42,707 nt of DNA, from positions 1-42,707 of IMG/VR virus record IMGVR_UViG_3300021406_000019. One strand, written 5' to 3'. Positions 1 through 42,707 of the stretch are shown piece by piece. Below the pieces are notes generated by a model, which made no database searches, was not told the DNA's origin, and was given only the letters and a program-made list of their open reading frames with translations. The stretch's first letter is position 1; every line of letters starts with the position of its first letter. A program made the position numbers and the translations under genes. Source of the stretch: a virus.

Positions 1-94
1 GCTGTTCGACGATCGAAATCGCGTTCCCGTTCTTTGCAGGGTTGAAATGACTATCCTCCATATTGCTTAGATTGACCCGTTTTATCTCAGCCAT
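1..94 (-). CDS. 5' part of the 68-aa protein gene completed at 42468..42674
   Basis: The first 31 codons (MAEIKRVNLS...) of the gene seen whole at the right end. It is cut only because the circular molecule was linearised here. Its ATG at position 94 lies inside the last 13 bases of the preceding gene (82..297), so the two are probably translationally coupled across the artificial junction. Confidence 0.85.
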   Translation of the reverse strand, partial: MAEIKRVNLSNMEDSHFNPAKNGNAISIVEQ

Positions 95-127
95 TTTTTT
101 GAGGGAAGATTAAGATGTTTTTTTTCT
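1..127. repeat. Terminal redundancy, left copy (127 bp)
   Basis: The first 127 bases are identical to bases 42581-42707. An exact overlap of this length is typical of a de Bruijn assembly of a circular or circularly permuted molecule, so position 42580 should join position 1 and the unit is about 42,580 bp. A genuine short terminal repeat cannot be excluded from sequence alone. Confidence 0.95.
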
Positions 128-297
128 TTTTCCGTCAAGAGCTTCGTAAATGATTCTCCGCAATGGCATCCCGAAGGATACACGGTCATCGCACTGATGG
201 GAGAATCCCTGTCGGGGCGCACAGGAACTTCAAACGGTTTTGGCCGAAAGGCATCCCCACACAGCTTACAATGGGCAACTAATCGTGATTCAATCAT
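82..297 (-). CDS. Small putative zinc-binding protein, 71 aa
   Basis: Unrecognised protein of 71 residues. It has a C-x2-C pair at residues 10/13 and a second Cys pair (CHC) at 44/46 in 'YPSGCHCGESF', spaced like a small zinc ribbon, followed by a basic tail (TEKEKKHLNLPSKK). The chosen ATG follows the stop of the 54-aa gene by 5 nt. A TAAAAT hexamer lies 7 nt before the ATG, but the gene may simply be read from the chaperonin operon. Its 3' end overlaps the next gene (start at 94) by 13 nt. Function unknown; metal binding is inferred from the cysteines only. Confidence 0.7.
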   Translation of the reverse strand: MIESRLVAHCKLCGDAFRPKPFEVPVRPDRDSPISAMTVYPSGCHCGESFTKLLTEKEKKHLNLPSKKWLR

Positions 298-302
298 ACC
301 AT

Positions 303-467
303 TTATTTTATATTAAGGGCAAGATTTATTCTCCTGTGGCATTCTTTGCACATTTTCTCCTTCGACATCGCCATATCACCCGTGGGAATGCGAATTTCGC
401 GCTTCTTTACCGTCCACGCGAGGCGGTTTCGCTTACAGAATTTACACTTGCGGAATAGCTGGAGCAT
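303..467 (-). CDS. Tiny two-CxxC zinc-ribbon-like protein, 54 aa
   Basis: A short frame starting with ATG inside the last codons of groEL (26-nt overlap) and ending TAA at 303. The 54-residue product has C8-x2-C11 and C40-x2-C43 separated by a basic linker (KKREIRIPTG), the layout of a four-cysteine zinc ribbon. No Shine-Dalgarno is visible, so translation probably relies on coupling to groEL. It is followed 5 nt later by another Cys-pair protein. It could act as a nucleic-acid-binding regulator, but nothing more specific can be said. Confidence 0.65.
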   Translation of the reverse strand: MLQLFRKCKFCKRNRLAWTVKKREIRIPTGDMAMSKEKMCKECHRRINLALNIK

Positions 468-1974
468 TGGTTTGGTCTTGTTCTGGAATGGTTATAATCG
501 ACCCGGCGGTGAGAATGGACGCCGCCACGCCAATAGCATTTTTCGCGGCATTTAACACGACGTCCGCCGCATCGACGATATTGGCCTCGAACATATCAAC
601 GATTTTTCCGCTTCGCGTATCTATACCTTTGTTCCGAGGTATTATTTTTCCATCAATTCCTGCATTTTTTAGAATTGTTGCGAAGGGAGCAGTTAAAGCA
701 AAATTCAGAATGTGGGTTCCGACAGTATCAGCTTCCAAATTTATATTCGCCAAGCTAACGCCTCCTCCCGCAACGACGCCATTCTCCAATGCGCACGCTG
801 CCGAGTTAATGGCGTCTTCGACTTTCAGTCTTCGGTAGGCCAAGGCTGATTCCGAATGTCCTCCCACGAAATAGCGCGCCGTATTCGTGTTAATCCGCGC
901 TGCGCGAAGCAATGCGGCGTCCGATCCGTCGACTTTCAGACCCATAATATGCTTGCCGAGGTCGTTTACGCCTTCGAGATAGGTACTATCTTTCGTTACG
1001 GTGATGTATTTCACTCCTCCCAAGTCTTCTGGCGTCGCTTTCTGGAGGGGTCTGCCCGATTGCGTGCTGATAATGTTCCCCCCCGTCGCGATTGCCAAGT
1101 CTTCCCACCACTCTTCGCGCCAGAGCACAGGCATTTTTATTGCCACCGTCTTGAATCCCCTGACTGCGCGGGTGCGGATAAGGTCGGCAATGACCGGCGG
1201 CTCGATTTCTTCGCAGAAGATAACCAATTCCCGCACGGAACTGCTGAATAACGTCTGGAACAGCTTCTCGAAGTCCATCGCCGAGGTTACTTTCTGCCGC
1301 AAGAGGAGCACAGATGTTTCTTTCCAACGCAAGGAAGACGTCAGTGCGCCTTTTTCGTCAATATCGCACATATAGGGACTCATGTAGGTCGCTCCGTCAA
1401 TCGTAATGCCTGTTCCGATTGAATATGAGTCCTCGGTGGTCTTTGACACATCCCAATGGATGATGCCTTCTTTACCGATTTTCTGGTAAATCTCCTGAAT
1501 CAACGCTCCGATTTCTTCATCCTCGGCCGAAATCGATGCTACGGCCTTTATTTCGTCCACGGTGATGGTTTTCTTCTGCGAGGCGATAGACGCTTCGATT
1601 AACGGAATGCACGCTTCTAGGGACGTTTTAAGCTCCATAGGGGGCACGGTGCCGATATGTTTCATGCCTTCCTCCAAAATCGCAGCCGTAAGCACGCAGG
1701 TCGTCGAGCTGCCGTCTCCCGACTGCTTGTTCGCACGGTTGATGCTTTCGAGCAGTATCCGATGACCCAAGCGTTCAATCGGATCGGCAAGGACTATGGC
1801 GTTTGCAATACTGTAACCATCATTCGTTAAAAAATACCCTGGTCGTTCCATAGTCTCGATGATACCGTTCGCTCCCGCCGTCCCCATCGTTTTCCCGACC
1901 GCTTCGGCGACTTTCTTAATGCCCGTAAGCATCTTTGCCCGCGTTGACTCTTCGGTAAATAAATTGTCTTTCAT
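442..1974 (-). CDS. groEL: Phage-encoded group I chaperonin (GroEL/Cpn60), 510 aa
   Basis: ATP-driven folding chaperonin of the GroEL family; the homologue forms a ring whose chamber closes on a GroES cap. The start chosen (MKDNLFTEESTRAKML) aligns with the GroEL N-terminus and overlaps the preceding stop as ATGA; a longer frame to 2097 overlaps the upstream gene and has no GroEL match. Nucleotide-site residues are present: D52 in 'TNDG', 'SGDGSSTT' with D87, and the late aspartate in 'KVEDA' (D387), followed by 'VVAGGG'. The apical 'SPYM' segment is also recognisable. The usual C-terminal GGM tail is absent (ends ...NAPAIPQV) and it is about 35 residues shorter than cellular GroEL. It probably works with the small GroES two genes upstream to fold virion proteins. 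It is divergent, so it was not recently copied from a host. Confidence 0.95.
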   Translation of the reverse strand: MKDNLFTEESTRAKMLTGIKKVAEAVGKTMGTAGANGIIETMERPGYFLTNDGYSIANAIVLADPIERLGHRILLESINRANKQSGDGSSTTCVLTAAILEEGMKHIGTVPPMELKTSLEACIPLIEASIASQKKTITVDEIKAVASISAEDEEIGALIQEIYQKIGKEGIIHWDVSKTTEDSYSIGTGITIDGATYMSPYMCDIDEKGALTSSLRWKETSVLLLRQKVTSAMDFEKLFQTLFSSSVRELVIFCEEIEPPVIADLIRTRAVRGFKTVAIKMPVLWREEWWEDLAIATGGNIISTQSGRPLQKATPEDLGGVKYITVTKDSTYLEGVNDLGKHIMGLKVDGSDAALLRAARINTNTARYFVGGHSESALAYRRLKVEDAINSAACALENGVVAGGGVSLANINLEADTVGTHILNFALTAPFATILKNAGIDGKIIPRNKGIDTRSGKIVDMFEANIVDAADVVLNAAKNAIGVAASILTAGSIITIPEQDQTNAPAIPQV

Positions 1975-2186
1975 TGTTTTGGATATTCGTGAATAAATAA
2001 CGGATCGTTCGGCTTCAGAATCTCGCGGAGGTGATAGCTCAGGTAGATTAACTTCGCTTCCAGCCTGAAATATTTCTGCAATCCGCACCGTTCGCACCGT
2101 TCTACCGCACCGTCCGGAAATTCCTGTACCGTTCTAAACTTATGCAACCAACTGCCTCTACAGTATGAATTTTGATATTTTCTCAT
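1971..2186 (-). CDS. Small CxxC protein between groES and groEL, 71 aa
   Basis: Unrecognised 71-residue protein. It has one early Cys (residue 9), the segment 'GSWLHKFRTVQEFPDGAVER', and 'CERCG' in the middle, which together could form a zinc site. Start ATG at 2186 overlaps the groES stop as ATGA, and its own stop overlaps the groEL start as ATGA, so it sits in a translationally coupled groES-x-groEL cassette. The position suggests joint expression with the chaperonin. Whether it touches the chaperonin ring is unknown. Confidence 0.75.
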   Translation of the reverse strand: MRKYQNSYCRGSWLHKFRTVQEFPDGAVERCERCGLQKYFRLEAKLIYLSYHLREILKPNDPLFIHEYPKQ

Positions 2187-2431
2187 TCGTGGGGTTCGAC
2201 AGCCCTGATTTCGCTCCATTTCACAAGCCAGTAGTATGAATCATCGTCTTTCGGGTAGCGAGCCGCCATCCACGAGTCAAAGAAGACTTTATCGCCCTGT
2301 TTTACCTCTTGTGCAGGATCGGAAACAGCAATCACAATCCCAATTTCTTCGTACGTTCCCCTGTCGTAGGCGATAAACGTATCGTGCTTGACGGGTTCTA
2401 TTAAAATGTGTCCGTTCACTGGTTTTATCAT
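2183..2431 (-). CDS. groES: GroES-like co-chaperonin, 82 aa
   Basis: Lid protein of the GroEL system. 'MIKPVNGHILIEPV' matches the GroES N-terminal strand, 'YEEIGIVIAVSD' the strand after the mobile loop, and 'VKQGDKVFFDSW' and 'WLVKWSEIRAVE' the closing strands. It is about 15 residues shorter than bacterial GroES: the mobile loop is only about 15 residues (KHDTFIAYDRGTY) and lacks the usual GGIVL contact, with FIAY as a possible hydrophobic replacement. The start at 2431 overlaps the stop of the small membrane gene as ATGA. Its pairing with a phage GroEL two genes on supports the call. T4 gp31 is a precedent for a phage-adapted lid. Confidence 0.85.
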   Translation of the reverse strand: MIKPVNGHILIEPVKHDTFIAYDRGTYEEIGIVIAVSDPAQEVKQGDKVFFDSWMAARYPKDDDSYYWLVKWSEIRAVEPHE

Positions 2432-2619
2432 TCTTCGGGTGGGGCAAACGGATCGGCCTTTTCTTCGGGAATGATGGTCGCGGGATTCTTCGCGGCGGCA
2501 TTCCACGGGTTTGATTTCGTTCTGGCGGTTCGTGAACCATCGCGCAGAGCCGCACAGTATGCCGTTATCGTTCCGCCGCAGATGAATCCAATCAAAAATA
2601 TAAAAATATCGTGCTTCAT
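2428..2619 (-). CDS. Small single-span membrane protein, 63 aa
   Basis: N-terminal hydrophobic helix at about residues 4-24 (IFIFLIGFICGGTITAYCAA), then a polar tail rich in Ala, Pro and charge ending PFAPPEE. Start and stop both form ATGA overlaps with neighbours (2616..2798 upstream, groES downstream), so it belongs to the chaperonin operon. No family recognised. Its place next to another small membrane protein suggests an Rz/Rz1-like or membrane-anchored accessory pair, but no motif supports that. Confidence 0.7.
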   Translation of the reverse strand: MKHDIFIFLIGFICGGTITAYCAALRDGSRTARTKSNPWNAAAKNPATIIPEEKADPFAPPEE

Positions 2620-2798
2620 TTTATGAGGGTAACGCAGCCGTTTGATGACAAATTCTGCAACAGGGAAGTAACTTCATTCATCCATGGGATAAGCCTGAAA
2701 ACGACGAAGAAGACAGCAAGCATCAATCCGAGCAAATACAGAATAAGCTTATATTTCTGGCTCCAGTCGGACACCCTGATTGTCTTATCGCCTTCCAT
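2616..2798 (-). CDS. Small membrane protein heading the chaperonin operon, 60 aa
   Basis: Unrecognised 60-residue protein with one strong transmembrane helix at about residues 18-37 (LILYLLGLMLAVFFVVFRLI) after a polar N-terminus, and a short C-terminal tail. It is the first gene of the run 2798 -> 303 and has its own promoter: TGGTATACT with the hexamer six bases before the ATG, predicting a leaderless mRNA. Its stop overlaps the next ATG as ATGA. Confidence 0.75.
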   Translation of the reverse strand: MEGDKTIRVSDWSQKYKLILYLLGLMLAVFFVVFRLIPWMNEVTSLLQNLSSNGCVTLIK

Positions 2799-2804
2799 AG
2801 AGAC

Positions 2805-2813
2805 AGTATACCA
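2805..2813 (-). promoter_or_regulatory. Extended -10 promoter, leaderless, for the chaperonin operon
   Basis: On the minus strand TGGTATACT followed by exactly six bases (GTCTCT) and the ATG at 2798. TGn plus TATACT is a good extended -10 element, and the usual start point 7 nt downstream falls on the A of the ATG. A weak TTGTCC lies 20 bp upstream. Confidence 0.65.
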
Positions 2814-2816
2814 TGC

Positions 2817-3197
2817 CTATTTTCCCGTGGGGACAAGGTGTTTATAATACGCAATCTTCGCTTCGTAGTCTTTCCGCGTCCATTGGAGGTTCTTGGAAGC
2901 CTGCCGAAGTTCGTACAGTTCGGCAACCTTCTCGGTTCCGAGCCGCCTGCCGAACTCGTACTGATTTCCGTCGAGAAAGATGTTGCAGTACGCACACTGG
3001 GGTTTTACGTTGTCGGGATTGAAATACAATGCTAGTCCGCAAACCGAGGCTTTGATGAAATGACCCGCATGGTACTTCTTTCCCGAAAGACGCGTCCGGT
3101 CGCAGGTAAAACAGCGGCCGCGACCTTTCTTTTTCACCCAAGACGCAAAAGCCGACCAGAGTTCCTTCTTAAGGCTGCTGATCGGCTTTTGTTTCAT
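2817..3197 (-). CDS. ninG: NinG-like (Rap) recombination nuclease, 126 aa
   Basis: Resembles lambda NinG/Rap, a zinc-containing HNH-like endonuclease acting on branched recombination intermediates. Diagnostic pieces in order: 'CFTCDRTRL' (first Cys pair), 'KYHAGHFIKA' (catalytic-type histidines), 'FNPDNVKPQCAYCNIFLDGN' (second Cys pair and Asn) and 'YEFGRRLG'. It is shorter than lambda NinG (about 200 aa) but has the whole core. The ATG at 3197 sits six bases after TGGTATATT, so the gene is predicted to be transcribed alone as a leaderless mRNA. It would process recombining or concatemeric phage DNA before packaging. Confidence 0.85.
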   Translation of the reverse strand: MKQKPISSLKKELWSAFASWVKKKGRGRCFTCDRTRLSGKKYHAGHFIKASVCGLALYFNPDNVKPQCAYCNIFLDGNQYEFGRRLGTEKVAELYELRQASKNLQWTRKDYEAKIAYYKHLVPTGK

Positions 3198-3203
3198 ACC
3201 GCC

Positions 3204-3212
3204 AATATACCA
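3204..3212 (-). promoter_or_regulatory. Extended -10 promoter, leaderless, for ninG
   Basis: TGGTATATT, six bases (GGCGGT), then the ATG at 3197. This is the same geometry as at 2805 and 9124. Confidence 0.65.
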
Positions 3213-3219
3213 CTTTTTT

Positions 3220-4008
3220 CTAATTCGTGGAATTGAGATTCAAGAAAGGAAGCGGAGCATTCCCTGTCATGTACGTCGGCAAGGTTCCATTCCACTTAGA
3301 AATGGCTTGCAACTGAACATAATCCGCACCGCCTTGGCTGTTAATAGCCTCAGCCTGAATCTTAATCTGTTCCGCTTGGGCTTCCGCTTGGGTAATCGTC
3401 GTCGATGCGTCAATCTGAGCCTTCTGGTAAAGCTGTTCGGCGGTCAAGACATTCTGCTGCGCCGTTACCTTATCCTCGATAGCCTGATTGTACTGATCCG
3501 AAAACTGGAAATTGACGATATTCAGAGAGTCCATATTCACCCCAAACGCCTGCAATTTCGTCGTAAGCAACGTAAGCATGTCTTCCCGCGCTTTCTCACG
3601 TTCCGTTACCAACTCCTCGGCCGTATAGTTCGCCGTTACCGACTTGATTGATTCCTGGATGGCCGGATCAATAACTCGATTCTGGTAGTCTGAACCGATA
3701 GACTGGTAAATCTCGCCAGCGTCTTTAGGGTTAACGTGGAAGTTAATCGCGACGGTAGCCGTAATCTGCTGGAGGTCATTTGACGCCGCAGTCGCATCAA
3801 CTTGCTCTTTTTGGGTCTGCGTATCCATGAGGACTACGTTCTGCACCAAAGGAATCTGGACATATAATCCTGGATTGACGTTTCCCCGAACCGCACCAAA
3901 AGTCGTCCTGACACCGATGTAGCCCGCAGGGACAACCCCTACCGAAAGAAACAAGAGAATCAATACTATTACTCCGAAACCTACGCCAAAAATCGCGGTT
4001 TTATTCAT
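3220..4008 (-). CDS. SPFH/prohibitin-like membrane protein, 262 aa
   Basis: Band-7/SPFH family. Residues 5-28 form one N-terminal membrane helix, followed by 'VPAGYIGVRTTFGAV...NPGLYVQIPLVQNVV', the conserved entry to the SPFH domain, and 'TATVAINFHVNPKDAGEIYQSIG...RVIDPAIQESIKSVTANYTAEELVTEREKAR', the classic prohibitin core. The C-terminal half is a coiled coil (about residues 165-225) rich in Ala, Gln and Glu, as in stomatins and prohibitins, which oligomerise into membrane rings. It starts 5 nt after the ParB-like gene and an AAGGATG lies upstream. Cellular relatives organise membrane domains and regulate proteases or channels. Here it may form a host-membrane scaffold during infection. 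An SPFH protein is unusual in a 42-kb phage. Confidence 0.92.
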   Translation of the reverse strand: MNKTAIFGVGFGVIVLILLFLSVGVVPAGYIGVRTTFGAVRGNVNPGLYVQIPLVQNVVLMDTQTQKEQVDATAASNDLQQITATVAINFHVNPKDAGEIYQSIGSDYQNRVIDPAIQESIKSVTANYTAEELVTEREKAREDMLTLLTTKLQAFGVNMDSLNIVNFQFSDQYNQAIEDKVTAQQNVLTAEQLYQKAQIDASTTITQAEAQAEQIKIQAEAINSQGGADYVQLQAISKWNGTLPTYMTGNAPLPFLNLNSTN

Positions 4009-4013
4009 GTTTG

Positions 4014-4913
4014 TTATTCATCCTTCTTTTTTCGCTGCGGGTCTTCGTAATCCACATCAATCAGTTCCTTGATGATTGGCAATGCTTCCTGCAATTTCTT
4101 GTGGAAATTTGTGCTTATGGTCAGATGCTTGTTGTTCAGAGCAATCTGTCCGTAAAACACAATAGATGCTGTTGCAGCCTGCGCAATCTCAATGGCCTGT
4201 TTTGTGAAGTATCCCGATTCCTTGGAAGCCTTGGAGGGGGAATAGTCCGGATCGTTCACGATTTTTTCGGCCAACTTTTCTCCTGACAGGGAAATAGCCT
4301 TCCGGTATTTCCGCAGTTCCCGTGCCGTCATGATGACTTTACGGTCAATCTTGTCTATGAGGGCTTTCTCCACCTTATCCCGCAGTTCCTCGGAATTCCT
4401 GAGAATACGGGAAATGGACCCCATTTCGGAGATGTAGTCGAATGGCAACTTCCGATCCATCAGGCTTGTCGCCGTCCGCTTGGAAAGAGATGAAATCAAC
4501 TGGTAGCTCTGAACCTGCTTTTGGCTCAATCCCAGAAGATTCTGCGCTTCCCCGCTTGTTGCACCCGTGGAATCCATGAAATTCTTTAATGCCAATGATT
4601 TCTCCCATGCGTTCCATTGGGTATGCTGTTCCTGAAGGTTAAACCTCATAATCATCCTGTCTTCCTCGGACATTGATTCCTGAATGATGACAGGAACTTC
4701 TTTCAGCCCCAGCTTTTTCGCCGAACGATAGCGGCGTTCGCCGTCGATGAGAAGATACCCTTTGTCGGTATCTTCGACCACCAACGGTTGCAAGATTCCC
4801 TTGCGGGAAATAGAACTTTCGAGCTTCCGCATTTCCTCTGGAGAAAACTCCTGCCGGGGATTCTGCGGATCGGGCTTCACTTCTTCGATTTTTAAGATAG
4901 TTATTTTGTTCAT
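4014..4913 (-). CDS. ParB-like DNA-binding protein, 299 aa
   Basis: ParB/Spo0J-type N-terminal domain: 'LKIEEVKPDPQNPRQEF' then 'LLIDGERRYRSAKKLG' (the CTP-binding arginine patch, about residues 56-69) and 'VPVIIQESMSEEDRMIMRFNLQEQH'. A helix-turn-helix follows at about residues 118-145 (EAQNLLGLSQKQVQSYQLI). The C-terminal part is less typical. No ParA ATPase is encoded in the window, so plasmid-style partition is unlikely. ParB-like proteins without ParA in phages can act as regulators, nucleases or DNA-spreading factors. The upstream segment is AT-rich without a clear ribosome site. It is followed closely by the SPFH gene. Confidence 0.88.
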   Translation of the reverse strand: MNKITILKIEEVKPDPQNPRQEFSPEEMRKLESSISRKGILQPLVVEDTDKGYLLIDGERRYRSAKKLGLKEVPVIIQESMSEEDRMIMRFNLQEQHTQWNAWEKSLALKNFMDSTGATSGEAQNLLGLSQKQVQSYQLISSLSKRTATSLMDRKLPFDYISEMGSISRILRNSEELRDKVEKALIDKIDRKVIMTARELRKYRKAISLSGEKLAEKIVNDPDYSPSKASKESGYFTKQAIEIAQAATASIVFYGQIALNNKHLTISTNFHKKLQEALPIIKELIDVDYEDPQRKKKDE

Positions 4914-4949
4914 GATATTCGTTTATTCAACAAATTTCTTCTTATTTTC

Positions 4950-5369
4950 TTAGCTGTTTTTCTTTTCCGCTTCGTCGATAATCTGCTGCGCCGACGCAAC
5001 AAATGCCTTTTGGGCATCGGTTGAACCGTCAAGCAAGGCTTCGATTGCCGCGACTTTTCCCGCTTCTGTCAATTCCAACCCACCGTTGCGGAATCCCGCC
5101 TTTACCTGTGTCTGCAAATCCGCGCTGATAAACTTCTTGAATGCGTTCGATATTTTTTCCATAATTGATTTTTTGTTAATTAATTGCAATTCGTAATTCC
5201 ACCCAGTACCGTAATTGCTGACAGCCCACATGCTGTCCTTCCCTGAACCAAGGTGTCCGTCATCTCTCATGACGGAAATCTGATAATTGCCATCAACGGA
5301 ATACACAGTACCCGTGAACACAATATTGTTGTTTTTTCCCTGCACCCGGTCGCCTACGTTGAAATCCAT
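4950..5369 (-). CDS. Two-part protein: KOW-like domain plus helical phage domain, 139 aa
   Basis: Residues 1-68 (FNVGDRVQGK...GTVYSV...ISVMRDDGHLGSG...W...ELQLI) match the middle of the AAA+ ATPase at 5965..7128, where the same order VGDRV, GTV, ISVxRDDGxxGSG, W, ELxxI occurs. Residues 69-139 start with an internal Met (MEKISNAFKKFISADLQTQ) and look like the small helical phage protein with 'LTEAGKVAAIEALLDG'. The gene may be a fusion, or two products may be made from two starts. The KOW-like fold is an inference from the pattern. Start chosen at MDFNVGDRV, 35 nt after the preceding stop; no Shine-Dalgarno is visible. Confidence 0.78.
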   Translation of the reverse strand: MDFNVGDRVQGKNNNIVFTGTVYSVDGNYQISVMRDDGHLGSGKDSMWAVSNYGTGWNYELQLINKKSIMEKISNAFKKFISADLQTQVKAGFRNGGLELTEAGKVAAIEALLDGSTDAQKAFVASAQQIIDEAEKKNS

Positions 5370-5404
5370 GCTGTTTTTATGTTTTTTATGTTGACGTTGT
5401 ACGA

Positions 5405-5734
5405 CTATGATTCGTCCTGTTCTTTATCGTAGATAATAACCTCGCCTTTTTTCCGGTCGATGTGCATGTGGCGGCCGTATTCATCAAGGTCTCCTTCAAT
5501 GGTTCCCCAGAGAAGCTTATGCTTCGATTCTGTTTTGTTCTTTATCTCTTCCAGTTGGTCAACCAGCGCCGAAAATTCATCGTGAATCGCAATCCAGTTC
5601 GGCCGCAAGGGAACGGTTTTCATGGCTTTGCCATGCTCGCAGGAATCGAGTTTCTCCTTGACGCCTTTAATGACACCCGCCATTTCGTCAATCATTTTCT
5701 GCTTATGGTATTTATCTATCACGTCTTCTTCCAT
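5405..5734 (-). CDS. Hypothetical helical protein, 109 aa
   Basis: No family recognised. Mostly charged and helical (MEEDVIDKYHKQKMIDEMAGV...FSALVDQLEEIKNKTESKHKL) with a C-terminal strand-like 'HMHIDRKKGEVIIYDKEQDES'. No membrane segment or cysteine pair. It lies between a zinc-site protein and the KOW-like protein in the same minus-strand run, with 18-nt and 35-nt spacers, and probably shares their transcript. Confidence 0.7.
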   Translation of the reverse strand: MEEDVIDKYHKQKMIDEMAGVIKGVKEKLDSCEHGKAMKTVPLRPNWIAIHDEFSALVDQLEEIKNKTESKHKLLWGTIEGDLDEYGRHMHIDRKKGEVIIYDKEQDES

Positions 5735-5752
5735 CGTAGGTAATTGGTTAAT

Positions 5753-5965
5753 TTATTCGCTGCCGCTTATCTCCCACACAGGTTGCTTTACCAGTGTCCC
5801 GTCTTTCAGCTTGATGGTTTTGTTCTCGTCATAGGTTGCTTGGAACGAGAATTCCGCACCGCTTACGGGGCATATTCCCACACCTTTCTGGGGTACGGGG
5901 AATGCGCCGCCCAAATCCAAAGGGCAACCATGATTAGGACAAAGGATTTTGTCAAATGTTGCCAT
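5753..5965 (-). CDS. Small putative zinc protein, 70 aa
   Basis: Contains 'CPNHGCPL' near residue 9 and 'CPVSGAEF' near residue 32, a possible three- to four-ligand zinc site, then a beta-like C-terminus (YDENKTIKLKDGTLVKQPVWEI). The ATG shares its A with the stop of the AAA+ gene (TAATG), so it is translationally coupled to it. Function unknown. Confidence 0.75.
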   Translation of the reverse strand: MATFDKILCPNHGCPLDLGGAFPVPQKGVGICPVSGAEFSFQATYDENKTIKLKDGTLVKQPVWEISGSE

Positions 5966-7128
5966 TATCGTGTTTCGCTGGACAAAATATAGTCCTCGCG
6001 AGCCTGACGTTTTCTCGACCGTTTACCCATTAAATCTTTCGATTCGAGGATTCGTTTTATTCCCCGATCAAAAGCATCCATGGGAACCGATTTCAGTCCG
6101 TCTGCCGCCGCGAACCGTGCCGCCTGCAATACTGCGTTCTTGATTTGGCCTCCCGTCAGCGCAAATTCCGCAAGCTTATCAATCGAAACATCTTTGCCCA
6201 AAGGCATTTTGGAAGGGATAAGATGCGTCCAGATTTCCGCGCGGGCGGAGAATCCAGGTTCGGGAAATTCAAGAATCAGCGACAACCGGCGTTCCAAGGC
6301 ATCGTCCAGCGTATCAATCCGGTTCGTCGCCAAGATGCACACCCCGTCGAATTTTTCGATTTCGGTAAGCAATGTATTGATCTCCGAACTGATAATCATG
6401 CCGACATCGTTCCGCGACGTAATCAGAGAATCGCACTCGTCGAGGAAGAGAAGTTTTTTGCTGGATTTCGCTTCCTGAAATGCTTTCTGGATGTTCTTCT
6501 GGGTTTCCCCTGCCATATAGCTTTGGAGTTCTGCGGAACCGACGGACATAATTTCTTTGCTCAATGCCTTTGCAATGCAGTGTGCCGCCCACGTCTTTCC
6601 GGTTCCCGGGCCGCCGTGGAAAAGCATCGTCATGCCCTTGCCGTACTTGATGGTCTCACCCAGTCCCCAGTCGTCGAAGATAAGCTTCGTGTGTTCGTGC
6701 TGCTTGAGAACCGCGATGATTTCCTTCTTCATTTCTTCTGCGATAACCAAGGGGCGCAGATGGGCAAGGTCAACATTCTGGATTTTCTCGACTTCGGGAA
6801 TGATTAATTCGCAGTCGCTCGTCCAAGATTTTCCGTCAAATGCAACCAACCATGAACGTGCATATCCCGAACCCGTATCTCCGTCATCCCGCAGAACGCT
6901 TATTTCCTTAGGATTTGAAATATGCACTACCGTCCCCAGAACGTTAAATTCCTTCAAAATCACGCGGTCGCCGACCTTAAAGATTTTTACCTTTTCACTT
7001 TTTACTTTTTGAGTCGGCATAGGATTTTTATTGTTTGTTGGCGGTAGAACTGGGATACTCAAATTGGACAGGGAAAGCATTGCTTTCAGAAATGAATCAT
7101 TTGGGTCGTTAGGATTGGAAGTAGCCAT
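5965..7128 (-). CDS. AAA+ ATPase with N-terminal KOW-like domain, 387 aa
   Basis: AAA+ protein of the classic remodelling clade. Walker A GPGTGKT at residues 173-179, pore-loop-like 'LQSYMAGET' at 201-209, Walker B LLFLDE at 226-231, sensor-1 'ATNR' at 267-270 and arginine finger 'ALERR' at 277-281, then a lid 'LTGGQIKNAVLQAARFAA'. Residues 50-112 are a small domain shared with the 139-aa protein at 4950..5369. Such ATPases unfold or remodel proteins or complexes. Neighbouring SSB-like, exonuclease and ParB-like genes suggest replication or recombination, but no helicase signature is seen. The start at 7128 shares its A with the upstream stop (TAATG). Confidence 0.92.
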   Translation of the reverse strand: MATSNPNDPNDSFLKAMLSLSNLSIPVLPPTNNKNPMPTQKVKSEKVKIFKVGDRVILKEFNVLGTVVHISNPKEISVLRDDGDTGSGYARSWLVAFDGKSWTSDCELIIPEVEKIQNVDLAHLRPLVIAEEMKKEIIAVLKQHEHTKLIFDDWGLGETIKYGKGMTMLFHGGPGTGKTWAAHCIAKALSKEIMSVGSAELQSYMAGETQKNIQKAFQEAKSSKKLLFLDECDSLITSRNDVGMIISSEINTLLTEIEKFDGVCILATNRIDTLDDALERRLSLILEFPEPGFSARAEIWTHLIPSKMPLGKDVSIDKLAEFALTGGQIKNAVLQAARFAAADGLKSVPMDAFDRGIKRILESKDLMGKRSRKRQAREDYILSSETR

Positions 7129-7460
7129 TAGAAGTTCGTTTCACTGGATTTTTTCGCGATACGAATGAACTCGTCGATACTATACAGCTTATCCTCCTGA
7201 TCCTTCGTGAACCGGTACGCGTCGGTTGTTTCCACCTCGACATCTACTGCGGCAATATTCCGCTTTTCCTGATGCCGCATAATGGACAATTTGTGCTGCG
7301 CTACTTCCTGTCGCATCTTGTTCAGGAGCTGGGCTTCGTCGATGCGCAGAAGGTTAAGGCGGAATGCGGCATTCAACCAGTCTTCGCGGGGAATCGCTTT
7401 CTTCGATTCAACCAAGGACTTCATGTAATTCAGGATGTTGTCCGACGTTATGGGATTCAT
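7128..7460 (-). CDS. Hypothetical helical protein, 110 aa
   Basis: No recognised family. Charged helical protein with a long central segment (LNAAFRLNLLRIDEAQLLNKMRQEVAQHKLSIM, about 30-62) that could be a coiled coil. It lies between the SSB-like protein (TAACC-ATG junction) and the AAA+ ATPase (TAATG overlap), so it is co-translated with them and may be a loader or adaptor for the ATPase; that role is a guess from position. Confidence 0.75.
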   Translation of the reverse strand: MNPITSDNILNYMKSLVESKKAIPREDWLNAAFRLNLLRIDEAQLLNKMRQEVAQHKLSIMRHQEKRNIAAVDVEVETTDAYRFTKDQEDKLYSIDEFIRIAKKSSETNF

Positions 7461-7462
7461 GG

Positions 7463-7867
7463 TTAGAAAGGAATTTTAGAAACATCGTCTTCGTCTTTCT
7501 CCCCCGATTCGCCGAGAATTTCGAGAATCTTTGCCGTCGTATCCTCGATCCGTCGAAGCTGGGTGAACAAGTTTTCTACAAGACTGCCGCTCCATGGGCC
7601 GGATGCTTTCGCGGTGCGCGGCTCTATAATCGTCCGGCTGGGTGCGTAGGGCTGATTCGTTTTCGGGTTTATCTTGGTAGATGGTTTCTCCTCGTAGGCA
7701 ATCTGAATCGTCTTCCCGATAGCGGTGAGGTATTTATCCTCGAAGGTCGTATACCGCGAACCGTCAGTTGCGACAACCGAATACATCGTCCACGGGCGAT
7801 TCTGACTCGTTGTGCCACGGGCAACATCTTTCACCTCGGCTACCGTTATCGTTATTTCCTTAGGCAT
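7463..7867 (-). CDS. Single-stranded DNA-binding (SSB-like) protein, 134 aa
   Basis: Short beta-rich N-terminal part (ITITVAEVKDV...RPWTMYSVVATDGSRYTTF...GKTIQIAYEEKP) compatible with an OB fold, then a helical linker and an acidic tail ending 'EKDEDDVSKIPF'. The D-D...P-F end is the partner-binding tip of bacterial SSB proteins (DDDIPF). Sequence identity to standard SSB is not obvious, so the fold is inferred. It is located directly after the RecB-like exonuclease (stop TAA, C, ATG), fitting a replication and recombination unit. Confidence 0.72.
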   Translation of the reverse strand: MPKEITITVAEVKDVARGTTSQNRPWTMYSVVATDGSRYTTFEDKYLTAIGKTIQIAYEEKPSTKINPKTNQPYAPSRTIIEPRTAKASGPWSGSLVENLFTQLRRIEDTTAKILEILGESGEKDEDDVSKIPF

Positions 7868-7868
7868 G

Positions 7869-8648
7869 TTATTTTTTTGTTATTCTTGGCAACTCTTTTG
7901 AACCTGTTGGGATTTTCTTCCAAACAAGTTCTAACGGGAAGTCTTTCTGACTTGGCTGCTGGCCTGCCGTTTCCTTAGCCCAGATATTCTGCGCCGATTT
8001 GAACAAACCATACTGATCCTCGATTTCCGTAAATTTGAACTTGTCCTTGTTGCGCGCGTAGCCCACCTGCAAGATGGCGATTTTTTCGACTTCTTTATCG
8101 GCTTGCTTATACGCCGAAACCTGCAATTCATGGGACGGGTAGATATCCTTGGAAGTCTTGATGTCGATAATCCAGATTTCGCCGTTGATTTTAACCTTCA
8201 TGTCGATCGTCCCCGCGTAATTCTCTTCTTCGTTGACTAGGGTATAGTCCACCGCGAGAATTTCCGGCTGTGTCTTGTGCAGCCAATTCACGAAGCTCAT
8301 GATGGCTTCGTACTCGATGGCAGTCAGTTCTTTCGGCTCTTCGCCGTCGGCGGAATATTTGTCGGTAATCTTCACGGTGTTCCCGAGAAGAATATCGGAA
8401 ATTGCTTTGTGTACCCTGCTCCCTTTTTCTCCTGCGGCGATTTTGATTGCCTCTGCCTCGTCGTAACCGTGTTCGGCAAACCAGCGCATGTAGCCAACTC
8501 CCTTTGGATAGTACGAACAAATCCACGTTGTCGATGGCATATACCTGTCAGGCTTATTTTCTTTTGAGATAATATACCACCGCTCATCTGAAAGGGTTAA
8601 CTGAACAATACCCCTAGCGGAATCAACCACCCTTCTTTCAACTTTCAT
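7869..8648 (-). CDS. RecB-family PD-(D/E)XK exonuclease, 259 aa
   Basis: Cas4/RecB-like nuclease. In order: 'GSRVHKAI' with H80; 'AVDYTLVNEEENYAGTIDMKV' with acidic residues near 140 and D149; 'IIDIKTSK' with D162 and K164; 'HELQVSAYK' with Q176 and Y180. This is the full core of the PD-(D/E)XK exonucleases used by phages for end resection or recombination. No iron-sulfur cysteine cluster is seen, unlike Cas4. The N-terminus overlaps the end of the HNH gene by 11 nt. With the SSB-like gene next to it, a resection-annealing role is plausible. Confidence 0.88.
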   Translation of the reverse strand: MKVERRVVDSARGIVQLTLSDERWYIISKENKPDRYMPSTTWICSYYPKGVGYMRWFAEHGYDEAEAIKIAAGEKGSRVHKAISDILLGNTVKITDKYSADGEEPKELTAIEYEAIMSFVNWLHKTQPEILAVDYTLVNEEENYAGTIDMKVKINGEIWIIDIKTSKDIYPSHELQVSAYKQADKEVEKIAILQVGYARNKDKFKFTEIEDQYGLFKSAQNIWAKETAGQQPSQKDFPLELVWKKIPTGSKELPRITKK

Positions 8649-9117
8649 TCCTTAATTTTTTATCATATTTCCTGTGGCAACTTCGGCAGAGTGCCATATA
8701 ATCATTTAAATTTCTTTTATATTTATGGTCTTTATTGGCCCAATCTAATTTTTTTTCACGAATTCCGCAATGTTCGCAAGATTCTGGTTTTTCCTTATTA
8801 CGGATGACCCAAGCATGTTTCGGTCCGTACTGCGTTAATTCTCCTTTCCACATTCCGTTTTTCTCGTCGCGGCCAATTCCTTTCATTCCTTTATTCCATG
8901 CTACCTGCCCAATATGCGCAAGCGACATTTTCTTTTGGTACATTGGATTAGCCCAAAGAATTTTTTGTCTTTCGGAAGAAAAAAACTTAACCGAACATTT
9001 AGGAGAACAGTATCTTCGTTTATCCCATTGCTTATCCGATCCCGTCCCCTTTTTTCTAAAGTACCGCCCGCCACATTCGCAAATCTTGCTCTCGATTCCA
9101 GTGGTTCTACTTTTCAT
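8638..9117 (-). CDS. HNH homing endonuclease with zinc and NUMOD3-like parts, 159 aa
   Basis: N-terminal Cys cluster (CECGG...CSPKC), a NUMOD3-like segment 'SLAHIGQVAWNKGMKG' near residues 70-85, and a C-terminal HNH core 'CEHCGIREKKLDWANKDHKY...MALCRSCHRKYD'. The start at 9117 is decided by the promoter: TGGTATATT, six bases, ATG; six further upstream codons (MWYIES) would cover the promoter itself. The 3' end invades the exonuclease gene by 11 nt. It is a free-standing mobile gene rather than intron-borne, since both flanking frames look complete. Confidence 0.87.
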   Translation of the reverse strand: MKSRTTGIESKICECGGRYFRKKGTGSDKQWDKRRYCSPKCSVKFFSSERQKILWANPMYQKKMSLAHIGQVAWNKGMKGIGRDEKNGMWKGELTQYGPKHAWVIRNKEKPESCEHCGIREKKLDWANKDHKYKRNLNDYMALCRSCHRKYDKKLRNES

Positions 9118-9241
9118 GCTTTCAATATACCACATTTCATCTCTTCTCGGCAGAAGAAAGGGACTTCGATTTTAGGATTTACGATCCAGCGTTCCAGCGT
9201 GAAATCTACCCTACTTTCTCCATCCCCTTAACTTCTGCCAT
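9114..9241 (-). pseudogene. Frameshifted mini-gene (about 42 aa if repaired)
   Basis: From the promoter at 9248 an ATG at 9241 opens MAEVKG and hits a TAG after 11 codons. In the -1 frame from the GGGG run (9224-9227) a clean coding frame continues through 'SRVDFTLERWIVNPKIEVPF' to a TGA overlapping the HNH start as ATGA. One extra G in the run would join them into a protein of 42 residues. Either a recent indel, an assembly error in a homopolymer, or a phase-variable tract. The product resembles nothing known to me. Confidence 0.45.
9124..9132 (-). promoter_or_regulatory. Extended -10 promoter, leaderless, for the HNH gene
   Basis: TGGTATATT, six bases (GAAAGC), then the ATG at 9117. The hexamer ends exactly six bases before the start codon. 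Confidence 0.65.
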
Positions 9242-9247
9242 AGGGGA

Positions 9248-9276
9248 AGTATACCATACCCCTTCCAATAACGCAA
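9248..9276 (-). promoter_or_regulatory. Sigma70-like promoter, leaderless, for the mini-gene
   Basis: -35-like TTGCGT (9276-9271), 17-bp spacer, extended -10 TGG-TATACT (hexamer 9253-9248), then six bases (TCCCCT) and the ATG at 9241. Confidence 0.6.
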
Positions 9277-9287
9277 GTGGTAAGGTA

Positions 9288-9434
9288 TCAAGGTTTTGCG
9301 ACGGGTTTTTCATCTGGAAAAAGACCAGATTTTTCAACCTTTTCTTCCTTTTTCTTGATAGGTTCTAGTTCCTTTAACTTTTCCAAAATCTCCTTCGCAT
9401 CGTAATTCTTCATTTTACCTGCATGTCGTTTCAT
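9288..9434 (-). CDS. Small charged protein, 48 aa
   Basis: Short frame starting as ATGA overlap with the methyltransferase stop (ATG 9434), with a second Met at 9413. Highly charged helix (AKEILEKLKELEPIKKKEEK) then 'SGLFPDEKPVAKP'. The overlap with the methyltransferase supports expression. No family recognised. Confidence 0.6.
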   Translation of the reverse strand: MKRHAGKMKNYDAKEILEKLKELEPIKKKEEKVEKSGLFPDEKPVAKP

Positions 9435-10087
9435 AGGAACATTGGTACTTGTGCGTTTGCGACTCTTTCCGAAGCAACTTTATAAAATTCTTCCGAAACT
9501 TCGATACCGATATAATTTCTCCCCATCTGTTTCGCGGCCATAAGGGTCGTCCCGCTACCGCAGAATGGATCGAGAACGATATCGCCTTCCTTGGTATAAC
9601 ATCTGATTATCTTCGCCATAAGAGAAATCGGTTTTTGTGTCGGATGCAATTCGTTTCCCGTTCCTACGGCGTGAATGACATCGCTTATTGCATTTTCTGG
9701 TTTTTCCGGATGTCCCTTGCTTAAAAGGTAAGCTTGCTCATGCTGTCCTCTTGTAAACCATCCCAGCCCCATATTATTCTTCACCCAGACTATATGCGAT
9801 TTAATTCCAAAGCCTGCCTGTTTGAATGCAGATACGAATTTGTCGGCATCTGGCCATCCGTAAAATGTTAGGCAAAGACTATCGGGTTTCATGACCCGAT
9901 AAATTTCCGAGAACACAGGAAGAATCCACGAATCGTCTTTGTCGTTTGCGATAATATCCCATTTGTCTTTACGGCGGTTGCTTTGCCACTCCACAAGATA
10001 CGGGGGATCGGTGGCCACAAAGTCTACGCTGCCATTGGGAAATGTTTTAAGAACCTCTAGACAATCTCCTAAAATTATATTATTCAT
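9431..10087 (-). CDS. DNA N6-adenine/N4-cytosine methyltransferase, beta-type, 218 aa
   Basis: Site-specific DNA amino-methyltransferase using S-adenosylmethionine. Catalytic motif IV 'TDPPY' at residues 26-30 comes first and the AdoMet motif I 'DPFCGSGTT' at 173-181 comes last, the order of the beta class. Motif X-like 'HPTQKP' is at about 148-153 and the small middle region serves as target recognition domain. The start at MNNIILGDCLEVL overlaps the stop of the small basic gene as ATGA and has AAAGGTGA upstream. No restriction endonuclease lies next to it, so it is an orphan enzyme, probably masking phage DNA from host restriction or marking DNA for expression. Confidence 0.93.
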   Translation of the reverse strand: MNNIILGDCLEVLKTFPNGSVDFVATDPPYLVEWQSNRRKDKWDIIANDKDDSWILPVFSEIYRVMKPDSLCLTFYGWPDADKFVSAFKQAGFGIKSHIVWVKNNMGLGWFTRGQHEQAYLLSKGHPEKPENAISDVIHAVGTGNELHPTQKPISLMAKIIRCYTKEGDIVLDPFCGSGTTLMAAKQMGRNYIGIEVSEEFYKVASERVANAQVPMFL

Positions 10088-10251
10088 TTCACCTTTTGAA
10101 ACCGTCCGTTCGCGCCGCGCTTCCGGCGGCCGGAAACCAGAGCTTCGCGAACCGATTTTTTCTGCCGGTTGCGGAAGGCTTCGTGCTTTTCCGGATTCTT
10201 TTCCCAATATTTCTTCCTCAGTTTTGCTAGTTCTTTTCCTGGGTTTGTCAT
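10084..10251 (-). CDS. Small basic protein, 55 aa
   Basis: Lys/Arg-rich 55-residue protein (MTNPGKELAKLRKKYWEKNP...EALVSGRRKRGANGRFQKVK), with no recognised family. A longer in-frame extension would run over the tRNA gene, so the ATG at 10251, 15 nt after the tRNA, is used. Its stop overlaps the methyltransferase start as ATGA. It probably binds nucleic acid. Confidence 0.72.
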   Translation of the reverse strand: MTNPGKELAKLRKKYWEKNPEKHEAFRNRQKKSVREALVSGRRKRGANGRFQKVK

Positions 10252-10265
10252 AATTTTTGTTTTAG

Positions 10266-10338
10266 CGAATGGCGTAGGGATCGAACCTACCACGGCAAAA
10301 TTTGGAGTTTCGCCCGCCAGCCTTGGACATGGCCACTC
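10266..10338 (-). tRNA. tRNA-Trp (anticodon CCA)
   Basis: 73-nt cloverleaf on the minus strand. The acceptor arms GAGTGGC and GCCATTC pair over 7 bp (one G-U) with discriminator G, as expected for tryptophan. Anticodon stem CGAAA/TTTTG closes the 7-nt loop CTCCAAA with anticodon CCA. A 5-nt variable region and a T arm GTAGG-TTCGATC-CCTAC follow. The D arm is the weakest part. No CCA tail is encoded. It is the only tRNA I find. Confidence 0.85.
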
Positions 10339-10562
10339 TACTTCTTTACCACCCACTTATTTTGGCACGGTTCGCAGGAAATGCAATGGGATATGGCATA
10401 GACTTTTCCTATTATTTCCATCATGTTCTCGGCCTCCGCCTGCGTGAACGGTTTCGCACGCGGCAGAAGTTTTAACTCTAATTCCCCCATTTTTTCGGTG
10501 TTTACCAAGGAATCTATTTTACGGATCATGGCCTCGAAATCTAGTTTCTTGCGGAACATCAT
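10338..10562 (-). CDS. Hypothetical protein with C-terminal Cys motif, 74 aa
   Basis: Helical protein with 'CISCEPCQNKW' near the C-terminus, a possible metal site. Two adjacent ATGs (10562 and 10559) are possible. A TATAAC hexamer ends six bases before the second, making it a weak member of the leaderless set. The stop codon touches the 5' base of the tRNA, so the two are likely made from one transcript and separated by tRNA processing. Family unknown. Confidence 0.7.
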   Translation of the reverse strand: MMFRKKLDFEAMIRKIDSLVNTEKMGELELKLLPRAKPFTQAEAENMMEIIGKVYAISHCISCEPCQNKWVVKK

Positions 10563-10578
10563 TGGGTTATAGATTTTA

Positions 10579-10719
10579 TTATTTATTAATTACCATCCCC
10601 ACTTGAACAAACATCATACCGACAATCGATCCGACACATCCTAGTAATCCTCCATGAATGGAGAAACCGCCAATCATCCCGCCACCAATGCAATTTAATA
10701 CGTAAGAAATTATTTTCAT
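10579..10719 (-). CDS. Tiny glycine-rich membrane protein, 46 aa
   Basis: Almost entirely hydrophobic with many glycines (LNCIGGGMIGGFSIHGGLLG, then VGSIVGMMFVQVGMVI), fitting two short membrane helices with a GxxxG-like packing face. Start 10719 overlaps the upstream stop as ATGA. It could be an auxiliary holin-like or immunity peptide; no direct evidence. Confidence 0.65.
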   Translation of the reverse strand: MKIISYVLNCIGGGMIGGFSIHGGLLGCVGSIVGMMFVQVGMVINK

Positions 10720-11123
10720 TTCGTTATATTTTTTATAATTTCTTCGGCCTTCTCCGCTACGGAACGGTGGTGGTGATTCCATCCGGTTTTGTCATACCAA
10801 GAGTTTGGCGTCGCGAGGAACAGGTCTTTGTCTATTTTCTGTTCCTCTCCGTTGATTTCCGCCGCGAACTTGGAAAGCAGGGCGGCTTGCTCGGCACGGA
10901 AGAATGCCTTGATGTCGAAATGTTCCTCCCTTAATTTTAGGCATTGCTCTCCTGATGGATTTTCACGCCCAGGATTATAGGGATACCTACATTCCGAATG
11001 CCCTTTGCCCCCTTCATTATTGTTATAACAACAGCTTCCATCAAAAGCGTGGTCAATGATCTTGGTGGAAGCTTTCTTATCAAACCGCTTCTCTATCTCC
11101 TCGATTTCAGTGTTGAAGTTCAT
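10716..11123 (-). CDS. Hypothetical protein, 135 aa
   Basis: No family recognised. It has three cysteines and a Gly/Asn-rich stretch at about residues 30-50 (SCCYNNNEGGKGHSEC), a helical middle (FFRAEQAALLSKFAAEI) and a His cluster 'GWNHHHRS' near 116-123, suggesting metal binding. Joined to both neighbours by ATGA overlaps. Confidence 0.72.
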   Translation of the reverse strand: MNFNTEIEEIEKRFDKKASTKIIDHAFDGSCCYNNNEGGKGHSECRYPYNPGRENPSGEQCLKLREEHFDIKAFFRAEQAALLSKFAAEINGEEQKIDKDLFLATPNSWYDKTGWNHHHRSVAEKAEEIIKNITK

Positions 11124-11425
11124 GGGTTTGGTTTCTTTTGATGGGTTAGTCCTAATTTCTTTAGATGTCGTGAGACCGACATGACGCTTTTGAATCCTAG
11201 TATGCGTTGTATCTGCCTCTGAGAATATCCTTGAGAGTGCAAGTGTCGGATTGATTCACGATTTTCCAGAACCTGTTTACGTCCTCTAGGTATTGGGTTG
11301 AGTTCCCGTTTGAGAAATGCGCGAAATAGACAACGAGAACATTGTGCCTTTTCATGTTCGTCGCAGAGCGAAAGAGTGCATATTCCAAACTCCTTATCGA
11401 AGCGTTGTATCAAGGAATAAGTCAT
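11120..11425 (-). CDS. Cys-cluster plus helix-turn-helix DNA-binding protein, 101 aa
   Basis: The N-terminal half holds 'CTLSLCDEHEKAQCSRC' (about residues 16-32), a likely zinc knuckle. The C-terminal half has 'ESIRHLHSQGYSQRQIQRILGFKSVMSVSRHLKKLGL', a clear resolvase/transposase-style helix-turn-helix. A small regulator is likely. Start and stop both form ATGA overlaps with neighbours. Confidence 0.78.
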   Translation of the reverse strand: MTYSLIQRFDKEFGICTLSLCDEHEKAQCSRCLFRAFLKRELNPIPRGRKQVLENRESIRHLHSQGYSQRQIQRILGFKSVMSVSRHLKKLGLTHQKKPNP

Positions 11426-12450
11426 GATATTTGTGGTTTGGTTTGTTCTGCTTCGAGGGCTTGGAGGGCGACGCGAATCCGTTTTACTGTCTCATTTATC
11501 ACCCGCTTTTCGTCGTCGGGGTCTTGAACATCCCAGTACTCAAACTCCACCGCTGCAATCGCCTTCTCGATAGCATCCCGCCCCCCTTCCTTGCGGGCGG
11601 CTGCGATGAGGTCGCGGATGTCGCGTAATAGGGCGTTAGGCCATTCTTGAAAATACTTTGACACGATAGCGCGAGCTTCTTCGATTCCATAGCCCAATGC
11701 GATTGCCTTATCTCCCTCTTCCTTCTCGGCGGGGCTGGAAGCTAGAGCTTGCGCCTCGCATATTCCCCCGTTATTTTGCGGGCTTCCAGTGTTATCCTTT
11801 CCCGCGCCAAGGATGCAAAACGTCAATCCGTTCCGGCGACACTCGTATTTAGAATGACTCCCTGTTGCAGTAGGTTCATCGCAAGCGCACTCGCGTGGGG
11901 ATATATTATCCTTTCGTTCAAGTATCTCTCCGGCCTTCTCCGCGCCGTCGAGGAAGTTATCGAGATCGAACTTCACATCGTCCAATAACGGCATTCCGGT
12001 GTATCCTTCGCCCGTGTCGGCATGGTTGGGATCGATTGACATAAGTCCGTTCGTATGGGTGTTTACTGCTGGATGGATGTTATTTTCGGTCGTGTTGGCG
12101 TGGTCGGCTTTCTCAAACAGCGCGCGAATTTTATCAGACCATAGGTCATAGCGGATTCCTTTCGTCTTCCATTCGGTATTCTCCGAGCGCGTGTCGGCGT
12201 AAAATTCCCTAAGAATCTTGCATACGGGGTCTTCGGCGAAGTAGCCGGTTGAATGGATTACTTCTCGCTGCATCTCATTCGATTTCTCGGCGGCCTTCCT
12301 GATGTTCTCTGGGTCGGAGATTATGTCTTTGACTGCGGGGCGGCGATGTATGCACTTTCCATCGACATTCAAACATCGGTCGTTATGCGCTGGCTCTCCA
12401 CAACCGTCGTTGAAGCTATGCGTCTGGCCCGATTCGTCATCTTTAAACAT
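11422..12450 (-). CDS. Hypothetical Cys-rich protein, 342 aa
   Basis: Not recognised. The N-terminus has 'CGEPAHNDRCLNVDGKCIH' (residues 17-35), a second Cys group 'CACDEP...KYECRRNGLTFC' lies near 190-215, and the C-terminal third is helical and charged (DLIAAARKEGGRDAIEKAIA). The middle looks linker-like with many Thr, Asn and Asp. It may be an accessory protein assembled from mobile modules, since the Cys segments look like phage small-protein zinc motifs. A TATATT hexamer lies about 23 nt before the ATG. The preceding gap is 66 nt, so this gene may open a transcription unit. Confidence 0.7.
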   Translation of the reverse strand: MFKDDESGQTHSFNDGCGEPAHNDRCLNVDGKCIHRRPAVKDIISDPENIRKAAEKSNEMQREVIHSTGYFAEDPVCKILREFYADTRSENTEWKTKGIRYDLWSDKIRALFEKADHANTTENNIHPAVNTHTNGLMSIDPNHADTGEGYTGMPLLDDVKFDLDNFLDGAEKAGEILERKDNISPRECACDEPTATGSHSKYECRRNGLTFCILGAGKDNTGSPQNNGGICEAQALASSPAEKEEGDKAIALGYGIEEARAIVSKYFQEWPNALLRDIRDLIAAARKEGGRDAIEKAIAAVEFEYWDVQDPDDEKRVINETVKRIRVALQALEAEQTKPQIS

Positions 12451-12516
12451 GTTTCCAGGTGTTATTAGTTAATATACTGTAGATAGTCGATTCACTTTCT
12501 CCATGAGGGGGATTAG

Positions 12517-12894
12517 TTAGAGGGTTAGTAATTTATTCTCTATGAGGTAGATAAGAAGTTTCCCACGGGCATCTGCTTCGGTTCGTGCCTCTCCGGCTTT
12601 CAAGGTGTTCTGGTGGTTCGTAATAAACCAAATTCCAGTTTCGTATTGCGCTGTTTGCCAGTTTTCGCTTTTGCTTGGCAACATCTCTCCCAGCTCAGCG
12701 ACGGTGAAGGCAGCATATCTGCGCAATGTCTTAGACTGTGGCGGTGCGTATGATATTTCCCAAGCGGAAGCCGACGCGTCTCCCTTCATATCTTGATACG
12801 AATTGTTCCACCAAAATAAACTCTCTTGCTCCACTCCCAGATTTTTAAGCTGACGAGCTAGCTCCAACGATACGACTTGATTTTCGAGTTTCAT
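12517..12894 (-). CDS. Hypothetical phage protein, 125 aa
   Basis: Alpha/beta protein with 'MKLENQVVSLELARQLKNLG', 'ESLFWW', 'AFTVAELGEMLP', and 'EARTEADARGKLLIYLIENKLL' at the end. This pattern is common in small uncharacterised phage proteins, but I cannot assign a function. It starts 9 nt after the stop of the small zinc protein at 12903 and is probably co-transcribed. Confidence 0.78.
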   Translation of the reverse strand: MKLENQVVSLELARQLKNLGVEQESLFWWNNSYQDMKGDASASAWEISYAPPQSKTLRRYAAFTVAELGEMLPSKSENWQTAQYETGIWFITNHQNTLKAGEARTEADARGKLLIYLIENKLLTL

Positions 12895-12902
12895 CTTAGT
12901 TT

Positions 12903-13073
12903 TTATTCCTTATGCTTCATTCCCCGTGTGCGACTCTTGGGGGGCTGGGAAGGGTAGATATTGTAATCACCCCAATGCTTATTTTCTTTTGAGTGGCGCG
13001 TTGCATCATCGTTATCCAAGAAAGGTTCGCCGCATTTCGGACAACGAGTTTTCTTATAAATCTTCTTCTTCAT
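12903..13073 (-). CDS. Small zinc-finger-like protein, 56 aa
   Basis: 56-residue basic protein: 'KKTRCPKCGEPF' gives C-x2-C at residues 11/14, and His at about 27 and 33 complete a plausible C2H2-like site. The tail is basic (SRTRGMKHKE). The ATG at 13073 overlaps the upstream stop as ATGA. Likely nucleic-acid binding. Confidence 0.68.
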   Translation of the reverse strand: MKKKIYKKTRCPKCGEPFLDNDDATRHSKENKHWGDYNIYPSQPPKSRTRGMKHKE

Positions 13074-13387
13074 TGTTTCATCTCCCCATCTGGGGAAGGG
13101 TTAGGTTCCATAAGTTCATCCAGTTTTTTATGCCATGCCTTCAGTTCGCGCCGCCAGTTCGGATTGATCCAGAAAAAGAAAATTCCCGACGCGGTGAATG
13201 TCATGATAAGCGATGCGAAATAAAGCGGCCAGGAATGGATGAATAATGAAACGAACATTCCGGTAACCCCTACAACACTGAATGGATGTCCAGTATAGCT
13301 GCGGCGACTCCAGATTTTGCAACGATCGCGAAACCCGTCAAGCTCGGCGAATACTTTTTCCATCTCTTCGGGGGTAAGGTTTTTCAT
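13070..13387 (-). CDS. Two-helix membrane protein, 105 aa
   Basis: Soluble N-terminus (MKNLTPEEMEKVFAELDGF), two membrane helices at about 40-58 and 62-80, and a charged C-terminal helix (RRELKAWHKKLDELMEPN). The ATG at 13387 follows the upstream stop by 2 nt. No family recognised; the topology suits an inner-membrane accessory or superinfection-exclusion protein. Confidence 0.72.
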   Translation of the reverse strand: MKNLTPEEMEKVFAELDGFRDRCKIWSRRSYTGHPFSVVGVTGMFVSLFIHSWPLYFASLIMTFTASGIFFFWINPNWRRELKAWHKKLDELMEPNPSPDGEMKQ

Positions 13388-13389
13388 GG

Positions 13390-13536
13390 TTAAAAATCCG
13401 GATTGGTTGCGATCCAGAAAACAAGGATTACGAAAAAAACCGCGAATGCGGCAAGTCCGGCAATCCATGACGAATTTTCGATGATGATACCGACTACGAT
13501 GCCGGAACCGAGAATGATGGCGATATTTTTAATCAT
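13390..13536 (-). CDS. Tiny two-helix membrane protein, 48 aa
   Basis: Almost all hydrophobic: 'IAIILGSGIVVGIIIE' and 'WIAGLAAFAVFFVILVFWI' separated by a short polar turn, ending ATNPDF. Its stop is followed after 2 nt by the next membrane gene's ATG. Probably works with that gene. Confidence 0.62.
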   Translation of the reverse strand: MIKNIAIILGSGIVVGIIIENSSWIAGLAAFAVFFVILVFWIATNPDF

Positions 13537-13573
13537 GATTTTTGAAAATTTCTTCGAAATAATGAATGAAGGT

Positions 13574-13598
13574 GGGGAGAATTTTCTGTCTTCTCCCC
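13574..13598 (-). terminator. Intergenic hairpin after the GRDP-like gene
   Basis: Perfect 8-bp stem GGGGAGAA/TTCTCCCC with a 9-nt loop, 32 nt after the stop of 13630..14145. It has no T-run on either side, so it may be a weak terminator or an mRNA-end stabiliser. Confidence 0.45.
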
Positions 13599-13629
13599 GC
13601 GTTATGTACCGACCACTAGTGCAGTTCTC

Positions 13630-14145
13630 CTACTTGTAGAGGCATTTCCCGCACCTGGGCTTGCAACTGTCGGGGCCTCCTGGTCCGCAACATTTATAGG
13701 CGCTAACCCATTGGGACGGGTGAAACGGGATGTGGCGTTCGATCATCGCCTCCACGGTATCCCGCGAAGTCTTTGCCGAACGTACATCGAAGTCATCGCC
13801 ATCCGAAGGACAGTGATGGATGAAGTGTCCCGCGACCCGTTCGCAGAATTCCGCGTAATCGTGCGTATACAGGATGAACGTGTGCCATCCGATGTCTACC
13901 ACGGCTGACGGCGGAAAACCTTCCTGCGGGCTTCTGGCAGCCAGCAATAGGTATCCCAGTGCGCCGTCGAGAATCTGGCGGGCATCCTCGATGGGTATTT
14001 TCTCTTCTTGGGAAATCCGGTTGGAAATCCGGCGGAAAAGCTGTTCGGGAATACTGTCCGCGAAGAACAGTTCATGGTCTTCGGGCTGGTACGGGATGTC
14101 GACGGAATTTCCGTCAACGGTCGTCGTAAGAATCATCTCGTTCAT
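13630..14145 (-). CDS. GRDP-like protein with Cys-rich tail, 171 aa
   Basis: The centre 'VVDIGWHTFILYTHDYAEFC' followed by 'GHFIHHCPSD' matches the signature of the glycine-rich-domain-containing-protein-like family (D-x-x-W-H-x-F-I-L-Y-T...F-C...F-I-H-H), whose biochemical role is unknown. The C-terminus is Cys/Gly/Pro-rich (YKCCGPGGPDSCKPRCGKC) and may bind metal. The gene has a consensus promoter at 14177..14206, a strong AGGAGGG seven bases before the ATG and a hairpin behind it, so it is an independent 'moron'-like unit unlike its coupled neighbours. Confidence 0.82.
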   Translation of the reverse strand: MNEMILTTTVDGNSVDIPYQPEDHELFFADSIPEQLFRRISNRISQEEKIPIEDARQILDGALGYLLLAARSPQEGFPPSAVVDIGWHTFILYTHDYAEFCERVAGHFIHHCPSDGDDFDVRSAKTSRDTVEAMIERHIPFHPSQWVSAYKCCGPGGPDSCKPRCGKCLYK

Positions 14146-14152
14146 AGTCGCA

Positions 14153-14159
14153 CCCTCCT
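14153..14159 (-). promoter_or_regulatory. Strong Shine-Dalgarno (AGGAGGG)
   Basis: AGGAGGG ends 7 nt before the ATG at 14145. It is notable because most starts in this genome lack any such site. Confidence 0.8.
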
Positions 14160-14176
14160 AGTAAGATGCTACAGGA

Positions 14177-14206
14177 AGCGTACCATATGCGTATCTGGTT
14201 TGTCAA
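14177..14206 (-). promoter_or_regulatory. Sigma70-type promoter for the GRDP-like gene
   Basis: Perfect -35 TTGACA (14206-14201), 18-bp spacer, TACGCT at -10 (14182-14177) preceded by TGG. It overlaps the last codons of the upstream gene. Confidence 0.7.
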
Positions 14207-14412
14207 GCAACTTCGGTTTCCTTCTTTGGTTCGGCAGACTGGCCGTTTTGCGACAGGTTATCCGAACCGTCCGTCGCAGGCTGTTCGTCGATGTTGCGAA
14301 GAATGGCGTCGACCTCGTCGGAAACCCCCGTAGTTAATTCCCATTCAATAGCATAGGCGAGGGATTGGATCGCGTGCTTTATCGCCGCAAGTTGTTTATC
14401 GATGTCGTCCAT
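14203..14412 (-). CDS. Hypothetical acidic protein, 69 aa
   Basis: A helical first half (MDDIDKQLAAIKHAIQSLAY) and a disordered acidic tail (NIDEQPATDGSDNLSQNGQS). It starts 1 nt after the upstream stop. Not recognised; could be a small regulator or inhibitor. Confidence 0.65.
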   Translation of the reverse strand: MDDIDKQLAAIKHAIQSLAYAIEWELTTGVSDEVDAILRNIDEQPATDGSDNLSQNGQSAEPKKETEVA

Positions 14413-14413
14413 A

Positions 14414-14743
14414 TCAAATTTTGAATAAATCTTTTTTCATTTCCATAAGTCGTCCTAAATTTTTTCCACCGATAGAACCATCTCCTAATTCCGCATCCTC
14501 TCTATCGGGCAATCCTATAGATTTCAAGCTGACTCCCATAGCTAAATATTCATGTACGATATCATCGGCAGGAAAAATTTCTTTTATGGAAGTTGTCTTG
14601 ATAACCCTATCTTCCAAAACCAGTCTTTCCGCGCCATCGAGCATTGCCTTTTGATACTGCCGGAATGTCGGCTCGTCAATCAAGGTTTCTCGCGTCTCGT
14701 AATCACCACCATCAACATAAACCATCATCTTGAAATATCTCAT
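14414..14743 (-). CDS. Hypothetical protein, 109 aa
   Basis: No family recognised. Mixed alpha/beta protein (MRYFKMMVYVDGGDY...FRQYQKAMLDGAERLVLED...VIKTTSIKEIFP). It overlaps the replication initiator's stop by ATGA and is therefore translated with it, which hints at a role in early replication or its control. Confidence 0.75.
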   Translation of the reverse strand: MRYFKMMVYVDGGDYETRETLIDEPTFRQYQKAMLDGAERLVLEDRVIKTTSIKEIFPADDIVHEYLAMGVSLKSIGLPDREDAELGDGSIGGKNLGRLMEMKKDLFKI

Positions 14744-15477
14744 GTTATTATGACTGCCTTAATTTTGTTGGCTACCTGTTTCGTCTCTAACTCAGATTTT
14801 TTCGCCATATACGTGGCGATATTGTTTTCCAGTTGTACAGGGGTTGTACTTTTCGGCCAATATTGCTGACCGTTTATCTTCGGGAGTGCCGCAATCATCG
14901 CCTCCAGTTTTTCGCGGCCAAACTTTTTCAGCAACCGTTCAACTGCTTTTCTCTGGGGAGGGGAGCCGTATAGTTTTTGAATCAATGGATTTACCGACTC
15001 GAATAGTTTAATTATTTCCGGTATTTCACCTCCCCCGCTCGCGGGGGGTATTCTCTTCTCTTCTCTTCTCTTCTCTATTCTATTCTTTTCTATTCTAGCG
15101 TTATCATTCGCGTTATCAGGCGTTATCAGGCGTTTCTTTTCCCTGAATTTTTTAACTCGTTCATACGGAGTCATATATTTTTCCTGCCTTTTATGCCAGT
15201 TCAGTACCGTTATCACTCCGTTATCATCCGTTTCAATCATCTTCAATTTAGAAAATTTTGATAACGCGCCCAGCGTTTCATCCCAAGCGTCGTCAACGGG
15301 GTCTAAACCAGCTCTTCGCATAAGAGAATCTTCCGATAAATTTACCACCACGCCATCACTTTCACTGGCAAAGCAAAGCAGGCTTATCCAGCAACTTCTC
15401 TCCGATGGAGAAAGTGATTCGATCTTGGGATCGCCAAGATATTCCATCCCATAAAATTTGAACCAAAGATTCGGCAT
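14740..15477 (-). CDS. Replication initiator / replisome-organiser-like protein, 245 aa
   Basis: The N-terminal winged-helix part (NLWFKFYGMEYLGDPKIESL, 'ERSCWISLLCFAS', 'LMRRAGL', 'ITVLNWHKRQEKYMTPYERV') matches the DnaD-like/replisome organiser proteins of many phages, which bind the origin and recruit the host helicase. A low-complexity hinge (ARIEKNRIEKRREEKR, about 120-137) leads to a C-terminal helical domain 'KLYGSPPQRKAVERLLKKFG'. The hinge is encoded by a 5-nt tandem repeat. Start taken as MPNLWFKF; an upstream non-ATG start is possible. The structured region and DnaA boxes just upstream fit an origin. Confidence 0.8.
   Translation of the reverse strand: MPNLWFKFYGMEYLGDPKIESLSPSERSCWISLLCFASESDGVVVNLSEDSLMRRAGLDPVDDAWDETLGALSKFSKLKMIETDDNGVITVLNWHKRQEKYMTPYERVKKFREKKRLITPDNANDNARIEKNRIEKRREEKRIPPASGGGEIPEIIKLFESVNPLIQKLYGSPPQRKAVERLLKKFGREKLEAMIAALPKINGQQYWPKSTTPVQLENNIATYMAKKSELETKQVANKIKAVIIT
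15032..15047. other. GC hairpin inside the initiator gene
   Basis: CCCCCGC and GCGGGGG separated by 2 bases, at the boundary between hinge and C-terminal domain. Strong secondary structure in DNA or RNA next to a slippery repeat. Confidence 0.6.
15051..15096. repeat. Pentanucleotide tandem repeat (TTCTC/TATTC units)
   Basis: Five perfect TTCTC units (15051-15075) followed by four related TATTC/TTTTC units. It encodes the charged hinge of the initiator. Because the unit is not a multiple of three, copy-number change would shift the frame. Confidence 0.8.
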
Positions 15478-15500
15478 TTTTAAGTTTTTTTTATATATAA

Positions 15501-15538
15501 AAGACAAAAGCCCCTGCGTGAACAGAGGCTTGTGTCTT
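15501..15538 (-). terminator. Hairpin terminator T2 upstream of the initiator gene
   Basis: In minus-strand RNA AAGACA/TGTCTT and AGCCTCTG/CAGGGGCT form a two-part stem (one G-U pair that would be C-A in the opposite strand), 6-nt loop TTCACG, tail TTTTATATAT. The loop plus flank (15516-15523) is complementary to 15545-15552, so an alternative upstream pairing would destroy it. Confidence 0.7.
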
Positions 15539-15870
15539 CCAACGGTTCACGCCGCAATGGAAACGGGACTATATAATTCTAACTCATTGGTAAAAAATAA
15601 CAACTGCACTTCCAGTCCCCGCGAGCCGAATTGTTGGGATGATAATGAAGTTTCTCCGAAGGGAAACTTTATGCCAAGATTTCTCAGAGGCATCACCTTT
15701 TAATTCAAATCGTGGGGAATAGAATAGTTCCGATAACCGCAGCTATCGGGGACTGGAAGCTATCTTATTTTCAAAGCGATTCCCTGAGTGATGGGAGTTC
15801 CTCGCGAAAGGATAAAATTCAATACCGGATGAATTTCCCCTCCCATCATTCAGAGAACCACTAAAACGTA
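15539..15870 (-). ncRNA. Highly structured non-coding region (candidate RNA or origin)
   Basis: No gene found in about 330 nt, but dense dyads: a 12-bp inverted repeat 15609-15620/15748-15759; a cUUCGg-capped hairpin 15649-15668; a hairpin at 15730-15749; a 16-bp near-perfect stem 15782-15797/15840-15855 enclosing two smaller hairpins, one with AAATTCA/TGAATTT arms. It lies between two terminators on the minus strand and ahead of the initiator gene. It could be a stable RNA, a leader with regulatory folding, or origin DNA. No known family recognised. Confidence 0.6.
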
Positions 15871-15900
15871 AAATCCCGCTCGTAGGAGCGAGCAGGACTT
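15871..15900 (-). terminator. Hairpin terminator T1 after the HTH gene
   Basis: 12-bp stem in minus-strand RNA (15900-15889 with 15882-15871), perfect only with two G-U pairs, loop CTCCTA, tail TTTTACGTTTT. The loop and inner stem (15880-15891) are also perfectly complementary over 12 bp to 15911-15922 just upstream, so terminator and anti-terminator are mutually exclusive. Confidence 0.72.
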
Positions 15901-15957
15901 TACGCACCATTCGCTCCTACGAATGACGAATTACAAATACAGTTTACTCCGAAAATG

Positions 15958-15966
15958 TTTTCCACA
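15958..15966 (+). promoter_or_regulatory. DnaA-box-like site TTTTCCACA
   Basis: A one-mismatch relative of TTATCCACA, in the same orientation as the perfect box at 16327 and on the other side of the HTH gene. Confidence 0.45.
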
Positions 15967-15974
15967 GCAAGCCC

Positions 15975-16283
15975 CTACCAAATCCCCCGTATTTCCTGCT
16001 TTTTTGGACGTACAAACGTCTTGCCACGCCGTTTTGCGTCTTCTTTCAGGTACGAAAGATAGTCCCTGCCGCGTATTTTTTTTGGCGAATTTTTGTACGG
16101 ATTATACGTTCCGTGCGTACCGCCGAGGAAGGTAGGCTTCTTGCTGTTCAATGCGCCGATCCAGTAGAGAACGCTTGTGTGATGGCAACCGAATTTATCA
16201 GCGATGGCTTCGACGGGAACGCCCGCGTCGTGCATTACCTTCATTTCCGCAGCTTCTTCCTTCGTAAATTTTCGCCATGGCAT
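15975..16283 (-). CDS. Helix-turn-helix DNA-binding protein, 102 aa
   Basis: The N-terminal 'FTKEEAAEMKVMHDAGVPVEAIADKFGCHHTSVLYWI' (residues 6-42) is a homeodomain-like helix-turn-helix of the Hin/transposase type. The rest is basic (YNPYKNSPKKIRGRDYLSYL, EDAKRRGKTFVRPKKQE) and may contact DNA. It has a private TATACT promoter six bases before the ATG and terminator T1 behind, so it is a monocistronic unit inside the control region. A role as regulator of the flanking transcription units or of replication is likely. Confidence 0.82.
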   Translation of the reverse strand: MPWRKFTKEEAAEMKVMHDAGVPVEAIADKFGCHHTSVLYWIGALNSKKPTFLGGTHGTYNPYKNSPKKIRGRDYLSYLKEDAKRRGKTFVRPKKQEIRGIW

Positions 16284-16289
16284 CCGTTT

Positions 16290-16295
16290 AGTATA
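16290..16295 (-). promoter_or_regulatory. -10 element TATACT, leaderless, for the HTH gene
   Basis: TATACT, six bases (AAACGG), then the ATG at 16283. A dyad TGAA-TAT-TTCA lies just upstream and could be an autoregulatory operator. Confidence 0.6.
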
Positions 16296-16326
16296 CTATT
16301 CGTTTCATGAAATATTCATACACGCG

Positions 16327-16335
16327 TTATCCACA
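16327..16335 (+). promoter_or_regulatory. Perfect DnaA box TTATCCACA
   Basis: Exact consensus DnaA-binding 9-mer in the 262-nt intergenic region upstream of the HTH gene. It supports an origin of replication or host DnaA-responsive control here. Confidence 0.6.
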
Positions 16336-16370
16336 GTATTGATACTATATCGTGGGTATGGTGTAGTAAC

Positions 16371-16400
16371 TTGACGGACTCTGGTTGCGTTGTATATAAT
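16371..16400 (+). promoter_or_regulatory. Plus-strand sigma70 promoter
   Basis: TTGACG (16371-16376), 18-bp spacer, perfect TATAAT (16395-16400). A GGACTC/GAGTCC dyad flanks the -10 region. It is the only strong promoter I find on the plus strand. Confidence 0.65.
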
Positions 16401-16406
16401 GGAGTC

Positions 16407-16455
16407 CATAAAGCCGATTACGCCGCTTGCGACGTTAAAAATCGGCTTTTTGCGT
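16407..16455 (+). ncRNA. Short hairpin RNA on the plus strand
   Basis: From the predicted start near 16407 the transcript runs directly into a 10-bp stem AAAGCCGATT/AATCGGCTTT (16410-16419/16440-16449) followed by a T-run, a rho-independent terminator. The predicted product is a hairpin RNA of only about 45-50 nt with no coding potential, in the one place where transcription is divergent. Confidence 0.5.
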
Positions 16456-16460
16456 ATTTA

Positions 16461-16500
16461 GGGAAAAAACAAGGCCGAAAATCGTGGAAGATGTCGGCCT
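16461..16500 (-). terminator. Rho-independent terminator of the late operon
   Basis: Minus-strand stem AGGCCGA/TCGGCCT (16500-16494 with 16478-16472), 15-nt loop, tail TTGTTTTTTCCC. It sits 46 nt after the last gene of the structural and lysis block. Confidence 0.75.
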
Positions 16501-16545
16501 GTAGTGTTCCATGAAGGGAAAATCAGGTGCTGATGGGGTTTCGTT

Positions 16546-16731
16546 TCATGCGCCCATTCCATGCAACCGAGACTCGGTGTAGTTCCCTGGACGGAGCGTT
16601 ATTTCTTGGTGCTCGAGAGCAGAGAATTGTTTTTCGGCCATCCAAAGTTCCGTATGGCCTTTCGCAAAGATAAGCCAGAGAAGCTTGTAGATACATCCTC
16701 CCTGGATGATGAAGTGGTTGGCGGTGTTCAT
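16546..16731 (-). CDS. Hypothetical small protein, 61 aa
   Basis: Unrecognised 61-residue protein with a hydrophobic start (FIIQGGCIYKLLWLIFAKG, residues 7-25) that may be membrane-associated. The start overlaps the zinc-ribbon gene's stop as ATGA. Last gene before the late terminator. Confidence 0.55.
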   Translation of the reverse strand: MNTANHFIIQGGCIYKLLWLIFAKGHTELWMAEKQFSALEHQEITLRPGNYTESRLHGMGA

Positions 16732-16940
16732 TGGACGTATCCCGTGAACGGCAGAAGCATCTGGCGGCTTACGGAAGCGTTAAACGCGTTTGTCGCCGGA
16801 TTCTCCGGCAGGCGTTTCTGGCAGCGCGAGCAGCGGTTATTGTTATGATCCACAACCGAAAGGCGCAGATAACAACTTGGGCAAATAGGCATCGCAGGGC
16901 GAGCCGATGAAGCAGCACTTTTCTTTTCCATACCATGCAA
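16728..16940 (-). CDS. Zinc-ribbon-like protein, 70 aa
   Basis: 'CPSCYLRLSVVDHNNNRCSRC' spans residues 20-40, giving two C-x2-C knuckles in classical zinc-ribbon spacing. The tail is polar with Ala/Asn. An AGGAG lies 5 nt before the ATG at 16940, one of few Shine-Dalgarno sites here; an internal ATG at 16931 is an alternative. Probably a small nucleic-acid or protein adaptor. Confidence 0.68.
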   Translation of the reverse strand: MHGMEKKSAASSARPAMPICPSCYLRLSVVDHNNNRCSRCQKRLPENPATNAFNASVSRQMLLPFTGYVQ

Positions 16941-17032
16941 TCTCCTGTGAATGAGCTGGGGGAGGCGGCAGAATACTCTGCGAGCTTTGGGAAGCCTTTT
17001 ATACGCCCCCGTGATTCCAGTCCGCGAATGGG

Positions 17033-17104
17033 CTGGGAGCTAGGTACGGGAAAGAGCGACTTTCCAATGGCAGAGCTGCTGCCGAATATACGCCTAGCTC
17101 CCAA
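17033..17104 (-). ncRNA. Three-way-junction RNA element before the zinc-ribbon gene
   Basis: An 11-bp perfect inverted repeat (17034-17044/17093-17103) encloses two further perfect hairpins, GGCAG/CTGCC and GGAAAG/CTTTCC, with short single-stranded joints: a compact three-way junction of about 72 nt in the 168-nt gap between holin and zinc-ribbon genes. It could be a regulatory 5' UTR element or a processing site. Nothing coding is seen in the gap. Confidence 0.55.
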
Positions 17105-17108
17105 CCTA

Positions 17109-17351
17109 CTAGGGGGTGGGAGGGGTTGGAGGAACGTCAACCGTGTCGGTAGCGGGAATATATTTCCGGAAGAAGTTTATCCCTGTGCTCGCGAGTGCCG
17201 CGCCTTCGAGAACGAGAAGGGCGTGAAGGTCAAACGTTCCCGATGCAAGCCACGTCGTCGCGGTAACGAACAATGCGCCGCCTTCCGCAATAAGAAAACC
17301 CTTTCCGACCGAGATAAGTTCTTCCTCTGAAATGCTGAATGATACGGACAT
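17109..17351 (-). CDS. Putative holin, two membrane helices, 80 aa
   Basis: Short protein with a polar N-terminus (SFSISEEELISVGKG), two hydrophobic helices at about 18-36 and 43-60, and a proline-rich tail (VDVPPTPPTP). Size and topology match class II holins, and it directly follows the M23 endolysin. Its private TATAAT promoter six bases before the ATG overlaps the endolysin stop, which could allow separate timing of lysis. Confidence 0.75.
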   Translation of the reverse strand: MSVSFSISEEELISVGKGFLIAEGGALFVTATTWLASGTFDLHALLVLEGAALASTGINFFRKYIPATDTVDVPPTPPTP

Positions 17352-17357
17352 AGTTTT

Positions 17358-17363
17358 ATTATA
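17358..17363 (-). promoter_or_regulatory. -10 element TATAAT, leaderless, for the holin gene
   Basis: A perfect TATAAT, then AAAACT, then ATG at 17351: the same six-base spacing as the other leaderless promoters. No -35 is evident. Confidence 0.6.
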
Positions 17364-18033
17364 TATATTTTTTAAGAATCGCTTCGACCTCGGATAATAT
17401 CTGATCCCTAAGCGATGGTGTATTTACAGTATCTTTTGCTACGGCCGATACTATCGTCTGCGAATTCTGGACTGCTTGGGCTTCGGTGTCTGCATCCTGC
17501 GCGAACGTTCCCGTAAAGAAGGGCATGGGGTCAATACAACCGCCGTATCCGTTATTCGGGTCGAGTTCATGGTCTTCCCCGTCGGTCGGCACGAGGCCGA
17601 AATGTAAATGGTCGCCAGATGACTCGTAGGGTGCACCCGTATTGTCGGTATAACCCAGTAATGCCCCCACTGTTACCGCGATCGAAGTGCCGTCCGTAGG
17701 AATTAACGGATGGTACACAGGGTCGTCTTTGCCGATGAGATGCCAGAGGATGACGTTATACTGCTGTCCTGCTTCGCTGGAGGGCGTCCTGATGTAGATT
17801 CCATCCCCGCCATGGGAATCAGTCGCATAAAACGCTTCGCCGTCGCACGGGGCGTATAGGGGCGTTGCGTGGGGTGCGGTGAAGTCAATCCCGTTATGAC
17901 CCTTCCAGCCAAATTTGGCGTAGTAATCGGGGTTCTGGCCGAAGAGTTGGTTGATGCCTGCGCCGACAGTTTTCCCCGTCATGTCGAGGGGAAGGCCAAG
18001 GTTGGGTTTTACCGCGAAATAGAGCTGGAGCAT
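17359..18033 (-). CDS. M23/LytM-type endopeptidase, putative endolysin, 224 aa
   Basis: Zinc metallopeptidase that cuts peptide cross-links of peptidoglycan. 'GHNGIDF' gives zinc ligands H46 and D50, 'ILWHL' gives H98, and 'GDHLHFGL' gives H142 and H144, the full LytM set. No signal peptide, so it needs the adjacent holin for export. The C-terminal 50 residues (AQAVQNSQTIVSAVAKDTV) are a helical tail. It starts by TAATG overlap with the XhlA-like gene. An M23 endolysin implies a host with ordinary cross-linked peptidoglycan. Confidence 0.92.
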   Translation of the reverse strand: MLQLYFAVKPNLGLPLDMTGKTVGAGINQLFGQNPDYYAKFGWKGHNGIDFTAPHATPLYAPCDGEAFYATDSHGGDGIYIRTPSSEAGQQYNVILWHLIGKDDPVYHPLIPTDGTSIAVTVGALLGYTDNTGAPYESSGDHLHFGLVPTDGEDHELDPNNGYGGCIDPMPFFTGTFAQDADTEAQAVQNSQTIVSAVAKDTVNTPSLRDQILSEVEAILKKYI

Positions 18034-18353
18034 TATTTTACGTAATGAATAATAAGGCCTACCACGCCGACAATAAGAGTCATGGCGACGGTTGCCGTCG
18101 ACCAGCTTAACCGAAAGGCATCCCGTTCCCCCTTATTTTCCGACATTTTGTTTTCAATCTTGCCGATCCGGTCTTCTGCTTTTTCCAACCTACCGTTCCG
18201 TATTTCGTTCTGCCGCACGATTTCATCGAGTCTCTGGGTAAGAGACAGCCCCATGGACTCCACCGTACCCTGCAGTTTCCCTAAAATCCACGTGTTCTGG
18301 GCGTGCTGGTCGCTGGCAGGGGAAGAAATCGGTGGAGCGTCAAAATCGGCCAT
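18033..18353 (-). CDS. XhlA-like coiled-coil membrane protein, 106 aa
   Basis: A long coiled coil (LTQRLDEIVRQNEIRNGRLEKAEDRIGKIENK, about 35-70) is followed by one C-terminal membrane helix (TATVAMTLIVGVVGLIIHYV). This layout and its position between fibre and endolysin genes match XhlA/hemolysin-type lysis accessory proteins. The start at 18353 is 1 nt after the upstream stop. Confidence 0.75.
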   Translation of the reverse strand: MADFDAPPISSPASDQHAQNTWILGKLQGTVESMGLSLTQRLDEIVRQNEIRNGRLEKAEDRIGKIENKMSENKGERDAFRLSWSTATVAMTLIVGVVGLIIHYVK

Positions 18354-18354
18354 A

Positions 18355-18561
18355 TCAGACTTTAGGGGTTGTTGCTTGTACAGCATTGGGAAATTGCTGG
18401 TTGAAAGCAGTTAATTTTTGTTGGAGTGCTGCATTTTCCGTTTGTAACTGGGTAATCTGTGCGGCAATGACGGTTATGTGCGCCTGTGCCTGGAGGGGAT
18501 CGAAGGGGACGAGGTTCTGTTCCGAATATGTTCCGTCGGGATTTGCGATAAAGGTAGGCAT
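18355..18561 (-). CDS. Small coiled-coil protein, 68 aa
   Basis: N-terminal 'MPTFIANPDGTYSEQNLVPF' followed by a heptad-rich helix (ITVIAAQITQLQTENAALQQKL). The start follows the fibre stop by one base (TAA-C-ATG). It could be a fibre chaperone or trimerising accessory, judged only by position and shape. Confidence 0.7.
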   Translation of the reverse strand: MPTFIANPDGTYSEQNLVPFDPLQAQAHITVIAAQITQLQTENAALQQKLTAFNQQFPNAVQATTPKV

Positions 18562-18562
18562 G

Positions 18563-20176
18563 TTATTCGCAGAAATTGGGTTGGGTGGTTGTTACGACCA
18601 TCGCCGTGTGGTCGAAATACATATAATCAAGGGTTGCGCTGTTTGTCTTGTCGTACATTTCAATACATCCCGGCAAGGTGCCTCCTGAACCGATGCGCAC
18701 GGTACTCGATGCTCCCGATACTTGCAGCGTTGTTGCAGGGAAAGAAGCTCCGATACCGATGCCCACGTTGCCGCCGGATTTCATCAGTTTCACGTTTCCA
18801 TACCCCGACGACGAACCGTTGATATCAATGGCAGAATTGAATCCCAAGCTGGGGCTGTAATAGGTCATCACAATGGGCTTGGACGGGTTTTCCGTGGTGA
18901 AGGCCATGGCGTTCGAAACGCTGTCGAACAGGTCTCCTGCGGGAATTTCATACGCCCCGCCATACGATGTGTAGAGGGCAATGTTTGTGCCTGGCAGTCC
19001 TCCGAAGGTGAAATTTCCTGAAGGACTAATGGACATGCGGTACGCGTCTGCCGTGTCGTCGAGCAGCGTAAAGTATCCGGCTCCCGATGAATCCGATAAT
19101 CCCGTCGAAGTGAAACTGTAAGCATGTCCCCCTGTCTGTAACGTGGAATCCATTGTAATCGAAACGCCGCCGTTCGTAGTCGTCGCGTTGTCCGAAAGAT
19201 ACAAAGGGCCGTTGCCGAATTCATCGGTTGTCCCGAAAACCGTCGCAGGATAGGGAGAATTCGTCGTGGACGTTCCTACGGCGAAACTGCCTAAAACGGT
19301 GCAGTTGTTCGTTTCGCAGACAAGCGGCGTCGATGTTTCAAGGGTGAAATAATCGACAATGAATGTTTGTCCCGTTGTCGTTGCGCCTTGGATGGTACTG
19401 GTGGCAACCCAATGCCCAATCGAAAAGTCTTCCTGCCCAGGGAGGATTTTCGCCTGCGCACCCGCAATGAAGAGTTGCTCTTCGTTCGCGCCCGTTACCT
19501 GTAAATTGATGGTATTCGTAGAATTGTTGTCAACAAATTCAAGCGTGGTCTGTCCTGAATACAACTGGGAATTGCACGGGAATCCCCCGATAGCGGTCGT
19601 CGAAGGAATCGTAAAATTTATATTCCCCGAAGTCCCCGTTATATCGAATGTCGATCCACTGCAGAACTGCGCACTGTTCAATACGGTTGACGTGGTCAGG
19701 TTGAAAATATTGCCTCCCATAACCGTATAGCCCAAAACCGCCGTTCCCGTTACGTTCTGGGCGATGATACTGTTGCCTGACGGAAAGACATTGGGACCAA
19801 TAAAGTCCCCGCCACCATCGAGGATGGGAATGCCGTTCTTCAGGGTTACCCCGCCGCCAGGCTCTGAAAGCGAAGAATTGCCAATGCTGGTCGCACCGTT
19901 GATGATAGGAATATAGGTCGGGGTAAACGCCGTGGATGTCGTAACCGTTCCCGATCCGCTTCCGCCACCTGCCGATGCGCACTGATAGGTAACATAGGGA
20001 GTCGTCGAAGAAAACTGTAGGTATTTATTAAGACACGTCGAACTGGCCGACGGCCCGAACCCCGTACCGCCTTGGAATCCTTGTAACACCGAACCAAGGG
20101 CAACCTGATAGAAACCCATAACGATAATGCCTGCACCGATCGATATTGCAATGGCTAGTTTCTTCAATAAGGTCAT
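18563..20176 (-). CDS. Fibre/adhesin-like surface protein with signal-like N-terminus, 537 aa
   Basis: The start at 20176 gives a basic end plus hydrophobic helix (LLKKLAIAISIGAGIIVMGF) like a signal anchor. It is followed by Ser/Thr/Gly-rich beta repeats ('GGTGFGPSASSTC', 'GNSSLSEPGGGVTL', 'GNVGIGIGASFPATTLQVSG', 'VRIGSGGTLPGCIEMYD') and the end 'TTTQPNFCE'. These strings resemble secreted repetitive proteins of Patescibacteria and trimeric phage-fibre heads. It is placed between virion and lysis genes, so a receptor-binding or host-mimicking fibre is likely. A frame extension to 20410 was rejected because it overlaps the preceding gene. The signal-like segment is odd for a virion protein. 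Confidence 0.8.
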   Translation of the reverse strand: MTLLKKLAIAISIGAGIIVMGFYQVALGSVLQGFQGGTGFGPSASSTCLNKYLQFSSTTPYVTYQCASAGGGSGSGTVTTSTAFTPTYIPIINGATSIGNSSLSEPGGGVTLKNGIPILDGGGDFIGPNVFPSGNSIIAQNVTGTAVLGYTVMGGNIFNLTTSTVLNSAQFCSGSTFDITGTSGNINFTIPSTTAIGGFPCNSQLYSGQTTLEFVDNNSTNTINLQVTGANEEQLFIAGAQAKILPGQEDFSIGHWVATSTIQGATTTGQTFIVDYFTLETSTPLVCETNNCTVLGSFAVGTSTTNSPYPATVFGTTDEFGNGPLYLSDNATTTNGGVSITMDSTLQTGGHAYSFTSTGLSDSSGAGYFTLLDDTADAYRMSISPSGNFTFGGLPGTNIALYTSYGGAYEIPAGDLFDSVSNAMAFTTENPSKPIVMTYYSPSLGFNSAIDINGSSSGYGNVKLMKSGGNVGIGIGASFPATTLQVSGASSTVRIGSGGTLPGCIEMYDKTNSATLDYMYFDHTAMVVTTTQPNFCE

Positions 20177-20223
20177 GATTTTATGATGACAGAAAAAAGA
20201 AAAAGAGAGTACCTTCCCGTGGA

Positions 20224-22401
20224 TTACGACATCGTCGGTTTCTTCTGCATGTTGGCCTGAAGCGCGTTCTCTCCGGACGTCTGAAGCATCCGCGCATACT
20301 CGTCGTCCATCGCCTGCATTTCGGTCTTGGAGATTCCTTTCGTTTCGTATTTCTGCTGTAACTTCTTCAGGTTTTCCATATTCTCCGTGTCGCCTGTTTT
20401 CGCGTACCAAGCGGACAGTTTCTGGAACGTATCTTTGGTGTACGCAGCATTCGATTCGCTCTGGTTGTCGGGTTTCACGACCCCCGCTGTATTGTAATTG
20501 ACCGAAGCAAGCGTCGCCTTCGGCAGGTTTTTCTTCGGAAGGGAAACGAGACCCTTCGAGGGCGAAAACCGGGAAACATCCTTCGCGACGGCTTTCACTT
20601 TCCCTTTCAGGCTTCCCGAAACGTTTTCAGAATCGTGGGGAGTTTTGATCCCTTTTTTCCGCAACGCCGTAATGATGCGGTCGTATTCCTTCGGGCGCGT
20701 ATCCCGCAAGGTATCGAGTGCCGCTTTCATGCTTTTCGTCTGGAAAATATTCTGGGAAAAATGGCGGTCAAGTTTCCCGTTCAGCCAGTCTCCCGCAACC
20801 GAGGAAATGGCCCCGCCGATAGGACCGCCGATGGCATCGCCGATATACGCCTCTGCCGCAAGCGCGGCGCGTTTCACGATGTTCTGCCAAATCGGATGGA
20901 CATGCGTCGGGGCGCGTTTTCCGTTTAATCGTTTCCCGACCGTGCGGGCATTTATCAAATTCCGTTGGATACGCTTCGTTTTGTCGTAAAGCGTCTTATC
21001 GGGCAACGCATCCCGAATCATGCGCCCGTAGGCTTGTCCCAGCGCTTTATGCGCCATGATTTCAGGGTTTGTCCTTTGTCCCTTGTAGCCGTTCGCTGCG
21101 GCCGCATAATGGGCTTTCTGGGCTTCCCGGAGGCTGGAAAGTGGCACTTGGCCGTTCATCCCTACTCCTCCCGTATCATCCGAAACGAATCGCTGGATGT
21201 ACTGGGCGGCTTTTTTTCTATCGGTTGCTGTCTGCAATTTGTCATTTCCGATTGCCGTCGCCGCGTAATTGATGGCGGAAACGGGAGAAGCCGACCCTCC
21301 TTCCGCTTTTATCTGTTCGTCGAGAGCATTGCCGATTTCCGCATCCAGAGATTTCGCTTTAGTGTCGTCGAAGGTAAGATTCCCATTTTCATCCGGCTGG
21401 ATTAACCCGAACTGGGATGCGGTTTGAATCGCTTCTTTGCCGTCGGAGCTGTTCGCAAACGATCGGTTCGACTGTGTCCCCTGCATGGTTTCATTGATGG
21501 CATCCTGAACCAAGGATGATGCTTGGGAAGACTGGGCGATAGGATTCGGTGTGTTTTCCTGCGGCTGTTGCTGTGAACTTCCCGTATCCGTTGGCGTTTG
21601 CTGGCTGTTTCCTCCTCCCATCGCACCCGTAACATCCTGCACAACGCCTTCAGTAAGACCTGCCAGTGCCCCGGAACCTGCTCCCGCGAGCGTTCCCGCG
21701 CCTGGCAGAATGCTTCCCGCAAGACCTCCCGTAACCGCTCCTGTGGCAGCATCTTCTAAGGGAGCTTTTGCCATGCCAAGCAACGCTCCAGCACCACCCA
21801 AGCCCAAGCCTTCAAGGGCAGTCAACCACCCAGGTTGACTGGATTGATTCTGCGAAATATCGGCAGTCTGCCCCCCGCCAGGAGTTCCCGCAGTTGCATT
21901 ATTCACCTGATTTTGGGGATTTTTCGCCGCTTCCTGATTGTAATATTGGGCAACTTTGTTTACGTAATTCTCCGTGCTGCCATACGTGTTGTTCTTGCCG
22001 TATTCTGGGTCTTGCCACGCATCGGGATTTCCTGTGTTCCACGCGCTTGCAATCTGCGCAGGGGACAGTTTTCCGAGTTCTGGATAGCTCGGATCACCCG
22101 ATGTGGACATCGTTTGCACGGCATTTCCCGCAATTTCATCCTGTTGCTGGGGAGTAAGCTTCATGCCAGCTGTGTACTGCACTCCCGCTTTCGGTGCCCA
22201 TTCCTGAAGAAAATTCGGCGTCATCTGATACGCTCCTTCTGAATCCGCATTGTCTCCCGTAGCGTCAGAGGCTCCGTATTTCCCACCGCTTTCCGCCATG
22301 CCGAGTGCCTTCGTCAATGCAACCGTACTCGGAGAAAAGTTTTGTGTTATCGAAGGCGGGGTCTGGGGTTGAGCCGCTGGTTGTGCAACTTGTGGTTCCA
22401 T
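20224..22401 (-). CDS. Internal virion protein with lytic-transglycosylase domain, 725 aa
   Basis: Residues about 27-160 hold an SLT/lysozyme-like domain: 'ALGMAESGGKY' with the catalytic-type Glu, 'EGAYQMTPNFLQEWAP', 'ASAWNTGNPDAW' and 'NYVNKVAQYYN'. A low-complexity Ala/Gly region with hydrophobic patches (about 200-270) and a Gln/Ser/Thr linker follow; then a helical C-terminus. Podoviruses inject such proteins to open a path through peptidoglycan and membrane. A second predicted internal protein lies just upstream. The start follows the previous stop by 3 nt (TAA-ACT-ATG). Confidence 0.87.
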   Translation of the reverse strand: MEPQVAQPAAQPQTPPSITQNFSPSTVALTKALGMAESGGKYGASDATGDNADSEGAYQMTPNFLQEWAPKAGVQYTAGMKLTPQQQDEIAGNAVQTMSTSGDPSYPELGKLSPAQIASAWNTGNPDAWQDPEYGKNNTYGSTENYVNKVAQYYNQEAAKNPQNQVNNATAGTPGGGQTADISQNQSSQPGWLTALEGLGLGGAGALLGMAKAPLEDAATGAVTGGLAGSILPGAGTLAGAGSGALAGLTEGVVQDVTGAMGGGNSQQTPTDTGSSQQQPQENTPNPIAQSSQASSLVQDAINETMQGTQSNRSFANSSDGKEAIQTASQFGLIQPDENGNLTFDDTKAKSLDAEIGNALDEQIKAEGGSASPVSAINYAATAIGNDKLQTATDRKKAAQYIQRFVSDDTGGVGMNGQVPLSSLREAQKAHYAAAANGYKGQRTNPEIMAHKALGQAYGRMIRDALPDKTLYDKTKRIQRNLINARTVGKRLNGKRAPTHVHPIWQNIVKRAALAAEAYIGDAIGGPIGGAISSVAGDWLNGKLDRHFSQNIFQTKSMKAALDTLRDTRPKEYDRIITALRKKGIKTPHDSENVSGSLKGKVKAVAKDVSRFSPSKGLVSLPKKNLPKATLASVNYNTAGVVKPDNQSESNAAYTKDTFQKLSAWYAKTGDTENMENLKKLQQKYETKGISKTEMQAMDDEYARMLQTSGENALQANMQKKPTMS

Positions 22402-22404
22402 AGT

Positions 22405-23841
22405 TTATTGATTGCCGAAAAACGGCGTGTAGCCAGAAGGGGTCTGGGAATTCCCCGAAGCACCTGCACCAGAAGGCGTATAGTTCGCGTTGCCGTTGAA
22501 CGTGTTGTACTGTCCGTTCAAGCTCGCTTTTGCAACGTCGATAATCGTATTCATCTGAGTCTGGATGCTCTGTGGCGTTGCATCCGGTTGAATCATCGCG
22601 TTCACGAGTTCCTGCTTGTAATTCGTCGTTGCACCTCCCGAAGTTCCGACGACCGAACTCATCTTGTTCGTGAAGTCATTCAGATAGGTATTCAACTGCG
22701 CAAAACGCGGGTCGCTTAAATTCTGTCCCTGCGCCCAGTTCTGGAGTTGGTTCGCAATGTTCGCCGAACTGAAGTTGATTCCTTGACCACCGCCTTGGGA
22801 CTGCGGGGTATTCAGCCAACTGTTAAACGACTGCGCATCGTTCAGCGCCGAATTGTAGTTCGGCAAAACATTCTGATAGAAGTTCTGGCCATTTCCGAGA
22901 TTTCCCGTAACTTGCGCCGCAGCACCGATTCCCGTTCCGCTTTGTCCTCCGCCGTATCCTGTATATCCTCCAGCTCCAGGCTGAACTTGGGTCGGGTTAT
23001 ACGTTCCATAGGGATTCGCTGCCGTCGGAGCACCGAGCTGTCCTGCTGCGGCAAGTCCTGACTGTTGGGTTCCTTGCTGTGATGTTGCTGCGCCTTCCTG
23101 CTGCGCAGCCGCTTGCATTTCTGCCGTAAGAGGGGCTTCCTGAAGTGCCAATGAATTTTGAATCTGGCTACCTTGTCCTGAAAGAAATTGGGTGTTCGTC
23201 CGCGAACCGGCAAGATTTCCCAAAGCAGTATTTGCACTGCCTTCGAGTGTCGCACGTTGCGCATTTGCCTGATTGTACTGGTTCTGCGCTGCGGTGAAAG
23301 CATCGCTCGGATTCGCAGCCGTTGTCTGCAATGCTCCCACGGTAGAACTGAATGGCGCTGCGCCCGTATTGGTATTCGGATTAGTCGTTGGCGGCGGTGT
23401 TACGGGCGGCGGAGTAACCGGTGGCGTTATGGGAGGGGTTGCTGCCCCTGCCCCAGAACCCGTCCCTGTTCCTGCCCCTGTATTTGTCGGGGAAGAAAAA
23501 CTATAGCTAGTTGGCGGCGGAACATAAGCCGATTGATTCGGCCCCGTTGATACATTCGGTGCATGTGTCTGGGCATTCGCAACCTGAATCAGCCCTGAAC
23601 CTGCGGATGTTCCCACGCCCGTTCCCGTAAATCCGGTTCCTGGAGCGGTATTCGCAAACCCTTGGATAGCACTGCCGATACTGTTATCAATGCCTGTTGC
23701 GGCATTCTTCAGACCTCCTGCGATAACGCCCAATCCCGATCCGAACGCGCTTCCCAAGCCGTTCCAAAATCCGCCACCCGATGATGACGGAGGAGACACA
23801 AGACCTGGATTCTGTACGGTGTTGGAGATAGGTGATGGCAT
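22405..23841 (-). CDS. Putative internal virion/ejection protein, low complexity, 478 aa
   Basis: Gly/Ala/Ser/Gln-rich protein with an N-terminal amphipathic part (GSAFGSGLGVIAGGLKNAA), a proline-threonine hinge (TPPITPPVTPPPVTPPPT, about 135-155), a helical middle (AFTAAQNQYNQANAQRATLE) and a conserved-looking C-terminal helix bundle. No family recognised. Next to the transglycosylase gene and after the tail adaptor, so it fits a channel-forming ejection protein. A TAAAAT hexamer six bases before the ATG makes it a weak candidate for the leaderless set. Confidence 0.78.
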   Translation of the reverse strand: MPSPISNTVQNPGLVSPPSSSGGGFWNGLGSAFGSGLGVIAGGLKNAATGIDNSIGSAIQGFANTAPGTGFTGTGVGTSAGSGLIQVANAQTHAPNVSTGPNQSAYVPPPTSYSFSSPTNTGAGTGTGSGAGAATPPITPPVTPPPVTPPPTTNPNTNTGAAPFSSTVGALQTTAANPSDAFTAAQNQYNQANAQRATLEGSANTALGNLAGSRTNTQFLSGQGSQIQNSLALQEAPLTAEMQAAAQQEGAATSQQGTQQSGLAAAGQLGAPTAANPYGTYNPTQVQPGAGGYTGYGGGQSGTGIGAAAQVTGNLGNGQNFYQNVLPNYNSALNDAQSFNSWLNTPQSQGGGQGINFSSANIANQLQNWAQGQNLSDPRFAQLNTYLNDFTNKMSSVVGTSGGATTNYKQELVNAMIQPDATPQSIQTQMNTIIDVAKASLNGQYNTFNGNANYTPSGAGASGNSQTPSGYTPFFGNQ

Positions 23842-23850
23842 AGTTTTATT

Positions 23851-24966
23851 TTAATTACTCGTAGGATAGATGTACAAATTCGGGTTGGATTGCACAGGAG
23901 TTACCGACAAATCTACGTTAACCTGTTTTGTCGAAAGATAGAATTCCGCAAGTTGTAATTTCTCTTCGAACAACGAATTGAACATCTGGTACTTGTTCGG
24001 GTCTTTTACGATGGAATTGAAGTAAATCCGGAGCGCACCGTAGACGATGGCGTCGTGGAAGTTGGGATCAAGCAATGGGTACTGCCCTATGACATAATTT
24101 GCCCCTGAAGCATTCGGAGCATTCACGATGGGCTTCACGAGTGTTACTGCGGTTCCCGACGTGAAATACTGGATGGGATAGGCAATCCCGTCCCCGCCGG
24201 GCGGCTGTATGGTCATGTAGAGATTCGTGAACGTTAAATCCGTCCCTTGGGGATAGCTTGTCCATGTCGTCCCCGATCCGACGATTGCCGTCGAACCGAC
24301 AGAAGCAGATGAAATAGTTCCCGTTGTGTAATCCTGATACGACATATCGACAACGTTCAGTTGGCAGTTCAGCGTGATGATTTCTCCCGACGTTGCAGGG
24401 ATCGGCCAGAAGTTAATCTGGTTATTGTAAATGAAGAAATACGCCGGAATGGAAGAGGCATAAGGAAGGGCGTTGAGCCGCGTCCATTCCTGAACGCTCT
24501 GCACGGGGGCGGGAGAATAGACGAGCTGGCCAATCGTAATGGTCGAATTTTTTATTTTCGAAACATTCGCCGGCAACGGATAGGACTGCACTCCTTGGCA
24601 CGATAAATTCGCCGATGTCTGGTTGGAGGTAAGCCCCGACTGCCAATAAATAGCGGTGGAATTTTGGGTGAAAAAAACCGTGCGCTGTTCTCCGCTTGAA
24701 AAAACCACAAGCTGTTGGCATGTCAGATTCGGCCACGGAGCCGTAAGCGTCGCTGAAGTAGTGCCTGCGGGAAGTGATGCACTGCTAGCTGTAAGAGTCT
24801 GCGGACCTACAGTCAGCATCGTAAATGACCGTTCGTTGTCGAAATATTTCAGTAAAAGATACCGATGCTGGTCGTTAATCAGGATCGTCGCCAAGCTGTT
24901 GTTCGCGGGCGTTGAATTGAGCGAAAGCGACGTAAAAAGATTAGTTAATGCGGTCAAGGACTTCAT
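23851..24966 (-). CDS. Head-to-tail adaptor/tail tube-like protein, 371 aa
   Basis: Soluble protein with a helical N-terminus (MKSLTALTNLFTSLSLNSTP), a large beta-rich middle (TLTAPWPNLTCQQLVVFSSGEQRTV..., IPATSGEIITLNCQLNVVDM) and a helical end 'DPNFHDAIVYGALRIYFNSIVKDPNKYQMFNSLFEEKLQLAE', the pattern of podoviral tail-adaptor proteins where 'D..I..GA...Y..' precedes terminal helices. Assignment rests on this and on its location before the tail hub. A possible 12-codon frame (24963..25001) overlaps its start as ATGA. Confidence 0.75.
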   Translation of the reverse strand: MKSLTALTNLFTSLSLNSTPANNSLATILINDQHRYLLLKYFDNERSFTMLTVGPQTLTASSASLPAGTTSATLTAPWPNLTCQQLVVFSSGEQRTVFFTQNSTAIYWQSGLTSNQTSANLSCQGVQSYPLPANVSKIKNSTITIGQLVYSPAPVQSVQEWTRLNALPYASSIPAYFFIYNNQINFWPIPATSGEIITLNCQLNVVDMSYQDYTTGTISSASVGSTAIVGSGTTWTSYPQGTDLTFTNLYMTIQPPGGDGIAYPIQYFTSGTAVTLVKPIVNAPNASGANYVIGQYPLLDPNFHDAIVYGALRIYFNSIVKDPNKYQMFNSLFEEKLQLAEFYLSTKQVNVDLSVTPVQSNPNLYIYPTSN

Positions 24967-25013
24967 GCTTCTAGTATCGGTTTTTTGTATTTCCTGGTCA
25001 TTTTATTCGTGGA

Positions 25014-25775
25014 TTACCCGACTTTTGCAATCGAAAGATACGTTGCATAATTGCTTCCACCACCTTCGAGTTTGGACATGATAACTTCAAACCCAGGCCC
25101 TGGGCTTGACCCCAGTTGTTCCACTTTTCCCGAAAGAGAAATCGCATCGCCGATATTGCAATAGGTAATTACAGAAACGGGAGCGGAAACGAGTTGGTCG
25201 CTTGCGGGCGTCGAAGAGTCTGCTGCGGATTGTTGCGCAGTCGTAACCGCAAGCGATGTGCTGCCGTTAAAAATCCCCGACACGAAATACGTGGGAGGAG
25301 CCATGTTTTTTATGGCGATATTTCCCGTGATAAGGTAATACCCAGCCGTTATGACCGTAAAGGTATTCGCAGGGCCACTCCATGTGAGATTGTTTGAAAA
25401 AACGTTTGTCATCGCCACCGTTTGCCAGTTGAAATTCGCCGCAATATCAGTGTCATTCGTGATATAGGAAAACCCCGTAGCACTCGTTATCGTAGGCGTA
25501 GGAACGGAGGTGTAGGTTGGAATCGTCCCCGTCGATGTTACGACCGTTCCAGGGCTTCCCACGGCCAAAGAAACCCACATATGTCCGTTGTAGTACGTCA
25601 AATCCCCCGATTTCGGGTTGGAATCAAACCGCGCGATATTCGCAATATCAATCTTTGGCGCATCAAGTCCCGTATGTTTGTGATACGGGTTCTGGTCGAT
25701 TCCTCCGAATTGGGCTTTGCTCAGTTCGTCCTGAACAATCTGTTGCACTTGTGCTTCTGTTAGGGGCTGGTTCAT
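25014..25775 (-). CDS. Tail or capsid spike with C1q/TNF-like C-terminal domain, 253 aa
   Basis: Helical N-terminus (QPLTEAQVQQIVQDELSKAQ), linker with 'YHKHTGLDAPKID' as in phage tip proteins, then from about residue 100 a jelly-roll pattern 'FTVITAGYYLITGNIAIKN...GDAISLSGKVEQ...NYATYLSIAKV' typical of C1q-like trimeric domains. Such proteins serve as spikes or receptor binders. The start overlaps the hub gene's stop as ATGA. Confidence 0.8.
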   Translation of the reverse strand: MNQPLTEAQVQQIVQDELSKAQFGGIDQNPYHKHTGLDAPKIDIANIARFDSNPKSGDLTYYNGHMWVSLAVGSPGTVVTSTGTIPTYTSVPTPTITSATGFSYITNDTDIAANFNWQTVAMTNVFSNNLTWSGPANTFTVITAGYYLITGNIAIKNMAPPTYFVSGIFNGSTSLAVTTAQQSAADSSTPASDQLVSAPVSVITYCNIGDAISLSGKVEQLGSSPGPGFEVIMSKLEGGGSNYATYLSIAKVG

Positions 25776-27739
25776 ACGCCGTAGTAGCCTGTCTGGGGAT
25801 TCGTCGAACCTTTAATGCGCATTTCTGTCAACCGGACAAACGAAGGATTGCTTGTGGCAGCCGTCAGAATCGCCTTCACGAGAATCCATTGGAACTCTTG
25901 CACGGGCATGGATGTCGTAATGCCGGATAACGTTGTGAGTCCCGATACATACGGGAAAACCTGCACCGAAGTAAAACTACCAACAAGATTCGTTGCCACT
26001 TGGATTTCAACCTGTTCGGTCGCCACCAAGGGAGCTGAAAGCTTGAATTCAATCTGTAACGGCGTTGTCGGCTGGATCGCCGTGCCAATCGGAATCATGT
26101 CCGAAACAACATACGCTTGCCCACTGGTATAGAGACTGCTTGTCGTCGTGTCCAGTCCGTAATTCGATGTTCCATCGAACCAGCCAATGAATAATGCTTC
26201 GCCTGTGCCATTTACCGCGACCGTTGGGTTGTAAATCTGCGCAATCATCGCCGTTGCATATCCCGCATACGTCCCGTAGGAAAGCTGGTTCGCCAACCGA
26301 ATCGCTTGGGTATTCGTATCAATCGCCCACAAGCCGCCCATCGTCGTGATAGCGGTTCCCGAATTCTGCGTTGCAAGAAACGAGCAAAAAAGCTGGTCTT
26401 TGTTGTAGCACGTCCCGCCCCACTGGAAGTAGGGTTCTACCGTTCCCGAAACATGATCCGGAATTTTCTTCCATAACTGAACTTGGCTGCCGTTTGTTAT
26501 ATAAATTCTTCCCCGATTACCAATGAAAATATAGGTATTCGTATTCACCGTAATCATGCTCTTTACGAAAACTTCAGGAAGGATAAGGGCATTGTTTACG
26601 ACGGGAGAAAACGTATCCCATGTGTAGACAATATTACTCGACCCACCGATGAGAAGGTTCAGATCGGAAGGAGCGAGACACTGGGCGCGGTCGCCGAAGG
26701 GAATCAGTTGCGGCTCGTTGTAGGAATAGGTCGAAGAGGTCGTGGGAACGAACAGCGTCTGCGAAACATTCTGGAAAATCTGCCCAATGTTATCGGTATC
26801 GCAGAAATACAGGACACCATTCGGATGGATCAGTGCCATGTGCGACCCAGTGAATCCTTTGGGCGACGTAAGATAGGGTGCTGCTTGGTTGATACTTGCC
26901 GTCGCTGGATTCCAACCATACGTCCATACTCCGGAACCTGGTCCCCCGCTATACGAAGAAACCACAAAGAAGTCTATCTGGCTGTTCCGGAAGACGAAGA
27001 CATAATCCACGGCGACGGGTGCGCCGTTGCCGTCGAGAGCACCGTTCGTAACGCGCCAGTAGACCAAGCCATTTCCCGAACCGTTGAGTGTTCCTGAATC
27101 GGGGAATCCCCCTCCCCCACCGACGCCTCCTGCACCCGTGCCATCCGTAACCGCATTGCCCGTATACGTCCAGTAGGAATTCGTTCCCGTAACATAGAAA
27201 TCACTCCAGACGAGTCCCGTGCCGTCAACTAAGAACGTATAATATGCCGATGCGTTTGCGTTGATAGGCTGTGCAAAATAAGTAACGGGACCACCGCCAC
27301 CCGTAATGTACGCGGGGGAAATCCCTATCTGGTATGCTGCAAACGCCGCCGATCCTGAACCGCTTACCGAAACAACGTTTGCCTGATTGTAGTCCGAATA
27401 CAGTTTAAAGGTCGATCCCGAAAGATTCCCCACCCAGTAGGGTGTTTTTGTGGCAAGACTGGAATACGATCCGAGGCTTGTAAAATAAATCGCCATCCGA
27501 TTTTCAAGAACTCCCGTGAACGTTGCGGTGAGTACATTGCCAGAAACCGAGGTTATCGTACCCGATACCGCGCCTGAATAAATCTTCGCCGTCGCGAAGT
27601 TCACGTCGGCTTCCGACGGGACGCTCGTAATATTAATATTGCGGAGGTCAGTTATCCCAGAGTACGGAGAATCCCCGATGCCTTTATCAAAGCCACTGAT
27701 GATGAAATCTCCGTTTGTATTGTCAATGCTGTACGCCAT
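25772..27739 (-). CDS. Tail hub / beta-propeller-like virion protein, 655 aa
   Basis: Large, almost all-beta protein beginning 'MAYSIDNTNGDFIISGFDKG'. Repeating blocks such as 'MALIHPNGVLYFCDTDNIGQIF', 'NTYIFIGNRGRIYITNGSQV' and 'GGLWAIDTNTQAIRLANQL' suggest propeller blades. The C-terminal 150 residues add a beta-sandwich. Its size and neighbours match P22 gp10-like stopper/hub proteins, an inference without alignment. Adjacent to adaptor and spike genes, with overlapping stop/start signals on both sides. Confidence 0.82.
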   Translation of the reverse strand: MAYSIDNTNGDFIISGFDKGIGDSPYSGITDLRNINITSVPSEADVNFATAKIYSGAVSGTITSVSGNVLTATFTGVLENRMAIYFTSLGSYSSLATKTPYWVGNLSGSTFKLYSDYNQANVVSVSGSGSAAFAAYQIGISPAYITGGGGPVTYFAQPINANASAYYTFLVDGTGLVWSDFYVTGTNSYWTYTGNAVTDGTGAGGVGGGGGFPDSGTLNGSGNGLVYWRVTNGALDGNGAPVAVDYVFVFRNSQIDFFVVSSYSGGPGSGVWTYGWNPATASINQAAPYLTSPKGFTGSHMALIHPNGVLYFCDTDNIGQIFQNVSQTLFVPTTSSTYSYNEPQLIPFGDRAQCLAPSDLNLLIGGSSNIVYTWDTFSPVVNNALILPEVFVKSMITVNTNTYIFIGNRGRIYITNGSQVQLWKKIPDHVSGTVEPYFQWGGTCYNKDQLFCSFLATQNSGTAITTMGGLWAIDTNTQAIRLANQLSYGTYAGYATAMIAQIYNPTVAVNGTGEALFIGWFDGTSNYGLDTTTSSLYTSGQAYVVSDMIPIGTAIQPTTPLQIEFKLSAPLVATEQVEIQVATNLVGSFTSVQVFPYVSGLTTLSGITTSMPVQEFQWILVKAILTAATSNPSFVRLTEMRIKGSTNPQTGYYGV

Positions 27740-28114
27740 TTAGTAGGAATAGGTAAGAATTACGATTGATCCTGCGGGAACTGCTGCCGTCAGCACGTAT
27801 TCGCTGCCGCCTCCCACGAGGGTATAGTCAACCCCTGGGGTCTGCCGCAGGCCATTGATATACATGCCAAAATCGAATGACACGTCCCCTTGCGAGGTAA
27901 AAAATATGGTCTCGTTCGCGGAGCTGGTATAGACATCATTCTGAAAATTAGCGAACCCCCCTGCCCCTTCGACAAGAATCCGTCCCGTGCTTTGGTTAAT
28001 CTGCCCAGGCATAACCTGCGGCGGGCTGCTGCCGTCTATTTCAAATAACGCCGCCGGAACAAAGTTCTGATCGCGGGGAGCTTGAATATTGTTTTCGGTA
28101 AGCCCTCCTGCCAT
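27740..28114 (-). CDS. Small virion protein with RDQNFV repeat, 124 aa
   Basis: The N-terminal 'APRDQNFVPAALFEIDG...TGRILVEG' repeats a unit seen twice in the neighbouring 91-aa protein. The C-terminal half 'FTSQGDVSFDFGMYINGLRQ', 'GVDYTLVGGGSEYVLTAAVP' is a beta-sandwich like tail or spike decoration domains. It stops directly before the hub ATG. Confidence 0.8.
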   Translation of the reverse strand: MAGGLTENNIQAPRDQNFVPAALFEIDGSSPPQVMPGQINQSTGRILVEGAGGFANFQNDVYTSSANETIFFTSQGDVSFDFGMYINGLRQTPGVDYTLVGGGSEYVLTAAVPAGSIVILTYSY

Positions 28115-28117
28115 GAA

Positions 28118-28393
28118 TTAGGTTGTGGAAATTAATAATTTACCGTCATTAGTCGCGACCGCAGGGTACGTTTTTCCATCCGTCCCTTGGAATAGCCAGC
28201 ATTGCACATAATTTTCGTCTCGGGGAGCGACCGGAATCATCGAAAACGAAATCGTAGCTGTTGTTGTCGTTAACACCCTTCCCGTCGAGCCGTTTATTCC
28301 GATACGCACGAGATGTTTGCCCTGAACCGTATCGGTGTTCAGTACCGCAAGCTTTCCTGTTACGAAATTTTGGTCGCGTGCAGCAACGGTCAT
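28118..28393 (-). CDS. Two-repeat virion protein, 91 aa
   Basis: Composed of two copies of a 35-45-residue unit: 'ARDQNFVTGKLAVLNTD...TGRVLT' and 'PRDENYVQCWLFQGTDG...DGKLLI'. Units of this kind are familiar in metagenomic phage structural clusters. Overlaps the coiled-coil gene's stop as ATGA. Confidence 0.78.
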   Translation of the reverse strand: MTVAARDQNFVTGKLAVLNTDTVQGKHLVRIGINGSTGRVLTTTTATISFSMIPVAPRDENYVQCWLFQGTDGKTYPAVATNDGKLLISTT

Positions 28394-29466
28394 AATTTTC
28401 CTACGTTTTTAAGCATTATATCCCTCACTTTTGTCCTATCCGCAATCTTTATCGCCTGTTGTTCCAATTTTTTCTCGATAATTTCATTTTCTGCCTCCCG
28501 TTGGGCGACATCTGCTTCGCGCTGTGCCACCTGTGCCTCCCGATTTGACAATTCCTGTTCCATTTCCCTCTGTTTTTCCCCTGATTCCTTGGCCTTTGTT
28601 TCGGCATCCAGAATCAGTTTTGTCAATTTTTCCCGTTCGGCTTCGATGAACATGCGTGCAGTAATGGCAGAGTCCGTATGCGTGCGTGCCCGTTCGGCTT
28701 CGTCCTGTGCCTGCTTTACGAGAAGCGCATATTCGTCCTTTCCCCTGTTCACTTCCTCAATGCGTCCGACAATCTGCGCATCCTTTTCGCGCAATGCGTT
28801 TTCCATCGTTCGCAATTCCAGTTCCTTGGCCATCACCGCCAGCATTTTCTTGTCGGCTGCGGACTCCCGCTTTTCTGCTTCCTCGCTTTTTGCCCGCACG
28901 GCATTCCATTCCTCGGAAACCTTGGCCTGCATGTCCCGATACGCATTCATGGAATCCTGTTCGGATTTTCTGGCTGCTGCGAGAATCTTTGCCGATTCAT
29001 CGCGATAGCTGAACGCGCTTCGGTAGGCATCATCTGATGCTACCGCTTGCCGTACAATCCGTTCCTTCTCGGAATCCAGGAATACCAACGATTTCTGGTA
29101 CTCGGCATCTCGCACAGCGCACTGTTTTTCGCGTTCCTCAATGGATGCCTCCTGCAGGAAAATATCTTTTTCCTTCAGAGCCAGCAGTTCTTTCGCTTTT
29201 TCCACTTCGGAAAGTCCCGCCGATTTCTCGGTGCGCAGTTGCTGCACTTCTCCCTGAATCGACTCTTTTTCCGTGGTGGCTTCCGCGATTTGCTGCATAA
29301 CAGCCGAAAGAGATTCATCCCTGAATTTAATCAACGATGCTTCGTCGTTTGCCATCAATTCTCGCAGAGCATCAACACGACGGCTGATTTTCAATCCTTC
29401 TTGGATTTCTCTGTTTTTCTCGGAGTTTTTTGCGGCGGCTACTTGTTGTTTGGACAAGAGACGCAT
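28390..29466 (-). CDS. Long coiled-coil protein, 358 aa
   Basis: Continuous heptad-rich helix from about residue 20 to 340, dense in Glu, Lys, Arg, Gln and Ala (EQELSNREAQVAQREADVAQ). No enzyme motif. It lies between a small head protein and the RDQNFV proteins, so a tail-length ruler, internal core or fibre shaft are possible; length along one helix would be about 45-50 nm if fully extended. Confidence 0.75.
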   Translation of the reverse strand: MRLLSKQQVAAAKNSEKNREIQEGLKISRRVDALRELMANDEASLIKFRDESLSAVMQQIAEATTEKESIQGEVQQLRTEKSAGLSEVEKAKELLALKEKDIFLQEASIEEREKQCAVRDAEYQKSLVFLDSEKERIVRQAVASDDAYRSAFSYRDESAKILAAARKSEQDSMNAYRDMQAKVSEEWNAVRAKSEEAEKRESAADKKMLAVMAKELELRTMENALREKDAQIVGRIEEVNRGKDEYALLVKQAQDEAERARTHTDSAITARMFIEAEREKLTKLILDAETKAKESGEKQREMEQELSNREAQVAQREADVAQREAENEIIEKKLEQQAIKIADRTKVRDIMLKNVGKL

Positions 29467-29467
29467 G

Positions 29468-29986
29468 TTATTTATCGACCGATGCTTTCTTGCGCAACGA
29501 TGTTTTCCGGTCGATCGCTTCGGTTACGAGTTGGTCTTCGTCATCCCGATGCAATTTCTCTTCCATAGGAACCGACTCAACGGGAGTGATGACTGCTTGC
29601 GTTAACGGAAGCGGATCGAGACACTTCTGGATATAGGGAGTCAATTCGTTGAGCGTATACGTTCCTGCGTGGCTCATGCCATACCCTCGAGGCGTAATCA
29701 TGCCCATATCGTCAATCGTTCCTTCGCGGCTGCGGATTTTCTCGTATTGTCGGCTTTTGAAGAACTCGCGTTCTGCCAAATCCTTTGCGAACTTTTTCCG
29801 GATAGCCTGTATTTCAAGGGGTGTATGATCCACGATAATCATGGGCGACGTGGCCTTTGCCGGAAAACGATATTCCTTGCTTCCCCAGACACCCACGAAA
29901 TCCTCATCCGTCCAATTCGTAAAGCGGAATGTGCCGTCGAAATTCTCCGGCAGAACATTGTCATACTGCATGATATTCTTTTCCAT
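29468..29986 (-). CDS. Virion-associated hypothetical protein, 172 aa
   Basis: Starts 'MEKNIMQYDNVLPENFDGTFRFTNWTDEDFVGVWGSKEYRFPAK' (given in parts: strand-rich, residues 1-44), then a helix 'LEIQAIRKKFAKDLAEREFF' and a charged C-terminus. This pattern recurs beside capsid genes in uncultured phages, but its function is unknown. It stops one base before the coiled-coil ATG. Confidence 0.78.
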   Translation of the reverse strand: MEKNIMQYDNVLPENFDGTFRFTNWTDEDFVGVWGSKEYRFPAKATSPMIIVDHTPLEIQAIRKKFAKDLAEREFFKSRQYEKIRSREGTIDDMGMITPRGYGMSHAGTYTLNELTPYIQKCLDPLPLTQAVITPVESVPMEEKLHRDDEDQLVTEAIDRKTSLRKKASVDK

Positions 29987-30030
29987 ATTTCAGGTGAAAA
30001 CCCTTGTTCAGGGTGATTAATTAATTTCCT

Positions 30031-30056
30031 GGGGCGGAAGACAATTCCTCCGCCCC
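30031..30056 (-). terminator. GC-rich hairpin after the structural protein gene
   Basis: GGGGCGGA/TCCGCCCC stem of 8 bp with a 10-nt loop, 12 nt after the stop of 30068..30865, followed by a weaker hairpin (ACCCT/AGGGT) with TTTT at about 30000-30016. Likely transcript-end or stabilising structure behind a highly expressed virion gene. Confidence 0.5.
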
Positions 30057-30067
30057 TGCTGCAACCG

Positions 30068-30865
30068 TTAAACCTGCAAGAAGACCGAGCGAGACTTCGC
30101 GGAAACCGCCGTCTGGTTGGCATAGCCAATGATAGCCGTCGGAGTCGTGCCGCCCGCCAAGGCAACCGTTACGTCGCCTGCAGTCGTGGTCGACGGCGAA
30201 ATCGCCTGACCAACGCTTGCCGTCGTCGCATCGCTGATGGCTGCCACGAGTCCACGCGTCGCCACGAATCCGTAGGACTGCGCTCCCGTACCGCCTGCGG
30301 CACTGCCAGCAGCCAACGTGTAAAGCGTTACCCCCGCAACTGCTCCCGTGGGAGTCGTCGGGTTGATAATGACATTCGCACCGTGCGGCGGAAGCAAGCA
30401 AACCGTAGAACTGGTCGTAAGTGCCGTATTCGGGCTGTCTTCAAGCGTGATGGTTCCTGCGGTCGTGGCTCCAATAACCGAGTTACCGGAAATCTTCAGT
30501 GTCTGACCGATGCCAGGACCCGAATCCACCATGACGAAACCGCCCTGATACTGGTTCGCAACGACTGCCGTGGCATTCGTTCCGACCGAGACTACCGCTG
30601 GGATATTGCCGTTCGCGGAATACGCCTGGAACGCCGTAACCGCAACGCCTTGGGCATTCGCGACAATAGCCGCATCCTGCACCAAGACGCCAACGCTGTT
30701 TAACGCCGTTGCGCCCACCGAGACCAGCATGACCTCGCGGCCATCAGACAAGTCCCACCGCGTTCCGACGAGCGTGGCGAGGTTAGCATCCGTGGACGAC
30801 TGGAATGAACCAGAGGCCTGAAGTGCCAACGGGCCATTAGCCCCTTTTTGAGAAATAGTTGACAT
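30068..30865 (-). CDS. Head structural/decoration protein, 265 aa
   Basis: Beta-rich Ala/Thr/Gly/Val protein with 'DGREVMLVSVGATALNSVGVLVQ', 'VANQYQGGFVMVDSGPGIGQ', 'TITLEDSPNTALTTSS' and 'GFVATRGLVAAISD' (each shortened). The order matches a structural protein widespread in uncultured podoviruses. Upstream is a free-standing HNH gene, then the capsid block. AT-rich leader without Shine-Dalgarno. Confidence 0.82.
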   Translation of the reverse strand: MSTISQKGANGPLALQASGSFQSSTDANLATLVGTRWDLSDGREVMLVSVGATALNSVGVLVQDAAIVANAQGVAVTAFQAYSANGNIPAVVSVGTNATAVVANQYQGGFVMVDSGPGIGQTLKISGNSVIGATTAGTITLEDSPNTALTTSSTVCLLPPHGANVIINPTTPTGAVAGVTLYTLAAGSAAGGTGAQSYGFVATRGLVAAISDATTASVGQAISPSTTTAGDVTVALAGGTTPTAIIGYANQTAVSAKSRSVFLQV

Positions 30866-30881
30866 TTTAGTTTTATTGTTT

Positions 30882-31409
30882 TTATTTATTTTTCTTTAAA
30901 TCGATAATGTCTTGGAATAGTGGGATAGATTTTAATTCATCTTTTCGTTTTCGCGGATGGTGATATTCGCAAAGCGTGATGCCATTGTTCACGTTATAAC
31001 GTTCTGCTGGATAGTCCCGCCACGGAAGGATGTGATGAGCAACAAGATTTCCTTCGCAATCTTTTCCTAAGAATTGGCATTTCCAATTATCTCGCAATTT
31101 TACTGTCCTCGCCCAAGCGAGATAAGCAGAATCGTTGCGTTCGTCGTTTCTCTTCCTGAATTCCAATCCTCCTTTCCAATTCCAAGCATTTTCGCCGCGA
31201 TGAGAATCGCTCATCTTTCGGCGTGTTTCGATAGAAGCTTTCCTCCCTTGATTTATTTTATTTCCACTAGCAAAAGGATTATTTGATTTTGATCCTTTTT
31301 TCACCCCTGCCAGAGGACTTCGCTTCATACCCTTGTAGAAACTTCCAGAATTTGCCTTCACTAAACCTTTCGTTCCTTTGTTCCACGGTATGTTCCCTTT
31401 TCGAGGCAT
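30882..31409 (-). CDS. HNH homing endonuclease with NUMOD3-like N-terminus, 175 aa
   Basis: 'IPWNKGTKGLVK', 'GVKKGSKSNNPF' and 'SIETRRKMSDSHRGENAWNW' are NUMOD-type DNA-contact segments. The HNH core is 'VKLRDNWKCQFLGKDCEG', 'LVAHHILPWRDYP', 'NGITLCEYHHPRK'. The start is set by TGTTAAAAT, six bases, ATG. It is inserted between two intact virion genes. Confidence 0.9.
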   Translation of the reverse strand: MPRKGNIPWNKGTKGLVKANSGSFYKGMKRSPLAGVKKGSKSNNPFASGNKINQGRKASIETRRKMSDSHRGENAWNWKGGLEFRKRNDERNDSAYLAWARTVKLRDNWKCQFLGKDCEGNLVAHHILPWRDYPAERYNVNNGITLCEYHHPRKRKDELKSIPLFQDIIDLKKNK

Positions 31410-31415
31410 GCCCCT

Positions 31416-31424
31416 ATTTTAACA
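31416..31424 (-). promoter_or_regulatory. Extended -10 promoter, leaderless, for the HNH gene
   Basis: TGT-TAAAAT, six bases (AGGGGC), ATG at 31409. The hexamer differs from TATAAT at one position. Confidence 0.55.
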
Positions 31425-31447
31425 CGATTTTAAAGAACTTTTCGACC

Positions 31448-31888
31448 CTACGCAGAACGAGTAAACACATACGCCGTCGCACTGGAGAACATGATCGTAA
31501 ACCGACCGATGCCCGTCGCACCCGACGCAACCGTCAACTGTCCGAAGCTGCCTGCCGTCGTGTTTGCCGCGTCCGATTTAATACCGTTCGTCGCAACAGC
31601 CATCGTTACGGTGCTTGCCCCCGCCGTGTTATCGACGTAGAGGTCGAAGACATCGCCTTGCTGTGCATTCAGATACGCTCCCAAAAGCGTCCCTGTAGGA
31701 AGCGTAATGGTCGTCGCCGCAGCCGAGGTTGAGGTGATATACCCCGTAGCAACCTGCGCTGCCGTGGCTGTCGCGGTGGCGTTAATTGCCGCACGCGAAT
31801 TGGTATTATGACCTGAAACAATCGGCAGGCGGAAAAGATACCCGCCCTGCTCGAACCCGTTCGGATACATCTGTTCAAAGGTAATCAT
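31448..31888 (-). CDS. Small virion protein, beta-sandwich type, 146 aa
   Basis: Ala/Thr-rich protein: 'INATATATAAQVATGYITST', 'AATTITLPTGTLLGAYL', 'GDVFDLYVDNTAGASTVTMA', 'LTVASGATGIGRFTIMFSS'. This pattern is common next to major capsid proteins in environmental phages and suggests a decoration protein. It starts 31 nt after the capsid stop. Confidence 0.8.
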   Translation of the reverse strand: MITFEQMYPNGFEQGGYLFRLPIVSGHNTNSRAAINATATATAAQVATGYITSTSAAATTITLPTGTLLGAYLNAQQGDVFDLYVDNTAGASTVTMAVATNGIKSDAANTTAGSFGQLTVASGATGIGRFTIMFSSATAYVFTRSA

Positions 31889-31919
31889 AATATTTTTTTA
31901 GTAGTATTATGACCTTTCC

Positions 31920-32706
31920 TTATGCAACGCCGGTAATGCCGGTAAGAACCGCCTGACGAAACGGTGCCGTTGAAATCAGTTGACCGCCGAGGATCATGAA
32001 ACCGTTCACCGTTCCTTGGTTGTACGACCGAATCATGCCCGTCCACGTGAAGGCATCCGACGGCGCGTAGATTTTGTCCTCGTACACGTTGCCTTCGATG
32101 TCCTTCGCACGCGGGGAAACCCGTTCGCCCTCCCACCATCCCAAGGCATACCACTCGAGGTACTTCAAATTCATCATGTAGAAGTAGCCCGTCGTGATTT
32201 TCTTGTCGCGGGAGATTTCCATACCATCCCAATACTGCGAATCGTAGCCAGAGGTCGACGCGCTAAACTTCGGGCCTGCGCCACGGAAGTCAGACGTATT
32301 GCGCTGGAACGGCGTCTGGAGCTGCTCGAAGTAGCCCCATGTGGTGTAATCCGTGATGATAAAATCAGGCTTCACCGGACCATCTGAAATGGCATTCCAC
32401 AAGGTACGAATCTTGGCGAGGGAAATAGTTCCGCCCGAAGCCGTAACCGTGGAATTAAGACCCGTGTATGATGCACGCGTGAGACCGCCGTAGGTCGCGG
32501 CCACCGTACCGTTATCAATCGTATTCGCCAAACCGTTCGGGGCTTTGCCGCCGAACGACGTGCCATCACCCTGAAGGAAGTTGCCGATGTCATCCGCCGC
32601 ATCCTGTGCGCGTGATTCCATCGTAACCGACATAAGCTTCAAGGTCTGCATCGGCGTATCGTTGATCGAAAGGTCCGAACCTGCGAGAGAAACGTTCGTA
32701 GCGACA
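31920..32706 (-). CDS. Major capsid protein, exon 2
   Basis: 3' exon, 787 nt. Begins in the third base of the split Phe codon and continues VATNVSLAGSDLSINDTP, then 'LKLMSVTMESRAQDAADDIG', a capsid-type helix, 'FLQGDG', and the HK97-like C-terminal part 'YTTWGYFEQLQTPF', 'YFYMMNLKYLEWYALGWWEG', 'YNQGTVNGFMILGGQLI'. Joined to exon 1 (33433..33686) it gives 1041 nt, exactly 346 codons plus stop. An internal ATG (MQTLKL) is not the true start because it would lack the N-terminal arm. Confidence 0.88.
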
Positions 32707-32792
32707 CATTTTGTTACTACCCTTGCGGGCGGGGAAACCGCTTCGGATTTCCCTCTCTACATTCCTGTAGAGTTCAGACTATTACATCTCCA

Positions 32793-33293
32793 TTAGGAGT
32801 TCTTTCGTTTAGTCGTTGTTGGTGCACCGTTTTTATGATGAGTATAAAGAGTATATTTTTTCTTCGCTGCTTTCAATCTATCTTTGATGAGGATGCGTGC
32901 ATTTATTTCTTCGGCTGACAACTGCCGAAATCCACGCTTACCTTTCAAAGTTTCGAGATACTTTCCTTTCGTATTTTCAAATTCGAGAGCCAATTCGACT
33001 TGCTCTTTTTTGATTCTGACGAACGGAAAGATTGAAGAAAGAAATCGTTTTGCCGCTTGCGATCGAATATCCCAGCGATGGATGAAATTATCACCTCGCT
33101 CAATATAGGATACACTTCCACCGAATTTTTCCTTCAGAAAATCCATTATTCTTCCATCCTTTTGCGTTATGATAACTCGCAACATGAAAGAAGGACTTTT
33201 GCTGGCTTTTGAGGTGGTCGCTTGGTAGATATCCACATATCCTTCTCCGTCGAAAATTCCTGCGGCATAGGCTGAATCGATTTTATTGTTCAT
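32793..33293 (-). CDS. LAGLIDADG homing endonuclease in the capsid intron, 166 aa
   Basis: Single-motif LAGLIDADG enzyme, likely a homodimer: 'SAYAAGIFDGEGYVDIY' (residues 7-23) is the signature helix with its catalytic Asp/Glu, followed by the beta-saddle ('FMLRVIITQKDGRIMDFLKE', 'HRWDIRSQAAKRFLSSIFPF') and the second-helix region 'EQVELALEFENTKG'. It should cut intronless capsid alleles and drive intron homing. The last 12 codons overlay intron helices P6', P7 and P3', and the stop codon forms the P8 loop. It has its own consensus promoter in L6. Confidence 0.92.
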   Translation of the reverse strand: MNNKIDSAYAAGIFDGEGYVDIYQATTSKASKSPSFMLRVIITQKDGRIMDFLKEKFGGSVSYIERGDNFIHRWDIRSQAAKRFLSSIFPFVRIKKEQVELALEFENTKGKYLETLKGKRGFRQLSAEEINARILIKDRLKAAKKKYTLYTHHKNGAPTTTKRKNS

Positions 33294-33299
33294 ACCTAC

Positions 33300-33327
33300 A
33301 TTATACCCATACTAGAAACGATGTCAA
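33300..33327 (-). promoter_or_regulatory. Consensus sigma70 promoter inside the intron
   Basis: TTGACA (33327-33322), 16-bp spacer, TATAAT (33305-33300), six bases (GTAGGT), ATG at 33293. Both hexamers are perfect. The -35 begins at the base following the 5' strand of P6. Confidence 0.82.
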
Positions 33328-33432
33328 GGTGCTTCCAAGGCGTTATCCATTTACGCAAAAGCGCAGTTGGGAACTTCGCCGTATATTAGAAAGAATTTAA
33401 CGACGTCTGTGAGCTGTGTAAGAACTTTCTTA

Positions 33433-33686
33433 AACGTCGGATAAAAAGTCATGTTAACCGAAACCGGCTGCTGCGTTACCGGCAAGAGGTCATAGCCATT
33501 GAAAGCAACGGAGGCAAGGCCCTTCTGATATTTAATCGGAAAGAGCATCTGCGAACCGTTCCACTTCTTTGTCTTTGACATCAGCTTGCCGAAGAAATAG
33601 TTATCACGAAGAACCTGGTCGACCCAGTAAGGGGCCAAGTATTGGTTCGTAGTCGTAGTAACATTTACTCCTGGGACTGAGGCCAT
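33433..33686 (-). CDS. Major capsid protein, exon 1
   Basis: 5' exon, 254 nt, 84 codons plus two bases of a Phe codon. N-terminal arm 'MASVPGVNVTTTTNQYLAPY' followed by 'VDQVLRDNYFFGKLMSKTKK' and '...QPVSVNMTFYPTF'. Read through without splicing it would end after 27 more meaningless codons, giving 111 aa. Splicing joins YPT-F to VATNVSLAG in frame. The gene follows the scaffold-like gene, as usual in head operons. Confidence 0.88.
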
Positions 33687-33724
33687 AGTAGTGATAAATG
33701 TTGTTTAGTTTATTTTCCGTCTAG

Positions 33725-34477
33725 CTAGATGATTCCGTTTTCCCGCAAAAAGCGGAGTGTGGAATCATCCTGAATCTTCGATTCTTTAGAAGCACCGCTT
33801 CGCGTCATGCCTCGGGAGGCCAATTCTTTGGCTCGCGATGATGAACGCGTCATGCGGGATTCATAGAGTTCCCACACCGTCGTTGGGTCGGCATATTCCA
33901 CAATGTAGCCATCCCGATCCTTCGGCGATGCTTTCTCGAGCAAGGTAAGGAATCCGTTGCGCACGTTCGGGTCGGAAAAATCGGCTCCATATTCATCTTC
34001 AATACCTTCCATCATGGAATCCAGATTCTCCTCTTCTTTCTGCACGGCAACATCCTCGCTGCCCCGCTCTTCCCGTAATTTCTCTAAAGCGCGTTCGACG
34101 GCTGAATCCTGTAATTTCCGCAAGGTGCTTTCCAGTAAGTCCGATGCCTGTTTTTTCTCAGGCGTATCGTCCCCATAGATAGCCCGCACGGCTTTAATAG
34201 AATCATCCTGCCCAACCTCTTCGGAAAACTTTCGGGCTTCGCTCATGCCCTGAAGGCGTGCATTCAAGGCAATATTGGCTTCCCGCTCCGCGCGGTACTT
34301 CTCCTCCAACCGCCTTTCCCGCCGCCTGCGATATTCGAGTGCAGTCTCGCTGGAATCTTCAGTGTCCTTTTTTTCAAAAGTTCCCTCTGCTCCGTCAAGT
34401 TGCTTATCAAAAATATCGTCTCCTTGCTGTGCCTGATCCGATTTAAGTTCTTTCAAAAACTCTGATTGTTCGGACAT
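33725..34477 (-). CDS. Putative scaffolding protein, 250 aa
   Basis: Acidic, highly charged helical protein: 'SEQSEFLKELKSDQAQQGDD', 'ETALEYRRRRERRLEEKYRA', 'LEKLREERG', 'MMEGIEDEYGADFSDPNVRN', ending in a basic, Ser-rich helix (SRMTRSSSRAKELASRGMTR). Location just before the capsid gene, composition and size match internal scaffolds whose basic C-terminus binds the capsid shell. Start set at MSEQSEFL; a TTG 45 nt upstream is an alternative. Confidence 0.82.
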   Translation of the reverse strand: MSEQSEFLKELKSDQAQQGDDIFDKQLDGAEGTFEKKDTEDSSETALEYRRRRERRLEEKYRAEREANIALNARLQGMSEARKFSEEVGQDDSIKAVRAIYGDDTPEKKQASDLLESTLRKLQDSAVERALEKLREERGSEDVAVQKEEENLDSMMEGIEDEYGADFSDPNVRNGFLTLLEKASPKDRDGYIVEYADPTTVWELYESRMTRSSSRAKELASRGMTRSGASKESKIQDDSTLRFLRENGII

Positions 34478-34558
34478 AGATGTGTGCGCTTCTTCAGCGT
34501 CGGTTATTTTATTCGCATACAAGCCTCTTTAACGCCTAGCTTTACGAAGGCAGAAATC

Positions 34559-34720
34559 CTACACTTTCGGAACGAACTCTTCGGTCGTACCGCTCTGCGT
34601 CGTCGTCTGAACCGTAACAACCGGATCGGCTGACGGGGTCGGGACGATTGCCTGCAATGCCGCAATAGCCGCCTGCAACTGCGTATCCAATGCCTGTAAC
34701 TGCGTGATTACTTCATTCAT
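34559..34720 (-). CDS. Small coiled-coil protein, 53 aa
   Basis: 'MNEVITQLQALDTQLQAAIA' forms an amphipathic helix, then a Pro/Thr tail with 'TEEFVPKV'. Start overlaps the previous gene by 8 nt. Function unknown; could be a capsid cement or core peptide. Confidence 0.65.
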   Translation of the reverse strand: MNEVITQLQALDTQLQAAIAALQAIVPTPSADPVVTVQTTTQSGTTEEFVPKV

Positions 34721-34895
34721 GTTTTTTTTTATGTTCGAGAGCCTTAGTTTTGGCCTCGTGTTTTTTTTCCATCGTGCGACCTTTTTCCGTTTCCTTGCTG
34801 CCGTGCATAGCACCCAAGGAATTCATTACCTTGTAGGGAATATCTGATTTCGCTCCGTATTCTTTTTTTAGCTTTGATTCTAGGAATTTTGGCAT
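34713..34895 (-). CDS. Small Lys-rich protein with AKTKAL motif, 60 aa
   Basis: 'MPKFLESKLKKEYGAKSDIP', 'YKVMNSLGAMHGSKETEKG' and the end 'EAKTKALEHKKKHE'. The first part is a pattern I associate with small phage head-cluster proteins. Member of the AKxKAL set. Starts one base after the previous stop. Confidence 0.75.
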   Translation of the reverse strand: MPKFLESKLKKEYGAKSDIPYKVMNSLGAMHGSKETEKGRTMEKKHEAKTKALEHKKKHE

Positions 34896-34896
34896 A

Positions 34897-35076
34897 TTAT
34901 CGGTATTCGTCTTCTCCGTTGTAATTGACTGGTTGCTTCTTCTTCTCGACAGCCTTGGACTTGGAACGCGCCGCAATCTTTTCAATCATTGCCCGCGCTG
35001 CATCTTTCTCGCTTACCACCTCCTCTTTCCCCGTCATGAATTTTTTAATAGCCCGCTTCGCTGTGTCGTAAATCAT
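34897..35076 (-). CDS. Small Lys-rich protein with ARSKSKAV motif, 59 aa
   Basis: Basic protein (MIYDTAKRAIKKFMTGKEEV) with 'AARSKSKAVEKKK' in the middle, a variant of the shared motif, and an acidic end NGEDEYR. ATG overlaps the upstream stop as ATGA, which supports expression despite the small size. Confidence 0.72.
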   Translation of the reverse strand: MIYDTAKRAIKKFMTGKEEVVSEKDAARAMIEKIAARSKSKAVEKKKQPVNYNGEDEYR

Positions 35077-35255
35077 TTTCGCGGTGGCTTGGGTGGGGCG
35101 ACGGTAACGTGATCCAACGGCTTCGGAGGATCGGTTACTTTATTGCGTAATGCCTTGCGCTTTGCGTCTCGCAAGGGTTTGCCGCTCATGAACTCGGCCA
35201 TCCGCCTATAGGAATCGTTTTTCTCGTCCACCGATTTTTGTTTCCAATCAAGCAT
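35073..35255 (-). CDS. Small basic protein with DAKRKAL motif, 60 aa
   Basis: 'MLDWKQKSVDEKNDSYRRMA', 'KPLRDAKRKALRNKV' and a Pro/Lys tail. The start is one base after the upstream stop (TAA-C-ATG). Unrecognised outside the motif family. Confidence 0.72.
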   Translation of the reverse strand: MLDWKQKSVDEKNDSYRRMAEFMSGKPLRDAKRKALRNKVTDPPKPLDHVTVAPPKPPRK

Positions 35256-35256
35256 G

Positions 35257-35460
35257 TTATCGGTCGTTGTGTTCTCCGGAAGTTGCGCCGGAAATATCAG
35301 TAAACTCGCGGTCTTTTGGCTTCTTTTTCTTCATAAGAGCCTGCGACTTCGCTTTCCGCATGCCTGAAATCTCCGCTAGGTTCTTTTTCGCATTGGCGTT
35401 CACGATATCGGCCTGCAATTCGGCCTTGTTCACTATTCGTTTTTGTTCGTCGTTAGGCAT
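35257..35460 (-). CDS. Small Lys-rich protein with KAKSQAL motif, 67 aa
   Basis: Helix 'EQKRIVNKAELQADIVNANA', then 'MRKAKSQALMKKKKPKD', then a polar tail. The clearest poly-lysine of the set. Overlaps a short non-ATG frame at its start. Confidence 0.72.
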   Translation of the reverse strand: MPNDEQKRIVNKAELQADIVNANAKKNLAEISGMRKAKSQALMKKKKPKDREFTDISGATSGEHNDR

Positions 35461-35533
35461 GATAGGGATTAGGTTGGTCTTTTAAGTCCATGCCAAGTTC
35501 GTGCGCTCGGCGTCCATACCTTGGATTTTGCAG
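35453..35533 (-). CDS. Possible non-ATG micro-gene, about 26 aa
   Basis: The frame 'QNPRYGRRAHELGMDLKDQP' followed by NPYHA looks protein-like but has no ATG; CTG at 35533 is the only start-like codon after an upstream stop. A competing ATG frame (35469..35540, 23 codons, MTTAKSKVWTPS) uses the TAA-C-ATG junction. One of the two is probably real, or the pair reflects a frameshift. Confidence 0.35.
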   Translation of the reverse strand: MQNPRYGRRAHELGMDLKDQPNPYHA

Positions 35534-35541
35534 TTGTCATG

Positions 35542-35733
35542 TTATCTATCGCCTTTCATAACTTTCATCCAATTTCCCTCCTGACCGCCGACAATATCCT
35601 TTTTTCGCGTACCAACCCTGTCCGAACGGGACAATTTCTCTTTTAGTGCTTTGCTCTTTGCCGAGAGTTTAGATGCTGGCACTTTAGAATGACTTTCCCG
35701 TTTTTCTGAAAAATCTCTGTTTTTTTCAAACAT
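35542..35733 (-). CDS. Small Lys-rich protein with SAKSKAL motif, 63 aa
   Basis: 'MFEKNRDFSEKRESHSKVPA', 'KLSAKSKALKEKLSRSDRVG', 'KKDIVGGQEGNWMKVMKGDR'. The start at 35733 follows the previous stop by one base; a longer frame reads across that gene and was rejected. Confidence 0.72.
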   Translation of the reverse strand: MFEKNRDFSEKRESHSKVPASKLSAKSKALKEKLSRSDRVGTRKKDIVGGQEGNWMKVMKGDR

Positions 35734-35734
35734 A

Positions 35735-35941
35735 TTATTCCTCTTCCTTCTTTTCCTTTTTCCCCTCCTCCTCGTCGCCTTTTTCCTTCGAGGAGTCGTT
35801 ATTCGCGAACTTGTGATACTTCGGATGCTCGTCGTTCTTGTGCATCGCGTGGGACATTCCCTTGCCGCACTTCGCACAGCCGTTATCGGTATCGGACTCG
35901 TTTTTCTTTCTCTCTAATGCTTTTGTTTTTGCTTCTGGCAT
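35735..35941 (-). CDS. Small protein with AKTKAL motif and Cys/His site, 68 aa
   Basis: Begins 'MPEAKTKALERKKNESD', then 'CAKCGKGMSHAMHKNDEHPK' (C-x2-C plus several His, a probable zinc site at about 22-40), then an acidic/basic tail. The motif here is N-terminal, whereas in other members it is central or C-terminal. Confidence 0.74.
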   Translation of the reverse strand: MPEAKTKALERKKNESDTDNGCAKCGKGMSHAMHKNDEHPKYHKFANNDSSKEKGDEEEGKKEKKEEE

Positions 35942-35965
35942 ATTATTTTTGTTGTAATGTCGACC

Positions 35966-36271
35966 TTAAAATTCTGCGACGGTATAGCTGGGTGCCGTGC
36001 CTGCCGATGTTATGATTCCCGTATAGCACACGTTATCAAGCACCGTGAAAATGCCGCCACTGCCGTCGGACACTGCCGTGCTGCCCTTCAAAATGACGTG
36101 ATAGACCGAGGTGGTCGCTCCCGCGCCGAACCTGACGTAGAGCGGATTCGTCCCCTGATTCTGGATCACAAATCCCGCACGGGAAGAATTTACCGCAAGC
36201 ACCGTCGGCTGGGTGGAAACCGAAGGGACATTCGCCTGGGAAGGCTGGACTAATGACATTGGGTCGGCCAT
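35966..36271 (-). CDS. Small head protein, beta-sandwich type, 101 aa
   Basis: 'VLAVNSSRAGFVIQNQGTNP', 'LYVRFGAGATTSVYHVILKG', 'GIFTVLDNVCYTGIITSAGT' form an Ig-like beta pattern common in small capsid or neck proteins encoded after the portal. The gap to the portal stop is 47 nt. Confidence 0.8.
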   Translation of the reverse strand: MADPMSLVQPSQANVPSVSTQPTVLAVNSSRAGFVIQNQGTNPLYVRFGAGATTSVYHVILKGSTAVSDGSGGIFTVLDNVCYTGIITSAGTAPSYTVAEF

Positions 36272-36318
36272 GAATTTAGTATGGTGTTATTTTATTTTCT
36301 TGAAAAAGATTTCGTGGA

Positions 36319-38283
36319 TTATTTCCCCACGGGAACGCTCGCCAGCTTGTTTTCGGTAATCGCTTTCTGCTGATCCATCTTCGCCTGCGCGGACTGCGAC
36401 TCGTGTTGCATCTTCTGCTGATGCGCCTGCTCCTTGTGCTGCATCTGCTGGCCGTGCGCCTGCTCCCCTTGGGCAAGCTGTTGCTGCCCCTGGGCAGCCT
36501 GCTGTTGCAACTGCTGTTGCTGGGCTTGCTGCTGGGCTTGCGCCTGTTGCTGGGCGATTTGCTGCACCTGTTGCCAGAGTTCCGGAAAGTTAATCTGCAA
36601 GTACATCGCCTTGTCCGTAACCCACAAAACGCCGTCTCCTGCCGATTCATCCGGATCGGGGAAATCAAGCGTCTCTAAGAGCGTCTTCGGGCCGATTGCT
36701 CCCGCCTGATAGAGCTGCAACGCCATATTGCTTTCCGACACTTCGTCTTTCGGCTTCATGGAGTTCGGAGCTACCGTAACGATAAGCTGGCGGTCAATGT
36801 CTTGGGCTTGGAGCGTAACGTATTCCACCGCTTTCCCGACACCCATCACTGCCGCGAAATGCTTTTCATCGTAGAAGACCATATACAGTTGCGTCATCCA
36901 GTTGAATGCGCTGCGGGCAACCTGTTCAATAGCATCGCCAATGCCCCCGCCGATACGCGAGGTATCGTGGGACTGGTTGATAATCTGGCCACGCGCCGTC
37001 TCGTCAGGCTTCGGAGGCTGGGAAGCAATGCCCTGGACGCCCCACGAGGAGCGCAGATTATTCATGTTGTTCTCGATATTGTCGAAATACCCATTCGGGA
37101 TGGTCGGAGCTTGGAGGCGGACAATCGCTTCACCGATGGGTTTGCCAGGCGGAACAAGGACTTTTCCCACCCCTCGCGTCAAGGCATTCGACGCTTGCTT
37201 TGCCGTCTCTTGGTTGAAATTGTCCTCCGAAAACGCAATGCCGTTGTTTCCTTGGGCAACGTTCATCTCGATTTGTTCGATACCACGGCTGATGTTCTCT
37301 TGGTTCGGAATGTTCTGTTCGATAAGACCCGTGATGTCGTGCGGCCTGTCTTGCAGGGAAAATACCGAAAGGAAGATATAGGGCTTCTTGGGGGATGCGA
37401 AGTGGTTTCGCTTTTCGGGCATCGGCGTTCCCGTCATTTCATCCACTTCATTGTCGTCCTGATAATTGAAATATTCGTTCTTGTGCTTGTCGAGAATGAC
37501 TTTTTTGAAGGTTGAAAAGCAATAATCGTCGTTCCACCATTCGGTATAGACGACTTCCGTGCCGAGATTATCCTTGCCTTTCACGACCATCGTGATGTAC
37601 TCCTTGTGCTTCGGGAAGAGTTCGATAAGCTTCTCGGCCGTAACCGTAATCCGTTCGCCGAGCCACGAGGAGAAATCTCCATAGGCATCAACGAATCCGT
37701 TCGGATCGAAGATGAAATCCTGAATCTTCCGGTTCTCTACGGCAATGTCGCCGATTTTCTCATCCCAGCCTGGCTTCAGGACGCCCAGTTGGTAGATAGA
37801 CCATTGCCGCACCATGACCGCTAATTTCCGGCGCAGGATAAGCTGGTCGGCGTGGAATTCAAGCATGGTCTTTACGGCGTTGCAGATGGCATTGCCTTCC
37901 TTGGTGTTGTCGGCATAAACAACCGGATCAGGGTCTTGGGCTAACGCAGCCGCAAGGAACGTCTCTTCGGCCTCGAACTGGATATTCGCAGCCACGGGAA
38001 CGTCATCCTGCGGCGCAGAATTGTCCTGAATGCGTCCGAGGTACGAACGCATGTTCCGCTTGAACATCGTGCGAATCTTGCCCTCGTAGGGGGCGTAGGC
38101 CTTTTCCCACTGGTCGCGGAGCGAGAGCAGTTCTTCATCCGCCATCGGCAAATCAAGGACATCAAGCTTTTCGCTTAAAACGCCTTCAGGCGAAACATCG
38201 CCCTTACGCATAGGGATTTTATTGACCGAACTCTCGACGAGGTCGCTGACGCCTTGAATGTTTAGGGAGAAAGAATCTTCCAT
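36319..38283 (-). CDS. Portal protein, P22-type, 654 aa
   Basis: Forms the dodecameric DNA gate at one capsid vertex. N-terminal helices 'LRDQWEKAYAPYEGKIRTMF', 'NIQFEAEETFLAAALAQDPD', then 'VRQWSIYQLGVLKPGWDEKI', 'RKIQDFIFDPNGFVDAYGDF' and a clip/stem region 'LQAPTIPNGYFDNIENNMNN'. The C-terminal 90 residues are an extreme Gln/Ala coiled coil, reminiscent of P22 portal's barrel. Stop/ATG adjacency with the upstream gene (TAA-ATG). Length and order fit podovirus portals. Confidence 0.92.
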   Translation of the reverse strand: MEDSFSLNIQGVSDLVESSVNKIPMRKGDVSPEGVLSEKLDVLDLPMADEELLSLRDQWEKAYAPYEGKIRTMFKRNMRSYLGRIQDNSAPQDDVPVAANIQFEAEETFLAAALAQDPDPVVYADNTKEGNAICNAVKTMLEFHADQLILRRKLAVMVRQWSIYQLGVLKPGWDEKIGDIAVENRKIQDFIFDPNGFVDAYGDFSSWLGERITVTAEKLIELFPKHKEYITMVVKGKDNLGTEVVYTEWWNDDYCFSTFKKVILDKHKNEYFNYQDDNEVDEMTGTPMPEKRNHFASPKKPYIFLSVFSLQDRPHDITGLIEQNIPNQENISRGIEQIEMNVAQGNNGIAFSEDNFNQETAKQASNALTRGVGKVLVPPGKPIGEAIVRLQAPTIPNGYFDNIENNMNNLRSSWGVQGIASQPPKPDETARGQIINQSHDTSRIGGGIGDAIEQVARSAFNWMTQLYMVFYDEKHFAAVMGVGKAVEYVTLQAQDIDRQLIVTVAPNSMKPKDEVSESNMALQLYQAGAIGPKTLLETLDFPDPDESAGDGVLWVTDKAMYLQINFPELWQQVQQIAQQQAQAQQQAQQQQLQQQAAQGQQQLAQGEQAHGQQMQHKEQAHQQKMQHESQSAQAKMDQQKAITENKLASVPVGK

Positions 38284-38604
38284 TTAATCGTGCCCCATTT
38301 TACTGAATTTGTCTTCAAGATACTTTTTACGTTCAGGTGTACCATTGCCAGTCATACGCGTTATATGTTTTGGCTCACTATTTTCCTTTTTCTTTTTCAA
38401 CGCTTTGCTTTTCGCTTCCTTTGCGACCCACTGTTCGTGTTTTACACGCGATGGATGATTTTTGGGAAGGCTATCGGGGTCGGTAAGATTTTCGTTCAAC
38501 CGTTCACCGCGGCCAATACGCTCTTTTTCAAGACGATGCGCCGTCTCCCAAATCTTATTCATCCTGTCGTTATAGCGTTCTGAACCGGACTTGTAGTTTG
38601 CCAT
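38284..38604 (-). CDS. Charged protein with AKSKAL motif, 106 aa
   Basis: Helical, basic (MANYKSGSERYNDRMNKIWE) with 'EAKSKALKKKKENSE' at about 67-82 and 'TPERKKYLEDKFSKMG' at the end. Largest member of the AKxKAL set and the only one before the portal. Start MANYK chosen, 4 nt after the previous stop; TTG 15 nt upstream is possible. Confidence 0.78.
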   Translation of the reverse strand: MANYKSGSERYNDRMNKIWETAHRLEKERIGRGERLNENLTDPDSLPKNHPSRVKHEQWVAKEAKSKALKKKKENSEPKHITRMTGNGTPERKKYLEDKFSKMGHD

Positions 38605-38608
38605 AGGG

Positions 38609-38860
38609 TTATATTCCAATTATAAAATCTTCCCGCCATTCTTCATATTCGGCGTGGATTACGAGCGTCGGTGCGGTATGGGTCTGGAGATACCACGGAC
38701 AGCCTTGATGGAACTTCTCGAACTCCGGCCGCAAAAGGATAAGGCAAAGAGGACAATGCCCGCTTGCGATAATGCGTGCGCTACGCTGCCGTGCGCGGTA
38801 TTCGCGCATCCAGCGTGCGTTGTAATCCTTCATGTGGCGGCTCCATATCTTGTAGGCCAT
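38609..38860 (-). CDS. Small protein with Cys pair, 83 aa
   Basis: Basic N-terminus 'YNARWMREYRARQRSARIIA', 'HCPLCLILLRPEFEKFHQGC' (possible zinc site), acidic C-terminus 'HAEYEEWREDFIIGI'. ATG is directly adjacent to the TerL stop. Function unknown. Confidence 0.74.
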   Translation of the reverse strand: MAYKIWSRHMKDYNARWMREYRARQRSARIIASGHCPLCLILLRPEFEKFHQGCPWYLQTHTAPTLVIHAEYEEWREDFIIGI

Positions 38861-40549
38861 TCATAGTTCAACGCGTTCGCCAAGCATAATCTGATTTGCT
38901 GGCACGCCCGCGTCATCGACAATGACCGCGCGTCTTACAAGTCCCAAGATATTCTCGCCACCCACCACCTTCGCCATCTGGTCGCCGTATTTCGACATCC
39001 CTACCAAAGCGTAAAGGAGCGCATGGGCGTAGTGATCCGGCCCGTTGCGCTTCCACACGTATTCTGCGCCGTAGAGCGTCCTATTATCCGCTTCAGGCGT
39101 TTCTTTGGCGGCAATCTTTTCGCGGTACATATTGCCGAAATGCGAGGCGAACTCAGCCCATTCGTCCTTCGTGCCATTCAGTCTGACCCGTCCGATATCC
39201 CGCATTTGCTCGACCATGAGCGTTATCATGCGATTCCGGTCGACTTCGACTTTCATGTATTCGTCGTCCTTGCCCCAGCGAATCATTTCCAAGCTCTTGC
39301 GGTCTTTGCGATAGAAACAGAGGAATACGCGACCAGGATACTCAGCTTGAAGCTTCCGCACGCCAATCAGGTCTCCTCCCTGGTCGAAGACTGCGATAGA
39401 ACGGGGAAACCTGCGCAGATGGAGCCGTATAACGTCATACGGATCGGTGCTGGCCGTAATCGTTGTCTCGTGGTCGTAAAAGAAAACGCCGTCCTTGTTC
39501 ATCAGGACATAGTGAATTCCGTGGCCGGTATCCGCGCCGATGACGGTTATGCCTTCCTGGGGGTTCACAGAGTCGACGCAGTTACGAAGAACGGCCAAGG
39601 GTTCGATTCTGTCCTCTGAACCGATATACGGCAGCCCTAGGACGTAGTTGTAGAAGTATTGTTTGTCTTTGAGAGGATCGCGGAATGCCTTAATAATGTC
39701 CTTCGCGGCTTTATTAAACAACATCAACTGACTTATATGGAATCCGGAAAATTCATAGCCACCTACTATCTCGTTATCCCATGGCACACCGTCCTTATTG
39801 ATCCAACGTCCGTTAATTCTTGCCTCATCAGACAATTCAACTTTACAGAAAGAACAAACATACAGTTCTCTTTCCATATCTATATTCCCCGGCCATGTCA
39901 AAACCTGTTCCTTTTTGCAGGCATCGCATCGAATATTCCACTCCTTCTGGTCTGACAACTTCCAATAAATATCGACACCATGCCCGACCAAAGAAGGATG
40001 CGAGAAAAACCAACGCCATTTGTCTTCCTCTCTCTCCTGAGCTTCCTGCCGGGTTTCGTATTGCGTTATGGTAGGTTGGTCGCTGGCATCCAATTCGTCA
40101 TGCACGTTCAAGGATGAAGAAACCATCATCGCCTGAGTCTTACCCACTGTTCCACGAAGATAAAGCATATTATCACCTATTTTCTTCTGCTCGATCGTGT
40201 CATGATCGGCTGTCCAATTCTTCAAAACCTGATTTTGAGATATTATGCGGTTGAACTTTCCGCCAACCATATCCTGCACATCCGACTGAGTGGGTAGCGT
40301 ATAAATGGCATCTTTCTTTTTATTCTTAACGACATAGCAGACCTTCACGAAGGTCATCTCGCTAGCTCCTACCTGCGGCGGTTTAAACCAAACCTGCTTC
40401 GGAGAAAGATCGGCTATTAAAGCCCGCGCAAACTTCCGCTTTTCAAACTCAAATGGCAATCCATTGGAAGTTCTTAACTCATTTTGTAGCATCCATGGGC
40501 CAATATACAGTTCAGACGCTTGTCTCAATTCTTCGGAGGTGTAAGGCAT
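38861..40549 (-). CDS. terL: Terminase large subunit, lambda gpA-like, 562 aa
   Basis: DNA-packaging motor. The ATPase part has a deviant Walker A 'KPPQVGASEM' (about 56-65) and Walker B 'VHDELD' (149-154). A zinc ribbon 'CDAC...CSFC' (208-235) is typical of the gpA family. The nuclease part has 'VIGADTGHG' with D340, 'IAVFDQGGD' with D389 and 'DHYAHALLYALVG' near the end. Start MPYTSEELRQ lies inside the end of the HNH gene (38-nt overlap). gpA-type terminases often cut at cos sites, which would make the virion genome linear with cohesive ends. Confidence 0.93.
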   Translation of the reverse strand: MPYTSEELRQASELYIGPWMLQNELRTSNGLPFEFEKRKFARALIADLSPKQVWFKPPQVGASEMTFVKVCYVVKNKKKDAIYTLPTQSDVQDMVGGKFNRIISQNQVLKNWTADHDTIEQKKIGDNMLYLRGTVGKTQAMMVSSSLNVHDELDASDQPTITQYETRQEAQEREEDKWRWFFSHPSLVGHGVDIYWKLSDQKEWNIRCDACKKEQVLTWPGNIDMERELYVCSFCKVELSDEARINGRWINKDGVPWDNEIVGGYEFSGFHISQLMLFNKAAKDIIKAFRDPLKDKQYFYNYVLGLPYIGSEDRIEPLAVLRNCVDSVNPQEGITVIGADTGHGIHYVLMNKDGVFFYDHETTITASTDPYDVIRLHLRRFPRSIAVFDQGGDLIGVRKLQAEYPGRVFLCFYRKDRKSLEMIRWGKDDEYMKVEVDRNRMITLMVEQMRDIGRVRLNGTKDEWAEFASHFGNMYREKIAAKETPEADNRTLYGAEYVWKRNGPDHYAHALLYALVGMSKYGDQMAKVVGGENILGLVRRAVIVDDAGVPANQIMLGERVEL

Positions 40550-41018
40550 AAGTATTTGTTTTAGTATGGCACGAAACACAAAGAGTTCGACCGTTCGATA
40601 AAACCATCCGCAATTCTGGGTAGGAAGAAAACGGCTTAATATGATCTGCCTGTAATGCACCGCCGCGTTGACCACACGAAACGCAAGTATATCTATCCCG
40701 TTCAAATACCGCCCTACGCCAAGCCTTGTATTCAAAGCTGGTTCTTATTTTCTGGTTAATAGGCGTTATTCCTCCGCGCCACCAATTATGATGCTCTCTT
40801 TGCGCCCGGCGTGTAGCACTCATCTTCTCTCTTGTCTCTGGGGAAAGAAGCTGTCCTTTTCTCGATCGGCTTATTTTTCGCTTTGTTTCCTCGGTTAAAA
40901 CATGGCCTGTCAGAGCAATACTCAACCTGCGCCTAGTTTCGTTCGACTTAGGAATACCCTTGTGAGCGATGCTCATTTTCTCGCGGGATTCAGCAGACAT
41001 TTTACTGCCCTTTTTCAT
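40512..41018 (-). CDS. HNH homing endonuclease between terS and terL, 168 aa
   Basis: Three NUMOD3-like repeats ('SREKMSIAHKG', 'EETKRKISRSRKG', 'PETREKMSATRRA') then the HNH core 'RDRYTCVSCGQRGGALQADH' and 'NGRTLCVSCHTKTNTY'. It overlaps terS by 17 nt at its start and terL by 38 nt at its end, so it has no promoter of its own and is expressed by coupling. An alternative ATG lies at 41000. It likely spreads by cutting terminase loci lacking it. Confidence 0.88.
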   Translation of the reverse strand: MKKGSKMSAESREKMSIAHKGIPKSNETRRRLSIALTGHVLTEETKRKISRSRKGQLLSPETREKMSATRRAQREHHNWWRGGITPINQKIRTSFEYKAWRRAVFERDRYTCVSCGQRGGALQADHIKPFSSYPELRMVLSNGRTLCVSCHTKTNTYALHLRRIETSV

Positions 41019-41442
41019 AGAAAGCGTCGTTTAATTTCTTCGCTAAATCCTTTACCCGATCACTCGGCTCAGTGTCGATGTTTACATTCACTGACTTCTC
41101 TGGTGCATAAGCACCCTTGAGCTTATACGCCATGTCCAAGGCTTTGCTGACGGCTTGGGTGTCGGGAACGTCGATGAATGTTGTTTTTATCTGTCCCGTG
41201 TTAATGTCTTTTTCAAGATGCGAAATCTGTTCTTGCTTCTCTAAAAGTTCGCGATGCCGCTTGGCTAAGGCACTGTCAGGAAGATGCCGTCTCATAAGTT
41301 CTTGCCAGCCGTTGCTTTTCGTTAAAACTGCTGGAGTTCTTGCAACCGAAGGTGCATATCCTACGGCTTCCATAGCAGGCCCGACATCGCCATGAGATTC
41401 CATGACCTTTTTAAATGCTCTTTTTTGGCGAAGGGTGGGCAT
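41002..41442 (-). CDS. terS: Terminase small subunit-like protein, 146 aa
   Basis: The N-terminal helix-turn-helix-like part 'FKKVMESHGDVGPAMEAVGYAPSVART' (residues 10-36) recognises packaging-site DNA in this family. A central helix with 'RHRELLEKQEQISHLEKD' mediates ring assembly, and 'DTQAVSKALDMAYKLKGAYA' is a recurrent TerS segment. Direct position before terL supports it. Confidence 0.85.
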   Translation of the reverse strand: MPTLRQKRAFKKVMESHGDVGPAMEAVGYAPSVARTPAVLTKSNGWQELMRRHLPDSALAKRHRELLEKQEQISHLEKDINTGQIKTTFIDVPDTQAVSKALDMAYKLKGAYAPEKSVNVNIDTEPSDRVKDLAKKLNDAFYEKGQ

Positions 41443-41469
41443 AGGGTTTGATGTCGGGATATTCCCGCA

Positions 41470-42471
41470 TTATGTGATTACCGGTATTTTTTGCATAATA
41501 ACCATCCGTGGCGGCCAGTCCTCCGGATCCGGACCGTGGATGCTTTCAAGGATTTTCATGCGTTCCTCCAGGGTTTTGCCGCCGACATTGTAGTTGCCGT
41601 AGAGATACGTATGGTAATAGTCTAACTCATCCAAGCGAATTTCGCTCATCGTGATGCCTTTGACCGCTTTCTGGATTGCTTTCTTGAAAGCAGGAAATTT
41701 CCAAAGGAACTTCAGGAGGAACGCCCCTTTTCTGAACTTTTCGGGAACGTCGGGATTTGCACCGATATTCTCCCGCGTGGATTCGAGAGCTATCAGGCGT
41801 TCCAATTCCTTGGGCAGGTTGTCATGCAGAGCTTCGGGGTTGCATTCGGTCATCATGTCCTGCATGCGCCAGCGATAGGCGGGATCGTATTCAAAAAGAC
41901 ATCCCACCGTTTCTGCGAGTTCGTCGGCAAGCTTCGCATCCATATCGAGTCCTACAAAGAACGTCGTGATAAATTTTCGAATTTCTTTGACAGGAGCGGA
42001 ATAATAGCCGTCTTCGAGATAGAACGGATTCAAGGATACCGAACCGATCCGCACGAAGCGGAATGCCAGTTCATCAAGGAACGATTTTCTGAGTTTCTTC
42101 GATACCGTGAGCGTAAGTCCCACGGCGAGGAATATCATCCGGCTCGATTTCGACGCTACTAAACCTAAAAGTTGAATTAAAAGCCGTTTTACAGGGTCTG
42201 CCGCCGCTATCATCTGGGGAATAGCGACCGCCCGCGAGGGAGGAATGTCTTTGCCCTCGTAATATACAAAATTCCCCTTCCCTTCGATATATTCGGCGTG
42301 GGTGGGTATATAGCTTGCGTTGCCGTTGCCCCACGTATATGCGGAAACCGAAATGCGGTTTCTGTGTTGTTTGAAAATCCTGTCCGGCGGAAATTCAATG
42401 CCCTTTTCTGGGATTACTTTCCCTTGCATGCCGGCCCCTAACCACGGAAGGTCGATATACTCGTCGGTCAT
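41470..42471 (-). CDS. Hypothetical protein, 333 aa
   Basis: Not recognised. N-terminal 'WLGAGMQGKVIPEKGIEFPP' and 'AYTWGNGNASYIPTHAEYIEG' are strand-rich; residues about 95-180 are hydrophobic helical (LLIQLLGLVASKSSRMIFLA), and the C-terminus ends with 'LDELDYYHTYLYGNYNVGGK' and 'HGPDPEDWPP'. Positioned immediately before terS and coupled (ATGA) to the 68-aa gene, so it may belong to packaging or take over a host function at the start of the late operon. Confidence 0.8.
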   Translation of the reverse strand: MTDEYIDLPWLGAGMQGKVIPEKGIEFPPDRIFKQHRNRISVSAYTWGNGNASYIPTHAEYIEGKGNFVYYEGKDIPPSRAVAIPQMIAAADPVKRLLIQLLGLVASKSSRMIFLAVGLTLTVSKKLRKSFLDELAFRFVRIGSVSLNPFYLEDGYYSAPVKEIRKFITTFFVGLDMDAKLADELAETVGCLFEYDPAYRWRMQDMMTECNPEALHDNLPKELERLIALESTRENIGANPDVPEKFRKGAFLLKFLWKFPAFKKAIQKAVKGITMSEIRLDELDYYHTYLYGNYNVGGKTLEERMKILESIHGPDPEDWPPRMVIMQKIPVIT

Positions 42472-42674
42472 TCAGTGCCACTCGATGTTAACAACCTTTG
42501 GAGGACAACATCGGGAGACACATCGCGGACTTCCATGATGCTTCCGAACCGGACCATCCACCCCTTCCAGTTTCCGTCTGGCTGTTCGACGATCGAAATC
42601 GCGTTCCCGTTCTTTGCAGGGTTGAAATGACTATCCTCCATATTGCTTAGATTGACCCGTTTTATCTCAGCCAT
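42468..42674 (-). CDS. Hypothetical small protein, 68 aa
   Basis: Mixed alpha/beta: 'MAEIKRVNLSNMEDSHFNPA', 'AISIVEQPDGNWKGWMVRFG', 'SPDVVLQRLLTSSGTE'. The 'GxWxGWxVxxG' pattern is a small beta-hairpin seen in phage orphan proteins. Overlaps the next ATG as ATGA. Its first 94 bases are duplicated at 1..94. Confidence 0.75.
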   Translation of the reverse strand: MAEIKRVNLSNMEDSHFNPAKNGNAISIVEQPDGNWKGWMVRFGSIMEVRDVSPDVVLQRLLTSSGTE

Positions 42675-42707
42675 TTTTTTGAGGGAAGATTAAGATGTTT
42701 TTTTTCT
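42581..42707. repeat. Terminal redundancy, right copy (127 bp)
   Basis: Identical to 1-127; see the left copy. Inside it lies the 5' part of the 68-aa gene. Confidence 0.95.

Follow-up and report, generated by a model that had tools for sequence, protein, structure and literature searches.

Group I introns and intron-like insertions in phage major capsid genes have been described in several lineages. In mycobacteriophage LittleE an 819 bp insertion lies in the major capsid gene; its class was given as 'most likely group I', and splicing was demonstrated by RT-PCR and N-terminal sequencing (PMC3706429). A capsid-gene intron of the lactococcal phage Tuc2009 is cited in the same paper (PMC3706429). 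Among crAss-like phages, the Delta and Zeta groups repeatedly carry group I introns in their major capsid genes, one of which is in five fragments (PMC7886860). The intron endonuclease gp210 of phage PhiPA3 acts as a weapon between phages (PMC11620839).

Here we examine a capsid-gene insert in the 42,707-nt IMG/VR virus record IMGVR_UViG_3300021406_000019, the whole of which is referred to as the window. LittleE and the window are alike in that exon 1 ends in U, the intron ends in G and an I-CreI-related LAGLIDADG endonuclease lies inside (PMC3706429), a likeness drawn from the insertion gene, intron ends and endonuclease. In LittleE the endonuclease gene lies on the opposite strand, whereas in the window gene and intron share a strand, and the gene occupies the P6 loop behind a promoter-like sequence of its own. 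The crAss-like carriers infect Bacteroidetes in the gut and have genomes much larger than that of the phage studied here, and their introns were detected by endonuclease domains (PMC7886860), in contrast to the present one, detected by ribozyme structure. With capsid-gene introns already published for LittleE, Tuc2009 and crAss-like phages, the kind of intron is known; less ordinary are the density of introns in one gene, a class falling below the Rfam cut-off, and a displaced pair of insertions.

Capsid gene and empty insertion sites

The preliminary description of this DNA proposed that a capsid protein is split over two frames, and its coordinates and arithmetic were right. Joining the exons at 33433/33432 and 32707/32706 gives 254 + 787 = 1041 nt, encoding 346 aa plus a stop, with a predicted junction reading ..ACG UU/U GUC.. 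(slash at the splice site; Table 1). Exon 1 matches positions 11-88 of the phrog_9953 (major head protein) profile (E 1.6e-6) and exon 2 positions 92-328 (E 1.4e-25), consecutive stretches of one PHROG family. The exon-1 reading frame stops at 33351-33353, within the insert, and mechanical calling yields two minus-strand ORFs (33351-33686 and 31920-32651) belonging to one gene, just as had been anticipated for routine annotation. Because the Rfam group I model misses this class, standard annotation would report a pair of truncated capsid genes without any RNA feature.

The record has a single capsid locus; upstream of it are genes for a P22-like portal (36319-38283) and the terminase large subunit (38861-40735), and the direct neighbours keep the same order in relatives. 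A Pfam search with the capsid proteins returned no match. An AlphaFold model of the uninterrupted orthologue L002 was of low confidence (pLDDT 40), too low to prove an HK97 fold; HK97-fold capsids made up nearly all of its top structural matches (best 7f38, E 6.7e-4). A free-standing HNH endonuclease gene with a NUMOD3 motif lies between two structural genes at 30882-31409 (-); this slot is only ~36 nt long in the close relative L035, and the equivalent slot holds an HNH gene in L006, L047 and L109. The phage also encodes a GroEL-like chaperonin at 442-2097 (-) (phrog_5725, E 8e-84), and a Cpn60 is annotated in a TM7 phage whose capsid protein is distantly related.

Table 1 Features of the interrupted capsid gene, its intron and the nested endonuclease (window positions)
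Feature	Position	Strand	Details
Exon 1, major capsid protein gene	33433..33686	-	254 nt; codons 1-84 and two bases of codon 85
Group I intron	32707..33432	-	726 nt; starts U(AAGAAAG), ends ..AAAAUG (terminal G)
Internal guide sequence GACGUCG	33401..33407	-	pairs 7/7 with exon-1 end CGACGUU (33439-33433)
P3 5' strand UUCUUUC	33389..33395	-	pairs with 32800-32806
P4, GGCG 33377-33380 with CGCC 33339-33342	33339..33380	-	encloses P5
P6/P6a 5' strands UUGG-AA-GCACC	33328..33338	-	pair with 32819-32828
Promoter-like TTGACA-N16-TATAAT, exact consensus	33300..33327	-	P6 loop, just upstream of ATG at 33293
LAGLIDADG homing endonuclease ORF, I-CreI/I-MsoI-like	32793..33293	-	166 aa; in P6 loop
P6a 3' (GGUGC) and P6 3' (CCAA) strands	32819..32828	-
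P7 5' strand GACUA	32810..32814	-	pairs with 32777-32781
P3 3' strand GAAAGAA	32800..32806	-
P8 hairpin CUCC-UAAU-GGAG	32788..32799	-	also in minimum-energy fold
P7 3' strand UAGUC	32777..32781	-	guanosine-binding helix
P9 hairpin CUCUACA-GGAA-UGUAGAG	32755..32772	-
P9.1	32732-32753	-	minimum-energy fold
P9.2 with GCAA loop	32719-32730	-	minimum-energy fold
Exon 2, major capsid protein gene	31920..32706	-	787 nt including stop

A first set of relatives comprised 33 from a scan of IMG/VR and one from a scan of species genomes. All 34 are uninterrupted across the window's junction, YPTF running unbroken into VATN as the preliminary description had predicted for homologues. The closest, L035, on a contig binned as Candidatus Hydrogenedentes, is 95% identical in exon 2 and has the insertion site empty. 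A wider scan raised the IMG/VR set to 81 capsid loci, 64 of them uninterrupted and 13 interrupted; in the other four the N-terminal part was not reached, and two of these (L043 and L068) clearly carry an intron-like core a short way 5' of codon 20. Approximately 15 of roughly 80 capsid genes in this phage group (19%, a count that includes the near-duplicate loci L011/L012 and L040/L041) are thus interrupted, so that capsid-gene ORF calls are unreliable in the group. Introns in this gene had been described as uncommon; the published cases and an interruption rate of about one in five make them less rare than implied.

The capsid gene of the group has about seven insertion sites. The window's intron is inserted after base 254, and other sites lie near codons 20-21, 27-28, 29-30, 48-50, 51 and 121. 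By eye, a different-looking intron type is present in L023, L034 and L083, with HNH-like ORFs in L023 and L034, and a third type in L035, L068 and L081; an Rfam search at E 0.01 detected none of the introns in these six loci. Four loci (L049, L060, L092 and L011) have two introns per capsid gene, one near codon 20 and the other at codon 50 or 83, and in L040 and L041 two introns apparently flank a mini-exon (GGGGTAGACCAGGTATTGCGT) some 20 nt long.

Ribozyme core and covariation

The catalytic core that marks a group I intron, P3, P4, P6, P7 and P8 with the P3/P7 pseudoknot, was found in the window, as were all the helices named beforehand, from P1 to P9.2, and the terminal G. Its order, P3-P4-P5-P6-P7-P3'-P8-P7'-P9, is that of the Rfam model RF00028 (Intron_gpI), to which the relative L060 aligns end to end. 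Compensatory changes occur in relatives at 6/7 pairs of P3, 8/8 scored pairs of P6/P6a and 4/4 pairs of P8; P7 shows a compensatory A-U to G-C change, and P4 is unchanged except for one G-U. Left to fold by minimum energy, the 129 nt at the 3' end form P7, P8, P9, P9.1 and P9.2 unprompted (z -3.2). A perfect hairpin, UAAGAA-AG-UUCUUA (33432-33419, minus strand), stands directly 3' of the 5' splice site, within the P1 loop.

Covariation was scored over 28 pairs (P3-P4-P6/P6a-P7-P8) in 26 cores from relatives, with the window held out. In these cores 97.0% of cells were paired, versus 71.4% in shuffled and 33-44% in slid controls, and the covariation score of 0.616 compares with 0.156 after shuffling and no more than 0.117 after sliding; both sides changed at 19/28 pairs. 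The helices had been drafted by eye from the window and some of its relatives, which makes the slid control somewhat favourable, but the margin over the controls is large.

A covariance model built from the relatives' cores (R1), again leaving the window out of training, matched the 5' half of the intron at 33267-33396 (-) (35.3 bits, E 6.9e-6) and the 3' half at 32768-32894 (-) (43.2 bits, E 1.2e-7). As P6 is interrupted by the endonuclease ORF, the model matched one half at a time, and each match aligns convincingly in the genuine half only. Up to E 10, R1 found nothing in the window beyond these two halves, both on the correct strand. The check initially suggested, a search with RF00028, gave a sub-threshold match in the window (16.5 bits, E 0.14, against a gathering cut-off of 50). 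At the gathering score this model matched neither the window nor the relatives; scores were 16.5-21.8 bits, all below 50, which is a detection cut-off and no defining property of group I introns. Since relatives with overwhelming covariation fail too, the shortfall is the model's limit for this class and does not speak against an intron. The group I identity that had been proposed is instead upheld by the held-out covariation and the R1 match, and the 726-nt insert is, on these sequence grounds, a group I intron well supported by relatives.

Splice sites and guide sequence

P1 has seven pairs, with its terminal U.G exactly at the 5' splice site; the next best pairing with a U.G has four. A terminal guanosine stands at the 3' splice site (..AACAAAAUG/UGUCGC), and pairing of exon 2 with the three bases 5' of the guide could form P10 (3 pairs). 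In L011, L049, L060 and L092 the guide pairs 7/7 with the exon flanking that intron, a sequence other than the window's, and P10 comprises 5 pairs. That each guide fits its own insertion site is strong sequence evidence that these introns would function, and together with the empty sites it supports the earlier prediction that the splice sites restore an in-frame 346-aa capsid protein. An automatic search found no guide for a few other introns, e.g., L039. Guide pairing alone is insufficient as evidence, as 30 U.G-ended 7-mer sites on the window's minus strand pair as well; a 7-mer match carries weight only when combined with the exact junction and a position next to P3.

Homing endonuclease

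The preliminary description was right about the ribozyme in the insert and had left out the nested 166-aa LAGLIDADG endonuclease ORF. The protein matches PF00961 slightly under the Pfam cut-off (20.7 bits, E 8e-4; cut-off 23.1), and its residues 4-107 align to PDB chains of I-CreI and I-MsoI (E 3e-7 to 0.03). Like those enzymes it is encoded in a group I intron and has a single motif, here AGIFDGEG, with the acidic catalytic residue kept. The ~60 C-terminal residues extend beyond the I-CreI/I-MsoI match and are partly encoded by ribozyme core strands, the 3' end of the ORF overlapping P6a', P6', P7, P3' and P8. The I-CreI and I-MsoI introns are in organellar rRNA, whereas this one is in a phage gene. 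A further match, to phrog_5046, carries the label 'HNH endonuclease', which is misleading given the LAGLIDADG motif and the kinship with I-CreI and I-MsoI.

Exact consensus promoter hexamers are found at the same place in L049/L137, L092, L011/L012 and L139. With a promoter-like sequence of its own, the endonuclease is probably expressible apart from the late capsid transcript, and independent expression from the predicted promoter appears likely.

Proposed mechanism and alternative explanations

The exons, empty sites, conserved structure, P1 match and endonuclease homology, all directly observed, point to a mobile group I intron in the capsid gene, with predicted ribozyme splicing, a predicted 346-aa product and a nested homing endonuclease, an explanation of which we are highly confident. 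Splicing would be expected from the empty sites and known group I biology. In the mRNA, the exon-1 end would pair with the guide, placing the U.G at the cut; guanosine bound in P7 would attack after the terminal U of exon 1, and the freed exon 1 would then attack after the terminal G, joining the exons into the message for the 346-aa protein. Probably acting as a homodimer, as I-CreI does, the endonuclease would cleave capsid genes lacking the intron at the conserved stretch, and repair would copy the intron in. Cleavage, homing and promoter activity would be in keeping with known group I and homing biology, and the patchy distribution and empty sites are consistent with site cleavage and homing.

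The record is a metagenome assembly, which leaves some room for a group I intron that has lost ribozyme or endonuclease activity, the capsid gene being damaged or a second copy used. This is improbable given that the core helices are intact and the invariant positions of P7 and P4 kept, the endonuclease ORF is open with its motif preserved, both exon frames are intact, exon 2 is 87-95% identical to its closest uninterrupted orthologues, and the record has one capsid locus. Still less probable are two separate capsid polypeptides, or frameshifting or bypass without an intron (an assembly error or programmed recoding). The two mechanically called ORFs favour such readings, but both fall on adjoining stretches of a single protein family, which relatives encode as one protein; neither an assembly error nor recoding would be expected to produce 726 nt of insert with a covarying ribozyme structure and a matched P1. 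Least probable of all, to the point of being negligible, is an intein or other in-frame protein insertion. Many inteins do contain a LAGLIDADG endonuclease, but the stop codon inside the insert closes the exon-1 frame and excludes translation through it (table 11), the endonuclease is read from a separate ORF with a start and a stop codon, a search for a protein-splicing domain found none, and the RNA structure covaries.

Related introns and a possible displacement

The L049 and L092 introns are inserted after codon 83 (FYP/TF), 5 nt upstream of the window's site. Their endonucleases are 63% (L049) and 60% (L092) identical to that of the window, with a clade support of 0.99, and their cores 81% and 80% identical; the guides are unrelated (GGGGUAG versus GACGUCG). 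A single endonuclease footprint may cover both sites. A tentative joint reading, to which we give rather less than even credence, is that the capsid gene is an intron battleground and that the window's intron is a displaced descendant of the one found 5 nt upstream in relatives, with splice sites shifted by 5 nt and a guide rewritten to match. If true, the displacement may show a homing intron that acquired a new ribozyme target without giving up its target in DNA; like PhiPA3 gp210, the endonuclease may in addition be directed against intronless competitor phages. The displaced pair lends itself to a natural test of how the specificities of ribozyme and endonuclease come apart.

Distribution of the intron class

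A 15-base 5' core motif (CTAATATACGGCGAA) is present in 75 IMG/VR stretches, not all of which are introns: many then show the P7-P3'-P8-P7' motif, and some lone matches are due to chance. The 26 cores scored for covariation were taken from the stretches with both motifs. A covariance model from the collected cores would recover introns in many environmental phages. A candidate second intron at 3687 (+), from a AGTCTGAAC match, was rejected, with 6 matches observed against 6.4 expected and none found there by R1. Among cultured-phage DNA relatives, only the 3' core was matched, in one Desulfovibrio phage deposited twice. This phage, SRB7757 (PV062637; L166 1923-2052), carries the same intron class, apparently in an anaerobic ribonucleotide reductase gene (putative nrdD; gene identity by eye); the same gene also seems to hold an intein, and an HNH-like ORF follows the intron.
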